A DNA stretch of 64,000 nt from an uncultured Eggerthellaceae bacterium (GTDB lineage: Bacteria > Actinomycetota > Coriobacteriia > Coriobacteriales > Eggerthellaceae). Position 1 is the first letter of the stretch, and each line of letters opens with the position of its first letter. The position numbers and the translations under genes were made by a program. The notes under the pieces were generated by a model. The model saw only the letters and a program-made list of their open reading frames with translations, had not been told where the DNA came from and ran no database searches. Shown here one piece after another: positions 1 to 64,000 of this stretch. The stretch covers positions 1 to 64,000 of the forward strand of contig CALUHI010000030.1 in the NCBI GenBank assembly GCA_944320405.1, given 5' to 3'.

Positions 1-701
1 ATGAGGGCCGCGTGTTGTTCGACGGGCGCGACCTCGCGGACAAGCGCACGGCAGAAGATTGCCGCAGCGCAGTGGGATGGGAGTTCCAGTACCCCGAGCA
101 CCAACGGTTCGCCGCCACGGTACGTGAGGATGTGTCGTTTGGCCCACGCAACCTGGGGCTTTCCGAAGAAGAAGTGGCGGAGCGCGTAAGCGAGGCATTG
201 CGGTTGGTGCATCTGGACGAGGACGACATCGCCGAACGCAGCCCCTTCGAACTTTCGGGCGGCCAGCAGCGCCGCGTGGCGTTCGCGGGCGTTTTGGCCA
301 TGCGACCGCGCGTGCTGGTAATGGACGAACCCGTCGCCGGGCTGGACCCCGTCGCACGCGAAGAGTTCCTCGAGCTGATCGACGAGCTCCACCGCAGCGG
401 CCTGTCCATCATCATGGCGTCGCACAGCATGGACGACCTCGCGCGCCTAGCAGACCGCGTGCTGGTGCTCGCCGACGGCGAGGTGTTTCGCTTGGGCACG
501 CCGCAGGAAGTGTTCGCCGATGTCGAAGGCTTGCGCAGCATGGGGCTTGATGCACCTGCGGCGCAGCGCTTCGCTTCCGAACTGCGCGATACGGGGTTCA
601 GCCTTGCACCGCAGCTCTACGACGTGGAGTCTCTCGCAGACGCAATCGCATCCCAACTAGGCGCTGCCCAAGTGGCAGGCAAGGAGCATTCCAATGCCTA
701 G
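1..701 (+). CDS. ECF transporter ATP-binding subunit (EcfA family), 5' end cut by the window
   Basis: ATPase that powers an energy-coupling factor vitamin or metal importer together with EcfT and a substrate-binding EcfS. The reading frame is open from base 3, so the N-terminus with Walker A lies outside the window. Visible are the Q-loop region (GWEFQYPEHQ), the ABC signature LSGGQQRR, Walker B (VLVMDEPVAGLDP) and the switch His in MASHSMDD. A C-terminal tail of about 60 residues follows, as in EcfA proteins. The phrase FQYPEHQLF/RF is typical of EcfA2. The stop overlaps the start of ecfT by 8 bases, so the two are co-translated. The substrate cannot be told because the S component is not in the window. 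Confidence 0.9.
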   Translation, partial: EGRVLFDGRDLADKRTAEDCRSAVGWEFQYPEHQRFAATVREDVSFGPRNLGLSEEEVAERVSEALRLVHLDEDDIAERSPFELSGGQQRRVAFAGVLAMRPRVLVMDEPVAGLDPVAREEFLELIDELHRSGLSIIMASHSMDDLARLADRVLVLADGEVFRLGTPQEVFADVEGLRSMGLDAPAAQRFASELRDTGFSLAPQLYDVESLADAIASQLGAAQVAGKEHSNA

Positions 702-1488
702 CAGCGCCATCATCGGACGCTACTGGCCAGGCGTTAGCCCCATCCATCGGATGGACCCGCGCGCGAAGCTTCTTTTGTCCCTCGCGCTGATGGTGGTGGT
801 GTTTGCTGCGCAGACGTTTTGGGGGCTTGCCGTGTGCGCCGTGTTCACGGCAGCGTTTTTCGCCATCGCCCGCATACCGTGGGGCAAGGCGCTGCGCTCC
901 ATCGCGCCCCTGGCGTTCATCGTGGTGATAACCGCCCTGCTCAACGTGTTCTTCGTGCAAGGCGGGCGCGTGCTGTTCGAGTGGTGGATCATCCGCATAA
1001 GCGAAGGCGGCCTGGTGCAGGCGGCGTTCATCTCGTGCCGGCTTTTGCTTTTGTTGTTGGACATGAGCCTGCTCACGCTGACCACGCAGACGCTCGACCT
1101 CACCGACGCGTTCGAACATCTGCTGAAGCCTTTTTCGCGCTTGGGCGTGCCGGCTCACGAGCTCAGCATGATGATGGGCATCGCGCTGCGCTTCTTGCCG
1201 CAATTCGCCCAAGAGCTCGTTATCATCCACCGCGCCCAGGTCAGCCGCGGCGCAACGTTTTCCCAAGGCAGGGCGCGCATGCTGCTTTCGCTGATAGTGC
1301 CCCTGTTCACCAGCGCGTTCCGCCATGCGGAAACGCTTTCGGCAGCCATGGAGTCGCGCTGCTATCACGGCGGCGAAGGACGCACGCGACTGCACCCCAT
1401 GGCGCTGTCGCGCCGTGACGCGGCAGGAACAGGCGTGGTCGCGCTGATGCTTTGCTGCATCATCGCCGTGAACTTCATCCCCGCGTAA
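694..1488 (+). CDS. ecfT: ECF transporter transmembrane subunit EcfT
   Basis: 264-residue membrane scaffold that couples the ECF ATPases to the substrate-binding protein. It starts with ISPIHRMDPRAKLL-like residues (here VSPIHRMDPRAKLLLS), a hallmark of EcfT N-termini, followed by several hydrophobic helices. The C-terminal cytoplasmic coupling part carries the two Arg-containing motifs (around SRGATFSQG and MESRCYHGG) that dock into the ATPase grooves; the second usually reads ARG, here SRC-Y-HG. It overlaps the upstream ATPase gene by 8 bases. The family is certain; the transported vitamin is unknown. Confidence 0.92.
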   Translation: MPSSAIIGRYWPGVSPIHRMDPRAKLLLSLALMVVVFAAQTFWGLAVCAVFTAAFFAIARIPWGKALRSIAPLAFIVVITALLNVFFVQGGRVLFEWWIIRISEGGLVQAAFISCRLLLLLLDMSLLTLTTQTLDLTDAFEHLLKPFSRLGVPAHELSMMMGIALRFLPQFAQELVIIHRAQVSRGATFSQGRARMLLSLIVPLFTSAFRHAETLSAAMESRCYHGGEGRTRLHPMALSRRDAAGTGVVALMLCCIIAVNFIPA

Positions 1489-1505
1489 AAGAGAAAGGAT
1501 CGCGC

Positions 1506-1988
1506 ATGGCAGAAAACGCCGGCTGCAAGGCCTCTGTCGACAGAACGGGCACGCCCATCGTTGCGGGAGCAGCCTCGCAAGGGCTCACCACCATCTTGGA
1601 ATACCTCACCAGCGTGCCGGCCTGGTACCTGGCAACCTGCGAGGGCGACCAACCTCACGTGCGGCCGTTCAGCTTCGCGGCGCTGGAAGGCGGGCGCATC
1701 TGGTTTTGCACCGCCACGACCAAAGACGTCTACCGTGAGCTGCAGGCGAATCCGAAGTTTGAGCTGACCGCCTGGAAGCCCGGGCGCGGGTGGATCATCC
1801 TGCGCGGCTTGGCCGATCTCGACGATCAAGCCGGACCTGAAGTGCGCCAAGCAGGCTTTGCGCACATGGCTGCCCTCGGAGAACAGCACGCAGGGCCCAA
1901 CGACCCCGAGCTCACGTTTTTCAGCATGAAGGACGCGCAAACCTGGCTCTGCGACATCGAAGGCACCTGGGAACCACTCGCGCTTTAA
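1506..1988 (+). CDS. pyridoxamine 5'-phosphate oxidase-like flavin-fold protein
   Basis: 160-residue protein of the split-barrel FMN/PPOX superfamily. The core pattern is YLTSVPAWYLATCEGDQPHVRPFSFAA, then IWFCTATTKDVYRELQANPKFEL, the usual opening of the barrel with the strand that contacts flavin phosphate. Start is the ATG at 1506 because GAGAAAGGA sits just upstream; a longer frame from 1452 overlaps ecfT and lacks a site. It lies 17 bases after ecfT and may be in the same transcript, although no functional link to vitamin uptake is proven (FMN binding would fit a riboflavin importer). Members of this family include reductases and orphan FMN-binding proteins; the substrate is not predictable. 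Confidence 0.8.
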   Translation: MAENAGCKASVDRTGTPIVAGAASQGLTTILEYLTSVPAWYLATCEGDQPHVRPFSFAALEGGRIWFCTATTKDVYRELQANPKFELTAWKPGRGWIILRGLADLDDQAGPEVRQAGFAHMAALGEQHAGPNDPELTFFSMKDAQTWLCDIEGTWEPLAL

Positions 1989-1995
1989 AACGAAA

Positions 1996-2023
1996 AGGGC
2001 CTTCGCATCGATGAGAAGGCCCT
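1996..2023 (-). terminator. intrinsic terminator of the DUF1292 gene
   Basis: Stem AGGGCCTT/AAGGCCCT (1996-2003 and 2016-2023). Read on the minus strand it is followed by TTTTCGTTTT, so it ends the minus-strand gene at 2048. On the plus strand no T tract follows, although the hairpin sits right after the PPOX gene. Confidence 0.8.
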
Positions 2024-2047
2024 GACTCAACAGCTTCGTTTCGGCAA

Positions 2048-2380
2048 TTACTCGAAACGGTAGATATCCTTGGTGGCTTCCTTGAAATCAGCGTACACCT
2101 CGTTGGCGATGCCCTCGTCTTCCACCAGCTCGAATGCAGCGGGCTGGCCCTCTTCGTCAAGCTCGACCACTTCAAGCAGAATGACCTCACCGGACGACTT
2201 CGCCGGAGCATCCTCGGTCACCGGGAAGAAGAAGCCATAGCTGCGGCCATTGTGCAAAATGAGCCCGAGGAACTCCATCAGGGTCTCGTCACCATGCTCG
2301 TCCTCCATCGAGAACGTGATGCCCTCTTCAACCGGCGGACAGAAATTCGGGGCACTGCCCGTGCGCACTTCCTCGCTCAT
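2048..2380 (-). CDS. DUF1292 family protein (YrzB-like)
   Basis: 110-residue acidic protein. The body reads GITFSMEDEHGDETLMEFLGLILHNGRSYGFFFPV, then EVILLEVVELDE and a C-terminal DEGIANEVYADFKE, matching the small Gram-positive DUF1292 family (Bacillus YrzB), whose function is unknown. The start at 2380 is preceded by AAGAAAGGA; an in-frame ATG 69 bases upstream has no ribosome site. It is the last gene before the terminator at 1996-2023 and runs in the same direction as the P-type ATPase upstream, separated by about 70 bases. Confidence 0.85.
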   Translation of the reverse strand: MSEEVRTGSAPNFCPPVEEGITFSMEDEHGDETLMEFLGLILHNGRSYGFFFPVTEDAPAKSSGEVILLEVVELDEEGQPAAFELVEDEGIANEVYADFKEATKDIYRFE

Positions 2381-2453
2381 GGGGTTCCTTTCTTCCCAAG
2401 GACACCCGGCAGCGCGGATGCCCGCTTTCTTTGCGCACAAGGGTACCATACCG

Positions 2454-4550
2454 TCACATCGATTTGCTCCGCACCCTATACGGCGCTGAGCACCGTAGAC
2501 TCAACGCGACCGTGGAAGCGTTGTGAAGCAGCGAAGAAACCTGCGGCGTCACCACGCCCGCAATACCGCCTGCGAGCAATGCGGAATTGACAGCTATCAC
2601 CTGCGCGAATGACGCATCAAGCCGACGCATGAGGTTCGTCGACAGCATTCTCAACGACACAAGAGAAGCAAGATCGCCGTCGGAGAGCGTGATGTCGGCA
2701 ACCTCTTTCGCAATCGCTGTGCCCGCAGCCATCGCCACGCCAACGTTAGCAGCAGAAAGCGCCGGCGAATCGTTCACGCCATCGCCCACCATCACGACAC
2801 GACGACCTTGCGAGACAAGCCGTTCGACATAAGCATGTTTCTGTTCGGGCAACAGGTTCGCTTCGTATTCCTCAATGCCAGCTTCGCCCGCAATGCGTGC
2901 AGCAGCTCGCTCGTTGTCACCTGTAAGCATGACGATGCGATCGAATCCGAGATCCTTCAATCGGGCGATGCTTTCGGCGACGTCGGACTTGAGCGGATCC
3001 TCGATCCCGATAGCACCCACCAGGTTGCCGTCAACCGCCAGGTAAAGAACCGAGAGGCCCTCTGCTTCAGCTTCTATTTTCGCACGCTGATAATCGCTGA
3101 CAGAAACGCCTTCATCGCCAATGACGAAATGCTCGCTGCCTATAACCACGCGTTTGCCGTCAAGCGAAGAGGCGATGCCGTGCGCGACGATGTACTCCAC
3201 TTCTGCGTGGCGTTCGCGGTGCCTGAGGTTGCGCTCCGCAGCCGCACGAACAACCGCACGGGCAACAGGATGCGGAAAATGCTCTTCAAGGCACGCGGCA
3301 AGCCTCAGGATCTGCCCGCGGTTCCATCCATCAAGTGCAATGACGCATGCCACCTGGGGAGTCGCCTCGGTAAGCGTGCCCGTCTTGTCGAACACAATTG
3401 TGTCGGCGGCAGCGAATTCCTCAAAGCATTGCGAGCCTTTCACAGTGAATCCCGCTTTCGCGCTTTGGCTCATAGCCGAAAGCACAGCGATCGACCCCGT
3501 AAGCTTAAGCGCACAGGAATAGTCGACCATAAGCGCCGCCGATGTCTTAGCCAAGCTTCTTGTTGTAAGCGCAACGGCGCCGGCAAGCAAGAAATTCCAT
3601 GGCACAACAGAATCGGCCAGCCGTTCGCGCCGCGTTTGCGCACATCCTTTGAGCGATTCGGACAGCTCTACAAGCGACATGATGGAGCGGAGCTTCGTGT
3701 CACCCGCACTCGATCGCACGCGCACGAAAATCTCGCCCTCTTCAACAGCGGTACCCGCAAACACATCGTCGCCAACAGCGCGCTCGACAGCAAGTGGCTC
3801 ACCAGTAAGCGTCGACTGGTTCACCATTGCCATGCCACATTCAACTACGCCATCGGCGCAAATGGGCATGCCGGTTCGCACGACCACAAGATCGCCCGCC
3901 GCCAACTCAGACGAGCTTATGCTGATTTCCTGATCGCCTTCAATCTTCTGCGCGGTTTCCGGAACTGCCAACAGCGAGTGAATGAGCTCGTTTTCCGAAC
4001 GTGCGCGCGTGTAATCCTCAAGCGTTTCTCCGACATCAAGCAAAAACATGGTTTCACTTGCCGTCTTGGGGTCGCGCTTGAGAAACGACACCCCAATCGC
4101 CGCTGCATCGAGCACAGGCACATCCAAACGACAGCGACCGATCGAACGGAGCGCGTCTTTGAGGAAGTGCCGGTAGCGCCATGCCGCCCAAGCAGCGCGA
4201 AGAGGAAGCGGAGCGAACAGCTTGCGCATCATATGGAAGCCGACAAGCGCCGCAAGATCGAGCATCAACGCATGCGTGCGCGGTGCAAGCGAAACGATGC
4301 AACGCGAACGGGCATCATCAATTGCGCGAGCATCAATGCGGGAAAGGGACTCCAACACTGCACTCCGCGCCCCGTCGACTTGGCGGTAGCTCACCGCAAC
4401 AGACCCGATGCGGGGGTACACGACCGCTTTCTCCACACAGGGGATCTCCTCGATCACCGTCGAGAACGCATCGAGATCTTCGTCTGGGACCTGCCCGACA
4501 AGCCTGACGCGCACTCTGCCGGGAACCTCGTGCTCGATCGAGAAGTCCAT
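2454..4550 (-). CDS. P1B-type heavy-metal ATPase with a non-canonical TM6 motif
   Basis: 698-residue membrane pump that moves a metal ion using ATP. It has an N-terminal ferredoxin-like domain (GRVRVRLVG, residues 11-19) without the usual CxxC metal site, actuator TGEP (249-252), phosphorylation motif DKTGT (388-392), the P1B-specific HP dipeptide (427-428) and the hinge GDGVNDSPAL (589-598). The membrane-embedded metal site that is normally CPC, CPH or SPC reads SCALKL (345-350). That and the missing CxxC make the substrate uncertain; Mn, Fe or Zn are possible. It follows the DUF6110 gene by four bases, a pairing seen in Firmicutes as well, so the small protein probably works with the pump. 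Divergent promoters upstream suggest metal-responsive control. Confidence 0.9.
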   Translation of the reverse strand: MDFSIEHEVPGRVRVRLVGQVPDEDLDAFSTVIEEIPCVEKAVVYPRIGSVAVSYRQVDGARSAVLESLSRIDARAIDDARSRCIVSLAPRTHALMLDLAALVGFHMMRKLFAPLPLRAAWAAWRYRHFLKDALRSIGRCRLDVPVLDAAAIGVSFLKRDPKTASETMFLLDVGETLEDYTRARSENELIHSLLAVPETAQKIEGDQEISISSSELAAGDLVVVRTGMPICADGVVECGMAMVNQSTLTGEPLAVERAVGDDVFAGTAVEEGEIFVRVRSSAGDTKLRSIMSLVELSESLKGCAQTRRERLADSVVPWNFLLAGAVALTTRSLAKTSAALMVDYSCALKLTGSIAVLSAMSQSAKAGFTVKGSQCFEEFAAADTIVFDKTGTLTEATPQVACVIALDGWNRGQILRLAACLEEHFPHPVARAVVRAAAERNLRHRERHAEVEYIVAHGIASSLDGKRVVIGSEHFVIGDEGVSVSDYQRAKIEAEAEGLSVLYLAVDGNLVGAIGIEDPLKSDVAESIARLKDLGFDRIVMLTGDNERAAARIAGEAGIEEYEANLLPEQKHAYVERLVSQGRRVVMVGDGVNDSPALSAANVGVAMAAGTAIAKEVADITLSDGDLASLVSLRMLSTNLMRRLDASFAQVIAVNSALLAGGIAGVVTPQVSSLLHNASTVALSLRCSAPYRVRSKSM

Positions 4551-4554
4551 TGCG

Positions 4555-4842
4555 CTACTTTTCGGGGTTCGACGCTGCGTCTACCACATCCTCGGATGCC
4601 CGCTGCTCTTCAGACTCGAAAGATTGCGAGCTGTTGATGTAGCTTGCCTCTGCAACGATGTCATCCACCTGCGCTTTGGCCTCTTCGACAATGCTGGAAT
4701 AGCTTTCCTTCGCGCGCAGACCGTAGGCGACGCCCTGAACGTAGCAGCGCTTCGCCGCCGGACTTGTCAGCGCTTTGATGCCGACCGTTCCAAGAAGAAA
4801 GCCCGCCCCTACCAGCAATCCGTTTCTCGTTCCGTCCTTCAT
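4555..4842 (-). CDS. DUF6110-like small membrane-anchored protein
   Basis: 95-residue protein, first gene of the P-type ATPase operon. An N-terminal glycine-rich hydrophobic stretch (LLVGAGFLLGTVGIKAL) is followed by SPAAKRCYVQGVAYGLRAKESY and an amphipathic acidic tail. This matches my recollection of the DUF6110 family, which sits next to the same class of P1B ATPase in Firmicutes. A strong site (GGGAGG, 7 bases upstream) marks the start at 4842. A role as accessory or assembly factor of the pump is an inference from gene order only. Confidence 0.72.
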   Translation of the reverse strand: MKDGTRNGLLVGAGFLLGTVGIKALTSPAAKRCYVQGVAYGLRAKESYSSIVEEAKAQVDDIVAEASYINSSQSFESEEQRASEDVVDAASNPEK

Positions 4843-4877
4843 GATGCCTCCCTTTCTGCTCTGCGATGAACTTTTAG

Positions 4878-4928
4878 TTGCAAACAGCTAACTTTTTGAA
4901 CGATAATGCGGTGTGCAAGCTTTGTCAA
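4878..4928. promoter_or_regulatory. overlapping divergent promoters with imperfect palindrome
   Basis: Plus strand: -35 TTGCAA (4878-4883), 18-base spacer, -10 GATAAT (4902-4907), driving the microprotein at 4953. Minus strand: -35 TTGACA (4923-4928), 17-base spacer, -10 TATCGT (4900-4905), driving DUF6110 and the ATPase. The two -10 elements overlap almost completely, so only one polymerase can bind at a time. An imperfect palindrome (TTAGTTG, four bases, CAGCTAA) covers 4875-4892 and may be an operator, perhaps for a DtxR/MntR-type repressor. Confidence 0.6.
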
Positions 4929-4952
4929 CCATGTCAAACTTTGGAGGCTGCC

Positions 4953-5033
4953 ATGAAAAGACATCGTTTTTGGGCGTGGGCAAGCGTCGTCTGCGCAATT
5001 ATGACGATATACACCGGCTACAAACACAAATAG
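4953..5033 (+). CDS. 26-residue membrane microprotein (DUF6219-like)
   Basis: ATG at 4953 lies six bases after a perfect GGAGG (4943-4947). It encodes 26 residues: a short basic start (MKRHR), one hydrophobic helix (FWAWASVVCAIMTIYTG) and a YKHK end, followed by TAG and a run of T. The HRFWAW...YTGYKHK pattern matches small proteins I recall from Firmicutes annotated as DUF6219; this identity is from memory. A good promoter precedes it (4878-4907). It is divergent from the metal ATPase operon with overlapping -10 boxes, so a link to metal homeostasis is likely but unproven. It is shorter than most gene finders report. Confidence 0.65.
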   Translation: MKRHRFWAWASVVCAIMTIYTGYKHK

Positions 5034-5060
5034 TTTTTTCGGAGCAAAGGCAGGCAAGGC

Positions 5061-5228
5061 TTACGAATCGGAGCCGCGGCGATTATCTTTATCGCAATCG
5101 CCGCTTCCGTGGCAGTCGCGCTTGCCCGTCCAGCTGCGAACGGCAACACGCAACGCAAGCGCGAATAGAATCAAAACGACGATGGTGATAACCACCGTCG
5201 ACGCGTTCAGCTCCAGATCCTGAATCAT
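5061..5228 (-). CDS. short Cys-containing single-pass membrane protein (FeoB-associated-like)
   Basis: 55-residue protein: about 12 polar residues, one transmembrane helix (VVITIVVLILFALALRVAV), then a basic and Cys/His-containing tail, CHGSGDCDKDN. Size and layout resemble the FeoB-associated Cys-rich membrane proteins, though no feoA/feoB is nearby. A frame open to 5312 exists, but a -10 box (TACAAT, 5311-5316) places the transcript start near 5304, so the ATG at 5228 is preferred. An IdeR-like box overlaps the promoter, which argues for iron or manganese control. The identity is tentative. Confidence 0.5.
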   Translation of the reverse strand: MIQDLELNASTVVITIVVLILFALALRVAVRSWTGKRDCHGSGDCDKDNRRGSDS

Positions 5229-5276
5229 ATCCGTCTTCGACCCTTCTTCCCGCCCGACACGCAAAAGCCCACTCGG

Positions 5277-5304
5277 AACGCCCCGCTGAATAGCGGGGCG
5301 TTTT
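5277..5304. other. GC-rich hairpin near the 5' end of the minus-strand transcript
   Basis: Stem AACGCCCCGCT/AGCGGGGCGTT with a four-base loop. On the plus strand it is followed by TT and looks like a weak terminator for the microprotein transcript. On the minus strand it lies exactly where the transcript of the 5228 gene should begin, so it would form a 5' stem-loop in that mRNA. Confidence 0.55.
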
Positions 5305-5324
5305 CCAAGCATTGTAGCACAAAG

Positions 5325-5343
5325 TTAGATTAGGCTAATTTAA
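5325..5343 (-). promoter_or_regulatory. IdeR/DtxR-like iron box overlapping a promoter -35
   Basis: The 19-base site TTAGATTAGGCTAATTTAA matches the actinobacterial IdeR/DtxR consensus (TTAGGTTAGGCTAACCTAA) at 16 of 19 positions by eye. It overlaps the -35 region of a minus-strand promoter whose -10 is TACAAT (5311-5316) and also covers the stop codon of the ABC transporter gene. Placement over the -35 fits repression of the Cys-containing membrane protein gene when metal is plentiful. Confidence 0.65.
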
Positions 5344-7073
5344 AGTGCCCACTCGGCACTTTCGGTCTGCAGGCGCACCATACGGGCGAACAAGCCTCCG
5401 CGTTCCAGAAGCTCCTGCGGGCTGCCCTGCTCAGCCACACGGCCCCTGTCGAGTACGACCACCTTGTCAGCTGCCATGACGGTGCGCATACGGTGCGCAA
5501 TCACGATCACCGTCTTGCCGACGAGCAGGCGGGAAAGCGCGCCCTGCACCTCGGTCTCGTTCTCCACGTCAAGAGAAGCCGTCGCCTCGTCAAGCAGTAC
5601 GATAGGAGCATCCTTCAGAAGCGCCCGCGCGATGGAGATGCGCTGGCGCTCGCCACCGGAAAGCCGTGCGCCGTTCTCGCCGATGGGCGTGTCGTAGCCC
5701 TGCGGCAACCTGCCCACGAACTCGTCGCAGTTCGCCGCGTGCGCAGCGGCAAGCACCTCTTCGTCGGTGGCACCGCGCCGCCCAAGTCGAATGTTGCCCA
5801 TCACGGTATCGTCAAAGAGCACCACATCCTGGAACACCACCGAGAAATCGCGCAGCAGCACCTCAGGGTCGACCCGCGCCACGTCAACGCCACCTACGGT
5901 CACGCGTCCTTCGGTAGCATCCCACAAACGCGCCGACAGTCGCGCGCACGTCGACTTGCCCGAACCCGAAGGTCCCACGAGCGCCGTAACTTCGCCCTCA
6001 CGCGCGACAAACTCCACGCCGTCGAGAACTTTCCCGCCTTCGCCGTAGGAAAAGCCCACGTCCTCGAATGCCACAGTGTGGCCTTGCGGTTCAAACGACT
6101 CCGATCCTGCAGCTAGCGGTTCGTCGTAGAAGTCTTTCATGCGCGCAGCAGACGTTTTAGCGGAAAACAGCTCCGCAATAAGCATCAGGCACTGGTCAAA
6201 CGGCGCATAAATGCGCGACGCCACCAGCAGGAAATAGAACAGTGTCATGAAGCCGCACGAACCATCAAGCACGAGAATCGAACCAAAAAGGATGGTAGTG
6301 GCAATGCCCAGCCTCAACACGATCTGGGCGCCGTTCACGCAGACGCCGCACGCGATCTCTGATTTCGCCGCCTGGCGCTCTGCGGCATCGATGTCGGCGC
6401 GGATATGCTCGAGGTATCGCTCTTCCTGGTTGGTCGCGCGCACCTCGCGCACGCATTCGAGCGCCTCCTGGATGTCCTCGGATATAGCAAGCCCTTTCAT
6501 GCGCGTGGCATGCATCATAGGCTGCAACGCCCGACGTGCGCCGAACAGCAACCCAAGCGCCACCGGTGCGCTCCAGAGAGCCGCGATAGCCAGTCGCCAA
6601 TCAAACGCAAGCAGTCCCACTGCTGTAACCCCCAACATGATGTAGGCACCGTAAAGCTCGGGCAGCACGTGACTGTAAGCGTGTTCAATGGTCTTTACGT
6701 CGCCCATGATGGTTTCGGTGAGATCTGCCAGGTCGCGCCTACCGAAAAACGATAGCGGGAGCTTTCGCAAGCGTTCGGCAAGCCTGATGCGCAACCTGCC
6801 GCTTTCTTTGTAAATGACGCCGTACTGGTAGTAGTAGGCGAAGTATTCGGTGATGAACAGCACGACCGCAAACACGATGAGCCCAACGGCAAACGGCACG
6901 ATATCGGGCAGCGCCGCCCCGCCCGTCAGATGGTCCATGAATGCGCCCATCGCCAGAAAGAGTGCTCCCACACCTGCGAACACCACAAGGTTCGACACGG
7001 CGGTCCAAATGGCTCCCAGCTTGACGTTGCGCACACCCTCGTCGGTAAGCCCGTATTTCTGTTTGATGGACAT
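5340..7073 (-). CDS. ABC transporter permease/ATPase, siderophore-import type (YbtP/IrtB-like)
   Basis: 577-residue half-transporter: a six-helix membrane domain (about 20-310) and an ATPase domain with Walker A GPSGSGKS (367-374), signature LSGGE (471-475) and Walker B IVLLDE (491-496). It starts with TAGATG immediately after the partner gene's stop, so the two are translationally coupled and surely form a heterodimer. Exporter-fold pairs with a divergent AraC regulator are the arrangement of yersiniabactin YbtPQ, which import ferric siderophore; the neighbouring IdeR-like box supports an iron role. A multidrug exporter is the alternative. The last codons form a hairpin (AAAGTGCC/GGCACTTT, 5342-5363). 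Confidence 0.85.
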   Translation of the reverse strand: MSIKQKYGLTDEGVRNVKLGAIWTAVSNLVVFAGVGALFLAMGAFMDHLTGGAALPDIVPFAVGLIVFAVVLFITEYFAYYYQYGVIYKESGRLRIRLAERLRKLPLSFFGRRDLADLTETIMGDVKTIEHAYSHVLPELYGAYIMLGVTAVGLLAFDWRLAIAALWSAPVALGLLFGARRALQPMMHATRMKGLAISEDIQEALECVREVRATNQEERYLEHIRADIDAAERQAAKSEIACGVCVNGAQIVLRLGIATTILFGSILVLDGSCGFMTLFYFLLVASRIYAPFDQCLMLIAELFSAKTSAARMKDFYDEPLAAGSESFEPQGHTVAFEDVGFSYGEGGKVLDGVEFVAREGEVTALVGPSGSGKSTCARLSARLWDATEGRVTVGGVDVARVDPEVLLRDFSVVFQDVVLFDDTVMGNIRLGRRGATDEEVLAAAHAANCDEFVGRLPQGYDTPIGENGARLSGGERQRISIARALLKDAPIVLLDEATASLDVENETEVQGALSRLLVGKTVIVIAHRMRTVMAADKVVVLDRGRVAEQGSPQELLERGGLFARMVRLQTESAEWAL

Positions 7074-8879
7074 CTAGGCCACCTCCTCAGACGTGATCTT
7101 CCAGCTGACCGCCTTCTCGTAGTCTGCCCACATGCGGGCATACAAGCCACCTGCGGCCAGCAACTCATCGTGCGTGCCCTGCTCCGCCACGCGACCCTCA
7201 TCGAGTACCACGATCGAGTTGGCGTTGCGCACCGTGGACAAACGGTGCGCCACCATAAGGACGGTGCGCCCACGCGCGAGCTCGCTGAACGCACGTTGGA
7301 TCTTTACCTCGTTTTCGGGATCGGCGAATGCCGTGGCCTCATCGAGCACCACCACGTCGGCGCGTTTCAGAATGGCGCGAGCCAACATGAGCCGCTGCAC
7401 CTCGCCGCCGGAAAAATGGGTGCCCTGTGCGCCATACACGGTGTCGATGCCGTCGGGCAGCTTCGCGATTATGTCGTCACATTGGGCGGCATGCAAAGCC
7501 TCGCACACTTCCGCGCGCGACGCATCGGGCCGCGCCGCCCGCACGTTCTCCAAAACGCTTTGCTTGAACAGGCGATTCGCCTGGAACACAAACGACACGC
7601 GATCCATCAGATCGTGCGGATCCATGCAACGTACGTCCACGCCTCCGAAGAGCACGCGGCCATCACTTACATCCCAGAAGCGCGGCACGAGGCTTGCCGC
7701 CGTAGTCTTGCCGCCACCGGACGGACCCACCAGCGCAACAGTCGACCCAGCGGGCACCGAGAAGCTCACATGGTTGAGCGCAGGCACCTCAGCTCCTTCG
7801 TAAGTGAAGCTCACGTCCTCGAACACGATAGAGTTGTCCATCGGCACTTGCGGGTTTGCCGGAGCTTGCATCACGGGAGCGGCAAGCACCTCCTCTACGC
7901 GATTCACGGCATCTGCGGCAGACTGAAACGCTTCGGACATGAACATCACACGCGTCATGGCCGTAGGGATAACCGCCGTGAAGATGGCGTAGAAGGCGAA
8001 ATTCGCCAGGAACGTCCCGAAATCCCCTTCCCCAGGCGCAAGAAGGATGGCAACCGGCACAAGAAAGATTGCCACACCGTTGATGATGGTGAGCGAAAGC
8101 GACTGTGGCGTTTGGCACCATCTCACTGCGTAGTCCTGCGCAAGACGCGTAAATTCCTGAATGGCGTCATGGAACGCCTTGAAGGAATAGACTGTCTGCT
8201 GGAACACCTTCACCACAGGGATGCCACGAACGTACTCGGTGCCTGTCTTGTTCATCTTCACGAGCGACTCCATGTACTTCGTCATGAAGTCCATGCCGCG
8301 CCCGCCCATCATGTAGAACAGGCAGCAAAGCGACAAAATGACAGGCACCAAGCACGCAAGCCCCAGCCGCCAATCGAATACGAAAAACAGCACGATCATG
8401 CCGACGATCATGGCAACCGAGCCGGCCGTATCGGGCAGCTTGTGCGCAAGCAATCCTTCCGTCTCGGCCGCGCAGCCGTCCACCACACGTCGCAACGCAC
8501 CCGATGCGTGTGTGTCGAAGTACCCCAGTGATGCGTGCATCAGATGCCCAGTTGCTTGTTTGCGCATGTTTGCCGCACAGCGAAACGCCGCCAAGTGCGT
8601 GCACATGAGCCCTGCGAAGTACAGCGCGATGGACGCAGCAGAAAGCCCAAGCGCCCACCATCCGTACGCAGCGATGCTGGCTGCCGCGCTCCAATCGGGC
8701 GCGACTGCAATGAGATCACGCGCCACCAGCCAGATACACACATATGGGCCAAACCCCACGACCATCGACACCGCCGAAAGCACGCAACCCAAATACGTGA
8801 GCGCTTTACGCTGTTCGGCAAAGTCCAGCAGCCTTGACGCAGCACCTCGCTTGCGTGGGGATCCTTCCCCTTTCTTCAT
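7074..8879 (-). CDS. ABC transporter permease/ATPase, siderophore-import type (YbtQ/IrtA-like)
   Basis: 601-residue partner half-transporter, first gene of the two-gene operon. The membrane domain covers about 25-330; the ATPase has Walker A GPSGGGKT (385-392), a signature with Phe in place of Leu (FSGGE, 489-493) and Walker B VVVLDE (509-514) followed by ATAFAD instead of the usual ATASLD/ATSALD. Start at 8879 is backed by GGAGG ten bases upstream; an in-frame ATG at 8918 lacks a site. Divergent from the AraC gene with 186 bases between. The iron-siderophore role is inferred from the architecture and regulator. Confidence 0.85.
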   Translation of the reverse strand: MKKGEGSPRKRGAASRLLDFAEQRKALTYLGCVLSAVSMVVGFGPYVCIWLVARDLIAVAPDWSAAASIAAYGWWALGLSAASIALYFAGLMCTHLAAFRCAANMRKQATGHLMHASLGYFDTHASGALRRVVDGCAAETEGLLAHKLPDTAGSVAMIVGMIVLFFVFDWRLGLACLVPVILSLCCLFYMMGGRGMDFMTKYMESLVKMNKTGTEYVRGIPVVKVFQQTVYSFKAFHDAIQEFTRLAQDYAVRWCQTPQSLSLTIINGVAIFLVPVAILLAPGEGDFGTFLANFAFYAIFTAVIPTAMTRVMFMSEAFQSAADAVNRVEEVLAAPVMQAPANPQVPMDNSIVFEDVSFTYEGAEVPALNHVSFSVPAGSTVALVGPSGGGKTTAASLVPRFWDVSDGRVLFGGVDVRCMDPHDLMDRVSFVFQANRLFKQSVLENVRAARPDASRAEVCEALHAAQCDDIIAKLPDGIDTVYGAQGTHFSGGEVQRLMLARAILKRADVVVLDEATAFADPENEVKIQRAFSELARGRTVLMVAHRLSTVRNANSIVVLDEGRVAEQGTHDELLAAGGLYARMWADYEKAVSWKITSEEVA

Positions 8880-8947
8880 GCAAAACCTCCAATCTTCGAA
8901 CACGCGCGCCTTACCCAAAGGGACCGGGAAAACGGGTAGCGCGCTTG

Positions 8948-8964
8948 ATAGTTATACATAGTTA
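8948..8964. promoter_or_regulatory. tandem ATAGTTA repeats, candidate AraC-regulator site
   Basis: Two ATAGTTA copies (8948-8954 and 8958-8964) are spaced exactly 10 bases, one helical turn, in the AraC/ABC divergent region. AraC-family proteins often bind such direct repeats. The minus-strand -10 candidate TATAAC (8951-8956) overlaps the first repeat. Confidence 0.5.
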
Positions 8965-9065
8965 ACTTATCATTGCGGACAGATGCCAATCCCCCGGTGC
9001 AGAAACCGGGGACGCACTCGAAACGAACCAGGACGATCTCGAAACATAAACCGAAAGGAGAGCCC

Positions 9066-10037
9066 GTGGACGCGTTGCGATCGGGTATGCCGCAACACCT
9101 GCGGACGTTCGTCGAACCGCAGGTGGAGCAACTCTCCTTCAAGATGGAACCCATCCGCTGCGGGTTGTACGGAACGTTGCCGGAGCCGCTCGGCGAGGGC
9201 TTCCTCTGGACCGCGCCCCTTGGCGACGACTGCCTTGTGAGCATGCACTCGCTGCGCCTTAAGAGACCTTTGCTTCTTGAAGAGCGCCCGACGGACTTCT
9301 CCTGCATCTTCTCGGGCTCGCGCGCAACGTACCTCTCGCTACCGGGCACAAGCGCCGCCGCATCCAACGAAACGGAAAACCTCGCAGCGTTTTCACAGGA
9401 AGGAGGAGCGACGCGCTGCCTCATGCAGGCAGGAGTGCTTTACGAGTCGACAAGCATCACCTACACCCCAGACTACTTCAGCAGGATGGCAAGAAAATTC
9501 CCTGACGATTTCGGGAACGCAAGCGAATTGATGCGGTCGCTCGATCCCGCAAGCCCGCCTCCTGAGACGAGGATCATCTTGCGGGCGTTCACCCCCAAAC
9601 GCGCCGTTCTTCCCGGTGCCGCGCCGTACTTTCACGCCAAGGCGCTCGAAGCGCTAGGAGCACTATTGACGCACTGCGAATCTGCCGTCGAGAGTGAAGC
9701 GCGACAAGAAGACATAACGCTCTTCAATCAGGCCGAAGCTATCATTTCATCACGTTTCGCTGAACCGCTAACTGCGAAATCCATCGCTGACGAGTTGTAT
9801 GTGAGTCGCTCGAGGCTCTGCGAGGCATTCCGACGCGTATGCAGCAAAGGCGTAGCCGAGCGTCTTCGGGAAGAACGGATGCGGGTCGCACATCGATTGC
9901 TAGCAGATGGCAGCGCGAACGTCGCGAAGGTGGCGAAGACAGTTGGCTACGCACGATCGTCTTCGTTCGACGAAGCGTTCCGCCGCGAGTTCGGATGCTC
10001 CCCTTCGCAATGGAGACACAGTCAATCAGCACGCTAA
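9066..10037 (+). CDS. AraC-family transcriptional regulator (YbtA-like context)
   Basis: 323-residue regulator. The C-terminal 100 residues form the two-helix-turn-helix AraC domain: LTAKSIADELYVSRSRLCEAFRR (first HTH) and ANVAKVAKTVGYARSSSFDEAFRREFGCSPSQWR (second HTH with the family ending). The N-terminal 200 residues are a variable sensing domain with no recognised motif. A GTG start at 9066 is chosen because AAAGGAG lies five bases upstream; the frame upstream of it is untypical. It is divergent from the ABC pair, like YbtA with YbtPQ, and probably activates it when the siderophore is present. The actual inducer is unknown. Confidence 0.85.
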   Translation: MDALRSGMPQHLRTFVEPQVEQLSFKMEPIRCGLYGTLPEPLGEGFLWTAPLGDDCLVSMHSLRLKRPLLLEERPTDFSCIFSGSRATYLSLPGTSAAASNETENLAAFSQEGGATRCLMQAGVLYESTSITYTPDYFSRMARKFPDDFGNASELMRSLDPASPPPETRIILRAFTPKRAVLPGAAPYFHAKALEALGALLTHCESAVESEARQEDITLFNQAEAIISSRFAEPLTAKSIADELYVSRSRLCEAFRRVCSKGVAERLREERMRVAHRLLADGSANVAKVAKTVGYARSSSFDEAFRREFGCSPSQWRHSQSAR

Positions 10038-10086
10038 GAAACCACACAGCGCAGCAAAAAGACAACACGCCCCCGATGCCCCAATG

Positions 10087-10112
10087 AGAAAAAGGGACAG
10101 TCATTTTTTCTC
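10087..10112. repeat. GGGACAGTC-type intergenic repeat within an A/T-rich hairpin
   Basis: The 17-mer AGAAAAAGGGACAGTCA (10087-10103) occurs again at 37181-37197. Here it forms one arm of an inverted repeat GAGAAAAA/TTTTTCTC (10086-10112). It resembles REP-like intergenic elements. It may also act as a weak terminator for the AraC gene. Confidence 0.5.
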
Positions 10113-10126
10113 ATTTTCAATATCGT

Positions 10127-10179
10127 ACATGTGTTTTAACGAACACATGTTTTAATTAACGCCGTTTTCGCCGTATAAT
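10127..10179 (+). promoter_or_regulatory. promoter and perfect palindrome upstream of the TerB island
   Basis: A perfect nine-base inverted repeat ACATGTGTT/AACACATGT with a six-base spacer (10127-10150) lies just upstream of a consensus -10 TATAAT (10174-10179). The -35 is poor (AT-rich, about 10151-10156), which suggests an activated or repressed promoter. The palindrome ends next to the -35 position, so it is a good operator candidate. It controls the three-gene operon starting at 10225. Confidence 0.55.
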
Positions 10180-10224
10180 AACCGCGAGAAACAGCTTGGC
10201 TTCGCGTGGAAGGGGGCGGCCGGC

Positions 10225-12138
10225 ATGGGCTATGCGCAGCGGCTTATTGGTCGCATCCTTGCGGACGAACGCGCCCGCGGCAACCGCCTTGCCGACCAAA
10301 AGGTCTATCGCGACGAACCTATCCTGCGCACGGGTGCGGACCTGTTGAAGGATCGCACGCGCAACGGAGCGAGCGCCAAGCATCCTTCAAAGCTCTCATC
10401 TGGCGAAATGCTAACAACCTCTTTCTCTCGAGGTCACCTTGCGCGGGCAGGCCAAACATCCCCTCGCACGGCAAGCACGACGCATCGCCGCGGCAACCGC
10501 GTTGCTTCTTATGCTTGGGAGCAACGGACGACTTCCGTAAACGACGCGTATGAATGCTCTCCCTCCGTCGAGCTGCCACCTCTTCTGCAAGAGCTGCGCG
10601 CGCTTGAGAGGAAAGCCACTGAGCTCATCCTTGCGGAGAACCAACTGTTCGTTGAGCAGGCGTTGCTTGCAGCCTCCTACGAGGACGACTACGAGTTCCA
10701 TGGCACAGCCCAGCGTTACTTCCCCACCTACCGCGGCCTGACCGACCAGCAGCTGCGCGGCTATTTCGCATGGCGGACGAAAGCACGCAAGGGAAACCTG
10801 GAGAAAACCTCGCTCTCGTTCGCGTTCCTGCACCTCTACGAGCTTGCCAACAGCATCGGCCCGGAAGGAGCCGTGCCACCTGAGCAAGGGCTTCGAAATC
10901 TGGAGGGTTTCTATCGCGCCTACGCGAAACTAGATGAGCGGATTGAGCGCTACGCGCGGGAATGGTGTCGCGATTACGCCATCTACCACGGACTGCACGA
11001 AGATGCCGAGCGCCTGTTCTACGAAGCCAGCGGAAAGACCGGCCGCGTGCACGATGAAGCCTTGGCCGTCTTGCAGGATTTCGAAGAGCAAGCCACTCGG
11101 GAAAGCGAAGCACCTGCCAATAGCCTCATCTCTGACGCGCGTCTGTTCGGTGCGCTTGCGGCGCTTTCGTCGTACCGCATCGATCAGTCTCGGATGCTTC
11201 GCGAAGACGAAGAGGCGGTTCGCTCCATCGTCTGCGGTATGTGGCGTTCGCTTTCTGCGTATTACCGCACGCAGCGCAAGCACTCACTGTTTGAGAGCCT
11301 GTTCGGCGTGAGGTCGGCGATGCCTTACGCAATGTTTCGCTCGGCGGTATTCCTGCCGCAGGGAAAACATCCCGATGCAGTCATGGAAATAGGTCCTGTC
11401 ACGCGTTTCATCTGCGCAAACGGCAGGTGGCGTTGCGAGAGGCTCTATCACGTGACCGACCGCAGCCGCAAGCTTGGCGCACTGCTGAAAGCCGCCGATG
11501 ACCGCCTGCGCGAGCGCCTGGGCGTCGAACCGCGGCTGAAGGACGTCTCGGCCCCGAAATACGTCATGCGCATCATCGACAAGCAGATCGATGCAGCAAT
11601 GGAGAAGCGTCAAGCGCAAGCAGAAGACGAAGAGCGCGCGCGTCTGGAGGCGGAGCGCCGGAACGTGTCCATTGATTTCTCGAAGCTTTCGGGTATCCGC
11701 GCAGAAGCGGCGCTGTCCTGCGAAGCGCTGCTGGTGGATGAAGAGCGCGCAGAAGCAGAGCCAACGCCAACGGCCGCACATATAGAAGCCACTGAGATAG
11801 ACGAGATCCAGGTTGGACCGTCAACGCCGCACCACGCAGAAGAAGCGCCCCTTCTCTCTGAAGCTGGGTCAGAGGACGACCAGCCCTCCCCTGTTGCCCC
11901 CACCTCGCCGTTTTCCCCTGCCGAGACAGCGTATCTCCGCTGCCTGCTTTCAGGCGCAGAGGCTGCTGAGCGCAAAGTCGCATTGTCGGATGCCGGCGTA
12001 TCAGAGCCGATGATGATGGACGCCATCAACGAAAAAGCCCTCGACGAAATTGGCGACGTCATCCTAGAAGAAGGCGACGATGGCCCCGTAATACTGGAAG
12101 ACTACCTCGAAGACGTGAGAGGAATCGTGGAAGCATGA
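10225..12138 (+). CDS. TerB N- and C-terminal domain protein (Shango SngA-like)
   Basis: 637-residue soluble protein, first gene of a three-gene island. Residues 1-110 are basic and low-complexity. About 150-300 match the TerB-N region (YFPTYRGLTDQQLRGYFAWRTK, SFAFLHLYELANSIG, LRNLEGFYRAYAKL); the C-terminal 100 residues, ending ILEDYLEDVRGIVEA, match the TerB-C region with its acidic helices. In known systems these domains occur in stress-response and phage-defence operons and are thought to act near the membrane or with metal. AAGGGGG lies upstream of the ATG, and the stop overlaps the next start as ATGA. The family is reasonably clear; the phage-defence role is inferred from the operon. 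Confidence 0.75.
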   Translation: MGYAQRLIGRILADERARGNRLADQKVYRDEPILRTGADLLKDRTRNGASAKHPSKLSSGEMLTTSFSRGHLARAGQTSPRTASTTHRRGNRVASYAWEQRTTSVNDAYECSPSVELPPLLQELRALERKATELILAENQLFVEQALLAASYEDDYEFHGTAQRYFPTYRGLTDQQLRGYFAWRTKARKGNLEKTSLSFAFLHLYELANSIGPEGAVPPEQGLRNLEGFYRAYAKLDERIERYAREWCRDYAIYHGLHEDAERLFYEASGKTGRVHDEALAVLQDFEEQATRESEAPANSLISDARLFGALAALSSYRIDQSRMLREDEEAVRSIVCGMWRSLSAYYRTQRKHSLFESLFGVRSAMPYAMFRSAVFLPQGKHPDAVMEIGPVTRFICANGRWRCERLYHVTDRSRKLGALLKAADDRLRERLGVEPRLKDVSAPKYVMRIIDKQIDAAMEKRQAQAEDEERARLEAERRNVSIDFSKLSGIRAEAALSCEALLVDEERAEAEPTPTAAHIEATEIDEIQVGPSTPHHAEEAPLLSEAGSEDDQPSPVAPTSPFSPAETAYLRCLLSGAEAAERKVALSDAGVSEPMMMDAINEKALDEIGDVILEEGDDGPVILEDYLEDVRGIVEA

Positions 12139-13541
12139 GCGACATGACAAACGCAGCGACGCCCCTGGCAAACGGCAGCACACCCAAAGTTCCCCGTCGT
12201 GTGGCGGCGGTCATCATCAACTCCCTGAAGGGTGGCGTGGTGCCGCGCATTGGACTGCCCTACATCACTGTCGGGCGCGCGCGTGAAATCCAAGCGCTCC
12301 TTCACGACCTTGATCTCATCGCCGACGGTGGTGCGTCATTCCGATTCCTGGTGGGCCGCTACGGCAGCGGCAAGAGCTTCCTTCTCCAAACCATCCGAAA
12401 CCACGCCATGGGCAACGGCTTCGCCGTGTGCGACGCCGACCTTTCCCCTGAACGACGCCTGCAAGGCACGCGCGGGCAAGGTCTTGCCACGTACCGTGAG
12501 CTCATGCGCAACCTGTCCACCAAAACGCGTCCGGAAGGCGGCGCGCTTACCCTCATTTTGGATCGTTGGCTGGCGAATCTTCGCGCCGAGGTGGCAGCAA
12601 GCGGCCTTTCCGAAGACGACCCCGCATTCGATGACCAAGTTGAAGCGCGCATCTACGCCGTCATTCGCCAGTTGGAAGAGATGGTCCACGGCTACGATTT
12701 CGCCAAACTGCTCGCCCGCTACCATCGTGCTTGGCGCGAGGGAGACGAAGACACCCAAGCCAACGTCATTCGATGGTTGCGCGGGGAATACCGCACGAAG
12801 ACCGAGGCGAAGCAGGAACTGGGCGTGAACGTCATTGTCACGGACGACGATTGGTACGACTATCTCAAGCTGTTCGCCTGTTTCCTGAAAGGTGCGGGCT
12901 ACAAGGGGCTTTTGGTGCTGATCGACGAGCTGGTGAACCTGTACAAAATCCCAAACGCCATCACGCGCCAGTACAACTACGAGAAGATCCTTACCATGTA
13001 CAACGACACCCTGCAGGGCAAGGCCCGCCATCTAGGCATCATCATGGGAGGAACGCCGCAGTCCATCGAAGACCAACGCCGCGGCATCTACAGCTATGAA
13101 GCCCTTCGCAGTCGCCTGGCTCAGGGGCGTTTTGCAAGCGAAGGGTTGATGGACTTGCTGGCTCCGGTCATCCGGTTGGAGCCCCTCACCCACGAGGAGT
13201 TGTTCGTCCTCATCGAGAAGCTTGCCGACATCCATGCCGGGCTGTTCGACTACGAGCGGACGCTTGGCGAAGACGACCTGGCAGCGTTTCTGCGCATCGA
13301 ATTTGGCCGCGTGGGTGCCAGCACCCATTTGACGCCGCGCGAGGTAATTCGCGATTTCATTGAGCTGCTCGACATCGTCAGTCAGAACCCCCAGGTGAGC
13401 GTGGCGCAGCTTTTGGAATCCGAATCGTTCGACTATGCGCAACCGCTCGAGTCAGGGTCAAGCGAGGGTGAGTTGCCGGCTGCTTCGCCTGCCGACGGCC
13501 AAACGACAGCCGCGAACCCCTATGCCGAGTTCACCATCTAG
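12135..13541 (+). CDS. BrxD/DUF2791-type P-loop ATPase (Shango SngB-like)
   Basis: 468-residue AAA-like ATPase, second gene of the island. The opening KGGVVPRIGLPYITVGRAREI is the hallmark of the BrxC/BrxD-type (DUF2791) ATPases. Walker A is GRYGSGKS (74-81), Walker B LLVLIDE (259-265), and a sensor-like GGTPQSIEDQRRGIYSYEALRSRL follows. The start overlaps the TerB gene stop by four bases. In BREX and related systems this ATPase accompanies a helicase; with TerB and an Lhr-like helicase the set matches Shango. It probably regulates or loads the helicase, which is an inference. The last 40 residues are variable. Confidence 0.85.
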   Translation: MSDMTNAATPLANGSTPKVPRRVAAVIINSLKGGVVPRIGLPYITVGRAREIQALLHDLDLIADGGASFRFLVGRYGSGKSFLLQTIRNHAMGNGFAVCDADLSPERRLQGTRGQGLATYRELMRNLSTKTRPEGGALTLILDRWLANLRAEVAASGLSEDDPAFDDQVEARIYAVIRQLEEMVHGYDFAKLLARYHRAWREGDEDTQANVIRWLRGEYRTKTEAKQELGVNVIVTDDDWYDYLKLFACFLKGAGYKGLLVLIDELVNLYKIPNAITRQYNYEKILTMYNDTLQGKARHLGIIMGGTPQSIEDQRRGIYSYEALRSRLAQGRFASEGLMDLLAPVIRLEPLTHEELFVLIEKLADIHAGLFDYERTLGEDDLAAFLRIEFGRVGASTHLTPREVIRDFIELLDIVSQNPQVSVAQLLESESFDYAQPLESGSSEGELPAASPADGQTTAANPYAEFTI

Positions 13542-13550
13542 GGGCATGCC

Positions 13551-15896
13551 ATGGGAACCTTCGAGCGATATGCCCCGTTCATCCAGGATTTCATCTACCA
13601 GCACGAATGGGAGAACCTGCGTGCCATTCAGGTTGCGGCAGCCGACGCCATCTTCAACACTAACGACAACGTGCTCCTTGCCGCTTCCACCGCATCGGGA
13701 AAAACAGAGGCGGCGTTCTTCCCCATTCTCACCGAATTCTGGGACGATCCGCCTGCTTCAGTGGGCGCGCTTTACATTGGGCCGCTGAAGGCGCTGATCA
13801 ACGATCAATTCGAGCGGCTGACCGACCTTTGCGCGGAGGCGGATGTGCCTGTATGGCACTGGCACGGCGACGTAGCGGCCTCGCGTAAAGCCCGCTTGAT
13901 GAAAAACCCTTCCGGCATTCTGCAGATCACCCCCGAATCGCTGGAGGCGCTTTTGCTGCGCAAGCACTCCTCCATCGCGCGGCTGTTCTGCGATCTGCGT
14001 TATGTGGTGATCGACGAGGTTCACTCGCTTCTGCGGGGCGACCGCGGTGGGCAAACGCTTTGCTTGATAGAGCGGCTTGGACGCCTCGCCGGCGTGAACC
14101 CGCGCCGTATCGGATTGTCTGCCACCATCGGCGACCCTGAGCTTGCTGGTGCTTATCTGGCGGCTGGCACAGGGCGCGGCACGTTCATTCCGAGGATTGA
14201 TGATCCGGGGCGCACCTGGAGGCTGTCGATGGAGCACTTCTACGTTTCGGGGCCTCAGGCTGCGGAAGAGGTGGACTTGTCCGACCCCACCCTCGCGGCC
14301 TGCGTTGACGCTCTCGAGACAGGAGGCCCCGGTAGGAGTGCTCCTCTTGGGAATGGGGAATTGGACGGGAGATTCCCTTGGGATGGGGACGAGATACGGG
14401 ATGTGGCTCCTGCGGCGGCGGATCCGGGGGTTGGGTATGTGTTTGAGCATACGAAGGGGCGCAAGTGCTTGGTGTTTGTGAATTCGCGGGAGGAAGCGGA
14501 AGCGGTTTGCACGACGCTTCGGCAGTATTGCGAGGCGAAGGGCGAGCCTGATCGGTTCCTCATTCATCATGGGAACTTGTCTGCATCGTTTCGCGAAAGC
14601 GCCGAGGCGCTTATGAAAGACGAAGAATCCGCGCTCACTACCGTCACCACGGCCACTTTGGAGCTGGGCATCGACATCGGGCGTCTTGAGCGGGCGTTTC
14701 AGATCGATGCGCCGTTTACGGTTTCGTCGTTTTTGCAGCGCATGGGGCGAACCGGCCGGCGCGGCGCTCCGCAGGAGATGCACTTCGTCATGCGCGAAGA
14801 GCAGCCCGAGGCGCGCTCCATGACGCCGGAGAGTATTCCGTGGAAGCTGCTCCAAGGCATCGCGCTTGTGCAGCTGTATCTGGAGAATAGATGGGTCGAA
14901 CCACCGCGCCTTGACCGGCTTCCCTACAGCCTGTTGCTACACCAAACGCTTGCAACGTTGGCTTCTGAAGGTGAGCTTTCCCCTGCTGCGTTGGCAGCGC
15001 GCGTGCTGCCGCTTGCACCGTTCCACCGCGTGACACAAGACGATTTCCGCCTTCTGCTGCTGCACCTCTTGGAGACCGATCTTGTCGAGCGCACTGAATC
15101 CGGCGGGCTTATCGTAGGGCTTGCGGGCGAGCGCATCGTGAACTCGTTCAAGTTCTACGCGGTGTTCCAAGAGAACGTCGAATACACCGTACGGAGCGAG
15201 TCGCAGGAGATCGGAGCCATCGTGCAACCGCCGCCCGCAGGCGAGAAGATAGCCATCGCTGGGCACGTGTGGGTGGTCGACGAGGTCGACCACACGCGCC
15301 ATCTGGTGTACTGCACCATGGTCAAGGGCAAGGTGCCCGCCTATTTCGGTGATTGCCCGGGCGATATCAACACGCGCGTGCTCGAACGCATGCGCACGGC
15401 TCTCAAGGAAGATGCCGAGTACCCTTACCTTCTGAAGAATGCCAAAGCGCGCTTGAAGCTTGCGCGTCATGTAGCGGAAAACGCCGGGTTGGCCGACTTG
15501 CCTTTGGTGAACATGGGCGGCAATATGTGGTGCTTGCTGCCTTGGCTCGGCAGCTATGCGTTTCTGGCGCTCGAGCGCATCCTGAAACTCAGAATCGCTC
15601 CGAAACTGCAGATCAAGGGTATCGAATCGTCGCGGCCTTACTTCATCCAGTTCAAGATGCCAGGCGACCCGCGCGAGCTTCTGCTGGAATTTGGACATGC
15701 GGCCGACGATTTCGAAGCGGGGCGTTTGGACCCGATGGAGCTCCTCTACCCAGGCGAGATTCCGCTGTTCGAGAAGTACGACGATCTGCTACCGCCCGAG
15801 CTCGTTCGCAAGGGGTTTGCCTACGGAGTCTTGGACGTTGCAGGCGCATGCGCCCGCATCCGCTCATGGGACGCAGCACGGTTTCTGTCGCGCTAG
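13551..15896 (+). CDS. Lhr-like DEAD/DEAH-box helicase (BrxHI / Shango SngC-like)
   Basis: 781-residue superfamily 2 helicase, third gene of the island, nine bases after the ATPase. Motif I is ASTASGKT (45-52), motif II DEVH (155-158), motif III SAT (190-192) and motif VI QRMGRTGRRG. The C-terminal 350 residues resemble the Lhr/BrxHI extension (winged helix and a strand-rich core). It should unwind or translocate on nucleic acid. Bases 14322-14480 encode a Gly/Asp-rich insertion with G-rich codons unlike the rest of the gene, between helicase lobes 1 and 2. No terminator typical of the plus strand follows. Confidence 0.87.
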   Translation: MGTFERYAPFIQDFIYQHEWENLRAIQVAAADAIFNTNDNVLLAASTASGKTEAAFFPILTEFWDDPPASVGALYIGPLKALINDQFERLTDLCAEADVPVWHWHGDVAASRKARLMKNPSGILQITPESLEALLLRKHSSIARLFCDLRYVVIDEVHSLLRGDRGGQTLCLIERLGRLAGVNPRRIGLSATIGDPELAGAYLAAGTGRGTFIPRIDDPGRTWRLSMEHFYVSGPQAAEEVDLSDPTLAACVDALETGGPGRSAPLGNGELDGRFPWDGDEIRDVAPAAADPGVGYVFEHTKGRKCLVFVNSREEAEAVCTTLRQYCEAKGEPDRFLIHHGNLSASFRESAEALMKDEESALTTVTTATLELGIDIGRLERAFQIDAPFTVSSFLQRMGRTGRRGAPQEMHFVMREEQPEARSMTPESIPWKLLQGIALVQLYLENRWVEPPRLDRLPYSLLLHQTLATLASEGELSPAALAARVLPLAPFHRVTQDDFRLLLLHLLETDLVERTESGGLIVGLAGERIVNSFKFYAVFQENVEYTVRSESQEIGAIVQPPPAGEKIAIAGHVWVVDEVDHTRHLVYCTMVKGKVPAYFGDCPGDINTRVLERMRTALKEDAEYPYLLKNAKARLKLARHVAENAGLADLPLVNMGGNMWCLLPWLGSYAFLALERILKLRIAPKLQIKGIESSRPYFIQFKMPGDPRELLLEFGHAADDFEAGRLDPMELLYPGEIPLFEKYDDLLPPELVRKGFAYGVLDVAGACARIRSWDAARFLSR

Positions 15897-15944
15897 CGCT
15901 TCCCTTGCCAACAGCATATCCGGGGCGATGCCGCCGAAAATGAA

Positions 15945-15970
15945 AAGCGGAGAGGCAGACCCCTCCGCTT
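15945..15970 (-). terminator. intrinsic terminator of secDF
   Basis: Stem AAGCGGAG/CTCCGCTT (15945-15952 and 15963-15970). On the minus strand it is followed by TTCATTTTC, directly after the secDF stop at 16004. On the plus strand no T run follows, so the helicase transcript may rely on the same hairpin weakly. Confidence 0.75.
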
Positions 15971-16003
15971 CAAGATTGCTTAGCGCCCGATCACGCCGTG
16001 CGT

Positions 16004-18634
16004 TTAGTTGCCGCCCTTTCGCTGAGAGCGACTCTGGCGGCGACGTTGCGCCATCTTCTCTTTGGCGACATTGCCCGAGACGGTTGCTGAAGCAGCGGCC
16101 TCACCTGCGGCGGCATTGGGAGCAGCCGGCTCCTTTTGCACAACATCGGGCTTCGCTTCGTCAGCAGTGACACTCGCCGCCTCGCCAGCAGCTTGCGCCT
16201 GCAGGAAGCCCTTCACATGCGGATCGTTAGGCAGATAGCCCAGGTAGCAGCGCTCGACTTCGGGACCGTATTTCTTGGCAAGGCGCGCGTATTTGTCCTC
16301 GCGCGTCTTCCAGATGCTGTACAGCGGCGTTGCAACCGAGATCGTGGAGTACGCGCCGCAGATCAGGCCGATGGTCATAGCGAACGCGAAGTCCTTCAGC
16401 GTCTCGCCGCCGAACAGCAGCATGGCCACAACCGGCACCAGCTGCGCAATAGAGGTGTTCATGGTACGGATGATCACCTGGTTGAGTGAGCGGTTCGCCA
16501 TTGTCATGAACGAGCACTTGCCTTCGTCGGACTTCATGTTCTCGTTGATGCGATGGAACACGACCACCTTGTCGTAGAGCGAGTAACCCAGAATAGTGAG
16601 CAACGCTGCCACGGCGTTCGGCGTGACCTCGCGTCCTACCAGCGCGTAAATGCCCACCACGATGATGATGTCATGCAAAAGCGCGATGATGGCGCAGATG
16701 CCCATCTTGTATTCGAAGCGGATGGCGATGTAGGCAATGATCAGCGCGAATGACACCAGAAGCGCTATCACGGAAGCCTGGATGACGCCCGCACCCCAGT
16801 CAGGACCGATGGTGGTCACTTCAATGGAGTCGTGCGACCAGCCGAACTGGTCAGCCACCGTGTTAGCCACCGCAGCGGCGTTCTCGGCGGAGGTGTCCGC
16901 CGTGCGCACCAGGAAGCCCTCCTGGCCGTCGGCAGATGTCGTCTGGACGACTGCATCGGGCTCGCCCGCATCGGCGAACGCATCGCGCACCTGCTCGATG
17001 GTCACGTCGCTGGTTCCATGGATGCTGATAGAGGTGCCGCCCTGGAACTCGATGCCGAAGTTCATGCCGCGAATGCCCATCACCGCAAACGCAGCCACAA
17101 TCATGACTGCCGCGATACCAAAGAAAATGCGGCGCTTGCCCAAAAAGTCGATGTCGCGCTTGATGAAGCGGCCCTTGGGCTTACTCGTCAGCGAGCCCGC
17201 ACGTTCAGCCTCAGCAAGATCCAGGCAGTCCTTGATCTCCCAGAACGCGGGATGCTTCGGCATGACATGGGGTGCCAGCAAGCGCACGACCGGCATGAAG
17301 AACACCAGCATGGCCACGAGGTCGCACAGGATGCCCAGCGCCAGCGTAAGACCGAAGCCCTTGACCGATGCGGCAGCCAGGAAGAACAGCGTGAGCGCGC
17401 TCACCAACGTCACGAGGTCGGCGTCGATGGAAGTGGTGATGCCATGCCACACGCCCGTCTTGGAAGCCGCCTTGACCGAACGCCCCATGCGAATCTCCTC
17501 GCGGAAGCGCTCCATGATGAGGATGGACGAGTCAGCCGCCATGCCAATGGTCAGCACGATGCCCGCAATGCCCGCCAACGACAGGCTGAACAAGCCGAAA
17601 TGGGAAAGCGTGGCCAAAAGGCCCAGATAGAACACCGCGAACACGGCGATCATCGCAGAGGCGATAAGACCCAGTCCGCGATAGAAGAACAGCAGGTACA
17701 GCAGCACCACGATCAAGCCGATGATAGCCACCACAACACCAGACGCCAACGCATCCTGGCCGAGCGTGGGACCAACCACCTGGCTTTGCGAGTATTCGAA
17801 GCTCACCGGCAGCGAGCCAGATTCCAGAATGGTGCGCATGCTCTGCGCCTCGTCCAGCGTGTAGCCGCCCGTGATGGACACCTCGCCGCCCGTAATGACC
17901 GACTGAACCGCAGGGGCGCTTTGCACCACGCCGTCCAGGATGATCACGATTCGACCGTTGGTGGACACAAGATCCTCGGTAGCCTGGGCGAACGCCTGCG
18001 AGCCTTCGCTATCCAGCGCTACGTTTACCGCATAGTCGGCAGACGTCTGGCTCTCCTGCCCCACCGTCACCTGCGTGATGTTTTCGCCAGTGATCAGCGG
18101 CGTATACGTGCCTTCAGCTACCTCGAGATCGTTCGTCTCGCCCGACGGGAAAGCATTGCCCAGATCGTCATAGATCGTCTGCTGGCTGCCATATTGGCCG
18201 TTTTCGATCTGACTCACCACGGTTTCGTCGGTGAAGGAGTCCAGGCGCGCAAACACCAGGCTGCCGGTGCGGCCGATAGTGTTGAGAGCTTCCTGGGTGT
18301 CGGACATGCCGGGAATCTGCACCAGGATTTGATCGGTTCCCTGCACCTGGACCGTTGCCTCAGATGCGCCGAGCGCATTCACGCGGCTCTCGATGATCTC
18401 GCGCGAGGTTTCCATGTCCTCGGTGGACGGTGCCTGACCATCCTCGCCCGTTGCGGTAAGAACCACCGAAAGGCCACCCTGGATGTCCAAGCCCTGGTTG
18501 ATCTTCTCCTGCGGAGGCGTGAACATGAAAATGGCGCCCACCGCCAACACGGTGCACAGCACCAAAAGCCACAGGTTGCGACGTTTATCGGAAACAGAGG
18601 ATTTCTTCTTGCGACGTTCGTTGCTGGTTGCCAT
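16004..18634 (-). CDS. secDF: fused protein-export membrane protein SecDF
   Basis: 876-residue single chain joining SecD (about 1-450) and SecF (about 490-770). The pair uses the proton-motive force to pull secreted proteins off SecYEG. SecD has the periplasmic-type motif GLDIQGG and SecF has GMNFGIEFQGG; each half has six membrane helices with an RND-like Asp-containing helix (GMAADSSILIMERFREE). The C-terminal tail is Ala-rich and then basic (RRRQSRSQRKGGN). Many bacteria keep secD and secF separate, but fusion is common. Own promoter presumably in the 210-base gap upstream, where no clear consensus was seen. Confidence 0.93.
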   Translation of the reverse strand: MATSNERRKKKSSVSDKRRNLWLLVLCTVLAVGAIFMFTPPQEKINQGLDIQGGLSVVLTATGEDGQAPSTEDMETSREIIESRVNALGASEATVQVQGTDQILVQIPGMSDTQEALNTIGRTGSLVFARLDSFTDETVVSQIENGQYGSQQTIYDDLGNAFPSGETNDLEVAEGTYTPLITGENITQVTVGQESQTSADYAVNVALDSEGSQAFAQATEDLVSTNGRIVIILDGVVQSAPAVQSVITGGEVSITGGYTLDEAQSMRTILESGSLPVSFEYSQSQVVGPTLGQDALASGVVVAIIGLIVVLLYLLFFYRGLGLIASAMIAVFAVFYLGLLATLSHFGLFSLSLAGIAGIVLTIGMAADSSILIMERFREEIRMGRSVKAASKTGVWHGITTSIDADLVTLVSALTLFFLAAASVKGFGLTLALGILCDLVAMLVFFMPVVRLLAPHVMPKHPAFWEIKDCLDLAEAERAGSLTSKPKGRFIKRDIDFLGKRRIFFGIAAVMIVAAFAVMGIRGMNFGIEFQGGTSISIHGTSDVTIEQVRDAFADAGEPDAVVQTTSADGQEGFLVRTADTSAENAAAVANTVADQFGWSHDSIEVTTIGPDWGAGVIQASVIALLVSFALIIAYIAIRFEYKMGICAIIALLHDIIIVVGIYALVGREVTPNAVAALLTILGYSLYDKVVVFHRINENMKSDEGKCSFMTMANRSLNQVIIRTMNTSIAQLVPVVAMLLFGGETLKDFAFAMTIGLICGAYSTISVATPLYSIWKTREDKYARLAKKYGPEVERCYLGYLPNDPHVKGFLQAQAAGEAASVTADEAKPDVVQKEPAAPNAAAGEAAASATVSGNVAKEKMAQRRRQSRSQRKGGN

Positions 18635-18845
18635 TATGCTTCCAAGCTCTCTTCCTGGTCCTTGCGCCTCACATGCTGCGTGCTGGCCCCAAGGTCAAGT
18701 TTGCAAACCGCGAAACGCACGTTGTCCGAACTGAACCATTGTGCCACAACCTCGCAGGATGCACGATCACAATTCGGCAACTATATCCTCGGTTCAATAT
18801 AAAGAAAAGACAGATCTCCGCTAAGCCGCCCTGACAACGCAACGC

Positions 18846-21377
18846 CTACGACACGCCGCGGAACAGATGGCCCGTGGTCGCTCCTGACGCCTTCGGCATG
18901 GCAGACCCGTCAGAAAGCGCGAGATCGCGAGCGCGCACCGCACGCGCCACAGCGGTGCCGGCGTCTTCCATGGACATGAGGGTCGTGTCCACCATGAGCG
19001 CGCTCACCCCCGCCTCGATCAGTTCGGGCACCAGGTGGGCAACATCCAGCGCAACACCGTTGTACAGATGTCCGCGGCCGAACGCGTCAGTAGAAACCGG
19101 GAAATCGTACCCCTTGCGATCACGGAGCACATGAGGCTTGAGCCGGCGCGGACAAGACGCACAATCCTGGTTGCAGGGACCTTGGCTCATCAGCAGGCAA
19201 TGCTCAGTCACCATGAGCTCTTGCGCACCGATGATGGTAAGACCCAGCGGCACAGGAGATGCAGCTCCCAGTTCCCTGATCTGCTCCAACGTAAGCTCGG
19301 GCGAAAGCCACACGCGCCGCGCCCCCATGTCGGCAGCGCACTTCAGGGCAAGGGGGTTCAAAAGGGGCAGGTGCGGCCCCGCTTCAGGAAGCGCACCCTC
19401 ATCAACCGCGCGTACAAGGGTGCCCAGACTGTCGGCAAGTACGGGCTTGCCGGGCACAACACGTTCCCACACGTCACCAGCACCCGTCACCGCCTCGCGC
19501 GAAAGACCTACTGGCTCGTGGTCTATCGCCGGAAGCGCAACAGTGCACTGCTTGGGATAACCCGCCTGGTCGACCTCGTCCATGCGCAGACCAGCCATCT
19601 GGGCGCAACCACGCTTGTAGTTGAGTGCAGGGACGTACACAACGTCGGCACCTGCTCGCTTCGCCACGCGGGCACACGCCGGATTGGTTGCCAGCGCCGC
19701 CACGATGCACGTGCGCTCGGCGACAGACGCGGGTGCCTTTTCCCTTTCGGAAACACGCAGCGTCTTCCTGCCGCTCCACGACGCCAGCAGCGCGCACTTC
19801 AATTGCTCAAGTGCTTCGGCACGCACGCGATGCAAGAGCGAAAAGCCCACACCGACGCCTTCGTCAAGCTCGATATCGAGCGATTCCAAACGGAAGGGAG
19901 TAGTGCCCAAACGATCAACATGCGCGCGCACGTCGTCGACGCCAACCGCTTTAGTGCGCGCCGGCTCCATCTGCGGGCCTTCCGCCGCACCCATCGCATG
20001 CGCAGTTTCGGGATCGCGCAACGCCAAGCGCGCCGAAGAGGCAAGACGGAACTCCATCTGCAAGGGCTGTCCCAAATGCATCCGCACAACGCCCGTCACG
20101 GGAACACGCGGCCGTGACGCGTCGTCTTCGAACGCGTCTGCGGCGCTTCTCACGCGAAACACGCGGTCTCCCTTGCCCACCGGACGGTCGGGACGAGTCT
20201 CGATGTTGCCGGCGCGATCGTAGCGAACCTCATCGAGCGAATAGGCGAAATGCCCTCGCTTGGTCCAAAACTCCAGCACGTCGCCCGCCGACAGCTCGCG
20301 CTGCACGGCGATCGAAGCCACACCGTCGCGCACCGACGCAACACGGCCCACCAGCACACCGCGGTTGTTGGGACGACCGTAGCTCATAGCGTCGTTGCCG
20401 CGCTCGCCCTCCAAATACGCTGTCGTGAACCCACGCGAGAACGCCTCGGCCAGCACGCGCCGCTCTTCCTCGGCCGGTGCAGCGTTTTCATCGCCCGCCA
20501 GGGCACGATCGAGAACCGCACGGTACACCGACGTCACGGCATACACGTAGTCCGGCGACTTCATGCGACCTTCCAACTTGAACGACGCCACACCTGCGCG
20601 CAGCATCTGGGGAATCACATCGATCGAGCACAAATCGCGCGGCGAAAGCAAATGTTCGCCCGGTGCGGGAAGCGCTTCCTCGCGCCCCTCTTCCCTCAGC
20701 TCGTAGGGCAGACGGCACGCCTGAGCGCACATGCCGCGATTCGCCGAACGACCACCGATCAGCGACGACATGAGGCACTGGCCCGAATAGCATACGCACA
20801 GCGCACCGTGGGCGAACGTCTCGATTTCCATGCCGCGAGCTGCTGCCTCACGTGCCAGCAGCTCGATCTCACCCAAAGAAAGCTCGCGCGCAAGCGTGAC
20901 ACGCGTGGCGCCCAGCCGCGCTGCCGCCTCGATGCCGGCAATGTTGTGCGTGTTCATTTGGGTGGAGATGTGCAGGTGCGCTTCGGGCAGGCATCGCCGC
21001 AGCTCGGCCGCCAGGCCGATATCCTGCACGATGAACGCGTCGGCTCCCGCCAGATATGCCTCGCGCGCCGTCCTCAACGCCGCGTCCACTTCGCCAGGAA
21101 GCACTGCGGTGTTCATGGTAACGTACACGCGCGCGCCGCGGAGATGCGCGTACTCGCACGCCTCCGCAAGAGTTTCCGCGGTGAAGTTGTCTGCGCCGCG
21201 GCGGGCGTTGAACGATTCCATGCCCAGATACACCGCATCCGCACCGGCACGAACCGCAGCGTGCAGCGCGGCAACCCCTCCCGCAGGAGCAAGCAGCTCC
21301 ACCCGCTCAGGCGGAAAGGGCAACGGAGAGCGGGGAGCGGAAAACTCAGGTTCGAGGGAATCCATACGGTCGTTCAT
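18846..21377 (-). CDS. U32 peptidase-family protein with DUF3656-like middle (RlhA/YdcP-like)
   Basis: 843-residue protein. Residues 20-330 are the U32 domain: ELLAPAGGVAALHAAVRAGADAVYLG, VYVTMNTAV, and the motif ETFAHGALCVCYSGQCLMSS with Cys residues that bind the iron-sulfur cluster, then SANRGMCAQACRLPYEL. The middle resembles the collagenase-type DUF3656 domain and a second U32-like half ends in CPRRLKPH and HLFRGVS. E. coli relatives (RlhA, TrhP) hydroxylate 23S rRNA or tRNA; a protease role is less likely. The ATG at 21377 is chosen for AAGGA upstream. Divergent from a penicillin-binding protein gene. Confidence 0.82.
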   Translation of the reverse strand: MNDRMDSLEPEFSAPRSPLPFPPERVELLAPAGGVAALHAAVRAGADAVYLGMESFNARRGADNFTAETLAEACEYAHLRGARVYVTMNTAVLPGEVDAALRTAREAYLAGADAFIVQDIGLAAELRRCLPEAHLHISTQMNTHNIAGIEAAARLGATRVTLARELSLGEIELLAREAAARGMEIETFAHGALCVCYSGQCLMSSLIGGRSANRGMCAQACRLPYELREEGREEALPAPGEHLLSPRDLCSIDVIPQMLRAGVASFKLEGRMKSPDYVYAVTSVYRAVLDRALAGDENAAPAEEERRVLAEAFSRGFTTAYLEGERGNDAMSYGRPNNRGVLVGRVASVRDGVASIAVQRELSAGDVLEFWTKRGHFAYSLDEVRYDRAGNIETRPDRPVGKGDRVFRVRSAADAFEDDASRPRVPVTGVVRMHLGQPLQMEFRLASSARLALRDPETAHAMGAAEGPQMEPARTKAVGVDDVRAHVDRLGTTPFRLESLDIELDEGVGVGFSLLHRVRAEALEQLKCALLASWSGRKTLRVSEREKAPASVAERTCIVAALATNPACARVAKRAGADVVYVPALNYKRGCAQMAGLRMDEVDQAGYPKQCTVALPAIDHEPVGLSREAVTGAGDVWERVVPGKPVLADSLGTLVRAVDEGALPEAGPHLPLLNPLALKCAADMGARRVWLSPELTLEQIRELGAASPVPLGLTIIGAQELMVTEHCLLMSQGPCNQDCASCPRRLKPHVLRDRKGYDFPVSTDAFGRGHLYNGVALDVAHLVPELIEAGVSALMVDTTLMSMEDAGTAVARAVRARDLALSDGSAMPKASGATTGHLFRGVS

Positions 21378-21408
21378 GGGGTCATCCTTGCTGATGGGCG
21401 GTGGCACA

Positions 21409-21445
21409 TTCGTTCATATTCGGATTGCTAGTATAATTCACGCCA
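21409..21445 (+). promoter_or_regulatory. promoter giving a probably leaderless mRNA for the PBP gene
   Basis: A perfect -10 TATAAT (21432-21437) lies seven bases before the ATG at 21445, so transcription should begin at or next to the start codon. No ribosome site could fit. A minus-strand -10 (TATACT) overlaps the same bases and could serve the U32 gene. Confidence 0.6.
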
Positions 21446-23637
21446 TGAAGAATCGGCGCAAACAGCGGCAATCGCGCACCCACGCCATAGCCTGGGCTTT
21501 CCTGTTTGCGCTTGCCGCCGTTGCCATTGCTGCCTACATGTGCGTCCAGGGCGGGCTTCGCATGGTGGACGAATGGACGCAAAACCTCCCCGGTCTCGAC
21601 GACACCGATGCGTTCAACTATGCGCAAGATTCCGTCATGTACGCAGCCGACGGCACCACGATGCTAGCGCGCTTCCAACTCGAAAAGCGCGAGCCTGTGA
21701 CTATCGAGCAGGTAAGCCAGTACGTCATCAACGGCACGGTGGACACCGAAGACGTGCGTTTCTACGAACACAACGGCGCCGATCTCGTGGGCATCGCCCG
21801 CGCGGTGGTTAACAATCTTGCCGGTGGCAGTCTGGAAGGCGCTTCCACCATTACGCAGCAGCTGGTGCGAAACACCGTGCTCTCCCAAGAAGCAACCGAC
21901 ATCACCTTCGAGCGCAAAGCGCGCGAGATCGAGCTTGCTGTTCAGATGGAGGATCGCTATTCCAAAGACGAGATCCTCATGATGTACCTCAACACGATCA
22001 ACTACGGCGACGGATGCTACGGCATCGAAGCGGCGGCGCAGAACTATTTCCAGGTTTCGGCGATCGACCTCTCGCTTGTCCAAGCCGCCACCTTGGTAGG
22101 CATACCGCAGTCCCCCGAGAATCTGAACCCAAAGACCAATCCCGACGCCTGCCTCGCGCGGCGCAACGTGGTGCTTTCTCGCATGCTTCAAGCGGGACAT
22201 ATCTCGCAGGAAGAATACGATGCCGCAGCGGCAGAACCGCTGAATCTGAACCCGGCACCTGCTGCCCCTTCCGACGGCATCTATAACTACCCGCACTTCA
22301 CCAGCTACGTCCGCGACGAGCTCCTGCGCGAGGACAACCCGTATGGCTGCTCGTACGCCGATCTTTTCGAGGGCGGCCTGACCATCTACACCACCATCGA
22401 TCCCGCCTTGCAGGACAAAGCGGAAGCAGCTCGCGACAAGCAGCTGGATCGCATGTCGTCCGATTTGGATGCCGCCATCGTGGCAATCGATCCTCAAAAC
22501 GGACACGTCAAGGCGCTGGTGGGAGGCAAGGACTGGAGTTCCAGCAAGGTGAATCTGGCAACCGGATCGGGCGGCAGCGGCCGCCAGGCAGGCTCTTCAT
22601 TCAAGGTGTTCGCGCTCACTGCGGCAATCGAGGCAGGCATCGACCCCGAGACGCTCATCGACTGTACCTCGCCCATGACGATCACCGAAGGCCATGACGC
22701 CGGAACATCCATCCGCAACTTCGGAAACATCAACTACGGCATCCGCTCCATCCAGCGCGCTACAGCGGTGTCTTCAAACACCGGCTACATCCGGCTCACC
22801 CAAGAAATCGGCCCCGCTGCGGTGGCGGAAACCGCGCACCGGATGGGCATCACCTCGGAACTGAGCGAAGTCCTCACGCTCACCCTCGGCTCATCATCGG
22901 TCACTCCGCTAGAGATGGCGAATGCGTACGCAACGCTTGCTTCCGGTGGCATCCGCCACGACGCAACGGTCATCACGCGCATCGAGAATGCCGACGGAGA
23001 AGTCATCTACGAAGCCCCCGACACCGCCGAACGCGTGCTGGACGAAGATGTGTCGGGTGCCGTGACCAAGGTGCTGCGAACGGTCTTCGAGACCGATGAG
23101 GGAACCGCGCACGGAGCCTCTCCTTCCAATGGCCAGCCGGTGGCAGGCAAGACAGGCACCTCCGATGACTTCGCTGACCGATGGTTGGTGGGATACTCCC
23201 CCACGCTTTCATGCGCTACCTGGATCGGACATCCCGCCGGAAGCATCGAGACCCCCTCGTCGGTAAACTGCGAAGCGATGTGGCGCGACTTCATGAGCGC
23301 CGCACTCGACGGAACGCCCATCGTGCAATTCCCCGAAACAGAACCACCCGCCTACGACAACGACTTCAACGAGCGCCAAGACGAGGCGCTTGGCCTTCCC
23401 CCTGCGGAACAAGCTGCCGAAGAAGAGGCGGCTGAAGAAGAGGAACGTTACAACGACCCCTCCACCGCACCAAACACGGTGGGCATGACGCTCGACCAGG
23501 CTGCCCAAGCGCTTGCCGGCTACGAGGCAGGGTACGTGGAGGTCGCATCGGATACCGTTCCCGCAGGCACGGTCATCTCCCAGGAAGCGCGTGACGGCAT
23601 GGTAGTGCTCACCGTGTCAACTGGGCCCGCAGCATAG
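21445..23637 (+). CDS. class A penicillin-binding protein with PASTA domain
   Basis: 730-residue bifunctional peptidoglycan synthase. A short cytoplasmic tail and one membrane helix (12-35) precede the GT51 glycosyltransferase with TEDVRFYEH (catalytic Glu 102) and GASTITQQL (132-140). The transpeptidase has SSFK (384-387), SSN (443-445) and KTGT (569-572). An acidic linker is followed by one PASTA repeat ending the protein. The transcript is probably leaderless. The paralogue at 24397 shares the same layout but ends in a Gly/Pro/Glu tail instead of PASTA. Substrate is lipid II at the outer face of the membrane. Confidence 0.93.
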   Translation: MKNRRKQRQSRTHAIAWAFLFALAAVAIAAYMCVQGGLRMVDEWTQNLPGLDDTDAFNYAQDSVMYAADGTTMLARFQLEKREPVTIEQVSQYVINGTVDTEDVRFYEHNGADLVGIARAVVNNLAGGSLEGASTITQQLVRNTVLSQEATDITFERKAREIELAVQMEDRYSKDEILMMYLNTINYGDGCYGIEAAAQNYFQVSAIDLSLVQAATLVGIPQSPENLNPKTNPDACLARRNVVLSRMLQAGHISQEEYDAAAAEPLNLNPAPAAPSDGIYNYPHFTSYVRDELLREDNPYGCSYADLFEGGLTIYTTIDPALQDKAEAARDKQLDRMSSDLDAAIVAIDPQNGHVKALVGGKDWSSSKVNLATGSGGSGRQAGSSFKVFALTAAIEAGIDPETLIDCTSPMTITEGHDAGTSIRNFGNINYGIRSIQRATAVSSNTGYIRLTQEIGPAAVAETAHRMGITSELSEVLTLTLGSSSVTPLEMANAYATLASGGIRHDATVITRIENADGEVIYEAPDTAERVLDEDVSGAVTKVLRTVFETDEGTAHGASPSNGQPVAGKTGTSDDFADRWLVGYSPTLSCATWIGHPAGSIETPSSVNCEAMWRDFMSAALDGTPIVQFPETEPPAYDNDFNERQDEALGLPPAEQAAEEEAAEEEERYNDPSTAPNTVGMTLDQAAQALAGYEAGYVEVASDTVPAGTVISQEARDGMVVLTVSTGPAA

Positions 23638-23672
23638 CGTACCTTGCTGATCATTCTTCATTCCACAGAACA

Positions 23673-23711
23673 AGAGAGCCTGCTTGGACGATCCATTCAA
23701 GCAGGCTCTCT
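23673..23711. terminator. bidirectional terminator between PBP and lipoprotein genes
   Basis: A perfect 14-base stem, AGAGAGCCTGCTTG/CAAGCAGGCTCTCT, separates convergent genes. T-containing stretches are short on both sides (ATTCGCTTTG on plus, TGTTCTG on minus), but the stem is very stable. Confidence 0.8.
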
Positions 23712-23752
23712 ATTCGCTTTGATCGCGCACTGATTCGGTGCGGCGCTGCAAG

Positions 23753-24361
23753 TTACTTGGCGTCGGCTTCGGTGCTCTGGCCATCAGATGCGCTCTGGTC
23801 GTCAGCGCCATCTGCCTGCTGACCGGAAGCATTCTGCGCCTCGGAGCCGCCCTCCTTGCTGGCGGCAAGCTCGTCAGCCTCTTTCAGCTTTGCGATGCCT
23901 TCGTCATAGTTCTTCTGGATCTCTGCCAGGCGCGCATCGTAGCCGGACCAATCGAACGGCTGACCGTCGGTTGCGCTGGCAATCTCCGTGTACAGCGCCA
24001 CGTAGTCGTTGAGGGCGGTGCGCAGCAGATCAGAACCCTGCTCGTAGCCGTTTTTGACATCGGCAAGATCCTCAGGAGCCTCGATGCCGGCAAGGTCGTC
24101 CAGCGTCGAAAGAGCGTTGTTCGACTGCGTCTGCATGCCCACCACATCGTCGCGAGAAACCGCGTCGTTGAAGTTCGCCAGAGCGATCTCGAGGTCATCC
24201 ATCACCTGGTTCACCTGGGACATATATTGGCGGTTCCCGTTTTGCTGCTGGGAAGCGCCCGAACCGGCAGCCGAGCAACCGAACAGAGCTGCGGTGCCCA
24301 ACGCCGCCGCCACGCACACAGCGATCGCCTTCGCAATCGTCTTACTATTAGAAAAAGCCAT
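23753..24361 (-). CDS. secreted lipoprotein, helical, function unknown
   Basis: 202 residues with a lipoprotein signal (basic start, hydrophobic core, lipobox LFGC, lipidated Cys at 29). The mature part is mainly helical and acidic (QVNQVMDDLEIALANFNDAVSRDDV), with a Ser/Gln/Ala-rich unstructured tail. AAGGAG precedes the start. It lies 35 bases downstream of the second PBP gene on the same strand, so it is probably co-transcribed and may act with that PBP at the cell surface. No known family recognised. Confidence 0.75.
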   Translation of the reverse strand: MAFSNSKTIAKAIAVCVAAALGTAALFGCSAAGSGASQQQNGNRQYMSQVNQVMDDLEIALANFNDAVSRDDVVGMQTQSNNALSTLDDLAGIEAPEDLADVKNGYEQGSDLLRTALNDYVALYTEIASATDGQPFDWSGYDARLAEIQKNYDEGIAKLKEADELAASKEGGSEAQNASGQQADGADDQSASDGQSTEADAK

Positions 24362-24396
24362 TGGTTGTTTCTCCTTCTTTGCTATCGCTCGTGCGC

Positions 24397-26562
24397 TTAC
24401 GCAGCAGGTTCAACGGGCACGGTTTCGCCGCCGTCACCGGTGCCGCCGCCTCCGTCGCCTTCGGCGCCGCCATCACCACCGCCTCCGCCGTTATCGTCTC
24501 CGGCATCGCCGGCATCAGGCGGCTCTTCTGTCGTAGGCTGCTGTTGTTCGGCAGCTTCTTGCTCTGCCGCTTCCTGTGCGGCGCGTTCCGCCTCGGCAGC
24601 AGCAGCTTCAAGCTCTGCCTTCGTCGGACCGGAGTATATTTCGAATTCATCGTCGTCGTAGGGCTCGTATTCAGGCTCGTCGGCTTCGGGGAACTCCTCG
24701 TTGGGCATGCCCGCAAGCGCCACGTTCATGAAGGCGGCGAACGTCTCGTCCATGCCCACGTGGCCCATCGATTCCTTGTTGAGCGGATCACCCATCCAGC
24801 ACGCAACGGAAAGCTGAGGCGTGATGCCGCAGAACCAAAGGTCGTGGCGGTTCTCCTGGGTACCGGTCTTGCCGGCGACGATCTGCCCGCTGCTCAGACG
24901 CGCATCGGTGCCCGAACCCTCAGAGGTGTTGACAACGCCTTCCATCACCTGCTCGGCAGCGTGCGCGACCTCTTCTGAAATGACGCGCTCGCCCTGCGGC
25001 GCAGAATTGTCGATGAGCACGTTGCCATCGGAATCGGTTACGCGAAGAATCGGCGTGTGCTGGTAGTGAATGCCACCGCTGGCGATCGTCGCATACGCCG
25101 ACGCCATCTCGAGCGGCGTCACCGGCGACGAGTCGGCGCCCAGCACCAAACCGCCTTCGGCGACAAGATCCGACTCGATGCCCATGCGCTGGGCAACGTC
25201 TTTGATCTTTTCAGGGCCAATGGACATCGCCAAGCGCGCGAAGCCCGTGTTGGACGAGACCGCCAGCGCGCGGGCAATCGTGCGGGTGCCAAAGTCGCGA
25301 TACCCCACGTTGTGGACCTTCCATCCCGGAAGCTCGGCGTACGTGCTGCAGTTCACGTAGGTGGAATTGGGGTCGATGCCCTCCTCGATAGCGGCAATGA
25401 GGCCGAACACCTTGAACGTCGAACCCGCAGGACGGCCGATGCCGCCGGCACCAGTGGCCAGGTTCAGCTTGCTGGTGTTCCAGTCCTTGCCACCCACCAT
25501 TGCCTTGATGTAGCCGTTGTCCGGATCGATCGCCACAATGGCCACCGACGCTTCGGGAACGCTGCGCGAAAGCTTCTCGGCCGCCGCCGCGTCCGCCGCG
25601 TCCTGCATCGCAGGGTCGAGCGTTGTGACCACGGTCAATCCGCCCTTGAACAGCTCATCCGACGTGTACGCGTAATCGTTGATCAGCGTATCGCGGACAT
25701 AGCTCGTGAAATACGGGTACTTGTAGATGCCGTCAGCGCTAATCTCGGAAGTGTGCAGCTCAATGGGCATCGCCACAGCAGCATCGTATTCTTCCTGGGT
25801 GATGTCACCGTTGGTGAGCATGCGGTTGAGCACCAGGTTGCGACGCTGGAGGCAGTTGTCAGGATGGTCGATGGGGTTGTTGTACGTCGGAGACTGGGGA
25901 ATGCCCGCAAGCGTCGCCGCCTCGACCAGCGTCAAATCGGAAGCGTTCTTCGAGAAGTAGCGCTGCGCCGCCGCCTGGATGCCGTAGGCACCCGAGCCGT
26001 AGTTGATGGTGTTCAGGTACATGCGCAGGATGTCTTCTTTGGAGTAGGTCTCCTCCACCTTCAGCGCCAGGTACATCTCGCGCACCTTGCGCTTGATGGT
26101 GATGTCGTTCATCTCTGAAGAGAGGATGGTCTGACGCACCAGCTGCTGAGTGATGGTGGACGCACCTTCCTGGCCGCCGGTGATATTGACCACCACCGCG
26201 CGCGCAATGCCTGCAAGGTCGATGCCGCGATGCTCGTAGAAGCGTTCGTCTTCCGTATCGATGGTGGCATCGATGACGTACTGGCTCACCTGGTCGAGTG
26301 CGACAGGATCGCGGTTTTCCAGCTGGAACTCGGCAAGCACCGTGGTCTCGTCGTTTGCCAGAATCGTGGTAGTGCGCGCCGTATCGTATTCGTCAACCTC
26401 GGTGTAGTCGGGCAGATCCTGCAGCCACGTCGCGCAGAGGGCCCCAACGCCCACAACACCGGCGACGATCGCCGTCAGAATCACCGCCACAACGGCGAGT
26501 GCAATGGTATGGCCCTGCTTCTTGCGGGTGCTATAGCGATGTTTCATCGAGCGTGAAGCCAC
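24397..26562 (-). CDS. class A penicillin-binding protein (GT51 plus transpeptidase)
   Basis: 721-residue peptidoglycan synthase, paralogous to the gene at 21445. Membrane helix at about 18-45; glycosyltransferase with TEDERFYEH (Glu 104) and GASTITQQLVRQ; transpeptidase with GSTFK near residue 386, SSNTGF and KTGTQE. The last 100 residues are Ala/Glu-rich and then Gly/Asp-rich, with no PASTA. A GTG start at 26562 is backed by GGAGG six bases upstream. The two PBPs flank a lipoprotein and share most of their core sequence pattern, which suggests a local duplication. Confidence 0.93.
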   Translation of the reverse strand: MASRSMKHRYSTRKKQGHTIALAVVAVILTAIVAGVVGVGALCATWLQDLPDYTEVDEYDTARTTTILANDETTVLAEFQLENRDPVALDQVSQYVIDATIDTEDERFYEHRGIDLAGIARAVVVNITGGQEGASTITQQLVRQTILSSEMNDITIKRKVREMYLALKVEETYSKEDILRMYLNTINYGSGAYGIQAAAQRYFSKNASDLTLVEAATLAGIPQSPTYNNPIDHPDNCLQRRNLVLNRMLTNGDITQEEYDAAVAMPIELHTSEISADGIYKYPYFTSYVRDTLINDYAYTSDELFKGGLTVVTTLDPAMQDAADAAAAEKLSRSVPEASVAIVAIDPDNGYIKAMVGGKDWNTSKLNLATGAGGIGRPAGSTFKVFGLIAAIEEGIDPNSTYVNCSTYAELPGWKVHNVGYRDFGTRTIARALAVSSNTGFARLAMSIGPEKIKDVAQRMGIESDLVAEGGLVLGADSSPVTPLEMASAYATIASGGIHYQHTPILRVTDSDGNVLIDNSAPQGERVISEEVAHAAEQVMEGVVNTSEGSGTDARLSSGQIVAGKTGTQENRHDLWFCGITPQLSVACWMGDPLNKESMGHVGMDETFAAFMNVALAGMPNEEFPEADEPEYEPYDDDEFEIYSGPTKAELEAAAAEAERAAQEAAEQEAAEQQQPTTEEPPDAGDAGDDNGGGGGDGGAEGDGGGGTGDGGETVPVEPAA

Positions 26563-26755
26563 GCGTCACCTCCTGCATCGGCCGAAACGCGCATGCGAGG
26601 CAGCGGGATGCGGCCCACAACCGTCGCGCCTTCCGGCAGAAAACACTTCCGCCCATTGTAGCATCGCGGCGCGATCAGCCTTTTTTCCCAAAGGAAACAC
26701 CACAGTATCGCTCCAAACCATCCTGAAACGAAGGCGGACGCACGCTGAAACGAAA

Positions 26756-26778
26756 CGCGGCGCCACAAAGGCGCCGCG
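26756..26778 (-). terminator. intrinsic terminator of the arginine cluster
   Basis: Perfect nine-base stem CGCGGCGCC/GGCGCCGCG with a five-base loop, followed on the minus strand by TTTCGTTTC. It lies 30 bases after the argH stop. The rest of the 245-base gap to the PBP gene holds no other clear signal. Confidence 0.85.
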
Positions 26779-26808
26779 CATGAAGTCGTTACAGGGAAAG
26801 GAAGCAGG

Positions 26809-28200
26809 CTATGCCAGCAGCGCTTCGTCGTCAGCAAGCTGCTCGAGCGCTTTGTTCATCTGAGCGCGAACGGCCTCGTGGCCGGTTCCGCCCTCGGTGG
26901 TACGGGCGGCGACGATGCTCTTCAGGTCGAGCGCTTCGACGATGTCAGCCTCGAAAAGATCGCTTGCCCCCTTGAAGTCTTCCAGAGAAAGGTCGTCCAG
27001 ATCGCACCCACGCTGATCGCACAGAAGCACCAGGTGCCCCACCACTTCATGGGCACGGCGGAACGGCATGCCCTTCTTCGCCAGGTAGTCGGCCACGTCG
27101 GTGGCGGCAAGGTAGCCCTTCTTGGCCTGCGTCATCATCGCGTCGGCATTGACCTGCATGGTTCCGATCATACCTGCCATGCACGCGTAGCAATCCTCAA
27201 GCGTCTTGGCGGCGTCGATGGCGCCCTCTTTGTCTTCCTGCAAATCCTTGTTGTACGCAAGAGGCAGGCCCTTCATCGTCATAAGCAGTGCCACAAGGTC
27301 GCCCACCACGCGGCCCGTCTTGCCGCGCACAAGCTCGGCGAAGTCGGGGTTTTTCTTCTGGGGCATGATGGAAGACCCGGTGCTAAACGAGTCCGACAGC
27401 GTGACGAAGCCGAACTCGCTGGTGGACCACAGGATGATTTCCTCAGCCAGGCGCGACAGGTGCATGCAGCTCACCGAGCACGCATACATCAGATCAAGCA
27501 GGAAATCGCGGTCGGACACAGCGTCCAGCGAATTAGGGATGACGCGCGAGAAACCCAGTTCGCGCGCCGTCATCTGACGGTCAAGCGGATAGGTCGTGCC
27601 AGCAAGCGCCGCACTGCCGAGCGGGCTGGCATCGGCGGCGTCACGAGCCGCCGCCAGACGCTCGAAATCGCGCGTGAGCATCCACACGTATGCCAGCATG
27701 TGGTGGCTGAACAGCACCGGCTGGGCATGCTGCAGGTGCGTATAGCCCGGCAAGATCGTGTCGAAATGCTCCTGCGCCTGGTGGACGAGCGCGCGGCGCA
27801 GCTCCAGGTTCGCCTGCATCAGCTGGGTGCAGCGCTCCTTCACGTACAGGCGCGTATCAGTGGCAACCTGATCGTTGCGGCTGCGGCCGGTATGCAGACG
27901 CGCGCCGGCATCGCCGATCTCGGCGGTAAGGACGCTTTCGATGGACATGTGGATGTCTTCGTTGTTGATGTCGAAGACAAACTCACCTGCTTCGATGCGA
28001 TCCTTGATGCGATCAAGCCCCGCCTGGATGGCGTCGCAATCCTCCTGCGAGATGACACCTTGGGCAGCAAGCATGTGCGCATGAGCCTTCGAACCGGCGA
28101 TGTCCTGCGCGTACAGCGCCTTGTCAACCGGCAGCGAAGCGCCAAACTGCTGCGTGAACTCGCTCACGCCCTCCGTAAAACGACCAGACCAAAGTGCCAT
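26809..28200 (-). CDS. argH: argininosuccinate lyase
   Basis: 463 residues, last gene of the arginine cluster. It splits argininosuccinate into arginine and fumarate. It opens with MALWSGRFTEGVSEFTQQF and carries the fumarase-superfamily signature GSSIMPQKKNPD, which holds the catalytic Ser loop, and the His motif HLQHAQP (TH-LQ-HAQP). Length is usual for the family. It follows argG by 88 bases, a gap containing a short inverted repeat. Confidence 0.97.
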   Translation of the reverse strand: MALWSGRFTEGVSEFTQQFGASLPVDKALYAQDIAGSKAHAHMLAAQGVISQEDCDAIQAGLDRIKDRIEAGEFVFDINNEDIHMSIESVLTAEIGDAGARLHTGRSRNDQVATDTRLYVKERCTQLMQANLELRRALVHQAQEHFDTILPGYTHLQHAQPVLFSHHMLAYVWMLTRDFERLAAARDAADASPLGSAALAGTTYPLDRQMTARELGFSRVIPNSLDAVSDRDFLLDLMYACSVSCMHLSRLAEEIILWSTSEFGFVTLSDSFSTGSSIMPQKKNPDFAELVRGKTGRVVGDLVALLMTMKGLPLAYNKDLQEDKEGAIDAAKTLEDCYACMAGMIGTMQVNADAMMTQAKKGYLAATDVADYLAKKGMPFRRAHEVVGHLVLLCDQRGCDLDDLSLEDFKGASDLFEADIVEALDLKSIVAARTTEGGTGHEAVRAQMNKALEQLADDEALLA

Positions 28201-28254
28201 CTATTTCCTACTTTCAACAACGACGGCGGGAGAACCCTGCCTCATTATCCAAAC

Positions 28255-28280
28255 GTGACAGAAGGACCGTCCCCTGTCAC
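28255..28280. repeat. REP-like inverted repeat between argG and argH
   Basis: GTGACAG (28255-28261) and CTGTCAC (28274-28280) flank AAGGACCGTCCC. It is of the same general GGGAC-GTC type as the repeats at 10087 and 37181. It might also act as a processing site within the argGH mRNA. Confidence 0.45.
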
Positions 28281-28288
28281 CTTATCTG

Positions 28289-29515
<1,227 letters not shown>

Positions 29516-29611
29516 GTTTGTTATCCCTTTCCGATTATCGTTGCCGGCGCGCTTGCTTCGCGCCGTCAGTTCCCTGTTTCATTGCGGGCAAAAGCCCATT
29601 GCAGCCGCTGA

Positions 29612-30058
29612 TCAACGTCGTCGCAGGCGCCCGATCATCTGAGACACCTGCTCGGCAGCATCGAAGCTCTCGGCGGCGATCATGATGGTGTCATCGCCTG
29701 CCACCGTGCCAAGCGCTCCTGGCAGATGCGCGGCATCAAGCGCTGCGCAAACGCCTTGAGCCCCGCCGGGAAGCGTCTTGATCACCACGATGGTGCCTCC
29801 CACTTTGACGTCGACCACAAGCTCGGTCACCAAGCGGGCCAGACGCTCCTCCTCAGGCAGCGCGTAACAGCCATCGGGTGCTTTCTGCAAGCCCATCTCC
29901 ACGATGTCGCGCGAGATGGTTGCCTGCGTGCAGGTGAACCCCTGCTCGCGAAGCCGTTCGGCAAGATCGCGCTGCGTCTTCACCCCATGGGCGCGGACGA
30001 TGGCACGAATTGCCTCCTGGCGCATTCGTCGTCGCGTTGTCGCTTTGGTGTCTTGCAT
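29612..30058 (-). CDS. argR: arginine repressor
   Basis: 148 residues. An N-terminal winged helix (GVKTQRDLAERLREQGFTCTQATISRDI) is followed by the oligomerisation and arginine-binding domain (LPGGAQGVCAALDAAHLPGALGTVAGDDTIMI), with the GDDT motif that contacts arginine. The ATG at 30058 has an A/G-rich stretch AAAGGGGG upstream and gives the family length; an alternative ATG at 30088 overlaps the argD stop as TAATG and would add ten residues. Being inside the cluster, it is probably co-transcribed with the genes it controls. Confidence 0.93.
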   Translation of the reverse strand: MQDTKATTRRRMRQEAIRAIVRAHGVKTQRDLAERLREQGFTCTQATISRDIVEMGLQKAPDGCYALPEEERLARLVTELVVDVKVGGTIVVIKTLPGGAQGVCAALDAAHLPGALGTVAGDDTIMIAAESFDAAEQVSQMIGRLRRR

Positions 30059-30087
30059 GGCTGCGCCCCCTTTCTTCGCGCTGGCCA

Positions 30088-31308
30088 TTATAGCAGCAGG
30101 CTCAAACGCTCGAAGAGCGCGTCAACATGGCGCTTTTCGCAGATCAACGGCGGCAAGAAGCGCAGCGTGTGCGGACCGGTTGCGTTCAGCAGCAAGCCAT
30201 GGCCAAGCGCCTCCAGCACGATGGCGTTGGCGTCCACTTCGGCATCGAGCTCCGCCGCCAGCATCAGACCGAACCCGCGCACTTCGGTCACATGGGGAAG
30301 CTGCGCAAGCTTTTCACGCAAATACGCGCCCACTTCGTTGACGTTTTCGGCGACGTTCTCATCGCAGATCGTCTGCAGCGTGGCGCTCGCCGCCGCGACC
30401 GCCAGGCAGCTGCCGCCGAACGTAGTGCCGTGGTCGCCCGGCTGGTACGTATCGGCCGCAGGGCCGTGCGCCGCGCACACGCCCATGGGGAACCCGTCGG
30501 CGATTCCCTTGGCGATGGTGACCACATCGGGAAGGATCCCATACTGCTGGAACCCGAACGGCCTGCCCGTGCGGAAGATGCCGCATTGAACCTCGTCGCA
30601 GATCAGAAGGGCACCAACCTCTTCCGTGAGGCGACGAGCCGCTACGAGAAACTCCTGTGTGCAGGGATGCACGCCGCTTTCGCCCTGGATGCATTCAAGC
30701 ATCACGGCGCAGATCTGCGAGCCCTTCTCGGCGAACAGGCGCTCAAGCGCTTTCACGTCGTTGATCGGCACGCTCTCGAAGCCGCCCGGAAGCGGCTGGA
30801 ACGCCTCCTGCTTGGCAGGTTGGGCAGTAGCTGCCAGCGACGCGAGGGTGCGGCCATGGAAGCTTCCTTCCAGCGTGACGATGATGCGCGGAGCGGCGTC
30901 AGGGTCCGCAGCGTTCTGACGAGCGAACAGGCGCGCCAGCTTGATGGCGCACTCGTTCGCCTCGGCGCCGGAGTTCGCGAAGAAGCTCTTCCAAGGGGTG
31001 CGCTCAGCTTCGGGAACCTGGTCGTTCAGCAGGTCGGACACCGTTTTCGCAAGCTCGCCGCGCTGCTCGATGTAGTAGTAGTTGCTCACGTGCATCAGCT
31101 TTTCTGACTGGTTCTGCAGCGCTGCCACCACCTGAGGGTTGCAATGCCCCAGAGAAAGCACGCCGATGCCACCGATGAAGTCCAGGTAGGGCTTTCCTTC
31201 GTCGTCATATGCTTCCATTCCGCAGCCGCGAACCAGCTCGACGGGCTTGCGCCCGAAGGTGCTCATGAGGTATTCGGATTCAAGTTTTTTCTGCTGAGCG
31301 AGGCTCAT
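30088..31308 (-). CDS. argD: acetylornithine aminotransferase
   Basis: 406 residues, PLP-dependent class III aminotransferase making N-acetylornithine. It has YLDFIGGIGVLSLGHCNPQV near the start, LLICDEVQCGIFRTGRPFGFQQYG (PLP contact) and IAKGIADGFPMG with the Schiff-base Lys. AAGGAG precedes the ATG. An in-frame ATG at residue 15 is a less likely start. Confidence 0.96.
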   Translation of the reverse strand: MSLAQQKKLESEYLMSTFGRKPVELVRGCGMEAYDDEGKPYLDFIGGIGVLSLGHCNPQVVAALQNQSEKLMHVSNYYYIEQRGELAKTVSDLLNDQVPEAERTPWKSFFANSGAEANECAIKLARLFARQNAADPDAAPRIIVTLEGSFHGRTLASLAATAQPAKQEAFQPLPGGFESVPINDVKALERLFAEKGSQICAVMLECIQGESGVHPCTQEFLVAARRLTEEVGALLICDEVQCGIFRTGRPFGFQQYGILPDVVTIAKGIADGFPMGVCAAHGPAADTYQPGDHGTTFGGSCLAVAAASATLQTICDENVAENVNEVGAYLREKLAQLPHVTEVRGFGLMLAAELDAEVDANAIVLEALGHGLLLNATGPHTLRFLPPLICEKRHVDALFERLSLLL

Positions 31309-31368
31309 TTCGCGCAGCTCCTTCCTAAAACGATGCAGTCGTATCGATGCGAGGTCGTCTTCCCCGAT

Positions 31369-32316
31369 CTAGTTGTTCACCGCTAGACGCGATGCGAACG
31401 TGCCCAGCGGCTTGGGGCCAAGCGACTCCGCATCTTTTGCCTGGTCGATCATCGTGCCGATGCCTTTGTCGGTGAGAAGCTCGAGCAGCAGGGCGTGAGG
31501 CGTGGTGCCGTTTATGATGTGCGCACGGTGAACGCCGGATTCCATCGCGTAGATGCATGAGCGCATCTTGGGAATCATGCCCGTGGCCAAAGTGCCGCCT
31601 GCCACCAGCTCCTGCGCCTCGGCAAGCGTCATGCGCGAGACAAGCGAATCCTTGTTGGAGAAATCCTCGTAAAGCCCGTCGACGTCGGTGAGGAAAATCA
31701 CCTTGTGAGCGCCGATGGCGGCCGCCACGTGCCCCGCGACCACGTCGGCGTTGACGTTGTAGAAACCGCCCGCCTCGTCGATACCCACCGTGGCGAGCAC
31801 GGGAATGAAGTCGCTTGCCACGAGGTCTTCCACCAGCTGGCTGTTGACGCGCTCCACCTTCCCCACGCGCCCCAAGCGCACGTCCGCCTGACTGGCGACG
31901 ATGGTACCAGCGTCCGCGCCGCTGATGCCCACCGCAAGGTTGCCATGGACGTTGATGGCAGCCACGAGCTCTTGGTTCACCTTGCCGGTGAGCACGGTCC
32001 GCACAACCTCCATGGCTGCATCGGTGGTAACGCGCTGGCCGTCAACGAAGCGGACGTCGAGTTGCTCGCGCTCCATCGCTTCGGTGATTGCCTTCCCGCC
32101 GCCGTGGACGATCACCGGATTGACGCCGATGATCTTCAGCAAAACGATGTCGGCCATAACCGCCGCACGCAATTCCGCGTCCACCATGGCAGCCCCGCCG
32201 TACTTGATGACGATGGTCTTGCCGGTGCAGTTCTTGATCCAAGGCATAGCCTCGGTCAGCACCTCCGCCGTCCGGCTAGACACCCCATTAGGCCGCGTCT
32301 CTTTGTCGTAATTCAT
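31369..32316 (-). CDS. argB: acetylglutamate kinase
   Basis: 315 residues, amino-acid kinase fold. KTIVIKYGGAAMVD near residue 33 and VIVHGGGKAI are the ATP and acetylglutamate sites; GFYNVNADVVAGHVAAAIGAHKVIFLTDVDGLY is typical. It is often the arginine-inhibited step when ArgJ recycles the acetyl group, and the N-terminal helix (RTAEVLTEAMPWI) of arginine-sensitive enzymes is present. It follows the 230-base gap that holds the 120-bp inverted-repeat element. Confidence 0.97.
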   Translation of the reverse strand: MNYDKETRPNGVSSRTAEVLTEAMPWIKNCTGKTIVIKYGGAAMVDAELRAAVMADIVLLKIIGVNPVIVHGGGKAITEAMEREQLDVRFVDGQRVTTDAAMEVVRTVLTGKVNQELVAAINVHGNLAVGISGADAGTIVASQADVRLGRVGKVERVNSQLVEDLVASDFIPVLATVGIDEAGGFYNVNADVVAGHVAAAIGAHKVIFLTDVDGLYEDFSNKDSLVSRMTLAEAQELVAGGTLATGMIPKMRSCIYAMESGVHRAHIINGTTPHALLLELLTDKGIGTMIDQAKDAESLGPKPLGTFASRLAVNN

Positions 32317-32413
32317 ACCCTCACAACTCCAATATATTCCCCGCCCGCCAATCCCCCAGCCGAGCGGAATTCTAACGATCAGCCCTGTTTGCTGCCCTTT
32401 TCAACCCGAAGAA

Positions 32414-32533
32414 GGCTCGGACGCGGAGGGGGAGGGCCCGTGCTCAAACAGTCCTGAGCTCGCACGAAACGCCCACTGGGCGTTTCGGCTCGTGCGGAAC
32501 TGCGCGCGGACCCTCCCCCTCCGCGTCCGAGCC
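32414..32533. repeat. 120-bp element with perfect 23-bp inverted ends and inner hairpin
   Basis: Arms at 32414-32436 and 32511-32533 are exact inverted copies (left begins GGCTCGGACGCGGAGG). Inside lies a second stem AACGCCCA/TGGGCGTT (about 32468-32484) extended by CGCACG/CGTGCG. It fills the argJ-argB gap. It could be a miniature mobile element or a large RNA stem protecting or attenuating the arg message. No T run follows on either strand, so it is not a standard terminator. Confidence 0.7.
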
Positions 32534-32546
32534 GTCCCACTTGAAG

Positions 32547-33782
32547 CTAGGTTCGGTAATCCCCGTTGATCGTTATGTATTCATGCGAGAAGTCACAGGT
32601 CCAAACAGTGGTTTTCGCATCTCCTGCACCAAGGTCGATATCCAGCACGATCTCGGGGTCCTCGAAGCGCTTGAGCGCCTCCTCTTCGCTGAAGGGCACC
32701 GTCATGCCGTCGCGGCACACCGGCAGCCCCATGATGTCGATGGAGACGTCCTCTTGGTTGAAGCGCGCGCCGGAACGGCCAATGGCGCCGGCGATGCGGC
32801 CCCAGTTCGCGTCGTGACCAGTGATGGCCGTCTTCACGAGGGGCGAGTTCGCCACCGTGCGTGCAGCGGCATCGGCGTCGGCGTCGTTCGCCGCGCCCGT
32901 CACGTTGACGGTCACCAGGCGCGTGGCGCCTTCGCCGTCTGCTGCCATCTGGCGGGCCAGGTTCATGCATACCGCTTGGAGCGCTTCCTCGAACGCAGCG
33001 AAGGCGGGGCTGCCCTCAGCAAACGGAGCAGCGCCCGGCGCAGCGACGCCCGAGGCAAACAGCAAGCAGGTGTCGTTGGTGGAGGTGTCGCCGTCCACCG
33101 TCACCTTGTTGAAGCTCACGTTCGCCGCACGCAACAGCGCGTCGTGAAGCACGTTCGCTTGGATTGGGGCGTCGGTAGTGATGATGCTGATCATCGTGGC
33201 CATGTTGGGCATGATCATGCCGGAGCCCTTCGCCATGCCGCCCACGGTGAACGTGCACCCGGCGTACACGGGGTCGTCGACCGTGAACGAAACGGCCGCT
33301 TCTTTGGGGTGCGTGTCGGTGGTCATGATCGCGCATGCAGCGTCGTGCCCGCCCTCGCGCGAGAGCTTTTCCAGCGCCAGCGGGACGCCCGTCTCGAAGG
33401 GACCAAGGGGAAGATGTTGGCCGATCACGCCAGTCGAAGCCACCATGACCTCTTGCGCAGGGCAGCCAACGGCGTCGCCGACAATGCGCGCCATCTCGCG
33501 TGCCGCCTCCATGCCGCGCTCTCCTGTTGCTGCGTTCGCAATGCCCGAGTTGACCGCTGCCGCACGCGCAATGCCGTACGACACGCCTTCCAGGTGCTCG
33601 CGCGACACCACTACCGGTGCTGCACAGAAAACGTTCTGGGTGAATGCGCCCGCGCAAGCGCAGGGCTCGTCTGCCACCACCAACGCGAAGTCGAAACGTT
33701 CAGGATTCTTCCGGAATCCCGCATGGACGCCCGCAGCCGAAAACCCCTTCGCACTGGTGACGCCGCCTCCCTCGATGAGCAT
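32547..33782 (-). CDS. argJ: bifunctional ornithine acetyltransferase / N-acetylglutamate synthase
   Basis: 411 residues. The enzyme moves the acetyl group from acetylornithine to glutamate. The self-cleavage motif is KGSGMIMPNMATM, with nucleophilic Thr 196 after MA. ATG at 33782 is chosen for GGAGG upstream; an upstream in-frame start exists at 33809. It is the first gene after the nested terminator that follows argC and is probably driven by an AT-rich promoter in the 308-base gap. Confidence 0.96.
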   Translation of the reverse strand: MLIEGGGVTSAKGFSAAGVHAGFRKNPERFDFALVVADEPCACAGAFTQNVFCAAPVVVSREHLEGVSYGIARAAAVNSGIANAATGERGMEAAREMARIVGDAVGCPAQEVMVASTGVIGQHLPLGPFETGVPLALEKLSREGGHDAACAIMTTDTHPKEAAVSFTVDDPVYAGCTFTVGGMAKGSGMIMPNMATMISIITTDAPIQANVLHDALLRAANVSFNKVTVDGDTSTNDTCLLFASGVAAPGAAPFAEGSPAFAAFEEALQAVCMNLARQMAADGEGATRLVTVNVTGAANDADADAAARTVANSPLVKTAITGHDANWGRIAGAIGRSGARFNQEDVSIDIMGLPVCRDGMTVPFSEEEALKRFEDPEIVLDIDLGAGDAKTTVWTCDFSHEYITINGDYRT

Positions 33783-33971
33783 CTCTCGCCTTCCTCCATA
33801 GGCGCACACGCGCCGTCGAATTACACGAATCGATATTATGCACCTAATAATTCAAAATATTGTTAAGATTCTGCGAAAATATTCAAATGATTGCATATTA
33901 CTTGCGATTCGAATCACGACGAACGAAGCCGGGACCACGCCGGCGCCTCTGGGTAGATGTCGATCAACGGC
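33783..33971 (-). promoter_or_regulatory. AT-rich argJ promoter region with possible ArgR half-sites
   Basis: About 100 bases (33825-33925) are far more AT-rich than their surroundings. On the minus strand TTGAAT occurs twice, each followed downstream by -10-like hexamers (AACAAT and CATAAT), and TGAAT/TGCA steps resemble ArgR (ARG-box) half-sites. Exact boxes cannot be fixed by eye. No gene was found here. Confidence 0.45.
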
Positions 33972-34051
33972 AAAAAACCTGCATCGCAAAATTCAGCCTC
34001 TGAACTGGAAGAATGCACCGTTTTCCCAGTTCAGAGCGATGCAGTTTTTTT
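33972..34051. terminator. nested two-stem terminator between argC and argJ
   Basis: Outer stem CTGCATCGC/GCGATGCAG (33979-33987, 34036-34044) encloses an inner stem CTGAACTGG/CCAGTTCAG (34000-34008, 34026-34034). T runs follow on both strands (seven T on plus, six T on minus), so it can terminate in both directions. It should end or attenuate argC transcription before argJ. Confidence 0.75.
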
Positions 34052-34090
34052 CACGTTGGTCGACATCATGCAACAGTGGAGCATCCCGCC

Positions 34091-35155
34091 TTACACCGAC
34101 AGCGACACACCTGCAAGGCCGGCATTCTGAGGCAGGCCGAACACGATGCTGGCGCACTGGACCGCCTGACCGGCAGCACCCTTGCCCAGGTTGTCGATGG
34201 CGCACGTGGCAACCAGCATGTGCGCCGGCTCGGAGATCGCCAAGCCGATATGCGCGCGATTGCTGCCGGCAACCGACGCCGTGCGCGGCTGATGTCCCGC
34301 ATCCAACACAGAGACGAACGGGCTTTCCGCATACGCGCGGCGATACTCCTCCACGTACGCCGCGGCGTCGGAGGGCGCATCGGCTTCAAGCTGCAGCGTG
34401 ACCGTGGAAAGCAGCCCGCGGCCAAGCGGGGCCAAATGGGGCGTGAACACCACGCGGCCGGGCGCACCCAGAATCTGCTCGATCTCGGGGGTGTGACGAT
34501 GCGTCCCCACGCCGTAAGCCTCCACGTTCGCATCGGCGAAACAGAAGTGCGTGCGCTGCGTGGGCTTCTTCCCCGCGCCCGTCACGCCCGACACGGCGTC
34601 AACCACGATGGGCGATCCCTCGCGCACGAATCCCGCGCGCACGGCAGGAGCCGCCGCCAGCGACGTTGCGGTGGGATAGCATCCGGCACACGCCACCAAA
34701 ACCGCCTCGCCTTTCGCACGACGCGCCGCAACGGCAGCGAGTTCGTCGCCCATCAGCTCGGGAAGGCCGAACGCCGCCTGCGACAGAAGCTCCGTTTGGG
34801 TGTGCGGCACCTTGTACCACTTCTCGTAGACGGCAGGATCCTTCAAACGAAAGTCGGCGGAGAGGTCGATGACGGAGATGCCGCGCTCAATGAATCCGGG
34901 CGCCGCCTTCAGCGCGGCCGTGTGGGGAACAGCCAGAAACACCACGTCGCACTCATCAAGAGCAGAGTCATCATGCGCCAGAAAGCGCAGATCGCTCACG
35001 CCCTCGAATGCAGGATACACGTCAGCCAAACGCGTGCCGGCAAGCTCGGAGGACGTGATGGCGGAAAGCTCGAAGGAAGGATGAGCCGCCAACAGGCGCA
35101 CCGCCTCGATGCCTGCAAACCCCGCTGCGCCAACCACTCCCGCTTTGATGGACAT
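34091..35155 (-). CDS. argC: N-acetyl-gamma-glutamyl-phosphate reductase
   Basis: 354 residues. NADPH motif GVVGAAGFAGIEAVRLL at the N-terminus; catalytic Cys 159 in ACAGCYPTA; VPHTAAL and the C-terminal substrate region PHLAPLGRGLLST are typical. ATG at 35155 gives the family length; an open frame reaching 35350 is unlikely. It is divergent from the glutamate-cysteine ligase family gene and separated from argJ by a terminator. Confidence 0.96.
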   Translation of the reverse strand: MSIKAGVVGAAGFAGIEAVRLLAAHPSFELSAITSSELAGTRLADVYPAFEGVSDLRFLAHDDSALDECDVVFLAVPHTAALKAAPGFIERGISVIDLSADFRLKDPAVYEKWYKVPHTQTELLSQAAFGLPELMGDELAAVAARRAKGEAVLVACAGCYPTATSLAAAPAVRAGFVREGSPIVVDAVSGVTGAGKKPTQRTHFCFADANVEAYGVGTHRHTPEIEQILGAPGRVVFTPHLAPLGRGLLSTVTLQLEADAPSDAAAYVEEYRRAYAESPFVSVLDAGHQPRTASVAGSNRAHIGLAISEPAHMLVATCAIDNLGKGAAGQAVQCASIVFGLPQNAGLAGVSLSV

Positions 35156-35280
35156 GATGCCCCGCCTTCTTCCTCGTATCGCCCGGCGGCAAGGCACCCG
35201 CATGCGGTGCGCCCCTTCGCCAAGGGAACAAATTGGTTTCGATGGGCCGCTTTGCGCTGGTTGCATCGCAGCCGAAAGGC

Positions 35281-35318
35281 TATTGTATACAAAGTTATAT
35301 TCCATTGCAGGGAATGCA
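35281..35318. promoter_or_regulatory. divergent promoter region argC / glutamate-cysteine ligase
   Basis: Contains TTGTATACAA (perfect palindrome, 35283-35292) and ATTCC/GGAAT (35299-35315) which could be an ArgR-type operator. On the minus strand TACAAT is a possible -10 for argC; on the plus strand TATATT (about 35297-35302) is a possible -10. The assignment is tentative. Confidence 0.4.
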
Positions 35319-35337
35319 GGGAAGGGGCGTCCGTCAT

Positions 35338-36684
35338 ATGAGCGATACAACCGGGAGCGGCGCGGTCAGCACCGCCGGCATGCGGACAGAGGATCCTCTG
35401 ATTGGAAGCTGCGCGCGCGGGCGGACCGACCAGCCGGCGCGCGAACACAATATCCAAGAGCTCGTCGCCTTCATCGAAAGCGGCATCAAACCCGCCGACG
35501 CGCCCGACCGCATCGGTATCGAACTCGAGCACACCGTGGTGCGCGAGGACGGGTCGCCGGTCTCGTACGCCGAAGATCACGGCATCGCTTGGCTGCTCGG
35601 CCAGCTGCACGAGACCTACCCGCAAGGAACCTTCGATGAAGAAGGCGACCTTCTGGGCGTAGCACGCAGCGGCGAAGCCGTCACCATCGAGCCTGCCGCC
35701 CAAGTGGAGCTTTCCGCCGGTCCGTTTCTTTCCCTTTGCGACGCCAAGCGCACCTTCGACAACTTCGAGAACCTGCTTGCAGAAAAGCTTTCCCCGCAAG
35801 GCATGAAGGCGCTTACCGTGGGCTACCACCCCACCGCACGTGCCGCCGAGCTTTCGCTCATCCCCAAGCGTCGCTACCGCTTCATGAACATGTACTTCAA
35901 CGACCGCGGTCCCTTCGGCATGCGCATGATGCGCGGCAGCGCTTCGACCCAGGTGTCCATCGACTACCACAGCGTGGAAGATTGCCTGCGCAAGCTGCGT
36001 TTGGCTGGCGCCGCGGGTCCTCTGTTCGCCCTCATGTGCGACAATTCGCCCGTCTTCGAAGACGAGCGCCGCACGCACAAGCTGGTGCGCACGCGCATCT
36101 GGAACGAATGCGACCCCGACCGCTGCGGCATCGTGCCCGGATCGCTCAGCCCCGACTTCACGCTGGAGCGCTACGCGGAGTACCTGCTTGACACGCCCGC
36201 CATCCTGGTGCCCTGTCGCAAGGAAGGCTGCTGCTACACCGAGCGCACGTTCGGCGACATCTACGCCGATCTGTCCATGACGCGGGCTCAGGTAGAGCAC
36301 ATGACGTCGATGTTCTTCACCGACGTGCGCGTGAAGACCTATGTAGAGATACGCCCCGCCGACGCGATGCCCATCCCCTACGCGATCGCCTACGCCGCCT
36401 TGGTGAAGGGCCTGTTGACTACCGAAAAGGGGCTTGACGAGATGGAAGCGCTGCTCGGCGACGTGACCGAATCTGACGTCGTCGCTGCAAAGAAATACCT
36501 CATGGCGCGTGGCTACGACGCCCAGGTGTACGGGCGCGGCGCGGCGGATTTGTGCGACCGCCTGATGGAGATTGCCGCCGGGCAGCTGTCGGAGGAGGAG
36601 CTCCCCTTCCTGCAGCCGCTGGCGAACCTGGTGGAGCGCCGGACCACGCTTGCCGATATCGCGGAAGAACAACTTGGCCGCTAG
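35338..36684 (+). CDS. glutamate-cysteine ligase family protein (GCS2-type)
   Basis: 448 residues. The N-terminal IGIELEHTVV is the glutamate-binding motif of the GCS2/plant-type family, followed by TIEPAAQVELSAGP, ALTVGYHPTA, KRRYRFMNMYF and MRGSASTQVSIDY, all conserved in this family; ATP-grasp-free. It joins glutamate and cysteine, the first step of glutathione, or acts as an EgtA-like ligase in ergothioneine synthesis. No gshB or other egt gene is in the window. ATG at 35338 has GGAAGGGG 13 bases upstream, a rather wide spacing. No operon partner is close downstream (71 bases to slyD). Confidence 0.87.
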   Translation: MSDTTGSGAVSTAGMRTEDPLIGSCARGRTDQPAREHNIQELVAFIESGIKPADAPDRIGIELEHTVVREDGSPVSYAEDHGIAWLLGQLHETYPQGTFDEEGDLLGVARSGEAVTIEPAAQVELSAGPFLSLCDAKRTFDNFENLLAEKLSPQGMKALTVGYHPTARAAELSLIPKRRYRFMNMYFNDRGPFGMRMMRGSASTQVSIDYHSVEDCLRKLRLAGAAGPLFALMCDNSPVFEDERRTHKLVRTRIWNECDPDRCGIVPGSLSPDFTLERYAEYLLDTPAILVPCRKEGCCYTERTFGDIYADLSMTRAQVEHMTSMFFTDVRVKTYVEIRPADAMPIPYAIAYAALVKGLLTTEKGLDEMEALLGDVTESDVVAAKKYLMARGYDAQVYGRGAADLCDRLMEIAAGQLSEEELPFLQPLANLVERRTTLADIAEEQLGR

Positions 36685-36755
36685 CGCGCGCTGAACGCTT
36701 TCGCTAGACTAGTCGGCATGCGAAAACCGGAACACGAAAAGAAAAGGAAGTTCCT

Positions 36756-37181
36756 ATGAGCAACGAAGGCAAGAGGGTTAAGGTCCACTACGTGGGCACG
36801 CTCGACGACGGCACGAAGTTCGATTCGTCGTTCGACCGCAACGAACCGCTCGAGTTCACGTGCGGCGCCGGCCAGATGATCCCCGGCTTCGACCAGGCAG
36901 TGAAGGACATGGAGGTTGGCCAGACCGTCAAAGCGCACATCCCCGCCGCGCTGGCGTACGGCGAGCGCCGCGAGGACATGGTGCAGAAGGTGCCGCTGGA
37001 CCAGATCCCCAACGGCGACCAGCTGCCCGTCGGCCAGACGGTCTACATGCGCGCCCCCAACGGCCAGCCCTTCCCCGTGTTCGTGGCTGCCATCGAGGAC
37101 GGAATCGTGACGTTCGACATGAACCACGAGCTCGCCGGCAAGGACCTCAACTTCGACATCACTCTCCTGTCCGCAGAATAA
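36756..37181 (+). CDS. slyD: SlyD-type FKBP peptidyl-prolyl isomerase
   Basis: 141 residues. FKBP fold split by an insert-in-flap chaperone domain: KVHYVGTLDDGTKFDSSFDR, MIPGFDQAVKDMEVGQ, then the inserted region (about 70-120) and a closing NHELAGKDLNFDITLL. It speeds proline isomerisation and binds unfolded chains. The His/Cys-rich metal tail of E. coli SlyD is absent. AAAAGGAAG precedes the start. Confidence 0.92.
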   Translation: MSNEGKRVKVHYVGTLDDGTKFDSSFDRNEPLEFTCGAGQMIPGFDQAVKDMEVGQTVKAHIPAALAYGERREDMVQKVPLDQIPNGDQLPVGQTVYMRAPNGQPFPVFVAAIEDGIVTFDMNHELAGKDLNFDITLLSAE

Positions 37182-37197
37182 GAAAAAGGGACAGTCA
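37181..37197 (+). repeat. second copy of the GGGACAGTC-type 17-mer
   Basis: Identical to 10087-10103 and begins at the last base of the slyD stop codon. Confidence 0.6.
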
Positions 37198-37216
37198 CTC
37201 TGAACTGCAAAACATG

Positions 37217-37243
37217 AAAAGGCCCTCATTCTGAGGGCCTTTT
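37217..37243. terminator. bidirectional terminator between slyD and map
   Basis: AAAAGGCCCTCA/TGAGGGCCTTTT with a three-base loop is flanked by A and T tracts on both sides, so it works for both convergent genes. Confidence 0.9.
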
Positions 37244-37270
37244 CCGTACCATCATCTTTTGCCAAACCTG

Positions 37271-38155
37271 CTACCAGGAAAGAAGTTCGTATCCTGTTTC
37301 AGTAATGAGAACCTGAACCTCCCACTGGGCGGTGGGCAGGCCGTCTTTGGTGCGGACGGTCCATCCGTTGGGGTCGGACATGTCGATGTCGGGCTCGCCC
37401 ATGTTCACCATGGGCTCGATGGTGAAGCACACGCCCGGCGCAAGCACCATGCCGGTGCCCGGCTCGGAAACGAAGCTCACAAACGGGTCCTCGTGGAACT
37501 CCAGGCCGATGCCGTGGCCACCGAACTCACGCACCACGGTGTAGCCATTCGCTTCGGCATGCGCGTTCACCGCAGCGCCAATATCACCGAGAAAGCCCCA
37601 TGGCTCGATAGCCTCCAGGCCCTTCTGCACGCATTCCTTGGTCACGCGCACCAGCTTCTCGCGCTCCGGATCAACCGTGCCGATGCAGAACATGCGCGAA
37701 GAGTCGGAATAGTAGCCGTCCAGGATGGTGGAGCAGTCGACGTTGACGATGTCGCCTTCCTTCAGCACCACATCAGGCGACGGGATGCCATGGCACACCT
37801 CTTCGTTCACCGAAGTGCACACGCTTTTCGGATACCCCTCGAAGCCCAAATCGGCGGGGATGCCGCCATGCTCGACGGTATAGTCGTGCACCCACTGGTC
37901 GATTTGTTCGGTGGTCACGCCCGGGCCGATGTGCTCGGCAACGTAATCCAGCACGCCGATGTTGATGGCGGCGCTGCGCTTGATGCCCTCGACATCATCG
38001 GCTGTCTTCAGCAGGCTGCGATACGGAACCTCAAGCCCCTGGTCGTAGCATTCCTGAAGGCGCGCATCGATGTCGATGTGGCACTTCTTGTATTTCTTGC
38101 CGCTACCGCACCAACACTCATCGTTGCGACCAGGCACGGGCATTTCATCGTACAT
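37271..38155 (-). CDS. map: type I methionine aminopeptidase with SEC-C motif
   Basis: 294 residues. The N-terminal 26 residues form a SEC-C zinc motif (GRNDECWCGSGKKYKKCH with Cys 14, 16, 25 and His 26), seen in a subset of MetAPs and thought to aid ribosome docking. The catalytic part has the conserved metal ligands (VNVDCSTILDGYYSDSSR, FGGHGIG, TIEPMV, QWEVQV). It removes the start methionine from new proteins. ATG at 38155 has AAGGAAAT upstream; a longer frame to 38218 is unlikely. Confidence 0.95.
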   Translation of the reverse strand: MYDEMPVPGRNDECWCGSGKKYKKCHIDIDARLQECYDQGLEVPYRSLLKTADDVEGIKRSAAINIGVLDYVAEHIGPGVTTEQIDQWVHDYTVEHGGIPADLGFEGYPKSVCTSVNEEVCHGIPSPDVVLKEGDIVNVDCSTILDGYYSDSSRMFCIGTVDPEREKLVRVTKECVQKGLEAIEPWGFLGDIGAAVNAHAEANGYTVVREFGGHGIGLEFHEDPFVSFVSEPGTGMVLAPGVCFTIEPMVNMGEPDIDMSDPNGWTVRTKDGLPTAQWEVQVLITETGYELLSW

Positions 38156-38258
38156 GGGAGATTTCCTTCCTACAGCGCATCTCGCGTTCGCTTCGTTTTC
38201 CGCACGGCAGTATAGCATTCGAGGGAATGCAGCGGATGACGGAAGCGGATTCGCCTTC

Positions 38259-38714
38259 TTATCTGCCCTTGAACGCGCGATATTGCTCCTCCAAGCGAGC
38301 GAGCTGGTCGGAGGAAAGTTCAGTGAGGTGTTCCATCCCGTGATCGAACTCGATGAAGCTCTCGTTGCGGCGCAAGCGCATTTTCTCGTTGAAAAAGCTC
38401 ACCGTCACGCCGGTTAGCAGCGCCACCACGAGCAATGCAGACAGCCCCACGACAACACTTAAAGCGCGGACCAGCATGGTGCGCGGAACGATGTCGCCGA
38501 ATCCGATAGTGGTGATGGTTTGGAAGCAATACCAAACAGCATCGCCGTAACCGAAAAACGTTTCAGGCTCCGCCAGGCAGAACACACCGCAACAAACCAA
38601 CAGAAACACCAGGTAGACAATGAAAATTCGCTGAGCACCCACGGCCTTCATGGTGCGCCAGAGGATGATTCCAGAACGGACGCGACCCTTATTGTCGAGC
38701 GTGTCGTCTATCAT
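38259..38714 (-). CDS. small two-helix potassium channel
   Basis: 151 residues. Two membrane helices flank a pore loop with the selectivity filter TTIGFGD (68-74), so K+ selectivity is likely. The C-terminal 45 residues are charged and cytoplasmic, too short for an RCK domain. It lies just downstream of a ClC-family gene, 17 bases away, so the two ion channels are probably one operon, also following pheT. Confidence 0.87.
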   Translation of the reverse strand: MIDDTLDNKGRVRSGIILWRTMKAVGAQRIFIVYLVFLLVCCGVFCLAEPETFFGYGDAVWYCFQTITTIGFGDIVPRTMLVRALSVVVGLSALLVVALLTGVTVSFFNEKMRLRRNESFIEFDHGMEHLTELSSDQLARLEEQYRAFKGR

Positions 38715-38731
38715 GCAGAAGCCTTTCTCGT

Positions 38732-40072
38732 TCAGTTCTCCATGAGAGAAGCATCGTCGCGCGGCTGCGACTCGCGCCTTGCGAGCAGAGCCCGAGGAAC
38801 CGGAAGCGCTGCACCCACAAGCGCTGCTACGCCACTTGCCAAAATCCCGTCAACCGGGAAGCACAGGACGAGCAACGCCAACGTAAGCAGCGGCTTTCGC
38901 GTCATGCACGCCACCAGAGCGGTCGTCACCACCGTGACGCACAGCATTGGGTCAATGCCTGTCAGCACCGCTGCGCCATAGCCGAAACTCACGCCCGCGA
39001 AGATACAGGGGAAGAAGTTGCCGCCGCGCCATCCGAAGTTCAGGCACAGCGGTGTTGCGATCACTTTGAGTACGCCAGTTGCCAGAAGCGCCAGCGCGGA
39101 AACCACCGTCCATTCCTCCATGATGGTATGGCACTGGCGTTCACCGGAGAACAACACGCCCGGCAGCGCTACGGCGAAAACGCCCAGCGTCACACCGACG
39201 ATGAGCGGCGGCAGAAGCGAGTCTTTATTGAAACGGCTTGCCATGGAACTGAAAGTGCAATTGGACGCGTGAAACAAAAGCCCCAACGCCCAACCGGCAA
39301 GGGCAAGCGGAATGGTCCACAACCACGCGAACCCCTGAACCTCGATGGACGAGAAGCGCGGCAGCCCGGCACTGTCCCCCAAAAGGCCGCCGATAAGTGC
39401 CGCGCCGCCAAACGCGCCGAACGCCGCCGCCGTGTACAGCAGCAGCTTTGCCGGACGGCGGAACGTGTAATCGTCAGGAGCGGGCGAACCCGGCTGCTCT
39501 TCCGCATTCATGACGATGCCTAGAAGCGGCGCGCCGAACACGGCGGAAAGCGTTGCAGAAAGCGTGAGGTCGGTGACAGCCTTCACCTTGAGCCCTGCGC
39601 GTTTGAGCGTATTGCCAATCCATGTGCATGCGGCGGCGATAATGCCGGTCAGACCGGCCTCGGGTCCGATGGAACCACCGAACGTAAGCGGCAGCAGGAA
39701 GCTCACGATGCTCGAGCCGAGCCCATGCAAACGGTAGCCGCCCGTGGCACGCACCTCACCCATCACCGTCTCAAGCGAAGCGGGAGCGCTATGGAATGCG
39801 CGCGTCCACAAGCCGATGGCAAGTCCGCCCAAAGGACAGATGGCCAAAGGAAGCCACGGAGCGTCGAATGGAAGCGCAGCGGGAAGGTCGTGCCACAGCA
39901 ACTGAACCAGCACATTCGACAGCGTGAGCGCGCCCCACACAACAACACCCACAACAAACCCGATCAGGCAGGCAAGCACTACCAGCGAAACACTCGCAGT
40001 CGCAACCCGCCCGACCCCCTCAATGGGTTCGCCGAAATCTCCGACGAAGGGTTTGTCGCGGTCGTCAGCCAC
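38732..40072 (-). CDS. ClC-family chloride channel/transporter, gating Glu absent
   Basis: 446 residues, about 10-12 membrane helices. The ion-binding motif usually written GREGP reads GSIGP (133-137), so the gating glutamate is replaced by Ile; the later GWRGGNFFPCIFAG region is conserved. Loss of the gate suggests a passive channel rather than an H+/Cl- exchanger, as inference. GTG at 40072 lies four bases after the pheT stop. The order pheST-clc-K+ channel suggests a shared transcript, though a functional link is not obvious. Confidence 0.85.
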   Translation of the reverse strand: MADDRDKPFVGDFGEPIEGVGRVATASVSLVVLACLIGFVVGVVVWGALTLSNVLVQLLWHDLPAALPFDAPWLPLAICPLGGLAIGLWTRAFHSAPASLETVMGEVRATGGYRLHGLGSSIVSFLLPLTFGGSIGPEAGLTGIIAAACTWIGNTLKRAGLKVKAVTDLTLSATLSAVFGAPLLGIVMNAEEQPGSPAPDDYTFRRPAKLLLYTAAAFGAFGGAALIGGLLGDSAGLPRFSSIEVQGFAWLWTIPLALAGWALGLLFHASNCTFSSMASRFNKDSLLPPLIVGVTLGVFAVALPGVLFSGERQCHTIMEEWTVVSALALLATGVLKVIATPLCLNFGWRGGNFFPCIFAGVSFGYGAAVLTGIDPMLCVTVVTTALVACMTRKPLLTLALLVLCFPVDGILASGVAALVGAALPVPRALLARRESQPRDDASLMEN

Positions 40073-40076
40073 GATT

Positions 40077-42548
40077 CTAACCGCGAACCTCGGCTCCGGT
40101 GGCACCGCAGACTTTCTTGACCAGCTTCTGATGTGCCTTTTCGGCTTCCTCGCTGGTGAGCGTGCGGTCGGCTGCGCGCCAGGTGAGCGCGTAGGCCATG
40201 GACTTCTTGCCAGCGCCGATACGCTCGGCATCGCGGTAGACGTCGAACAGCTGCACGTCCTCGAGCAGCTTGCCGCCGGCCGAGCTCATGCACTGCATCA
40301 GCTTCTCGTGGGTCACGTCCTCGTCAACCACAAATGCCACGTCCAGCGAAACCGCGGGGAACGTGGGCACGTCGACGTAGGGGCGCGCCGGCTGGCTGCT
40401 CTTGATGAGCGCCGAAAGCTCAAGCTCGAACGCTACCACCGGTCCGTGCGCTTCGAACGCATCAACTGCCAGCGGATGAAGCTCGCCCACCCAACCGAGC
40501 ACCGTGCCGCCGGAAAGCACCTGAGCGGCGCGGCCGGGCTGCAGATGCGGCGCCTCGTCGGCGGAAAGTGCCTTGAAATGCACCTTGGGGATGGCGAGCT
40601 CGCGCACCAGGCTCTCAATAACACCCTTGCCGTCGAAGAAATCGAACGGCTGCGGGGCAACGTTCCAGCCCGCATCGCCCATGGCACCCACCAGCACGCC
40701 TGCGATGCGCGTGCGCTCCTTGGGCAGCTGGCGGCCTTCGGCGGCATGGAAGGTCTCGCCAATCTCGTAGAGCTGGATGTTCTTCACACCGTGCGCCTGG
40801 TTGTGGGCGACACTGCGCAGAAGACCAGGGATGATGCTGCGGCGCAGCACCGACTGGTCGGCGTTCATCGGATTGATGAGCTCGACCGCCTCGCCCAGAC
40901 CCTCAGGGTCCATGCGTAAACGCTCGAGGTCGTCAGGCTGCGCGAAGGAGTAGGTCATCGTTTCGTTGAGGCCGCAGGAGCGCAGCGTACGGTTGACGAT
41001 GTCGCGCTTGAGCTCTTCCTCGGAACGCGTGCCCACGCGGCCGGGGCCGCCGGGCAGCGTGGGAGCAATGCGATCCATGCCCCACAGGCGCAGCACTTCC
41101 TCGTACAGATCGATCTCGCGCTCGAGGTCGGGGCGGAACGTCGGTGCCACAACCGCCAGCGTATCGGCGTCGGCGCCGTCCGAAACCTCGCAGCCCAAAC
41201 GACTCAAAATGTCCTCGATGAAGTCGCGCGGAATGTCGGAACCCATCATCGCGTTGAAGCGCGGAATGCGGAACTGCAGCTGGACAGCCTCGGTCGCGCG
41301 CGGCCACTCGTCCACGATGCCCTCGCCATTGGATGCGGCGCGCGCAACGGTGCCGCCCGACACCTCGGCGATGAGCGCCGCAGCGGCAGCAGAACGCACG
41401 TCGATGTCGTGGTCGTCCACACCGCGCTCGTAGCGCATGGAGCTTTCGCTGATCAGGCCAAGATTGCGGCTGGTGCGGCTGGTGCGGCCAGCCTCGAACG
41501 TCGCCGCCTCCAGCAGGATGTCCACCGTCTCTTCGGTGACCTCGGTGTCCAGACCGCCCATGACGCCGGCAAGCGCCACCGCACCCTGCTCGGGCGTGGA
41601 GATGACAGTCATGTCGGAGGTGAGCACGCGATCTTCGCCATCCAGGGTGGTCAGCTTCTCGCCTTCTTCAGCCGCACGGATGACGATATGCGCCAACCCG
41701 TCGGCGTTTTTCAGCTTGGCCAGGTCGAACGCATGCAGCGGCTGCCCCAGCAGGAACAGGATGTAGTTGGTCACGTCCACGATGTTGTTGATGGAACGCT
41801 GGCCGATGGCGGCAAGGCGCTCGACCATCCAATCGGGGCTGGGACCCACTTTGCAGCCGCGAATGACGCGGGCGGTGTAGCGCGGGCAGCGCACGTCGTC
41901 GTCGATGGTGATCTTCACCTCGTCCTCAAGCGGCGCGCCGGCCTCGTCCAGCTGCATCTTCGCAGCCATCTCGGCAAGCGGGCTCTTCCAGTCGCGCTGG
42001 TACATGGCGCCCAGCTCGCGCGCCAAACCCGCGATAGACAGGCTGTCGGGACGGTTCGGGGTGATCTCCAGGTCAAGCACGGTGTCGCCCAGACCCAGAT
42101 ACTCCGCGATGGGCGTGCCGGTGGGAGCATCGTCGGGCAGGATCCAAATGCCCTCGTGGTCAGAACCCATGCCCAGTTCGCGCTGCGAGCAGCACATGCC
42201 GCAGCTGGTCACGCCGCGCAGCTTGCTCTTCTTGATCTTGAAGTCGCCCGGCAGCACCGCGCCGATCGTTGCCACCGGCACCTTGATGCCGGCCGCGATG
42301 TTGGGAGCACCGCAGACGATCTGCACAGGCTCGCCCGCGCCCACGTCAACCGTCACCACATGCATGTGGTCGCTGTCGGGATGCGCTTCGCAGGTGAGCA
42401 CGTGTCCGACGACCACGCCGTCGAACTGCTCGCCCAGCTTCTCAACGCCCTCCACGCCCGTGCCGGTAAGATCCAGTCGGTCGCAGAGCTCTTTGATATC
42501 GGTAGGCACCTCCACGTAGTCGGAGAGCCATTTCAAGGATGCTTTCAT
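40077..42548 (-). CDS. pheT: phenylalanine-tRNA ligase beta subunit
   Basis: 823 residues. It has the tRNA-binding (EMAP-II-like) domain at 40-150 (VGHVLTCEAHPDSDHMHVVTVDVG), B3/B4 editing region, B5 domain and a C-terminal FDX-ACB anticodon-binding domain (PTFPAVSLDVAFVVDEDVTHEKL). It pairs with PheS to charge tRNA-Phe. Normal length; 13 bases after pheS. Confidence 0.97.
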   Translation of the reverse strand: MKASLKWLSDYVEVPTDIKELCDRLDLTGTGVEGVEKLGEQFDGVVVGHVLTCEAHPDSDHMHVVTVDVGAGEPVQIVCGAPNIAAGIKVPVATIGAVLPGDFKIKKSKLRGVTSCGMCCSQRELGMGSDHEGIWILPDDAPTGTPIAEYLGLGDTVLDLEITPNRPDSLSIAGLARELGAMYQRDWKSPLAEMAAKMQLDEAGAPLEDEVKITIDDDVRCPRYTARVIRGCKVGPSPDWMVERLAAIGQRSINNIVDVTNYILFLLGQPLHAFDLAKLKNADGLAHIVIRAAEEGEKLTTLDGEDRVLTSDMTVISTPEQGAVALAGVMGGLDTEVTEETVDILLEAATFEAGRTSRTSRNLGLISESSMRYERGVDDHDIDVRSAAAAALIAEVSGGTVARAASNGEGIVDEWPRATEAVQLQFRIPRFNAMMGSDIPRDFIEDILSRLGCEVSDGADADTLAVVAPTFRPDLEREIDLYEEVLRLWGMDRIAPTLPGGPGRVGTRSEEELKRDIVNRTLRSCGLNETMTYSFAQPDDLERLRMDPEGLGEAVELINPMNADQSVLRRSIIPGLLRSVAHNQAHGVKNIQLYEIGETFHAAEGRQLPKERTRIAGVLVGAMGDAGWNVAPQPFDFFDGKGVIESLVRELAIPKVHFKALSADEAPHLQPGRAAQVLSGGTVLGWVGELHPLAVDAFEAHGPVVAFELELSALIKSSQPARPYVDVPTFPAVSLDVAFVVDEDVTHEKLMQCMSSAGGKLLEDVQLFDVYRDAERIGAGKKSMAYALTWRAADRTLTSEEAEKAHQKLVKKVCGATGAEVRG

Positions 42549-42561
42549 TGTTGCCCTCCTT

Positions 42562-43626
42562 CTAGAATTGCCTCAAGAAACGCATGTCACCTTCGACCAG
42601 CATGCGCAGGTCGGGGACGTTGTACTTCAGGCAGGCGATGCGCTCCACGCCCATGCCGAACGCGAAGCCGGAATACTTCTCGGGGTCGATACCAGCATAG
42701 CCGTAGACGTTGGGGTCAACCATGCCGCAGCCGAGGATCTCCAACCAACCGGTGCCCTTGCAGAAGCGGCAGCCTTCGCCGTGGCAGATACCGCAACTCA
42801 CGTCCACCTCGGCAGACGGCTCAGTGAACGGGAAGTAGTGAGCGCGGAAACGCGTCTTGCGCTCCTCGCCGAAGATCTGCTTGCACACGTACTCCAGCGT
42901 GCCCTTCAGATCACCGAACGTGATGCCCTCATCGACCACCAGGCCTTCGATCTGGTGGAACTGGGGCAGATGCGACGGATCGGCCACGTCGCGGCGGTAC
43001 ACCTTGCCGGGGCTGATGATGTAGATGGGCGGCTTCTGGGCCTCCATCACGCGCGCCTGCACCGGCGAGGTCTGCGTGCGCAGCAGCACGCTCGATTCAC
43101 CCTTCACGTGCACGTGGGCGTCGTCGGAACGGTCGACTGCATAGAACGTGTCGGCAAGGCCGCGGCTGGGGTGGTCTTCCGGCGCGTTCAGCGCGTTGAA
43201 GTTGTAGTACTCGGTTTCCACCTCGGGGCCCTTGGCGATGGAGTAGCCCAAGCCCAAAAAGATCTCGGAGACCTCGTCGATGATGCGGTTGATCAGATGG
43301 CGCGTGCCCAGCTGCTGGTAGCGGCCCGGCAGCGTGATGTCCACGGCGTTGGCGCCCATGGATGCCTCGAGCTCGGCAGCAGCCAAAGCAGCCTTGCGCG
43401 CGGAAAGCGCCTCTTCCACAACGACGCGCACTGCGTTGACCGTCTTGCCAACCTCGGCGCGTTCCTCCTTGGGCACCTGTCCCATGCCGCGCAGATAGCC
43501 CGTAAGCGTGCCGGATTTGCCCAGCACTCCCACACGAACCTGCTCGAGCGCGGCGGAATCGGCCGCAGCCTCGATGGCGGCAAGCGTTTCCGCCTGCAGC
43601 GCCGCCAGTTCGTCCACAATCGCCAT
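42562..43626 (-). CDS. pheS: phenylalanine-tRNA ligase alpha subunit
   Basis: 354 residues. An N-terminal coiled coil (about 1-90) is followed by the class II catalytic core with HPSRGLADTFY, TSPVQARVM, FHQIEGLVVD and FGMGVERIACLKY (motif 3). ATG at 43626 has GGAAGGAAG upstream; a frame open to 44058 is part of the leader. Preceded by a T-box riboswitch. Confidence 0.97.
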   Translation of the reverse strand: MAIVDELAALQAETLAAIEAAADSAALEQVRVGVLGKSGTLTGYLRGMGQVPKEERAEVGKTVNAVRVVVEEALSARKAALAAAELEASMGANAVDITLPGRYQQLGTRHLINRIIDEVSEIFLGLGYSIAKGPEVETEYYNFNALNAPEDHPSRGLADTFYAVDRSDDAHVHVKGESSVLLRTQTSPVQARVMEAQKPPIYIISPGKVYRRDVADPSHLPQFHQIEGLVVDEGITFGDLKGTLEYVCKQIFGEERKTRFRAHYFPFTEPSAEVDVSCGICHGEGCRFCKGTGWLEILGCGMVDPNVYGYAGIDPEKYSGFAFGMGVERIACLKYNVPDLRMLVEGDMRFLRQF

Positions 43627-43723
43627 GCGTCTTCCTTCCTTTCTTCGTCGCACGCGTTCGACCCCAAGAGCAACCCGTAAGGTCGCCCTGCCCGGCGGGC
43701 TTCGCACCCTCCGGAAATGAAAA

Positions 43724-44037
43724 AGCCTGCCCCCTCTTGGATGTCCAAGTCGGAAATCCAAGGACGGGAGCAGGCTCTCGCGGTACCACCTCGGTTGACG
43801 GCACGCGGCCGCCCTCTTCGTTTCGCCCTGTAACGGGAGCGCCCGGCATGGCCTATTTGACGTCCGCCCCGCGCATCTGCACCGGGCCCCGCGTTCAACC
43901 ATACGGCTCGGAAGGGAATCGCCCTGCTGCGCTGCTGGGGCCCTCTCAGCCGGTGAAGCCCTTCTCTTGTAGCCGTGCTTGTGCAGGACGCTGTCTTCGT
44001 CAACGCCTTTCGTCGCTTTCGCAACGGTGGAAGTATA
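43724..44037 (-). promoter_or_regulatory. T-box riboswitch of pheST with promoter
   Basis: On the minus strand the universal T-box sequence GAGGTGGTACCGCG (revcomp of 43780-43793) is followed by a terminator stem AGCCTGC/GCAGGCT (43724-43730 and 43770-43776) and a T run. UUC, a Phe codon, appears at 43955-43957 in the Stem I region and is the candidate specifier. A -10 TATACT lies at 44032-44037. Uncharged tRNA-Phe would stabilise the antiterminator and switch on pheST. The leader is about 400 bases up to pheS. Confidence 0.9.
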
Positions 44038-44106
44038 GCGCAAACATGCCGCAGGCATAGGGCGCTTTCGTCATTTCCCCGTTAAATCATCGAAGGTCGG
44101 CGCAGC

Positions 44107-44388
44107 TCAGTCTTCCTGGGAAACTCCCATGAGGGAAAGCGTGCTGGAAAACGCGAGCTTCTGCGCAAGGAGCTGCTGGCCCTGGGCGCTGCGGATGCGG
44201 CCCTTCGCCTTGAGCTCGTCGAGCTTCGCCGTCGTGCGGGCAAGCTGTTCTTCCACGAGCTCGACCGCATCTTCTAACGCGCCCAAACGGTCGATGGCGG
44301 CACCCACTGCCCCGTTGGCTTCCATGGTTACTGCGTCCGTTGGCGCACAGTAGCGGCCCTGCTCGACCTTCGATGTGATGCGCTCCAT
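44107..44388 (-). CDS. small hypothetical protein, helical
   Basis: 93 residues. Starts MERITSKVEQGRYCAP, then AAIDRLGALEDAVELVEEQL and a long helix to the end (LMGVSQED). The DRLGALED and helical patterns resemble small phage-derived proteins seen in Firmicutes genomes. A GAAAGG site lies upstream. It ends close to pheST's leader and lies 46 bases downstream of nfo. Function unknown. Confidence 0.5.
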   Translation of the reverse strand: MERITSKVEQGRYCAPTDAVTMEANGAVGAAIDRLGALEDAVELVEEQLARTTAKLDELKAKGRIRSAQGQQLLAQKLAFSSTLSLMGVSQED

Positions 44389-44434
44389 TGCAGCCCTTTC
44401 CGCTTGCTTCCTGCGATGCCAACCCGTGTATCGC

Positions 44435-45271
44435 TTAGCCTTCCCACGCTTCGCGCAACCGCGCGATCTCGTCAGCATAGCCCGACGGATCCTCTTGGGG
44501 CGTTTCCAGATAGAACGGCAGACTGCGCAGCAGCGGATGGCGCGTCACCGCAGAAAGCGCATCGAAGCCGATGAGCCCTTCGCCGATGCGCGCGTGACGG
44601 TCCTTGCGCGCACCACGCGGGTTCAGACTGTCGTTCAGATGAATGGCGTGCAAGCGATCCAAGCCGATGATCTGGTCGAACTCGCGCAGCACACCGTCCA
44701 AGTCGCCGGCAATGTCATATCCCGCATCCCACACATGGCACGTATCCAGGCACACGCCCATCTTGTCGCGCAGCTCCACGCGCTCGATGATCTCGGCGAG
44801 CTCCTCGAACCGCCCGCCAACCTCGCTGCCCTTCCCTGCCATGGTTTCCAGCAAAAGCGTGGTGGTCTGTTCAGGGCGTAGCGCTTCGTTGAGCGCGTCG
44901 GCGATAAGCTCGATGCCCGCATCGACTCCCTGCCCCACATGGCTTCCCGGATGCATGTTGTACAGCTGACCAGGCGTGTTCTCCATGCGCGCAAGATCCT
45001 CCGCAAGCGCCAGGTGCGCGAAATCGCGCGTCTTCTCGGTCGCCGAGGCCGGGTTGAGCGTGTAGGGAGCGTGCGCCAAGATGCGGTCGATGCCGTGCGC
45101 CGCCGCGAACCCATGGAACGCTTCAACATCTGCGGGGTCGATGGCTTTCGCCTTGCCGCCGCGCGGATTGCGCGTGAAGAATTGGAACGTGTTCGCCCCA
45201 AGCGACACCGCTTCCTGGGCAATGGCAAGATAGCCTTTGGAGATGGACAGGTGGCATCCGATGACAAGCAC
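44435..45271 (-). CDS. nfo: endonuclease IV (AP endonuclease)
   Basis: 278 residues, TIM-barrel AP endonuclease that cuts abasic DNA with three zinc ions. It begins IGCHLSISKGYLAIAQEA and carries zinc-ligand motifs HAPYTLN, NMHPGSHVGQG, LLETMAGKG, CLDTCHVWDAGYD and HLNDSLNPRGARKDRHARIGEG. A GTG start at 45271 with GAGGA upstream is preferred; an upstream frame to 45319 lacks support. Confidence 0.93.
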   Translation of the reverse strand: MLVIGCHLSISKGYLAIAQEAVSLGANTFQFFTRNPRGGKAKAIDPADVEAFHGFAAAHGIDRILAHAPYTLNPASATEKTRDFAHLALAEDLARMENTPGQLYNMHPGSHVGQGVDAGIELIADALNEALRPEQTTTLLLETMAGKGSEVGGRFEELAEIIERVELRDKMGVCLDTCHVWDAGYDIAGDLDGVLREFDQIIGLDRLHAIHLNDSLNPRGARKDRHARIGEGLIGFDALSAVTRHPLLRSLPFYLETPQEDPSGYADEIARLREAWEG

Positions 45272-45409
45272 GCAAATCCTCGCTTTCGGTAGAAACTCAG
45301 AGCCCCGAGCATAGCACACGGGCTTTTCCTGGAAAACGCCTTCGAAGCGCCATTCGCGAGTACACTGGTCGAATCACCAAGAAGCAGCAAGAAAGGCGGA
45401 AAGCGCAAC

Positions 45410-46024
45410 ATGCCTCTTTCGAACGAAACTCGCATCTCTATCCGTTTGGCAACACCCGCCGACGTCGAGGGAATCCGCCGCGTGTACGCACCTTACGTCG
45501 CCACGCCCATCACCTTTGAAGAGGAAGTTCCTGCGCCCGCCGGTTACAGCGCCACGATGGAGCAGGTCATGCTGTTTTACCCGTGCTTGGTGGCATGCAC
45601 GGACGAAGCAGTTGTTGGCTTCGCCTACGCGCATCGGCAGGCAGAGCGCGCTGCCTACGATTGGAACGCTGAGCTGTCGGTGTATCTGGAGGAAGGGGTC
45701 ACGCGCAGCGGCGTCGGATCTGCCCTGTACCGTGCGTTGCTCGATCTGCTGGCGCTTCAGGGCATTCGCGCCGCCTACGCCCGTGTGACGTTGCCGAACC
45801 CCGCCAGTGAACACCTGCACGCACGGTTCGCGTTCGAAACCATGGGGGTTCAGAAAAACGCCGGCTTTAAAGATGGCGCCTGGCGCGACGTCGCCTGGTT
45901 CACAAAGCAGATCGGTCCCTACGACGCTGCTCCCGAAAAACCGCTTCCCTTCCCCGCAGTCATGGCAAAACGCGAGGAAGCGGTGCGCCGCATCATCGAA
46001 GAGGCGAACCGCGAGCCGCGCTAG
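45410..46024 (+). CDS. GNAT-family acetyltransferase (phosphinothricin/N-acyltransferase-like)
   Basis: 204 residues. The GNAT fold is seen from RLATPADVEGIRRVYAPYV, PITFEEEVP, VGFAYAHRQ, ELSVYLEEGVTRSGVGSALYRAL (the acetyl-CoA loop) and an AYARVTLPNPASEHLHARFAF motif shared with the Pat/YncA group that acetylates phosphinothricin or Met analogues. Substrate unknown. Confidence 0.88.
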   Translation: MPLSNETRISIRLATPADVEGIRRVYAPYVATPITFEEEVPAPAGYSATMEQVMLFYPCLVACTDEAVVGFAYAHRQAERAAYDWNAELSVYLEEGVTRSGVGSALYRALLDLLALQGIRAAYARVTLPNPASEHLHARFAFETMGVQKNAGFKDGAWRDVAWFTKQIGPYDAAPEKPLPFPAVMAKREEAVRRIIEEANREPR

Positions 46025-46116
46025 GTCGCCCGCGTTTTGCCAGCGAGCCATCAAACGAGCAACGCAAGCGCTTTCATCACGCCGAGCAGTCCGGCGTCGC
46101 AGCGCAAACCCCCGCT

Positions 46117-46776
46117 CTAGCGCGTCAGGCGCAGCAGCACGTCGCGCAAGTCGGCAACGCTTTCCGCAAGCGCCGCAGGCTTGAACGTCTCGAGTTCCTC
46201 GCGCGAACCATAGCCGTACAGCACGCCAACCGCCAAAGCACCACAGTTAGCCGCGCCCACCATGTCGTGCCTGCGGTCGCCCACCATGATGAAGTCGTCA
46301 GACGTAGCGTTGGCATATTGCCCCATGGCGAAGCGAACGACTTCGGTTTTGTCCACGCGCGACCCATCGATGTTGCTTCCGACGACATGGTCGAACAAGC
46401 CATCGATGCCAAAGTTTCGCACGATGCGCTTCGCGTACACCGTGGGTTTCGAAGTGGCGATGGAAAGATGCAGGCCTTCCGCATGAAGGGCTTCGAGCAT
46501 CTGCGGCACGCCGTCGTACAGAGCGTTTTCCATAAGACCAATTGTGCCGAAGCGTTCGCGGTACGTGCGGACAGCCTCCCATGCCTGCTCGTCGGAAAAG
46601 CCGCAGCACGTTTTGAACGAATCAACCAGCGGAGGCCCCACGAAACTTTGCAGCACGTCCTCGGGCGGAATGGGCGCACCCATCTTCTCCAACGCATAGC
46701 GCACGCAGTTCACGATTCCGTCTTTGGAATCGGTCAGCGTACCGTCGAGGTCGAACAGGATGGTAGTACGCGGCAT
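46117..46776 (-). CDS. HAD hydrolase, phosphoglycolate-phosphatase-like
   Basis: 219 residues. The nucleophile motif FDLDGTLTDSKDG is at the N-terminus, with SIATSKP, DKTEVVRFA and GDRRHDMVGAANCG (motif IV Asp pair). Its cap is a helical C1 type, as in Gph and PpaX. It dephosphorylates a small phosphate ester; pyrophosphate, phosphoglycolate or a sugar phosphate are all possible. Confidence 0.9.
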   Translation of the reverse strand: MPRTTILFDLDGTLTDSKDGIVNCVRYALEKMGAPIPPEDVLQSFVGPPLVDSFKTCCGFSDEQAWEAVRTYRERFGTIGLMENALYDGVPQMLEALHAEGLHLSIATSKPTVYAKRIVRNFGIDGLFDHVVGSNIDGSRVDKTEVVRFAMGQYANATSDDFIMVGDRRHDMVGAANCGALAVGVLYGYGSREELETFKPAALAESVADLRDVLLRLTR

Positions 46777-46955
46777 TGCGGTGATCCCCCTTGCGCCAAA
46801 CGTCGAGAAAGTGCGGCATGCGTATTATGCACCAACCCGCAAAACGCGGACAGTGCGCCGCAAGCTTGAAAGCACAGAGAAGAACGACGAGAGACTGCAT
46901 TTCGGTCGTTTGTGCATACATATATATTGGTTACGCACTTCGCACCGCAAACAAA

Positions 46956-46989
46956 CGAAAGGCCGCCTGCCAAAGCAGACGGCCTTTCG
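46956..46989 (-). terminator. strong hairpin terminator read on the minus strand
   Basis: CGAAAGGCCGCCTGC/GCAGACGGCCTTTCG with a four-base loop, followed on the minus strand by TTTGTTTG. The nearest minus-strand gene upstream is the TetR gene at 47478, about 490 bases away, so the transcript may be long, or the terminator may belong to a lost gene. No gene in 46777-46955. Confidence 0.7.
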
Positions 46990-47481
46990 CGCAGGATCGG
47001 ATGCGGGAAGCTGCGCGCCGCGCTTCCGCCCGATCAGCTCATCGCGCAGCCGTTCAGCAAACGCATAACGCAAGAGCTGGCGCTGTATTCTCATGTGGAA
47101 ATCGGTGCGCGCACGCTCGACGCCACCGAATTCACGAAAGCCCTGTTGAATTGCCTTTCGACCGACACCGAGTTCTATCGGAAGCTGTTCACCGTGATGG
47201 AGCCGGAGTTCCTTTCGGCAGTCGAGCAGCTCTATCACCCTTTGGTGGAAGCCGACGTGAAGTTCATCTTGGATGGGCGCTACATGCCCCCGGAAACGCT
47301 TCAGATGATGGTAACGCTGAGCACGCGGCAGATCCTCAACACAATGGAGTTCTTCCTTCAGCATCCGCGTATGCAGGATGCCTTGCTCGACGAGCGCGTG
47401 AACCCTTTCGGCAACATGCTGCAGGAATCGCTGTTCGAGGCAATCCAGGCTCACCCCATCAACCGCTACTCGCGGCGTTAG
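46990..47481 (+). pseudogene. remnant of a helical protein, possibly a TetR-type C-terminal domain
   Basis: The frame encodes a clean helical sequence (SKRITQELALYSHVEIGARTL, FTKALLNCLSTDTEFYRKL, MMVTLSTRQILNTMEFFLQ) that looks like a real domain, but it has no good start codon: the in-frame start upstream would read through the terminator at 46956. The DNA-binding head expected of a TetR protein is missing. It overlaps the 3' end of the TetR gene by four bases in a convergent arrangement. Probably a 5'-truncated gene, though a short true protein starting at GTG near 47095 cannot be ruled out. Confidence 0.45.
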
Positions 47482-48113
47482 CGCTGCGCCCCTGCGCCCT
47501 CCCGAGACAGAAAGCCTGCCAGCATTCGACGCGTGTCTTCCGCCGAAGCAGGCTCGTCGTAGAACACATGCTGCATCGAGCGCGTGCGCACCAGCGCCGT
47601 CACCGCCGACGACGCCACCAGCGCCTCGTAGCTTGTGGAATGGTCGTCCATCATGCGACGGTCGGGATGCTCTTCAAGGTATGAGCCCACCGCCTCGGTA
47701 ACCGCCTTCTGCACGTTCAGCAGATCGCGCTGTCCGCGGAAGAACAACTGCGGCATTTTGCGGAACGCCTGAAAACGCAGCTCAGACGATTCATCACCTT
47801 CGCGAACCGTATAATCGGCGCTAATCATGTTCACCAAAACGTCCAGGTAGCACATCTCGGCGTGCGCTTCCATCATCGCGATCAGCTGGTCAGCTTCCGG
47901 AAAATCATCCATGCGGCCCGTAACGACAGCTGCTTTCGAGGGAAAGTAATTGAAGAAGGTTTTTTTCGACACTTCGGCGCGCTCGCAGATGTCTTCGACG
48001 GTGGTGCCATCGTATCCGCGTTCCAAAACGAGCTCGAGCGCCGCGCGCTCAATGCTCAGTCGCGCCTTGAGCTTTTTGCGCTCGCGCAACCCGATGCCAG
48101 CCGTTTCACCCAC
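47478..48113 (-). CDS. TetR-family transcriptional repressor of the MFS-CBS pump
   Basis: 211 residues. The N-terminal HTH is RLSIERAALELVLERGYDGTTVEDICERAEVSKKTFFNYFPSKAAVV, typical of TetR/AcrR. The rest is the variable ligand-binding helical domain. The GTG at 48113 is chosen for GGGAGG upstream. Divergent from the MFS pump gene; likely represses it and itself, with a candidate operator at ATGTGC/GCACAT (about 48173-48200). Confidence 0.88.
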   Translation of the reverse strand: MGETAGIGLRERKKLKARLSIERAALELVLERGYDGTTVEDICERAEVSKKTFFNYFPSKAAVVTGRMDDFPEADQLIAMMEAHAEMCYLDVLVNMISADYTVREGDESSELRFQAFRKMPQLFFRGQRDLLNVQKAVTEAVGSYLEEHPDRRMMDDHSTSYEALVASSAVTALVRTRSMQHVFYDEPASAEDTRRMLAGFLSREGAGAQR

Positions 48114-48216
48114 GATGGGCTTCCTCCCTGCCGATCGCGCGCAACCCTGCCGGCGCGCGGTCACTGTCCGAAATGTGCCGTTTACGTGACAATAGCACAT
48201 ATTTTTATACCTGGGG

Positions 48217-48245
48217 TTCACATTTACCAATCTTCTTTTTATACT
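48217..48245 (+). promoter_or_regulatory. promoter of the MFS-CBS gene
   Basis: -35 TTCACA (48217-48222), 17-base spacer, -10 TATACT (48240-48245), with the ATG at 48360 giving a leader of about 108 bases. The 13-mer TTTACGTGACAAT at 48181-48193, repeated at 50454-50466, lies upstream. Confidence 0.65.
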
Positions 48246-48359
48246 CGGTGCATTGTTTGCCGTATGTAAGCGCTTGGAGTCGATCACCGCCTTTTCGGGA
48301 GGGGCGGAGCGGATCGGTTCCAAGCGCTTCATTACGCTTTCGCATCAATAGGGGGAAAC

Positions 48360-50321
48360 ATGGCTTACGGACTCACTCGCCAGCAGATCGTGATGCTGGT
48401 CATCATGATCTTCGGCACTTTCGTCACCGTCCTCAACCAAACGGTCATCACGCCTGCCCAGCCGTCCATCATGGCCGAAATGGGCATCGACGCGTCCACC
48501 GTGCAGTGGTTGACCACCGGTTTCACGCTGGTCAACGCCATCATGATCCCCGTTACCGCATACCTCACCGACAAGCATTCCACCAAGATCCTCTACATCA
48601 TCTCGATGGGCATCTTCGCCATCGGCAGCTTGATGGCAGGCCTCGCGCCCAACTTCGCTGTGCTGCTGGTGGGCCGCCTTCTGCAGGCCGCAGGCGCCGG
48701 CATCCTCATGCCGATGGTCATGACGGTGCTCATGCTCACGTTCCCCGTCGAGCGCCGCGGCTCGGCCATGGGCATTTTCGGTATCGTCATCGCATTCGCC
48801 CCCGCCATCGGCCCCAGCGTCGCCGGTCTGGTCATCGACAGCTACGGGTGGCGCCTCATGTTCTACGCCATCTCCATCCTCATTGCCGTCGTTATCCTGA
48901 TCAGCATATTCGTGCTGAAAAAAGCCGAGCCGCTCAACCCCTCCGCCCAGCTCGACAAGATCTCGGTCCTGCTGTCCACTGTGGGCTTCGGCGCGCTGCT
49001 GTACGGCTTTTCCACCATCGGTTCGGTGGGCCTCAACGTCGCCGATGGCATCATCACGCTGGTTGGCATCGTGGTGCTGGTGCTGTTCTTCCGTCGCCAG
49101 CTGAAAATGGAACAGCCCATGCTCAACGTGCGCGTGCTGACGAACCGCCGTTTCCTCATCGGCACGGTTATCGGCATGATCGTGCAGGCGTCGCTTCTGG
49201 CGGCAGGCGTTCTCATGCCTATCTACCTGCAAAGCTACATGGGCTACTCGGCAACGGTGTCCGGCCTGGTCATCATGCCTGGCGCCATCCTCATGGGCAT
49301 CATGAACCCGTTCGCCGGTCGCCTGTTCGACAAGTACGGCCCGCGCGTGCTGAGCATCACCGGCCTGGTAATCCTGACTATCTCCACCATCGGCTTCGCC
49401 ACACTCAACAGCTCCACCGACGTCGTGTGGCTCACCATCATCTACGCCATCCGTATGTTCTCGATGTCGCTGATCAACATGCCCATCACCACCTGGGCCA
49501 TGAACGCGCTTGACAACAAGCTGCTCAACCACGGCACCTCGGTCAACAATACGCTGCGCCAGGTATCTGGTTCGCTGGGCACGGCGCTGCTGGTGTCCAT
49601 CGACACGTTCGTCACCGGTTCGGCTTCCGGCACGATGAGCACAGTGGAGGCCGGCATCCTGGGCGTCAACGCCGCCTTCGCCGCCGCTGTGGTGCTGTCG
49701 GCAATCGCGCTGGCGCTCACCATCATGTTCGTGAAGAACACGCCGCAAGAGGCCAAGGTCGTCGATCCCGAAGGCAAGCAGCGCACGATGATCGAGAAGA
49801 TCATGAAGCCCGACGTGTACAGCCTGCCCCCCGATGCCACTGTTGTGGACGCCATGAAGTTCTTCGTGGAGCACGGCATCAGCGGTGCCCCGGTCGTTGA
49901 CGAGGACGGCAAGGCAGTCGGGTTCGTGTCGGACGGCGACATCATGCGCCTTCTGTCTTCCCAATCCAACTCGTACATGGACCCCGTCGTCATGATCATG
50001 CAGATGCACGCCGACGAGGAAACCTACGACGAGAAGCTTGCCAACCTCATGAAGATGAACATCCGTGACATCGGGACCAAGGGCGTCATCGGCGTAGACC
50101 TCTACACCACCCTGCCGCAGGTGTGCCGCATGCTCAGCAAGAACCACCTGAAGAAGGTGCCGGTGCTGCATGAAGGACGCATCGTCGGTGTGATCAACCG
50201 CTCCGATATCACGCTCTACTCCATGAAGACCTACCTGGAAGGCCGCGAAGACGCCGACTTGGAGCGCGAGCTGAAAATCGACGAGCGCAAGCGCGCGGAA
50301 GCTGCCGGACAGCAGGCTTAA
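48360..50321 (+). CDS. DHA2-type MFS efflux pump fused to two CBS domains
   Basis: 653 residues. The first 470 form a 14-helix drug-efflux MFS protein: FGTFVTVLNQTVITPAQPSIM opening, GRLLQAAGAGILMPMVMTVL (motif C) and HGTSVNNTLRQVSGSLG. Two CBS domains follow (IMKPDVYSLPPDATVVDAMKFF and GVDLYTTLPQVCRMLSKNHLKKVPVL). CBS pairs bind adenine nucleotides, so transport may respond to ATP/AMP. The fusion is unusual; most DHA2 pumps lack CBS domains. It is divergent from a TetR gene, which likely senses the drug or metabolite. Confidence 0.92.
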   Translation: MAYGLTRQQIVMLVIMIFGTFVTVLNQTVITPAQPSIMAEMGIDASTVQWLTTGFTLVNAIMIPVTAYLTDKHSTKILYIISMGIFAIGSLMAGLAPNFAVLLVGRLLQAAGAGILMPMVMTVLMLTFPVERRGSAMGIFGIVIAFAPAIGPSVAGLVIDSYGWRLMFYAISILIAVVILISIFVLKKAEPLNPSAQLDKISVLLSTVGFGALLYGFSTIGSVGLNVADGIITLVGIVVLVLFFRRQLKMEQPMLNVRVLTNRRFLIGTVIGMIVQASLLAAGVLMPIYLQSYMGYSATVSGLVIMPGAILMGIMNPFAGRLFDKYGPRVLSITGLVILTISTIGFATLNSSTDVVWLTIIYAIRMFSMSLINMPITTWAMNALDNKLLNHGTSVNNTLRQVSGSLGTALLVSIDTFVTGSASGTMSTVEAGILGVNAAFAAAVVLSAIALALTIMFVKNTPQEAKVVDPEGKQRTMIEKIMKPDVYSLPPDATVVDAMKFFVEHGISGAPVVDEDGKAVGFVSDGDIMRLLSSQSNSYMDPVVMIMQMHADEETYDEKLANLMKMNIRDIGTKGVIGVDLYTTLPQVCRMLSKNHLKKVPVLHEGRIVGVINRSDITLYSMKTYLEGREDADLERELKIDERKRAEAAGQQA

Positions 50322-50421
50322 AGCAGATGTTGCCGGTACCTTGCTGATGCCCACCCGGCACCGTCAGGGCAGTTGATCCATCCATAGGCAAACTTTACAA
50401 CTTACATACATTCAAGCAACG

Positions 50422-50456
50422 AGAGCTCACCGATTCCCGGCGAGCTCTTTTCTTTT
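50422..50456 (+). terminator. intrinsic terminator of the MFS-CBS gene
   Basis: AGAGCTC/GAGCTCT stem with an inner CCG/CGG pair, followed by TTTTCTTTT on the plus strand. Confidence 0.8.
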
Positions 50457-50513
50457 ACGTGACAATTTGTTAGTCTTCAAGCACCATTTAAGCCGAGGAA
50501 AGGACGGCCCTCC

Positions 50514-51068
50514 ATGAAAGCAACCCCCAAACTCGTTATCGCAAGCATTTGCGCCCTCGCGTTTTCGGGAGTTCTTCTTGCCGGCTGCTCTTCGTCGAGC
50601 GCCGATCAGGAGATCCTCGACAAGCTCAACCAAATGGAAACAGAGATCGCCGAGCTGCATGGCCAAGCGGCTACCGACGATCAGCAAACCGAAGCGCCAG
50701 CCAACGACGCCGCTTCCGGCGATGCTGCCGCCAACGATGCCGCTGCTACCGCTTCCGCAGGCGCTGATCTCGAGACCACGATAGCCGACCTTGAATCGCG
50801 TGCCGCCGCCGCTGTCGAAACGGCCAATGGAGTGGCAGTTCCCCAGAACGCCGCCGACCGCCCGCAAGCATATTTCGATGCAAAGGCGCCGCTTGAGACG
50901 CTCGAGCATGAAGCCGACCAGCTGGAAGACCAGCTAGAGACGCAATACCGCCAAGGCTCTCTCGACCGCGAGACGTTCTGGAGCTACGACCATCGCGTAA
51001 GCGCCGTTGAGGATTCCCTCGACAACGCCGGCGATCAGCTTGAACTGAGGATGGGCGTCGACGACTAG
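50514..51068 (+). CDS. secreted lipoprotein with coiled-coil segments
   Basis: 184 residues. Lipobox LAGC at about 22-25 follows a typical signal. Then a helix with LNQMETEIAELH (coiled coil), a low-complexity Ala/Asp/Gln region and a C-terminal helical pair (LETLEHEADQLEDQLETQYRQG). Similar in style to the lipoprotein at 23753 but not alignable by eye. Upstream it shares the 13-mer TTTACGTGACAAT with the TetR/MFS region. Function unknown. Confidence 0.75.
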   Translation: MKATPKLVIASICALAFSGVLLAGCSSSSADQEILDKLNQMETEIAELHGQAATDDQQTEAPANDAASGDAAANDAAATASAGADLETTIADLESRAAAAVETANGVAVPQNAADRPQAYFDAKAPLETLEHEADQLEDQLETQYRQGSLDRETFWSYDHRVSAVEDSLDNAGDQLELRMGVDD

Positions 51069-51090
51069 CCACCAACCGGTTCAACCTCCT

Positions 51091-51132
51091 CGAAAGCCGC
51101 CGATCGAATACGGTCGGCGGCTTTCGTTTATC
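51091..51132 (+). terminator. intrinsic terminator of the lipoprotein gene
   Basis: Long stem CGAAAGCCGCCGATCG/CGGTCGGCGGCTTTCG with a four-base loop followed by TTTATCT. On the minus strand the T run is weak, yet recN ends at 51185, so it may serve both. Confidence 0.85.
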
Positions 51133-51184
51133 TAAAGTCACGACGAGAAAAAAGGAGCCGTCTCTTCGTTTCGCGCCTTGCACT

Positions 51185-52843
51185 TTACGCTTTCGTGTTC
51201 GATAGCATTTCTTTCGCGTGAGCAAGAGACGTTTCGGTGGCGTCGCCAGACAGCATGCGGGCAATCTCGGCAGGACGCTCTTCGGCGGAAAGCTCATGAA
51301 GGTCGGTTTCGGGCATGCCGTCGACGCCTTCCGCCTTGCGCACCACATAGTGCGCCTGCCCGCGCACGGCAACTTGGGCAAGATGCGTCACCACGATCAC
51401 CTGGTGCGTCTTGGCCAAATCGGCCAGCACCTCGGCAAGCGCGTTGGCAGTAGATCCGCCCACACCCGCGTCAACTTCATCGAACACCAGCGTGTCAACC
51501 TCGTCCACTTGCCCCAGCACAACTTTTACAGCAAGCATCACACGGCTGATCTCGCCGCCAGATGCAATGCGCGCCAGCGGGCGCGCCTGCATGCCGGAAC
51601 CGGGTCTAAACAGAAACTCGATTGCCTGCGAACCGGAGCGCGTCCACGATTCGCGCGGAAGGTCCTCTGTCGCGCACACCAGCTGAGCGCCGCCCATCTC
51701 GAGCCGCGCCATCTGCGCGGTGACCGCCTCGGCGAAACGGGGTGCCGCCTGGTTGCGAGCAACAGCAAGCGCCTGGGCGGCATCCGCAAGGCGGGACTCC
51801 GCTTCATCCACTGCACGTTTCGCTGCAGCCTCACGTTCAGCTGCGTCATCAACTAGCGAAACCAGCTCTGCGGCCTCGGCGCGACGAGCAAGCACGTCTT
51901 CCATGCGCGGACCGTACGCGCGCATTAACCCCTGCATCGCCGCCATGCGCTCTTGCTTTTCCTCCAGAAGATCCGGATCGAACTCTACGCCGTCACGATA
52001 GTCACGCGCTTCGCGAGCGACATCCTCCAAAACATATCCTGCCTCGCGCAGCGATTCAGCATAGGCAGCGAGCGATTCATCGAAGCGCGCCGCACCTTCC
52101 AACGCCGAAATGGCCGAACCCAACGCATCGAGCGCGCCCCCGTCGCCGGAAAGCGCCGTATGTGCAGCATCCGCCGCCGTCGCGAGCGACTCCGCATGTT
52201 CCGAGCGTGCAAGCTCGGCGGCAATCTCTTCGTATTCGCCTTCCTGGGGGTCGACCGCATCAATCTGCCGCAGCGTGAAACGCGCTTCATCCAAACGCGC
52301 AGACGAGGCCTCCCCTGCCGCACGAACGCGCTCGAGCTCTGCTTCGGCGTCCTTTGCTTGCGCAAACGCTTCCTGATAGGCAGCCAACGCCGCAGCCACA
52401 TCCTTGCCCGCCCATGCATCCAGCATGTGCAAATGCTCGGCCGGCTTCATCAGGCGCTGGTGCTCGTGCTGGCCGCACAGGTCGATGGCAGGAGCAAGTG
52501 CCTGAGACAGCTCCCCCACGCTTGCCATGTGCCCGCCCAGCGTGACGCGCGAACGCCCGTCGGCGGTCACGCGGCGAATGGCGACAACTTCGCCGTCCTC
52601 ATCAGGGGCGCAATTCCCTTCCGCAACATTCACGCCGAAAAACCGGCCCGACACCGTAAGGGCATCGGCGCCTTCGCGTACGGCAGATTTGTCTGCACGC
52701 TCGCCCATCAGCAACTTCAACGCGGAAAGCAACGCCGTCTTGCCAGCACCCGTCTCGCCTGTGAGCACGGTCAAGCCGCGCGCGGGCGTAAGCGACGCCT
52801 CGCGGATCAGCGCAAGGTTCTCTACCTGGATTTCATCGATCAT
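51185..52843 (-). CDS. recN: DNA repair protein RecN
   Basis: 552 residues, SMC-like ATPase for double-strand break repair. GLTVLTGETGAGKTALLSAL is Walker A near the N-terminus; long helical coiled-coil arms fill the middle; LARIASGGEISRVMLAVKVV is the signature and VDTLVFDEVDAGVGGSTA is Walker B. Length is normal. Confidence 0.95.
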   Translation of the reverse strand: MIDEIQVENLALIREASLTPARGLTVLTGETGAGKTALLSALKLLMGERADKSAVREGADALTVSGRFFGVNVAEGNCAPDEDGEVVAIRRVTADGRSRVTLGGHMASVGELSQALAPAIDLCGQHEHQRLMKPAEHLHMLDAWAGKDVAAALAAYQEAFAQAKDAEAELERVRAAGEASSARLDEARFTLRQIDAVDPQEGEYEEIAAELARSEHAESLATAADAAHTALSGDGGALDALGSAISALEGAARFDESLAAYAESLREAGYVLEDVAREARDYRDGVEFDPDLLEEKQERMAAMQGLMRAYGPRMEDVLARRAEAAELVSLVDDAAEREAAAKRAVDEAESRLADAAQALAVARNQAAPRFAEAVTAQMARLEMGGAQLVCATEDLPRESWTRSGSQAIEFLFRPGSGMQARPLARIASGGEISRVMLAVKVVLGQVDEVDTLVFDEVDAGVGGSTANALAEVLADLAKTHQVIVVTHLAQVAVRGQAHYVVRKAEGVDGMPETDLHELSAEERPAEIARMLSGDATETSLAHAKEMLSNTKA

Positions 52844-52915
52844 GCGTCTTGCCCGTTCCTCGGAAGCCCATCGTTTTCGATCAGTATACCAGCGGTCGTT
52901 GGAGTGACCGCGCCC

Positions 52916-53278
52916 CTACGCCAGGCGCGTCTCCCATTCGGCTTCCTTGAAGCCGACCAATACGAAGTCCTCGCCTACCACGATGGGGCGCTTCACCAGC
53001 ATACCGTCGGTTGCCAGCAAATCAAACGCCGCGGTGTCAGTCATGCCCGCATCCAGCTGGGCCTTCACGCCCAGCGCACGGTACTTTTGCCCCGACGTGT
53101 TGAAGAAGCGGCGAACCGGCAGCCCGCTTTTCTCTTGCCATTCGGCCAGCTCAGCGGCGGTGGGGTTATCTTCAACGATATGGCGATCGTCGTATGAAAC
53201 GCCATGCGCATCGATCCACGCCTTGGCCTTCTTGCAGGTAGAGCACTTCGGGTATTCGACGAACAGAACACGCGCCAT
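52916..53278 (-). CDS. ArsC/Spx-fold thioredoxin-like protein
   Basis: 120 residues. KCSTCKKAKAWIDAHGVSYDDRHI places the catalytic CSTC near the N-terminus, followed by LPVRRFFNTSGQKYRALG and LVKRPIVVGEDFVLVGFKE. This is the ArsC/YffB family, including arsenate reductases and Spx-like regulators; CxxC favours a reductase or glutaredoxin-like role, but arsenate use is not proven as no ars genes are near. Confidence 0.85.
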   Translation of the reverse strand: MARVLFVEYPKCSTCKKAKAWIDAHGVSYDDRHIVEDNPTAAELAEWQEKSGLPVRRFFNTSGQKYRALGVKAQLDAGMTDTAAFDLLATDGMLVKRPIVVGEDFVLVGFKEAEWETRLA

Positions 53279-53347
53279 GACGGCCCCTTTCCAACGATTG
53301 CAAGCGTTTCGTCCACTATAGCCGAACGTAACAGCATCTTTCTTCTT

Positions 53348-53419
53348 GACAGACAGGCAGTCGCCTGTTTATAGTGTGCATATCGGGTATATACACTCTA
53401 TACACCAATGAGTGTATTG
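53348..53419 (+). promoter_or_regulatory. promoter and two inverted-repeat operators of the gntR-ABC operon
   Basis: -35 TTGACA (53348-53353), 18-base spacer, -10 TATAGT (53372-53377). Operator 1 is an imperfect palindrome AGTGTGCATAT/GTATATACACT (53375-53399) overlapping the -10; operator 2 is ATACAC-six bases-GTGTAT (53402-53419). Both share the GTGTAT/ATACAC word, fitting a dimeric repressor binding twice. Confidence 0.7.
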
Positions 53420-53528
53420 AAGGCTTCGACAGCGCATCGGGCCTTCTGGCGCTAAGCAGGACGCTGCAGCGCGCCGGAGCCGCCGGGGACGCCGGGCGGC
53501 TCAACCCGAACAACGATAAGGAGCCCTA

Positions 53529-53900
53529 TTGGACATCATCATCTCCAACGCAAGCGACAAACCCATCTACGAGCAGATCGTCGTGCAGATGAAAGACCTC
53601 ATCCTGACAGGCGAACTGCAGGAGGGCCAGCAGCTCCCCTCGATCCGTGCACTGGCGAGCGATCTGCGCATCAGCGTGATCACCACCAAGCGCGCCTATG
53701 CGGAACTCGAAGCCCAAGGCTTCATCGAGACCGTGCAAGGCAAGGGTAGTTTCGTGGCGGGCGGTAATGCCGAACTGCTGCGCGAAGAGCGGCTGCGCCA
53801 CATCGAAGAGCTGCTGGGTGCCGCCGCACGAGAAGCGCGTGGCGCTGGCATCAGCCCGCAAGAACTGCACGATATGTTGGATGTGATGGCTGAAGAATAG
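53529..53900 (+). CDS. GntR-family (YtrA-type) repressor
   Basis: 123 residues. It has the winged helix of GntR proteins: YEQIVVQMKDLILTGELQEGQQLPSIRALASDLRIS, then TTKRAYAELEAQGFIETVQGKGSFVA, and only a short C-terminal tail, which is the YtrA subfamily. A TTG start at 53529 with AAGGAG six bases upstream is used. It heads an operon with an ABC exporter and probably represses it; the operator is in the leader. Confidence 0.87.
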   Translation: MDIIISNASDKPIYEQIVVQMKDLILTGELQEGQQLPSIRALASDLRISVITTKRAYAELEAQGFIETVQGKGSFVAGGNAELLREERLRHIEELLGAAAREARGAGISPQELHDMLDVMAEE

Positions 53901-53999
53901 CCCGCCCCGAAAAACCCTCCCACCGGATTCGAGCAACGGCTCCGGTCAAACACAAACCCACGCGCCGCACCAACAGCGCGTTTAGCGAAAGAGACCACC

Positions 54000-54893
54000 A
54001 TGACAGACCTCATCAACGCACGCGGACTTGTCAAGCGCTACAGCGGCACGACCGTGCTCGACGATGTGTCCTTGAACGTGCCATCGGGCTGCGTCACCGG
54101 ATTCATCGGCGTCAACGGCGCCGGCAAGACAACCACCATCCGCGCCCTTATGGGGCTGATGGAGCTCGACGCCGGCGAAGTCGTCGTATTCGGTGAGCCA
54201 TTCGGCCCCGATGCCGACGATGCCACCGCACACCGCCTCAAAGAGCGCATCGGCGTCGTGTTCGACACCTGTCCATTCATCGGCGACCTTCCCGTGAAGA
54301 CCGCCGGCATCCTCATGAAGGCCTCCTACCCCACCTGGAAGCAGGGGCACTTCGAAGATATGCTGAACCGATTCGGACTCGACCCGAAGAAGAAGATCAA
54401 AGATCTTTCGCGCGGCATGGGAATGAAGCTGCAGCTGGCATGCGCCCTTGCGCACGACCCTGACCTGCTGATTCTGGACGAAGCCACCGCCGGACTCGAC
54501 CCTATGGCACGTGATGAGATCCTCGACATGCTGCGCGACTTCATGTCTGACGAAAACCGCAGCATCCTGATTTCGAGTCACATCACCACCGACCTGGAGA
54601 AAATCGCCGATCGCATCGTTTGCATAGACCTAGGACGCATCGCCTTCGATGTAGAGAAGGACGGGATCACCGACTTGGCAGGCGTGGCACGCTGCCGTGC
54701 CGCAGAGTTCGAAGACGTGCGCGCAAGCGGCCTGTTCGAACCTGGGGAATTGAAGTGGATGCGCCAGCCGATGAACATCGATGTGCTCGTCCCTGACCGG
54801 TTCGCCTTCGCAAAGCGCTTCCCGAACATCGCATGCGACCGTGCCACCATCGACGATTACATGCAGCTTACCCTGAAGGGAGAAACCCGATGA
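54000..54893 (+). CDS. ABC-type exporter ATPase, BcrA/YtrB-like
   Basis: 297 residues. Walker A GVNGAGKTTTI (40-50), signature LSRGMGMKLQLA and Walker B PDLLILDEATAGLDPMARDE, with the switch His in SSHITTDLE. A C-terminal region of about 90 residues follows, as in peptide or antibiotic exporters. The stop overlaps the next gene as ATGA. In YtrA/PmtR-type operons this pair exports peptides or lantibiotics. Confidence 0.9.
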   Translation: MTDLINARGLVKRYSGTTVLDDVSLNVPSGCVTGFIGVNGAGKTTTIRALMGLMELDAGEVVVFGEPFGPDADDATAHRLKERIGVVFDTCPFIGDLPVKTAGILMKASYPTWKQGHFEDMLNRFGLDPKKKIKDLSRGMGMKLQLACALAHDPDLLILDEATAGLDPMARDEILDMLRDFMSDENRSILISSHITTDLEKIADRIVCIDLGRIAFDVEKDGITDLAGVARCRAAEFEDVRASGLFEPGELKWMRQPMNIDVLVPDRFAFAKRFPNIACDRATIDDYMQLTLKGETR

Positions 54894-55603
54894 AAGCCGC
54901 ATTCCTCTGCGAATTCACAACCATTCGAAGCGCCTTGCTCCAAATGGCGGTCATCTACCTGATTATTGGCGTTGTCGTGGGCATCGCCATGGAAAGCTCT
55001 ATTGCCATGGTCGCTTGCATCTCGGCAATGACGCCCTTCCTTGTTGTGTTCACGCTTTCCGGCTACGACGACGCCAACGGCTGGGAGCGTTTCCGGGCAT
55101 GCCTGCCGATCTCGCGCACGGCTATTGTGCTTGGCCGCTACGCCATCGTGCTGCTCTCCAGCATCGCCATGGCAGCATTCGCCGTCATCGTCGCGCTTGC
55201 TCTGGCACAGCTTGCGCCGATCCTGCCTTTGGCAGAAGGAGCAGCAGAAGGGCTTGTCGCCCAAAGCGATCCGCTGACTCTCATTTCAAGCGCTTTGGCA
55301 GGAACAAGCATCATCCTTCTTGTCACGGCGCTGATCCTTCCGTTCGTACTGCGCTACGGCATGACCAAAGCCATGCGTATCGTTCCCGTTGTCATCGTTC
55401 TTCTGTTCGTCGTGGCGGTACCTCTCATCGGCGATGCGCTCGCCGATCTGGCAAGTGCCAGCTGGATGGCTGACTTTGTTGCATTCGCCAACGATCCCGG
55501 AAACCTCCTTGTTGTGATGGTGGCGATTGCCATCGCCGTTTTGGTTGTTTACGCGATCAGCTGCGCAGCCGCAGCACGCCTTTACCGTCGCAAGGAGCTG
55601 TAG
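54890..55603 (+). CDS. ABC-2-type transporter permease
   Basis: 237 residues with six hydrophobic helices (for example LLQMAVIYLIIGVVVGIAM and LLVVMVAIAIAVLVVYAISC). It begins MKAAFLCEFTTIRS and carries FRACLPISRTAIVLGRY, the pattern of ABC-2 permeases of the BcrB/YtrC kind that use short soluble linkers. Overlaps the ATPase stop by four bases. Together with the GntR repressor it forms an inducible export operon. Confidence 0.87.
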   Translation: MKAAFLCEFTTIRSALLQMAVIYLIIGVVVGIAMESSIAMVACISAMTPFLVVFTLSGYDDANGWERFRACLPISRTAIVLGRYAIVLLSSIAMAAFAVIVALALAQLAPILPLAEGAAEGLVAQSDPLTLISSALAGTSIILLVTALILPFVLRYGMTKAMRIVPVVIVLLFVVAVPLIGDALADLASASWMADFVAFANDPGNLLVVMVAIAIAVLVVYAISCAAAARLYRRKEL

Positions 55604-55872
55604 ATCTGTTTTTCGTTGACGGCCTTGCCGTGCCCGAATGCGAGATCGCTGTCATTTGCTACGATTCCGCCATGCAAAGACGACGAAACACCTCCGCCGC
55701 CCCTCGGTCGCGTTACTGCCCAGACACGTATGCCGATCAGCGCCGACATGCTGGAACTTCGGCGCAACGACCGTATCGGGATACGGCACGGCCCCGTCAA
55801 CGTGCCGCGAACGCATCGGGCGCTTCCCGCCGCGCTGCGACCCCGCGACAAGCGCGGCGCTATCCTGCCGCC

Positions 55873-56718
55873 ATGGCGCAATCACCGCGCAAACGATCTC
55901 CCTTCAAGTTTTTAGCCTTCCTTGCCGTACTGGTCGTCTTGGCGCTGGCAATCGGGCTGGGAGCGTCATATCTTGCCTCCGAAGAGTCGGCTCGCTCCCC
56001 CTATGAGAGCTCCTACGATTGGTCGAACCTGCAGTGGAACGGCGACCGCGTGTCGTACCTGCAAGACGGAAAGGTTGTCTCGCGCCTGGGCGTGGACGTC
56101 TCTGATCACCAGGGAGCCATCGACTGGAACGCCGTTGCCTCCGACGGGATCGATTTCGCCATGGTCCGTCTGGGCAACCGCGGCTACACCGAAGGCGGGC
56201 TGTCTTTGGACGAGCGATTCAACGGCAATCTGAACGGCGCGCAGGCAGCCGGACTTGATACGGGCGTGTATTTCTTCTCGCAAGCCCTTACCTCCGACGA
56301 GGCCCGCGAAGAGGCAGAATTCGTGCTCGAAAACCTCGATGGTCGCAACCTGCAAATGCCCGTCGTGTTCGACCATGAAACCATTGCCGGCAAAAGCGGT
56401 CGCGCCGACAACATCTCAGGTGACGCCCTCGTCGAATGCGCCACAGCCTTCTGTGAAGTCGTGGAGGCAGCCGGCTACGAGACGATGGTGTATGGCAATC
56501 GCAAGGATCTCTCGCGTTTCTCTCCCATTGACGGCAGCAAGGCGAGCGCCAGCACGCTTGCCGAAACGTTGGGTGGCCGCAGCGTCTGGTTTGCTGAATA
56601 CGGAGACCCCGCCCCAACCGCACCTTTCGACATCACTATTTGGCAATATGCCGACGACGGGCGTGTCGCGGGGATCGACACTGCGGTAGACTTGAACATC
56701 CTGCTGCCGGAAGCATAG
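55873..56718 (+). CDS. membrane-anchored GH25 lysozyme
   Basis: 281 residues from 55873: one N-terminal helix (FKFLAFLAVLVVLALAIGLG), then the GH25 muramidase barrel with GVDVSDHQGAIDWNAVASDGIDFAMVR and MPVVFDHETI; the second normally reads DVE, here DHE with the Asp kept. It cuts peptidoglycan at the outside of the membrane. Start is uncertain: no ribosome site. A frame reaching 55672 adds a basic Arg-rich head and could be leaderless. 55604-55872 holds no other gene. Confidence 0.8.
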   Translation: MAQSPRKRSPFKFLAFLAVLVVLALAIGLGASYLASEESARSPYESSYDWSNLQWNGDRVSYLQDGKVVSRLGVDVSDHQGAIDWNAVASDGIDFAMVRLGNRGYTEGGLSLDERFNGNLNGAQAAGLDTGVYFFSQALTSDEAREEAEFVLENLDGRNLQMPVVFDHETIAGKSGRADNISGDALVECATAFCEVVEAAGYETMVYGNRKDLSRFSPIDGSKASASTLAETLGGRSVWFAEYGDPAPTAPFDITIWQYADDGRVAGIDTAVDLNILLPEA

Positions 56719-56779
56719 TAACGCGCTGGCGCGCTGTTTGCTTTCGGGTACGCGCCGCACCAGATCGAGGAAGAGCCGC

Positions 56780-58036
56780 ATGACCGATCCGCAAGCCAAA
56801 CCCGTTCTCAGCGCCGCCGGGCGACCCCTACCCAAACGGTGGCTCGCCGTCATCTCCACGATCTGGGCAGGTCAGGCGGTATCCATGATCACCAGCTACG
56901 CAGCGGGCTACGCTGCCATCTGGTACGTCACCGAGACCACCGGCAGCGCGCTGGCGCTTTCCATCATGACCATCTTCGCCATGCTGCCCACAGGGCTGCT
57001 CTCCCCCTTCGGCGGCGTCATCGCCGACCGATTCAACCGCAAAACGGTGATGATCGCCTCCGACCTGGGCGTAGGGGTCGTCTCGCTTGTACTTGGCTTC
57101 CTCATCCTTGCAGGGGACGTCTCGTTCGCCCTCATCGCGTTGTTCGCTGCGGCGCGCAGCATCGGCCAGGCGTTCCATAGCCCCGCGATGATGGCGACGA
57201 TGCCACTGCTTGTGCCCGACAAGCATCTCATGCGCATCAACACGCTCGATCAGCTGCTGATGTCGATCGTCTCCATTGGCGCTCCGGCATTCGGCATCCT
57301 GCTGTACACGACCATCGGGTTCCACTCCGTCATGTTCCTCGATTTCTTCGGCGCGCTGTGCGCCGTAGCTGGGCTCGCGTTGGCGAAGATTCCCAACGTG
57401 CGCGACGAGGAGGCCGTCAACCAGCACGTGTTCGTCAATTTGCGCGACGGATGGCGTGCGCTTGCCTCCAAGCGCGGCCTTTTGATGGTGATGGTGGCGG
57501 TGACGGTGGGCACGATGATCTTCTCGCCCCTGTCGGCGGTGTACCCGCTGATGACCTACAGCTACTTCGGCGGCGACGGATTCATGGCGTCCATCACCGA
57601 GGCAACCTGGGGCATCGGCATGATCGTAGGGTCCGGCATCATCATGGCGTGGGGCGGCGGCAAACGCTTGGCGCTTTTGATGGTTGTCGCCTGCATCCTT
57701 ACCGGCCTCATCACCATCGCCTGCGGCCTGCTGCCGCCCAATGCGTTCCCCGCGTTCGCCGCGCTCTGCGGTCTCATGGCCATTCCCTGCTCGTGGTTCA
57801 ACGCGCCAACGATGACGCTGGCGCAGCGCAACGTGCCGGAAGAGAAACTCGGCCGTGTGATGGGGCTGATGACGGCAGGGTTCGGCCTGGCTTCGCCCAT
57901 CGGCGTCGCCTTGGGTGGAGCACTTGCCGAAGGCATCGGTGTGGCACCGTTTTTCGTGGTGGACGGCCTGCTGTGCGTCGTGTTGGGAATGTTGATGTAT
58001 CTGCCCAAAGAGATTCGTGCATTGGACAAAAGCTGA
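56780..58036 (+). CDS. MFS transporter (enterobactin-exporter/macrolide-efflux-like)
   Basis: 418 residues with 12 helices. GGVIADRFNRKTVMIASDLG is the typical motif A of MFS; the rest includes ARSIGQAFHSPAMMATMPLLV, which is shared with EntS/MefA-type exporters. GAGGAAG precedes the ATG at 56780. Not clearly tied to neighbouring genes. Possible substrates: siderophore, macrolide. Confidence 0.88.
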   Translation: MTDPQAKPVLSAAGRPLPKRWLAVISTIWAGQAVSMITSYAAGYAAIWYVTETTGSALALSIMTIFAMLPTGLLSPFGGVIADRFNRKTVMIASDLGVGVVSLVLGFLILAGDVSFALIALFAAARSIGQAFHSPAMMATMPLLVPDKHLMRINTLDQLLMSIVSIGAPAFGILLYTTIGFHSVMFLDFFGALCAVAGLALAKIPNVRDEEAVNQHVFVNLRDGWRALASKRGLLMVMVAVTVGTMIFSPLSAVYPLMTYSYFGGDGFMASITEATWGIGMIVGSGIIMAWGGGKRLALLMVVACILTGLITIACGLLPPNAFPAFAALCGLMAIPCSWFNAPTMTLAQRNVPEEKLGRVMGLMTAGFGLASPIGVALGGALAEGIGVAPFFVVDGLLCVVLGMLMYLPKEIRALDKS

Positions 58037-58148
58037 CAGCAGCGAAATTTTACCTTTGCATGACGCAAGCGGGAAAGTGAACGGGTATTCTTTGCGCTAA
58101 GCATTCGGCGCGACGCCTGAAAGCAGTCGGCGAAAGAAGAGATGCCGC

Positions 58149-58685
58149 GTGGATTTCCAACGCCTCCCCTATAAAGACGAAACGCAATATGCCAGCGACA
58201 TGCTGAGCGGAAAGCGCAAGATCGATGTAATCATCATCGTGGTGGCAACTCTCGTGGGAGCGGCGCTGGGCGTAGCCATAGGCTTCGCCGGAGCTGACGC
58301 GAACAACGAAGCGCCCAAGGCTGAATTCATTCTTGGCTGCGCCGCCATAATCGCATTCGCCTTCGCCGTGATAACCGGGCTCATGCTCGCGAGCCTGCGC
58401 ACCATCATCGCCATCTGCAAAGCATGGGTTCCCGCTCGATTCATCGTGGGAGCCGTATGCGTGCTTGAGGTCCTCAATATCGGCGAAAAAGCAATGATCT
58501 GGATGCTGGATCCCTCCCGAATACTGATGGATTCCGCGATGGGCCTGATGCTTCTCGCCTTCGGCATCCTGTTTCTCACGTTAGGTCTGCGTCTCGTGTT
58601 CTGGATCTACTGCGCCGCGACAGGCAAAGACGACGAAGAGATTACCGCCCGAGAAATCGCCGCGAAAGACGGAAAGAGGTTCTAA
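58149..58685 (+). CDS. hypothetical four-helix membrane protein
   Basis: 178 residues with about four hydrophobic helices (VIIIVVATLVGAALGVAIGF, FILGCAAIIAFAFAVITGLML, and two more), and a soluble acidic C-terminus. A GTG start at 58149 follows an A/G-rich stretch AAGAAGAG. No recognised family. A -10-like TATTCT lies near 58085. Confidence 0.6.
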   Translation: MDFQRLPYKDETQYASDMLSGKRKIDVIIIVVATLVGAALGVAIGFAGADANNEAPKAEFILGCAAIIAFAFAVITGLMLASLRTIIAICKAWVPARFIVGAVCVLEVLNIGEKAMIWMLDPSRILMDSAMGLMLLAFGILFLTLGLRLVFWIYCAATGKDDEEITAREIAAKDGKRF

Positions 58686-58731
58686 CCCTTTTCGTTGCGA
58701 ATGCTCGAGGCAGCTCCGCTTTCCGAAACCT

Positions 58732-60882
58732 TTACGACCTGCGGCTGCTTCCGTATGCGGCATGCTTGCGGTTGCCGTAGGCGCTGCCTTTGCGGGCGGT
58801 GCGCTTCAGGTCCTTCAGCACGTCTTCTTCAGATGAGCCTTCCACGCTGGCACGCAGCTTGACCACCTGGTCACGCAGGCGAGCAGCTTCCTCGAAGTCC
58901 ATGTCGCGCGAGGCGGCGGCCATGTCGTCTTCCATCGACGAAATGATGCGCAGCACCTCTTCGCGCGACAGCTCGGCAAGCTCTTTGTTCACCTGCTCGG
59001 CAGTGGTGTTGCCTACCTCGTCGGTGACATACCCCATGATGTCGTTGATGGCCTTGCGGATGGTCTGCGGCTCGATGCCGTGCTCTTCGTTGTACGCCAT
59101 CTGGATTTCGCGACGACGGCGCGTCTCGGTAATGGCGCGATCCATGGAGTCGGTGATCTTGTCGGCGTACATGATCACCTGGCCGGACACGTTGCGTGCT
59201 GCGCGGCCGATAGTCTGAATGAGGCTGCGGTGGTTGCGCAGGAAGCCTTCCTTGTCGGCATCGAGGATGGCAACAAGCGATACTTCCGGCAGGTCCAAAC
59301 CCTCACGCAGCAGGTTGATGCCCACCAGCACATCGAATTCGCCGCGACGAAGATCGGAAAGGATCTCGACACGTTCGAGCGTGGCGATGTCGGAGTGCAT
59401 GTAGCGCGCGCGAACACCCTGGTCAAGTAGGTGGTCGGTGAGGTCTTCTGCCATCTTTTTGGTGAGCGTGGTGATGAGCACACGCTCGTCGCGCGCGGCA
59501 CGTTCCTTTGCCTCGTCAATGATGTCGTCGATCTGGCTGGCGCTCGTGCGCACGATGATCTCGGGGTCAAGCAAGCCCGTGGGGCGGATGATCTGCTCCA
59601 CTTCCTGCTGCGTGACCTTTTCCTCGTAGTCACCCGGCGTTGCCGACACATAGATGAACTGTGGCACGCGCTCTTCGAACTCGTCAAAACGCAGCGGGCG
59701 GTTGTCCAGGCAGCTGGGCAAGCGGAACCCGTGCTCGGCAAGCGTCACTTTGCGGGAGCGGTCGCCTTCGTGCATGCCGCGAATCTGAGGCACCGTCACA
59801 TGGCTCTCGTCGATGATGCACAGGAAGTCGTCCGGGAAATAGTCGATGAGCGTGTAGGGCGGCTCGCCCGGCTGGCGTCCATCCAGGTGACGCGAGTAGT
59901 TCTCGATGCCGCTGCAGAAGCCCATCGTCTCCAGCATCTCAAGATCGTAGTTGACGCGCATCTCCAAACGCTGCGCCTCAAGCAGCTTTCCTTCGTCCTT
60001 GAACTGCTGCAAACGCTCGCGCAGCTCCTCGCGAATGGTCTTGAGCGCGTGGTCCATCTTCGGACGCGCCGTCACGTAATGCGATGCCGGCCATACGGGC
60101 AGCGCCTCGTAGGTACCCAGAACTTCACCGGTGACGTTGTCGATTTCCGCGATTTCCTCGATCTCGTCGCCCCAAAACTCAACGCGAATGGGGTTGTCGG
60201 CATACGGCGGGAAGATGTCCAGCGAATCGCCGCGCACGCGGAAGGTGCCGCGCTTGAGCTCGTAGTCGTTGCGGTCGTACTGGATGTCGATGAGGTCGTG
60301 GATGACGTCGTCGCGATCCATTTCCTTCTGTTTGTCCAGAAACACCGCCAAACCCGCGTAATCCATGGGGCTGCCGATGCCGTAGATGCAGCTTACCGAC
60401 GCCACCACCACGCAGTCGCGCCGCGAAAGCAGCGCGGATGTAGCGGCATGGCGCAGCTTCTCCACTTCCTCGTTGATGGAAGCGTCTTTCTCGATGAACG
60501 TGTCGGAGGACGGCACGTACGCTTCAGGCTGGTAGTAGTCGTAGTAGGAGACGAAGTACACGACTGAATTGTTGGGAAAGAACTCGCGCAGCTCGCTTGC
60601 CAGCTGGGCCGCCAGCGTTTTGTTAGGAGCCATCACCAGCGTGGGCTTTTGGACGGCCTCGATGGTTTTGGCCATGGTGAACGTTTTACCCGAACCGGTT
60701 ACGCCCAAAAGCGTCTGGTAACGCAGCCCGCGACGCACGCCATCAGCCAGCTTCTCGATGGCCTGGGGCTGGTCGCCCGCCGGTTCGTAGGGCGATACTA
60801 CCTTGAACGGCGTGTTGGCAAGACGGACCTCGGGGAGCTTCCCCTCCATCGCCACGCCTTCGAGATTGGAAAGATGGGACAT
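58732..60882 (-). CDS. uvrB: UvrABC system protein B
   Basis: 716 residues. It has [14 protein letters not shown] (Walker A), [12 protein letters not shown] (beta-hairpin), [13 protein letters not shown] and [15 protein letters not shown], plus the C-terminal UVR domain for UvrC. ATG at 60882 has AAAAGGAG upstream; a frame to 60942 and an ATG at 60849 are less likely. It verifies damage in nucleotide excision repair. Confidence 0.97.
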
Positions 60883-60978
60883 CGCGCCGCTCCTTTTCGC
60901 AATGACGTTCAGGCAGGCGCCCAACGCCGCATCGGATGGCACCCGCTTGTGGCGGCACCGTTTTCTTCGAAAGATATT

Positions 60979-61983
60979 CTACGCTTCCGGCAGCCGGTCG
61001 TGGTTGATCGTCTGATAGAACAGACGACGCAGCTCTGCGGGGTCGTCGGTTTGCCCCAGCGCCCACATCGTCTTCGCCACGAGCGCCTCGGTGGACATGT
61101 CCCCACCGTGCAGGATGCCGGGGTGGTCCATGTAGTCGCGCCCGACTTCGTAGACCCCTAAATCGAGGCCTTCTTCGGGAACCTGCGTGGTCAGGACCAA
61201 CGTGTGCCCCGCATCCACCCAATCGAAGATGGCGCGCTTGTACGAAGCGTTGTCGTATTCTGGAATGCCCCCGATGCCGAACGTTTCCATGATGACGGCA
61301 TCATAGCTGCCGGAAAGCACGTCGAAGATGGACGGATCCATCTCGGGCGTGAGCTTCAGCACGAACACGCGCTCGTTCAGGGCATCGTAGAAACGGGGGC
61401 CGTTGCCGCCCGCGAAAGGCCGGCCGGCGCGAATGATGCGATTGTTGCGAATAAGCGCCACCGTGGGGAAGTTCAAGCTGATGAACGCGTTGTCGCTCAT
61501 AGTACGCTGCTTGCGGGCGCGCGTGCCAGCGATCACTTGGCCGCCGAACACCACCGACACGTCGCGCGAGGCGTCGTCGGCGGCATACCGCAAGCTTTGG
61601 TACAGGTTCAGCTTGGCATCAGTGAAAGGGTTGGCCATGGGCCGCTGCGAACCGGTGAGCACAATGGGCTTGGGGCTGTCCTGGATGAGGTAGGACAGCG
61701 CCGCTGCGGTGTAGGCCATGGTGTCGGTGCCATGCAGCACGACGAACCCGTCGAAACTGTCGTAACGTTCGCGGATGGCGCGAGCAATGCCTCGCCAGTC
61801 GCGCGGGCGCATGTTGGTGCTGTCGATGTTCATCGGCTGCACGATCTGAAAATCGCATACATCGTTGATCTCGGGCACGTAGCCCACCAGCTCCTCGCCC
61901 GTCAGCGCCGGAGCCAACCCGCGTCCGTCCTCCATCGAAGCGATGGTCCCGCCCGTTGCCACAATCAGAATGTTTTTGCGCAT
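60979..61983 (-). CDS. type I L-asparaginase
   Basis: 334 residues. VATGGTIAS and GFVVLHGTDTMAYTAAALSYL carry the two catalytic Thr residues. Asparaginase hydrolyses Asn to Asp and ammonia; lack of a signal peptide suggests a cytoplasmic enzyme. ATG at 61983 is preferred over upstream frames. 119 bases downstream of coaE in the same direction. Confidence 0.93.
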   Translation of the reverse strand: MRKNILIVATGGTIASMEDGRGLAPALTGEELVGYVPEINDVCDFQIVQPMNIDSTNMRPRDWRGIARAIRERYDSFDGFVVLHGTDTMAYTAAALSYLIQDSPKPIVLTGSQRPMANPFTDAKLNLYQSLRYAADDASRDVSVVFGGQVIAGTRARKQRTMSDNAFISLNFPTVALIRNNRIIRAGRPFAGGNGPRFYDALNERVFVLKLTPEMDPSIFDVLSGSYDAVIMETFGIGGIPEYDNASYKRAIFDWVDAGHTLVLTTQVPEEGLDLGVYEVGRDYMDHPGILHGGDMSTEALVAKTMWALGQTDDPAELRRLFYQTINHDRLPEA

Positions 61984-62102
61984 GCCTGCCGAGTCCCCCT
62001 TCAGCGCCTTCATGCAGAATGACGCGTTAAGACGGCCTTCACCTTCCAAAGCAACGGGGCCGCCCTTCGGCAGCCCCGGCGAAAGCAACTTCCGTGCTCC
62101 CC

Positions 62103-62714
62103 CTACGCCAGCTTGTAGCCGTTCGCTTTGTAGTCGTGCCACCACAAGACCACTTGGTTGCGCAGTTCATCAGGGGTGCCGTCGTTGTTGAACACGACGT
62201 CGGATTCCTCGATGCGCTCGGCATCGGTGATCTGGCGCGCCATGCGGCGACGCACGTCGTCTTCATCCCAGCCGCTCGCAACGGCACGCTCAACGCGCGT
62301 TTCGAACTTCGCCAGAATGGCGATGACCACATCCGCCGAATAGGCAAGCGACATCTGGCGGTTCTTGAACACCGACTGCTCAACCACGACCGCCTCGTGG
62401 CCCTCCTTCTCGAGATCGGCCAACATGTCCATGAACAGATCCTCGATGCGCGGGACCGTGATGCGGTTCAACGCACGCGTGGCAGCAGGCGTGGCGAACG
62501 CTTTGGCGGCAAGCGCCTTACGCACGACTTCGCCGTTCTCGTCAAACACATCGTCGCCGAATTCCTCGCGCAGCTCTTCTTTCACGATGTCCCAGCCGAG
62601 CACCTGATGGCCCACTTTGTCCAGGTCGATGAACGGCAGGCCCTCGTCGACCAATGCCTTGCGCGCCGTAGATTTGCCGGCGCCCATGCCGCCGATGATG
62701 AACAGCTTCTTCAT
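62103..62714 (-). CDS. coaE: dephospho-CoA kinase
   Basis: 203 residues. Starts KLFIIGGMGAGKSTARKAL (P-loop), then FIDLDKVGHQVLG (substrate loop) and RNQVVLWWHDYK near the end. The start codon overlaps the mnmA stop (ATGA). It phosphorylates dephospho-CoA in CoA synthesis. Confidence 0.9.
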   Translation of the reverse strand: MKKLFIIGGMGAGKSTARKALVDEGLPFIDLDKVGHQVLGWDIVKEELREEFGDDVFDENGEVVRKALAAKAFATPAATRALNRITVPRIEDLFMDMLADLEKEGHEAVVVEQSVFKNRQMSLAYSADVVIAILAKFETRVERAVASGWDEDDVRRRMARQITDAERIEESDVVFNNDGTPDELRNQVVLWWHDYKANGYKLA

Positions 62715-63799
62715 GCCTGCCTTACCTCCTGAATCATGCCTCCGCCAAGGACGGTGGAACCTTCGTAGAACACCGCGTATTGACCGGGCGCGGTTGTGGG
62801 CTGCGGCGTGCGCAGCGAAACCTCCACGCATTCGGAACCAGAGGAAACCTCCCGGTCGGGATGGGTTCTCTTCGGTGTAATGATACACGCTGCACCGCTG
62901 CTCCGGTATCGGAGTTTGACCATCGCTTCGCATTCTCCGTCCAGGTGCTCGAACGCCTGCCAATTGACGTTGGCCACAACCACTTCGCTGATGCGTGCCT
63001 GCGCGGCAGTGCCCACCACAAGTTCATGAGTCCCTGGACGCTTCCCCACAACGTAGTACGGCTCGGGACCTGCTACACCGATGCCTTTTCGCTGCCCCAC
63101 CGTGAATGCGGAAAGGCCGTTGTGCCGGCCCAGCACGACGCCTTCAGCAGATACGATGTCGCCGGGAACATCCTGCAACCCGCGGCTTTTCAGAAAATCG
63201 CGGTAGTCTCCGGAAATGAAGCACACGTCCTGGCTTTCGGGCGCTTCCGCTGCAGGCAGTCCACAGTCTCGCGCGATCAGGCGCGCGTCGGCCTTGGTGA
63301 GCGCCCCCAACGGGAGCACCAGCCGCGAAAGCTGATCTTGGGAAAGCAGTGCCAGCATGTAGCTTTGGTCTTTATGTTGGTCGAGCCCCGTTTTCACCAC
63401 GTAGCGGCCATTGGCGGAAAGCTGCGCAATGCGCGCGTAGTGGCCCGTTGCAACCTTTTCGCACCCCAGCTGGTCGGCAACTTCCAGCAGGGCAGGCAGC
63501 TTGCATTCGGCATTGCAGCCAACACACGGGCTGGGAGTAAGGCCTGCCGCATATGCGTTGACGAACGGCTGCACCACGCAGCGCTCGAACTGCTCAGAGC
63601 ACTCCGCCACCGCGTGGTCGATCCCCACCGCCTGGCACACCTCGTAAGCGCGCTCGGCGTCGGCGCGGGAAGCTTCGTCATCGTGAAAGATGCAGGTGAC
63701 GCCAACGACTTCGTACCCAGCGCGCTGCAGCAGTACGGCGGCGGTGGAGCTGTCCACCCCGCCGCTCATTCCCAGCGCTATGCGTTCGCGCGATGTCAC
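62711..63799 (-). CDS. mnmA: tRNA 2-thiouridylase MnmA
   Basis: 362 residues. PP-loop GMSGGVDSSTAAVLLQ, ATP site CNAECKL with catalytic Cys near 102 and SQDVCFISGDYRDFL with the second Cys near 196, then the GRHNGLSAFTVGQRKGIG motif. It adds sulfur to U34 of Lys, Glu and Gln tRNAs. First gene of the pair with coaE. Confidence 0.96.
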   Translation of the reverse strand: MTSRERIALGMSGGVDSSTAAVLLQRAGYEVVGVTCIFHDDEASRADAERAYEVCQAVGIDHAVAECSEQFERCVVQPFVNAYAAGLTPSPCVGCNAECKLPALLEVADQLGCEKVATGHYARIAQLSANGRYVVKTGLDQHKDQSYMLALLSQDQLSRLVLPLGALTKADARLIARDCGLPAAEAPESQDVCFISGDYRDFLKSRGLQDVPGDIVSAEGVVLGRHNGLSAFTVGQRKGIGVAGPEPYYVVGKRPGTHELVVGTAAQARISEVVVANVNWQAFEHLDGECEAMVKLRYRSSGAACIITPKRTHPDREVSSGSECVEVSLRTPQPTTAPGQYAVFYEGSTVLGGGMIQEVRQA

Positions 63800-63823
63800 G
63801 TGGCCCGCCTTTCCCGCCCCGCG

Positions 63824-64000
63824 CTACAGCTGGCTGACCAGACTGTCGGTCTCGCGCGCGATGCGGATCTCTTCATCGGCGGTGACCACGCAGATCTTGA
63901 TGGGGCTGTCGTCAATGCTGATGATGCGGTTCATGCCGATAGCGCCTTCCACCTGGTTGCGCTCTTTGTCCAAGATCATGCCCATGTGCGCCAGGCCCGC
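63824..64000 (-). CDS. ackA: acetate kinase, C-terminal part (cut by the window)
   Basis: 58 residues plus stop, open to the right edge. The ending SPIKICVVTADEEIRIARET matches the C-terminus of acetate kinase (usual form: S-x-V-K-V-x-V-x-x-T-x-EE-x-x-IARDT). The enzyme makes ATP from acetyl phosphate. The rest lies beyond the window. Confidence 0.8.
   Translation of the reverse strand, partial: AGLAHMGMILDKERNQVEGAIGMNRIISIDDSPIKICVVTADEEIRIARETDSLVSQL

Follow-up and report, generated by a model that had tools for sequence, protein, structure and literature searches.

Several P-type ATPases have a very short partner protein with one helix; MgtS, MgtR and sarcolipin/phospholamban are examples. 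KdpF is a further very short single-helix protein of this kind (PMC3618439). For the poorly characterised P1B6 class, of which an HN motif in TM6 is a feature, the excerpts of PMC9374683 used here describe DUF6110 proteins, typically encoded with the pump, as relatives of the PacL (DUF1490) chaperones; in these excerpts and in those of PMC13043812, PacL/DUF1490 and PacL-like DUF6110 proteins are partners of CtpC-type ATPases. Here we compare with these systems a 26-aa microprotein encoded next to a pump of this class in a 64,000-nt stretch of DNA from an uncultured Eggerthellaceae bacterium (the window).

The ATPase of the window has SC in TM4 and HN in TM6, as had each of the 56 long ATPases adjoining the microprotein in relatives (57/57 in all). 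Its small neighbour scored 45.5 bits as a DUF6110 protein (cut-off 26), that is, as a PacL-like partner. The microprotein shares with PacL/DUF1490 and DUF6110 proteins, as portrayed in the same excerpts, that it is small, has a single TM helix and is encoded with a P1B6 or P1B6-like pump, but it bears no sequence relation to them, is about four times smaller than DUF6110 and lacks a cytoplasmic region; the excerpts of both sources contain no mention of it. Its likeness to KdpF, MgtS, MgtR and sarcolipin/phospholamban is one of size and linkage, with no sequence relation claimed, and those proteins belong with other ATPase classes. FeoB-associated Cys-rich membrane proteins (PF12669) are also small membrane proteins of iron loci, and a weak relative lies beside the microprotein gene, but they have a Cys-rich tail and form a separate family.

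Table 1. Features of the microprotein locus (window coordinates)
Feature	Position	Strand	Basis or detail
P1B6-type heavy-metal ATPase, 698 aa	2454-4550	-	DYSCALKL in TM4, LLHN in TM6, DKTGT
DUF6110 (PacL-like) protein, 95 aa	4555-4842	-	8e-12; DUF1490 0.002
18-bp palindromic operator AGTTGCAAACAGCTAACT	4876-4893		AGTTR-N8-TAAYT; regulator inferred
Microprotein promoter	4878-4907	+	TTGCAA 4878-4883, 18 nt, GATAAT 4902-4907; 9/12
Divergent DUF6110-ATPase promoter	4900-4928	-	TTGACA 4928-4923, 17 nt, TATCGT 4905-4900; 10/12
Ribosome-binding site GGAGG	4943-4947	+	5 nt upstream of ATG 4953
26-aa single-TM microprotein, single-copy DUF6219 (PF19727)	4953-5033	+	Translation, Pfam, profile search, pN/pS
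FeoB-associated-like small membrane protein, 55 aa	5061-5228	-	Weak PF12669 match, E 0.02; convergent with microprotein
DtxR/IdeR-like iron box TTAGATTAGGCTAATTTAA	5323-5343		Before FeoB-associated-like gene; 16/19 of consensus
Third operator copy AGTTATACATAGTTAACT	8950-8967		Between ABC transporter pair and AraC regulator

The product of the microprotein ORF, MKRHRFWAWASVVCAIMTIYTGYKHK, is 26 aa long and is read from the ATG at 4953 to a TAG at 5031-5033. An initial annotation had credited this ORF with a perfect GGAGG, a good promoter, a single membrane helix with basic ends and divergence from a metal ATPase operon with overlapping -10 boxes, and all of these features were recovered (Table 1). 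The -10 boxes overlap at 4902-4905, and two promoter-like sites were observed, compared with 0.5 ± 0.7 in shuffles. Relatives keep the -35/-10 blocks of both divergent promoters, with the AAGTCAA of the DUF6110-ATPase promoter (TTGACTT on the minus strand) conserved across them, and SD-like sites stand ahead of most microprotein copies. By translation and hydropathy the product is very short and has a single TM helix, the hydropathy maximum spanning F6-G22 between basic ends.

Conservation at the protein level, which the same annotation had named as the check on its proposal, was evident. A profile built from relatives detected the microprotein, once per genome, in 33 of the 298 Coriobacteriia genomes, with matches up to E 1e-16, and pN/pS pooled over 11 pairs was 0.147/0.643 = 0.23, indicating purifying selection. 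For one diverged pair (L045/L048), similarity was near random beyond the ORF boundaries. Length was exactly 26 aa in 95 of the 111 copies parsed, and the sequence was conserved right up to the C-terminal end. Among the Coriobacteriia microproteins, which were found by profile and not by pattern, His4, Cys14, Thr21 and Gly22 were nearly invariant. A length of only 26 codons might suggest a spurious ORF, but the protein-level conservation, the pN/pS of 0.23, the occurrence in two phyla and the conserved signals leave that reading practically no probability, and conservation rules it out. ORF 4953-5033 is a real, widely conserved, unannotated protein-coding gene.

Pfam placed the microprotein in DUF6219 (PF19727) with 27.0 bits, right on the cut-off of 27, a borderline match that scored 24.6 bits in the genome-wide version of the search; an NCBIfam search with the microprotein gave no match, and DUF6219 was named in no paper of the literature searched. 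The Pfam model is double, describing proteins of ~69 aa with two copies of the motif and a linker of ~8 residues. The common motif, MKxHKFWAWA...C...YTGYK, is present here, but the microprotein matches one repeat and not the full-length 69-position architecture, and it stands as a single copy at a P1B6 pump, whereas the full-length form has two copies and lies near Bcp/YaaA. The microprotein is a half-length variant of a known family of uncharacterised function. That tools skip 26-aa ORFs and that the Pfam family was built on the double-length form suggests why annotation missed the gene.

Outside the profile search, a degenerate DNA pattern scanned over one genome per species yielded at least 119 microprotein stretches, the matches listed falling in Clostridia (mostly Lachnospiraceae and Oscillospiraceae) and Coriobacteriia. 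The conservation of M1, K/R2, H4, C14, T21 and G22 in this set is partly built into the pattern, which required His4, Cys14 and Thr-Gly. For Clostridia the scan gives a minimum estimate of how common the gene is.

The initial annotation had suggested looking for the motif beside P1B ATPase genes of further Coriobacteriia and of Firmicutes, a prediction strongly borne out by the linkage counts in both groups. In Coriobacteriia, 24 of the 33 copies have a P1B6 gene no more than ~0.8 kb away: 20 are divergent from it, 3 directly follow the ATPase and 1 is convergent; 6 others are unlinked, with a P1B6 pump elsewhere in the genome, and 3 are in genomes without an intact pump. Among the Clostridia matches listed, the microprotein precedes DUF6110, and then usually the ATPase, in 43 of 72 loci, while in 8 of 72 it follows the ATPase. 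The gene is thus found in three main layouts (divergent, first in an operon, or directly 3' of the pump), and linkage to the pump is conserved through all of them; that the layout varies while the partner stays constant argues for the protein over its position. Across the 298 Coriobacteriia genomes, a P1B6 pump was present in 30 of the 33 with the microprotein versus 79 of the 265 without it (Fisher p 8.6e-12, without correction for phylogeny). Most DUF6110/P1B6 loci of one genus (g44, Collinsella) have no microprotein, which is therefore not essential to such pumps. Elsewhere its neighbours include FeoB, Fur, DtxR, AraC and FeoB-associated proteins and a CsoR-type regulator. In one locus (L079) the microprotein is followed by the gene of a CsoR-type metal-sensing repressor, and in another (L046, genome G225) an intact microprotein sits immediately after a frameshifted P1B6 ATPase remnant.

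In most of the Clostridia loci among the matches listed, the microprotein lies ~12-44 nt 5' of DUF6110, a spacing that would suit a leader peptide that controls the DUF6110-ATPase genes 3' of it through its own translation. This is exceedingly improbable as a general explanation: the 26-aa sequence is conserved up to its end, and the gene cannot be a leader where it is on the opposite strand, as in Coriobacteriia, or 3' of the ATPase, as in other loci. A leader would precede the genes that it regulates and share their transcript; here and in 19 more Coriobacteriia the gene is on the opposite strand, and at the window locus the divergent orientation rules a leader out.

Within the microprotein promoter the palindromic operator falls between the -35 and the -10 box, and it also covers the region where the divergent promoter is predicted to start transcription. 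Just five sites matching AGTTR-N8-TAAYT occur in the 2.0-Mb genome: at the microprotein promoter, feoB, a DtxR-family gene, the FeoB-associated-like gene (5323) and the ABC/AraC promoter (8950). The DtxR-family site is just upstream of its gene in the feo locus (contig 14), so that the operator is common to feoB and a repressor gene, as in a DtxR-family regulon. Seven loci of close relatives carry it at the orthologous promoter; otherwise it is almost absent from the ~317 kb of related loci. The form of the pattern was chosen with four of the five sites already known, and the orthologous promoters had also been aligned by then; least dependent on this choice are the fifth site, at the DtxR-family gene, and the rarity of additional sites. 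Reversing the pattern yielded 2 + 2 matches, and a second feoB (contig 35) has no AGTTR-N8-TAAYT site. The textbook DtxR box fits well only at the 5325 site (microprotein operator 10/19), where the iron box before the FeoB-associated-like gene had 0.00 expected in shuffles.

The sharing of one operator by feoB and the DtxR-family gene, and its restriction to five places genome-wide, suggest iron control, and the 4876-4893 site is probably read by the DtxR-family repressor whose gene adjoins feoB. From the position of the operator, repression in high iron may be expected, with the pump made in iron limitation, which argues against simple iron detoxification. The pump may instead export other metals admitted by Feo, or deliver metal outside the cell. 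Two further features of the surroundings were observed. In two relatives, a FeoB-associated-like gene lies 3' of the microprotein on the same strand. In the window, two ABC half-transporters lie beside the AraC regulator (5340-10037); the pair resembles a transporter linked to iron or siderophores, putatively of the same regulon as feoB.

TisB- and Ibs-type toxins are hydrophobic peptides of comparable size with a single TM helix. A type I toxin-like peptide could resemble the microprotein in both respects, but a fixed association with a metal pump, an iron-type operator, an SD-equipped position in operons and the existence of a duplicated, fused version are at odds with such a peptide, and a promoter search found no antisense promoter inside the gene. 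We rejected this reading, whose probability we put as very small, on these grounds.

A common operator could also explain the linkage through co-regulation. The main rival to a subunit of the pump is a general iron- or peroxide-stress membrane protein, co-regulated with the pump without contacting it, in which the single-copy and tandem DUF6219 would have one function, for example membrane protection or metal/heme handling. The tandem form, a duplication of the 26-mer, lies mostly upstream of Bcp peroxiredoxin and YaaA genes, with a Fur-family gene after Bcp/YaaA in one locus. Divergent microprotein copies also occur in two genomes without a P1B6 pump (G185 and G196), and others lie near metallo-beta-lactamase-fold genes. 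Gene linkage may reflect co-regulation only, but the microprotein has tracked P1B6 through at least three layouts in two phyla, beyond what co-regulation would lead one to expect, and we regard a stress protein of this kind as possible though unlikely.

Several of these unusual copies have features of their own. The two in pump-less genomes (L037 in G196 and L043 in G185, both Olsenella-like) are longer-tailed, and no common neighbour of the two was found. Tandem-duplicated DUF6219 was seen in Lachnospiraceae (L247-L257 and L263), the last being a divergent two-helix form that weakly resembles cytochrome b561-type families. In several Clostridia the motif is fused in-frame to, or lies directly after, a metallo-beta-lactamase-fold protein: in L075, L077, L095, L114 and L117 it forms the in-frame C-terminal tail of a longer ORF, which is a metallo-beta-lactamase-fold protein in L075 and similar in the other four. 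An SD-like sequence precedes the internal ATG of these fused copies, and an internal start could possibly yield both fused and free microprotein. In L117, FeoA- and FeoB-like genes lie downstream of the motif. Together, the copies beside or fused to this protein fold and the tandem form with Bcp/YaaA make a broader function possible.

The tandem form also bears on topology. The K+R bias of single-copy microproteins, N minus C, was -0.12 ± 0.84 (104 sequences), a near-zero value of the kind seen with dual topology, and with a linker of ~8 residues the tandem helices must be antiparallel if both span the membrane. Fusion and near-zero bias together suggest antiparallel pairing of the 26-mers, comparable to known dual-topology proteins (for example, PMC3755343). 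Like EmrE and Fluc, DUF6219 combines a near-zero charge bias with the existence of a fused inverted pair, but those proteins are transporters or channels built of four TM helices, and the orientation of DUF6219 is a prediction from charge and fusion.

Such an antiparallel pair might bind metal or heme through His4 (and Cys14) and either hand it to the pump or act as a sensor. In addition to the charge bias and the short-linker fusion, the near invariance of His4 and Cys14 in the profile-found Coriobacteriia set would agree with this, and the tandem forms weakly match heme-b membrane families at sub-threshold scores, a lead only. These matches, however, are far below the cut-off and may reflect generic TM composition, Asn replaces Cys14 in a divergent copy (L064), and the search pattern itself demanded His4, Cys14 and Thr-Gly; we consider binding followed by delivery or sensing improbable. 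A related proposal, that antiparallel DUF6219 pairs bind metal or heme near His4/Cys14 as a third component of P1B6/PacL-like modules and that fusion of the pair gave rise to the 69-aa DUF6219 of peroxide loci, is a little less doubtful but still speculative.

On balance, we consider it somewhat probable that the microprotein serves an iron-regulated P1B6/PacL-like module as a small subunit, accessory or regulatory, and is expressed together with it under an iron-type repressor. The observations behind this are the conserved coding gene, the P1B6 linkage and co-occurrence, the conserved divergent promoter and the feoB-type operator; from sequence and gene context we infer binding to the pump and the metal pumped. 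One microprotein helix would pair with helices of the pump or of DUF6110, or antiparallel with itself, and this pairing would stabilise, tune or help to load the P1B6 pump. With ample iron, the DtxR-family repressor would shut off the whole cluster, and in iron limitation the pump and microprotein would be made together; the substrate would be in the Fe/Zn/Mn group. The initial annotation had proposed that the microprotein may regulate the pump or metal uptake: a role connected with metal gained support from the neighbours and the operator, and regulation may be one form of it.

P1B6 pumps are frequent in gut anaerobes, yet PMC9374683 describes them as poorly characterised. The association of the microprotein with the pump, and the operator, appear to be undescribed in the literature searched. 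The locus is a compact module of a pump, a PacL-like protein and a 26-aa helix, and its apparent iron-type operator narrows the question of the substrate. If the subunit reading is true, the microprotein would give the proposed efflux-platform family its third conserved part and would be a very small candidate subunit of a P-type ATPase.

Follow-up and report, generated by a model that had tools for sequence, protein, structure and literature searches.

A palindrome between argJ and argB of an Aphodovivens genome is probably one copy of a dispersed, mobile element family of Coriobacteriia

The palindromic element that we analysed lies in the gap between argJ and argB in a window of 64,000 nucleotides (the window being the whole stretch of DNA studied). 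It is probably one copy of a non-autonomous, dispersed and mobile palindrome family of Coriobacteriia that works like the Rickettsia palindromic elements (RPE) and the REPs. The family is multicopy and spread over the class, and close relatives differ in the presence or absence of copies. The copies are found past stop codons and also in frame within genes, and the mismatches in their arms are strand-symmetric.

Results

Sequence and fold of the element

The features of the element and its two neighbouring genes are given below in window coordinates.

31369..32316, minus strand: argB, the next gene downstream of the element (NCBIfam)
32414..32436, plus strand: left outer arm, 23 bp, GGCTCGGACGCGGAGGGGGAGGG, a sequence specific to this copy; pairs exactly with 32511-32533
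32440..32466, plus strand: left half of the conserved core, GTGCTCAAACAGTCCTGAGCTCGCACG (fold and copy alignments)
32465..32487, plus strand: inner hairpin CGAAACGCCC-ACT-GGGCGTTTCG (fold; covaries among copies)
32486..32508, plus strand: right half of the conserved core, CGGCTCGTGCGGAACTGCGCGCG (copy alignments)
32511..32533, plus strand: right outer arm, 23 bp (sequence, repeat search and fold)
32547..33809, minus strand: argJ (NCBIfam), its stop codon lying 13 nt away from the exact arm's end at 32533

An earlier note on this DNA had described 23-bp inverted ends that enclose a second hairpin, and both were confirmed: the two arms are exact reverse complements in sequence and in the fold, and the fold places the inner hairpin at 32465-32474 / 32478-32487. 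In the repeat search the pairing of the arms extended to 36 nt at 89% identity (32411-32446 / 32501-32536). The TCAAA at 32444-32448, part of the left core half, was unpaired in the RNA fold. This fold had an energy of -100.8 kcal/mol (z -9.9), and none of 200 shuffled sequences was equally stable; the DNA folds of the two strands gave z-values of -9.7 and -11.2. In the window sequence the stem is not followed by a T-tract, and the statement that the element is not a normal terminator was therefore right. When the window was searched against Rfam, no family reached its gathering score, by which a known Rfam RNA family was ruled out; a further Rfam search returned sub-threshold matches alone, nearly all of them to miRNA hairpins.

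Copy number and taxonomic spread

A 140-bp query matched 17 separate places in the element's own genome (G000; 2.0 Mb, an Aphodovivens species of Coriobacteriia), and the covariance model also gave 17 matches there at E<=0.001. The core GTGCTCAAACAGTCCTGRGCTCGC...GGCTCGTGCGGAACTGCGCGCG was nearly identical in most of the 17 places. The comparison with its own genome, proposed in the earlier note, thus established that the element is multicopy. A single-copy structure was ruled out by these 17 places, and a single copy with no conservation, the outcome that the note had named as its refutation, was itself refuted by the multiple copies and their presence in many Coriobacteriia.

By BLAST the element was found in 16 of 41 genomes, its own included, with 20, 4 and 21 rows in the congeners G000, G001 and G002, respectively. 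The covariance model matched 76 of 149 genomes of the class, at least 10 times in 24 of these, and the largest count was at least 24. One genus included both copy-rich genomes (G104 and G171) and a copy-free one (G088). The model's matches in other orders were weak, and a long palindrome on the wrong strand alone scores up to about 49 bits. In a sample of the phylum, 9 of 149 genomes gave a match, and all nine belong to Coriobacteriia. A pattern scan of genome contigs yielded at least 111 stretches; among the 80 listed matches nearly all were titled Coriobacteriia, with one Corynebacterium and one named only as 'actinobacterium'. With one core query each, viral contigs, plasmids and phages gave no match, and carriage by them was ruled out on these grounds. 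We also searched the literature on repeats, palindromes, mobile elements and motifs of Coriobacteriia, Coriobacteriaceae, Eggerthella, Gordonibacter, Collinsella and Slackia. No earlier description of the family was found there, although most subscription papers lay outside the coverage.

Conserved core and private arms

For the comparison of copies, 154 were gathered with one core pattern and 60-nt flanks, and four own-genome copies (L005, L016, L017 and L021) fell outside this set. The conservation of the core is partly a matter of ascertainment, because the copies were gathered by core similarity. Family members are about 110-150 bp long and share an asymmetric core that hardly varies and a covarying inner hairpin. 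Their outer arms differ from copy to copy, yet they pair inside each copy: in the 154 copies the arms' own pairing had a median score of 19 and a median of 23 Watson-Crick pairs, whereas 613 cross-copy arm pairings had a median of 6 and a maximum of 13, and 149 of the 154 copies exceeded the 95% point of the latter. In an alignment of 24 copies, both partners had changed in 36 of 50 pairs; none of 500 shuffles reached any of the measures, and all slides were lower. Eight orthologous pairs of copies had flanks of 88% identity or more; their arms contained 12 one-sided changes against 5 compensated double ones, which counts against our reading. The L063/L063 row, which represents two copies within one locus, is omitted from this count.

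The distal stem of 138 copies contained 1632 Watson-Crick, 28 G.T, 33 A.C and 19 other pairs. As a control, tRNA stems of the same loci (19 tRNAs, 400 pairs) contained 371 Watson-Crick, 29 G.T and no A.C pairs, although this control may understate A.C because ARAGORN favours canonical pairs. Since there is no G.U excess among the distal-stem mismatches, the arms look maintained as palindromes at the level of DNA. We also considered selection on a minus-strand RNA, indicated by an excess of A.C over G.T in the arms (110 vs 37), and rejected it, as the excess came from positions adjacent to the core.

Several variants were noticed in addition. In L016 (G000:C17:23370-23509) and L017 (G000:C11:51658-51792) the inner part is longer and includes two additional hairpins. 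L016 also lies between two direct copies of a different repeat that looks dispersed and is similar to CAGGGGACGGTCCTGCTGTCACGTTTG. Close inverted pairs of copies occur in L029, L045, L111, L129 and L171, always in the order plus then minus.

Position of the copies relative to genes

According to our own codon-score gene caller, 116 of the 154 copies are intergenic and 38 lie inside genes, 28 of the latter with coding signal on both sides; the figure of 38 is approximate because the caller misses lower-GC genes, and the copies in murD (L052) and tsaB (L036) were called intergenic. The intergenic copies are concentrated 10-30 nt past a stop codon and in one orientation. Among copies facing a stop in the sense orientation, 66 of 81 begin no more than 40 nt away from it, four of them overlapping the called gene, compared with 9 of 40 in the opposite orientation. 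In gaps between tandem genes, 54 of 82 copies were at most 40 nt from the stop, where 22.9 would be expected, and the ratio of same to opposite orientation was 46/8 near the stop and 11/17 far from it (p 3.5e-5). Intragenic copies displayed no orientation bias (12 vs 16). The next gene often starts less than 100 nt from the copy. In-frame copies lie in murD, iorA, tsaB-rimI-tsaD and hisH, and also in recQ, trmD, a DUF1385 gene and genes for a DEAD-box helicase and for HemN-like, RNase R-like and ABC-F-like proteins, names that we took partly from Pfam domains.

The arg cluster and its argJ-argB junction in relatives

All genes of the cluster lie on the minus strand, in the order argC-argJ-[element]-argB-argD-argR-argG-argH. 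NCBIfam backs all seven assignments, argR slightly below the curated cut-off, and for argD the best match is a subfamily model. In 17 relatives from outside the genus the gap between argJ and argB does not exceed 122 bp, and it is 0 in nine of them. The copy at this junction in G000 is antisense to argJ; being near the argJ stop in the opposite orientation, it belongs to a minority class (8 of the 54 near-stop tandem copies).

The sister species G002 carries a copy of a different subtype in the sense orientation at the same junction, and the congener G001 has a 403-bp gap in which no copy was recognised. Separate insertions cannot be deduced from the opposite orientation by itself, because perfect arms could flip the core by recombination; the different subtype is a better argument that the insertions in G000 and G002 were separate. 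In the subtype seen at L225:1342-1469 and in L021, the usual inner part is swapped for CGCCCTTTG...CAAAGGGGCTGC or a similar sequence, and this is the form present at argJ-argB of G002. The G001 gap (L226) contains imperfect repeats of the kind GCTCGTGTGCAGGAGAGAG.

Signs of mobility

In hisH, a copy is present in G001, and G005 and G006 have related variants in this linker as well; the copy is absent from five aligned orthologues, those of G000 and G002 (congeners of G001), G008, G013 and G003. The hisH of G011 has a somewhat longer linker in which no copy was recognised. At hisH, recQ and tsaB-D the same site often bears copies in several genera, which could reflect long vertical inheritance. 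Copies L013, L112 and L146 were found in different genera at the same linker of the recQ protein, and L041, L099, L127, L143 and L147 at the hisH linker of different genera in both orientations. Such shared linker copies may mark a hotspot or, alternatively, may have been inherited from long ago, the core having flipped since.

The search for target-site duplications that the earlier note had advised was performed on 141 copies, and no duplication of 2-8 bp rose above the control with re-paired flanks. The stem flanks of these copies were enriched in GTCC (9 vs 1.1 expected) and in TAC/TGC (27 vs 5.2). No Y1_Tnp match was obtained in 8 of 16 copy-bearing genomes, and the domain was present in 9 of the 25 genomes in which BLAST did not find the element. 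When the ORFs between close copy pairs were inspected by eye, no transposase was noted; neither a trans factor nor a transposition event came to light. The suggestion of a miniature transposon was thus borne out in part: the element is multicopy, dispersed and found as insertions, but its arms are not conserved between copies, no target-site duplication exceeded the control, and the limited search found no partner transposase and no autonomous relative with the same ends. The idea that the arms arise by inverse duplication of the target flank was set aside, the flank motif (GTCC.../TAC or TGC) and the armless hisH orthologues speaking weakly against it.

Discussion

How could such a family spread and keep its form? 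We propose that a trans factor might recognise the core and that the element would be copied to new sites via folded single-stranded DNA or a cruciform. Templated correction at the DNA level, by strand switching in the hairpin, may keep the drifting arms complementary. Sites past stop codons would survive because they are the least harmful, and the sense orientation may be favoured because the hairpin then forms a structure at the mRNA 3' end. In the arg cluster, an insertion 13 nt past argJ probably split argJ from argB, and this separation may weaken translational coupling and thereby lower argBDRGH relative to argCJ.

The orientation bias near stops suggests a role at the RNA level, which purely selfish DNA would not predict and which would fit the earlier note's idea of a structured RNA that lowers downstream expression. 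A functional RNA as the basis of the whole family, that is, a cis-acting 3'-UTR structure selected at many sites for stabilising the upstream mRNA or attenuating the downstream gene, with mobility incidental, is possible and in our opinion somewhat unlikely. The bias after stops fits such a role, as do its absence inside genes, the conserved unpaired core positions, the U.G pairs and the highly stable fold, but the missing G.U excess in the arms does not: their mismatches are strand-symmetric, unlike those of the tRNA stems. At least 28 of the 154 copies lie inside called genes, copy counts differ strongly among congeners, the argJ-argB copy is antisense to arg and no Rfam family was matched, all of which also speak against it. 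It is very improbable that the copies act as intrinsic or bidirectional terminators. A strong GC-rich hairpin directly past stop codons would suit this purpose, but of 65 same-orientation near-stop copies 4 have TTTT in the 20 nt 3' of the stem, the next gene is often close by and some copies sit within reading frames; the missing U-tract led us to rule out an intrinsic terminator.

Two further explanations accept mobility and assign it to a known type of transposase. REPs with GTAG or CGTC tags are conserved palindromes of 20-40 bp, often accompanied by a gene for a REP-associated Y1 tyrosine transposase (RAYT). That the family is REPIN-like and moved by a RAYT seems quite unlikely. Post-stop and intragenic copies do resemble REPs as presented in the available text of PMC3733652, compensatory spacer changes also occur in REPINs according to the part of PMC3116915 at hand, and the enrichment of GTCC and TAC/TGC in the flanks is reminiscent of tagged REPs. 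However, the conserved sequence is central and not terminal, the element is three to five times the size of a REP, and dependence on Y1/RAYT was rejected on the distribution of Y1_Tnp. A classical MITE, moved by a DDE transposase that recognises terminal inverted repeats, would likewise be short, palindromic and dispersed; the copies have no terminal-arm sequence in common, and neither the flanks nor the intervals between close copies provided the duplication or the transposase, so that we give this explanation hardly any credence.

Compared with described systems, a dispersed palindrome family of Coriobacteriia comes near to several of them by description, which does not imply membership. Rickettsia provides the best-known cases of long palindromes inserted in frame into conserved enzymes. 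The Coriobacteriia element is similar to RPEs in length, palindromic structure and in-frame copies within conserved genes, but it comes from another bacterial class and combines copy-private arms with a nearly invariant central core; RPEs are palindromic hairpins of 105-146 bp, intergenic or in frame in conserved genes, in the accessible text of PMC2229807. REPs and REPINs are dispersed, often at most 20 bp from gene 3' ends, with some copies in ORFs and some paired (available portions of PMC3733652 and PMC3116915). The Coriobacteriia element is also dispersed, close past stop codons, in some cases intragenic and in some cases paired; it differs from the GTAG/CGTC-tagged class of 20-40 bp in being 110-150 bp long and conserved in its core, and Y1 is missing from half of the tested genomes that carry copies. 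From MITEs it is separated by the lack of conserved terminal repeats and of target-site duplication. Perfect inverted repeats within genes are shared with the mitochondria of Nematomorpha, where template switching or repeat conversion has been proposed as the means of keeping them perfect; the available part of that paper (PMC6649704) describes neither a common core nor a dispersed family.

A bolder proposal, which we put forward tentatively and consider rather unlikely, is that these palindromes represent a class of mobile DNA recognised solely via the bulged core in the middle of the hairpin. At each site, or through self-templating that goes on continuously, the arms would be remade as new perfect palindromes, leaving ends without sequence identity. 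If this is true, core-only recognition would differ, as a mode of transposition or maintenance, from that of TIR-based or REP-based elements, and an enzyme of Coriobacteriia would drive it.

The family would provide a second abundant system of in-frame palindromes, in culturable gut Coriobacteriia such as Collinsella, Gordonibacter, Adlercreutzia and Slackia. It would make it possible to test how such elements spread, how their arms stay perfect despite drift, and what effects they have on proteins and on operon expression.
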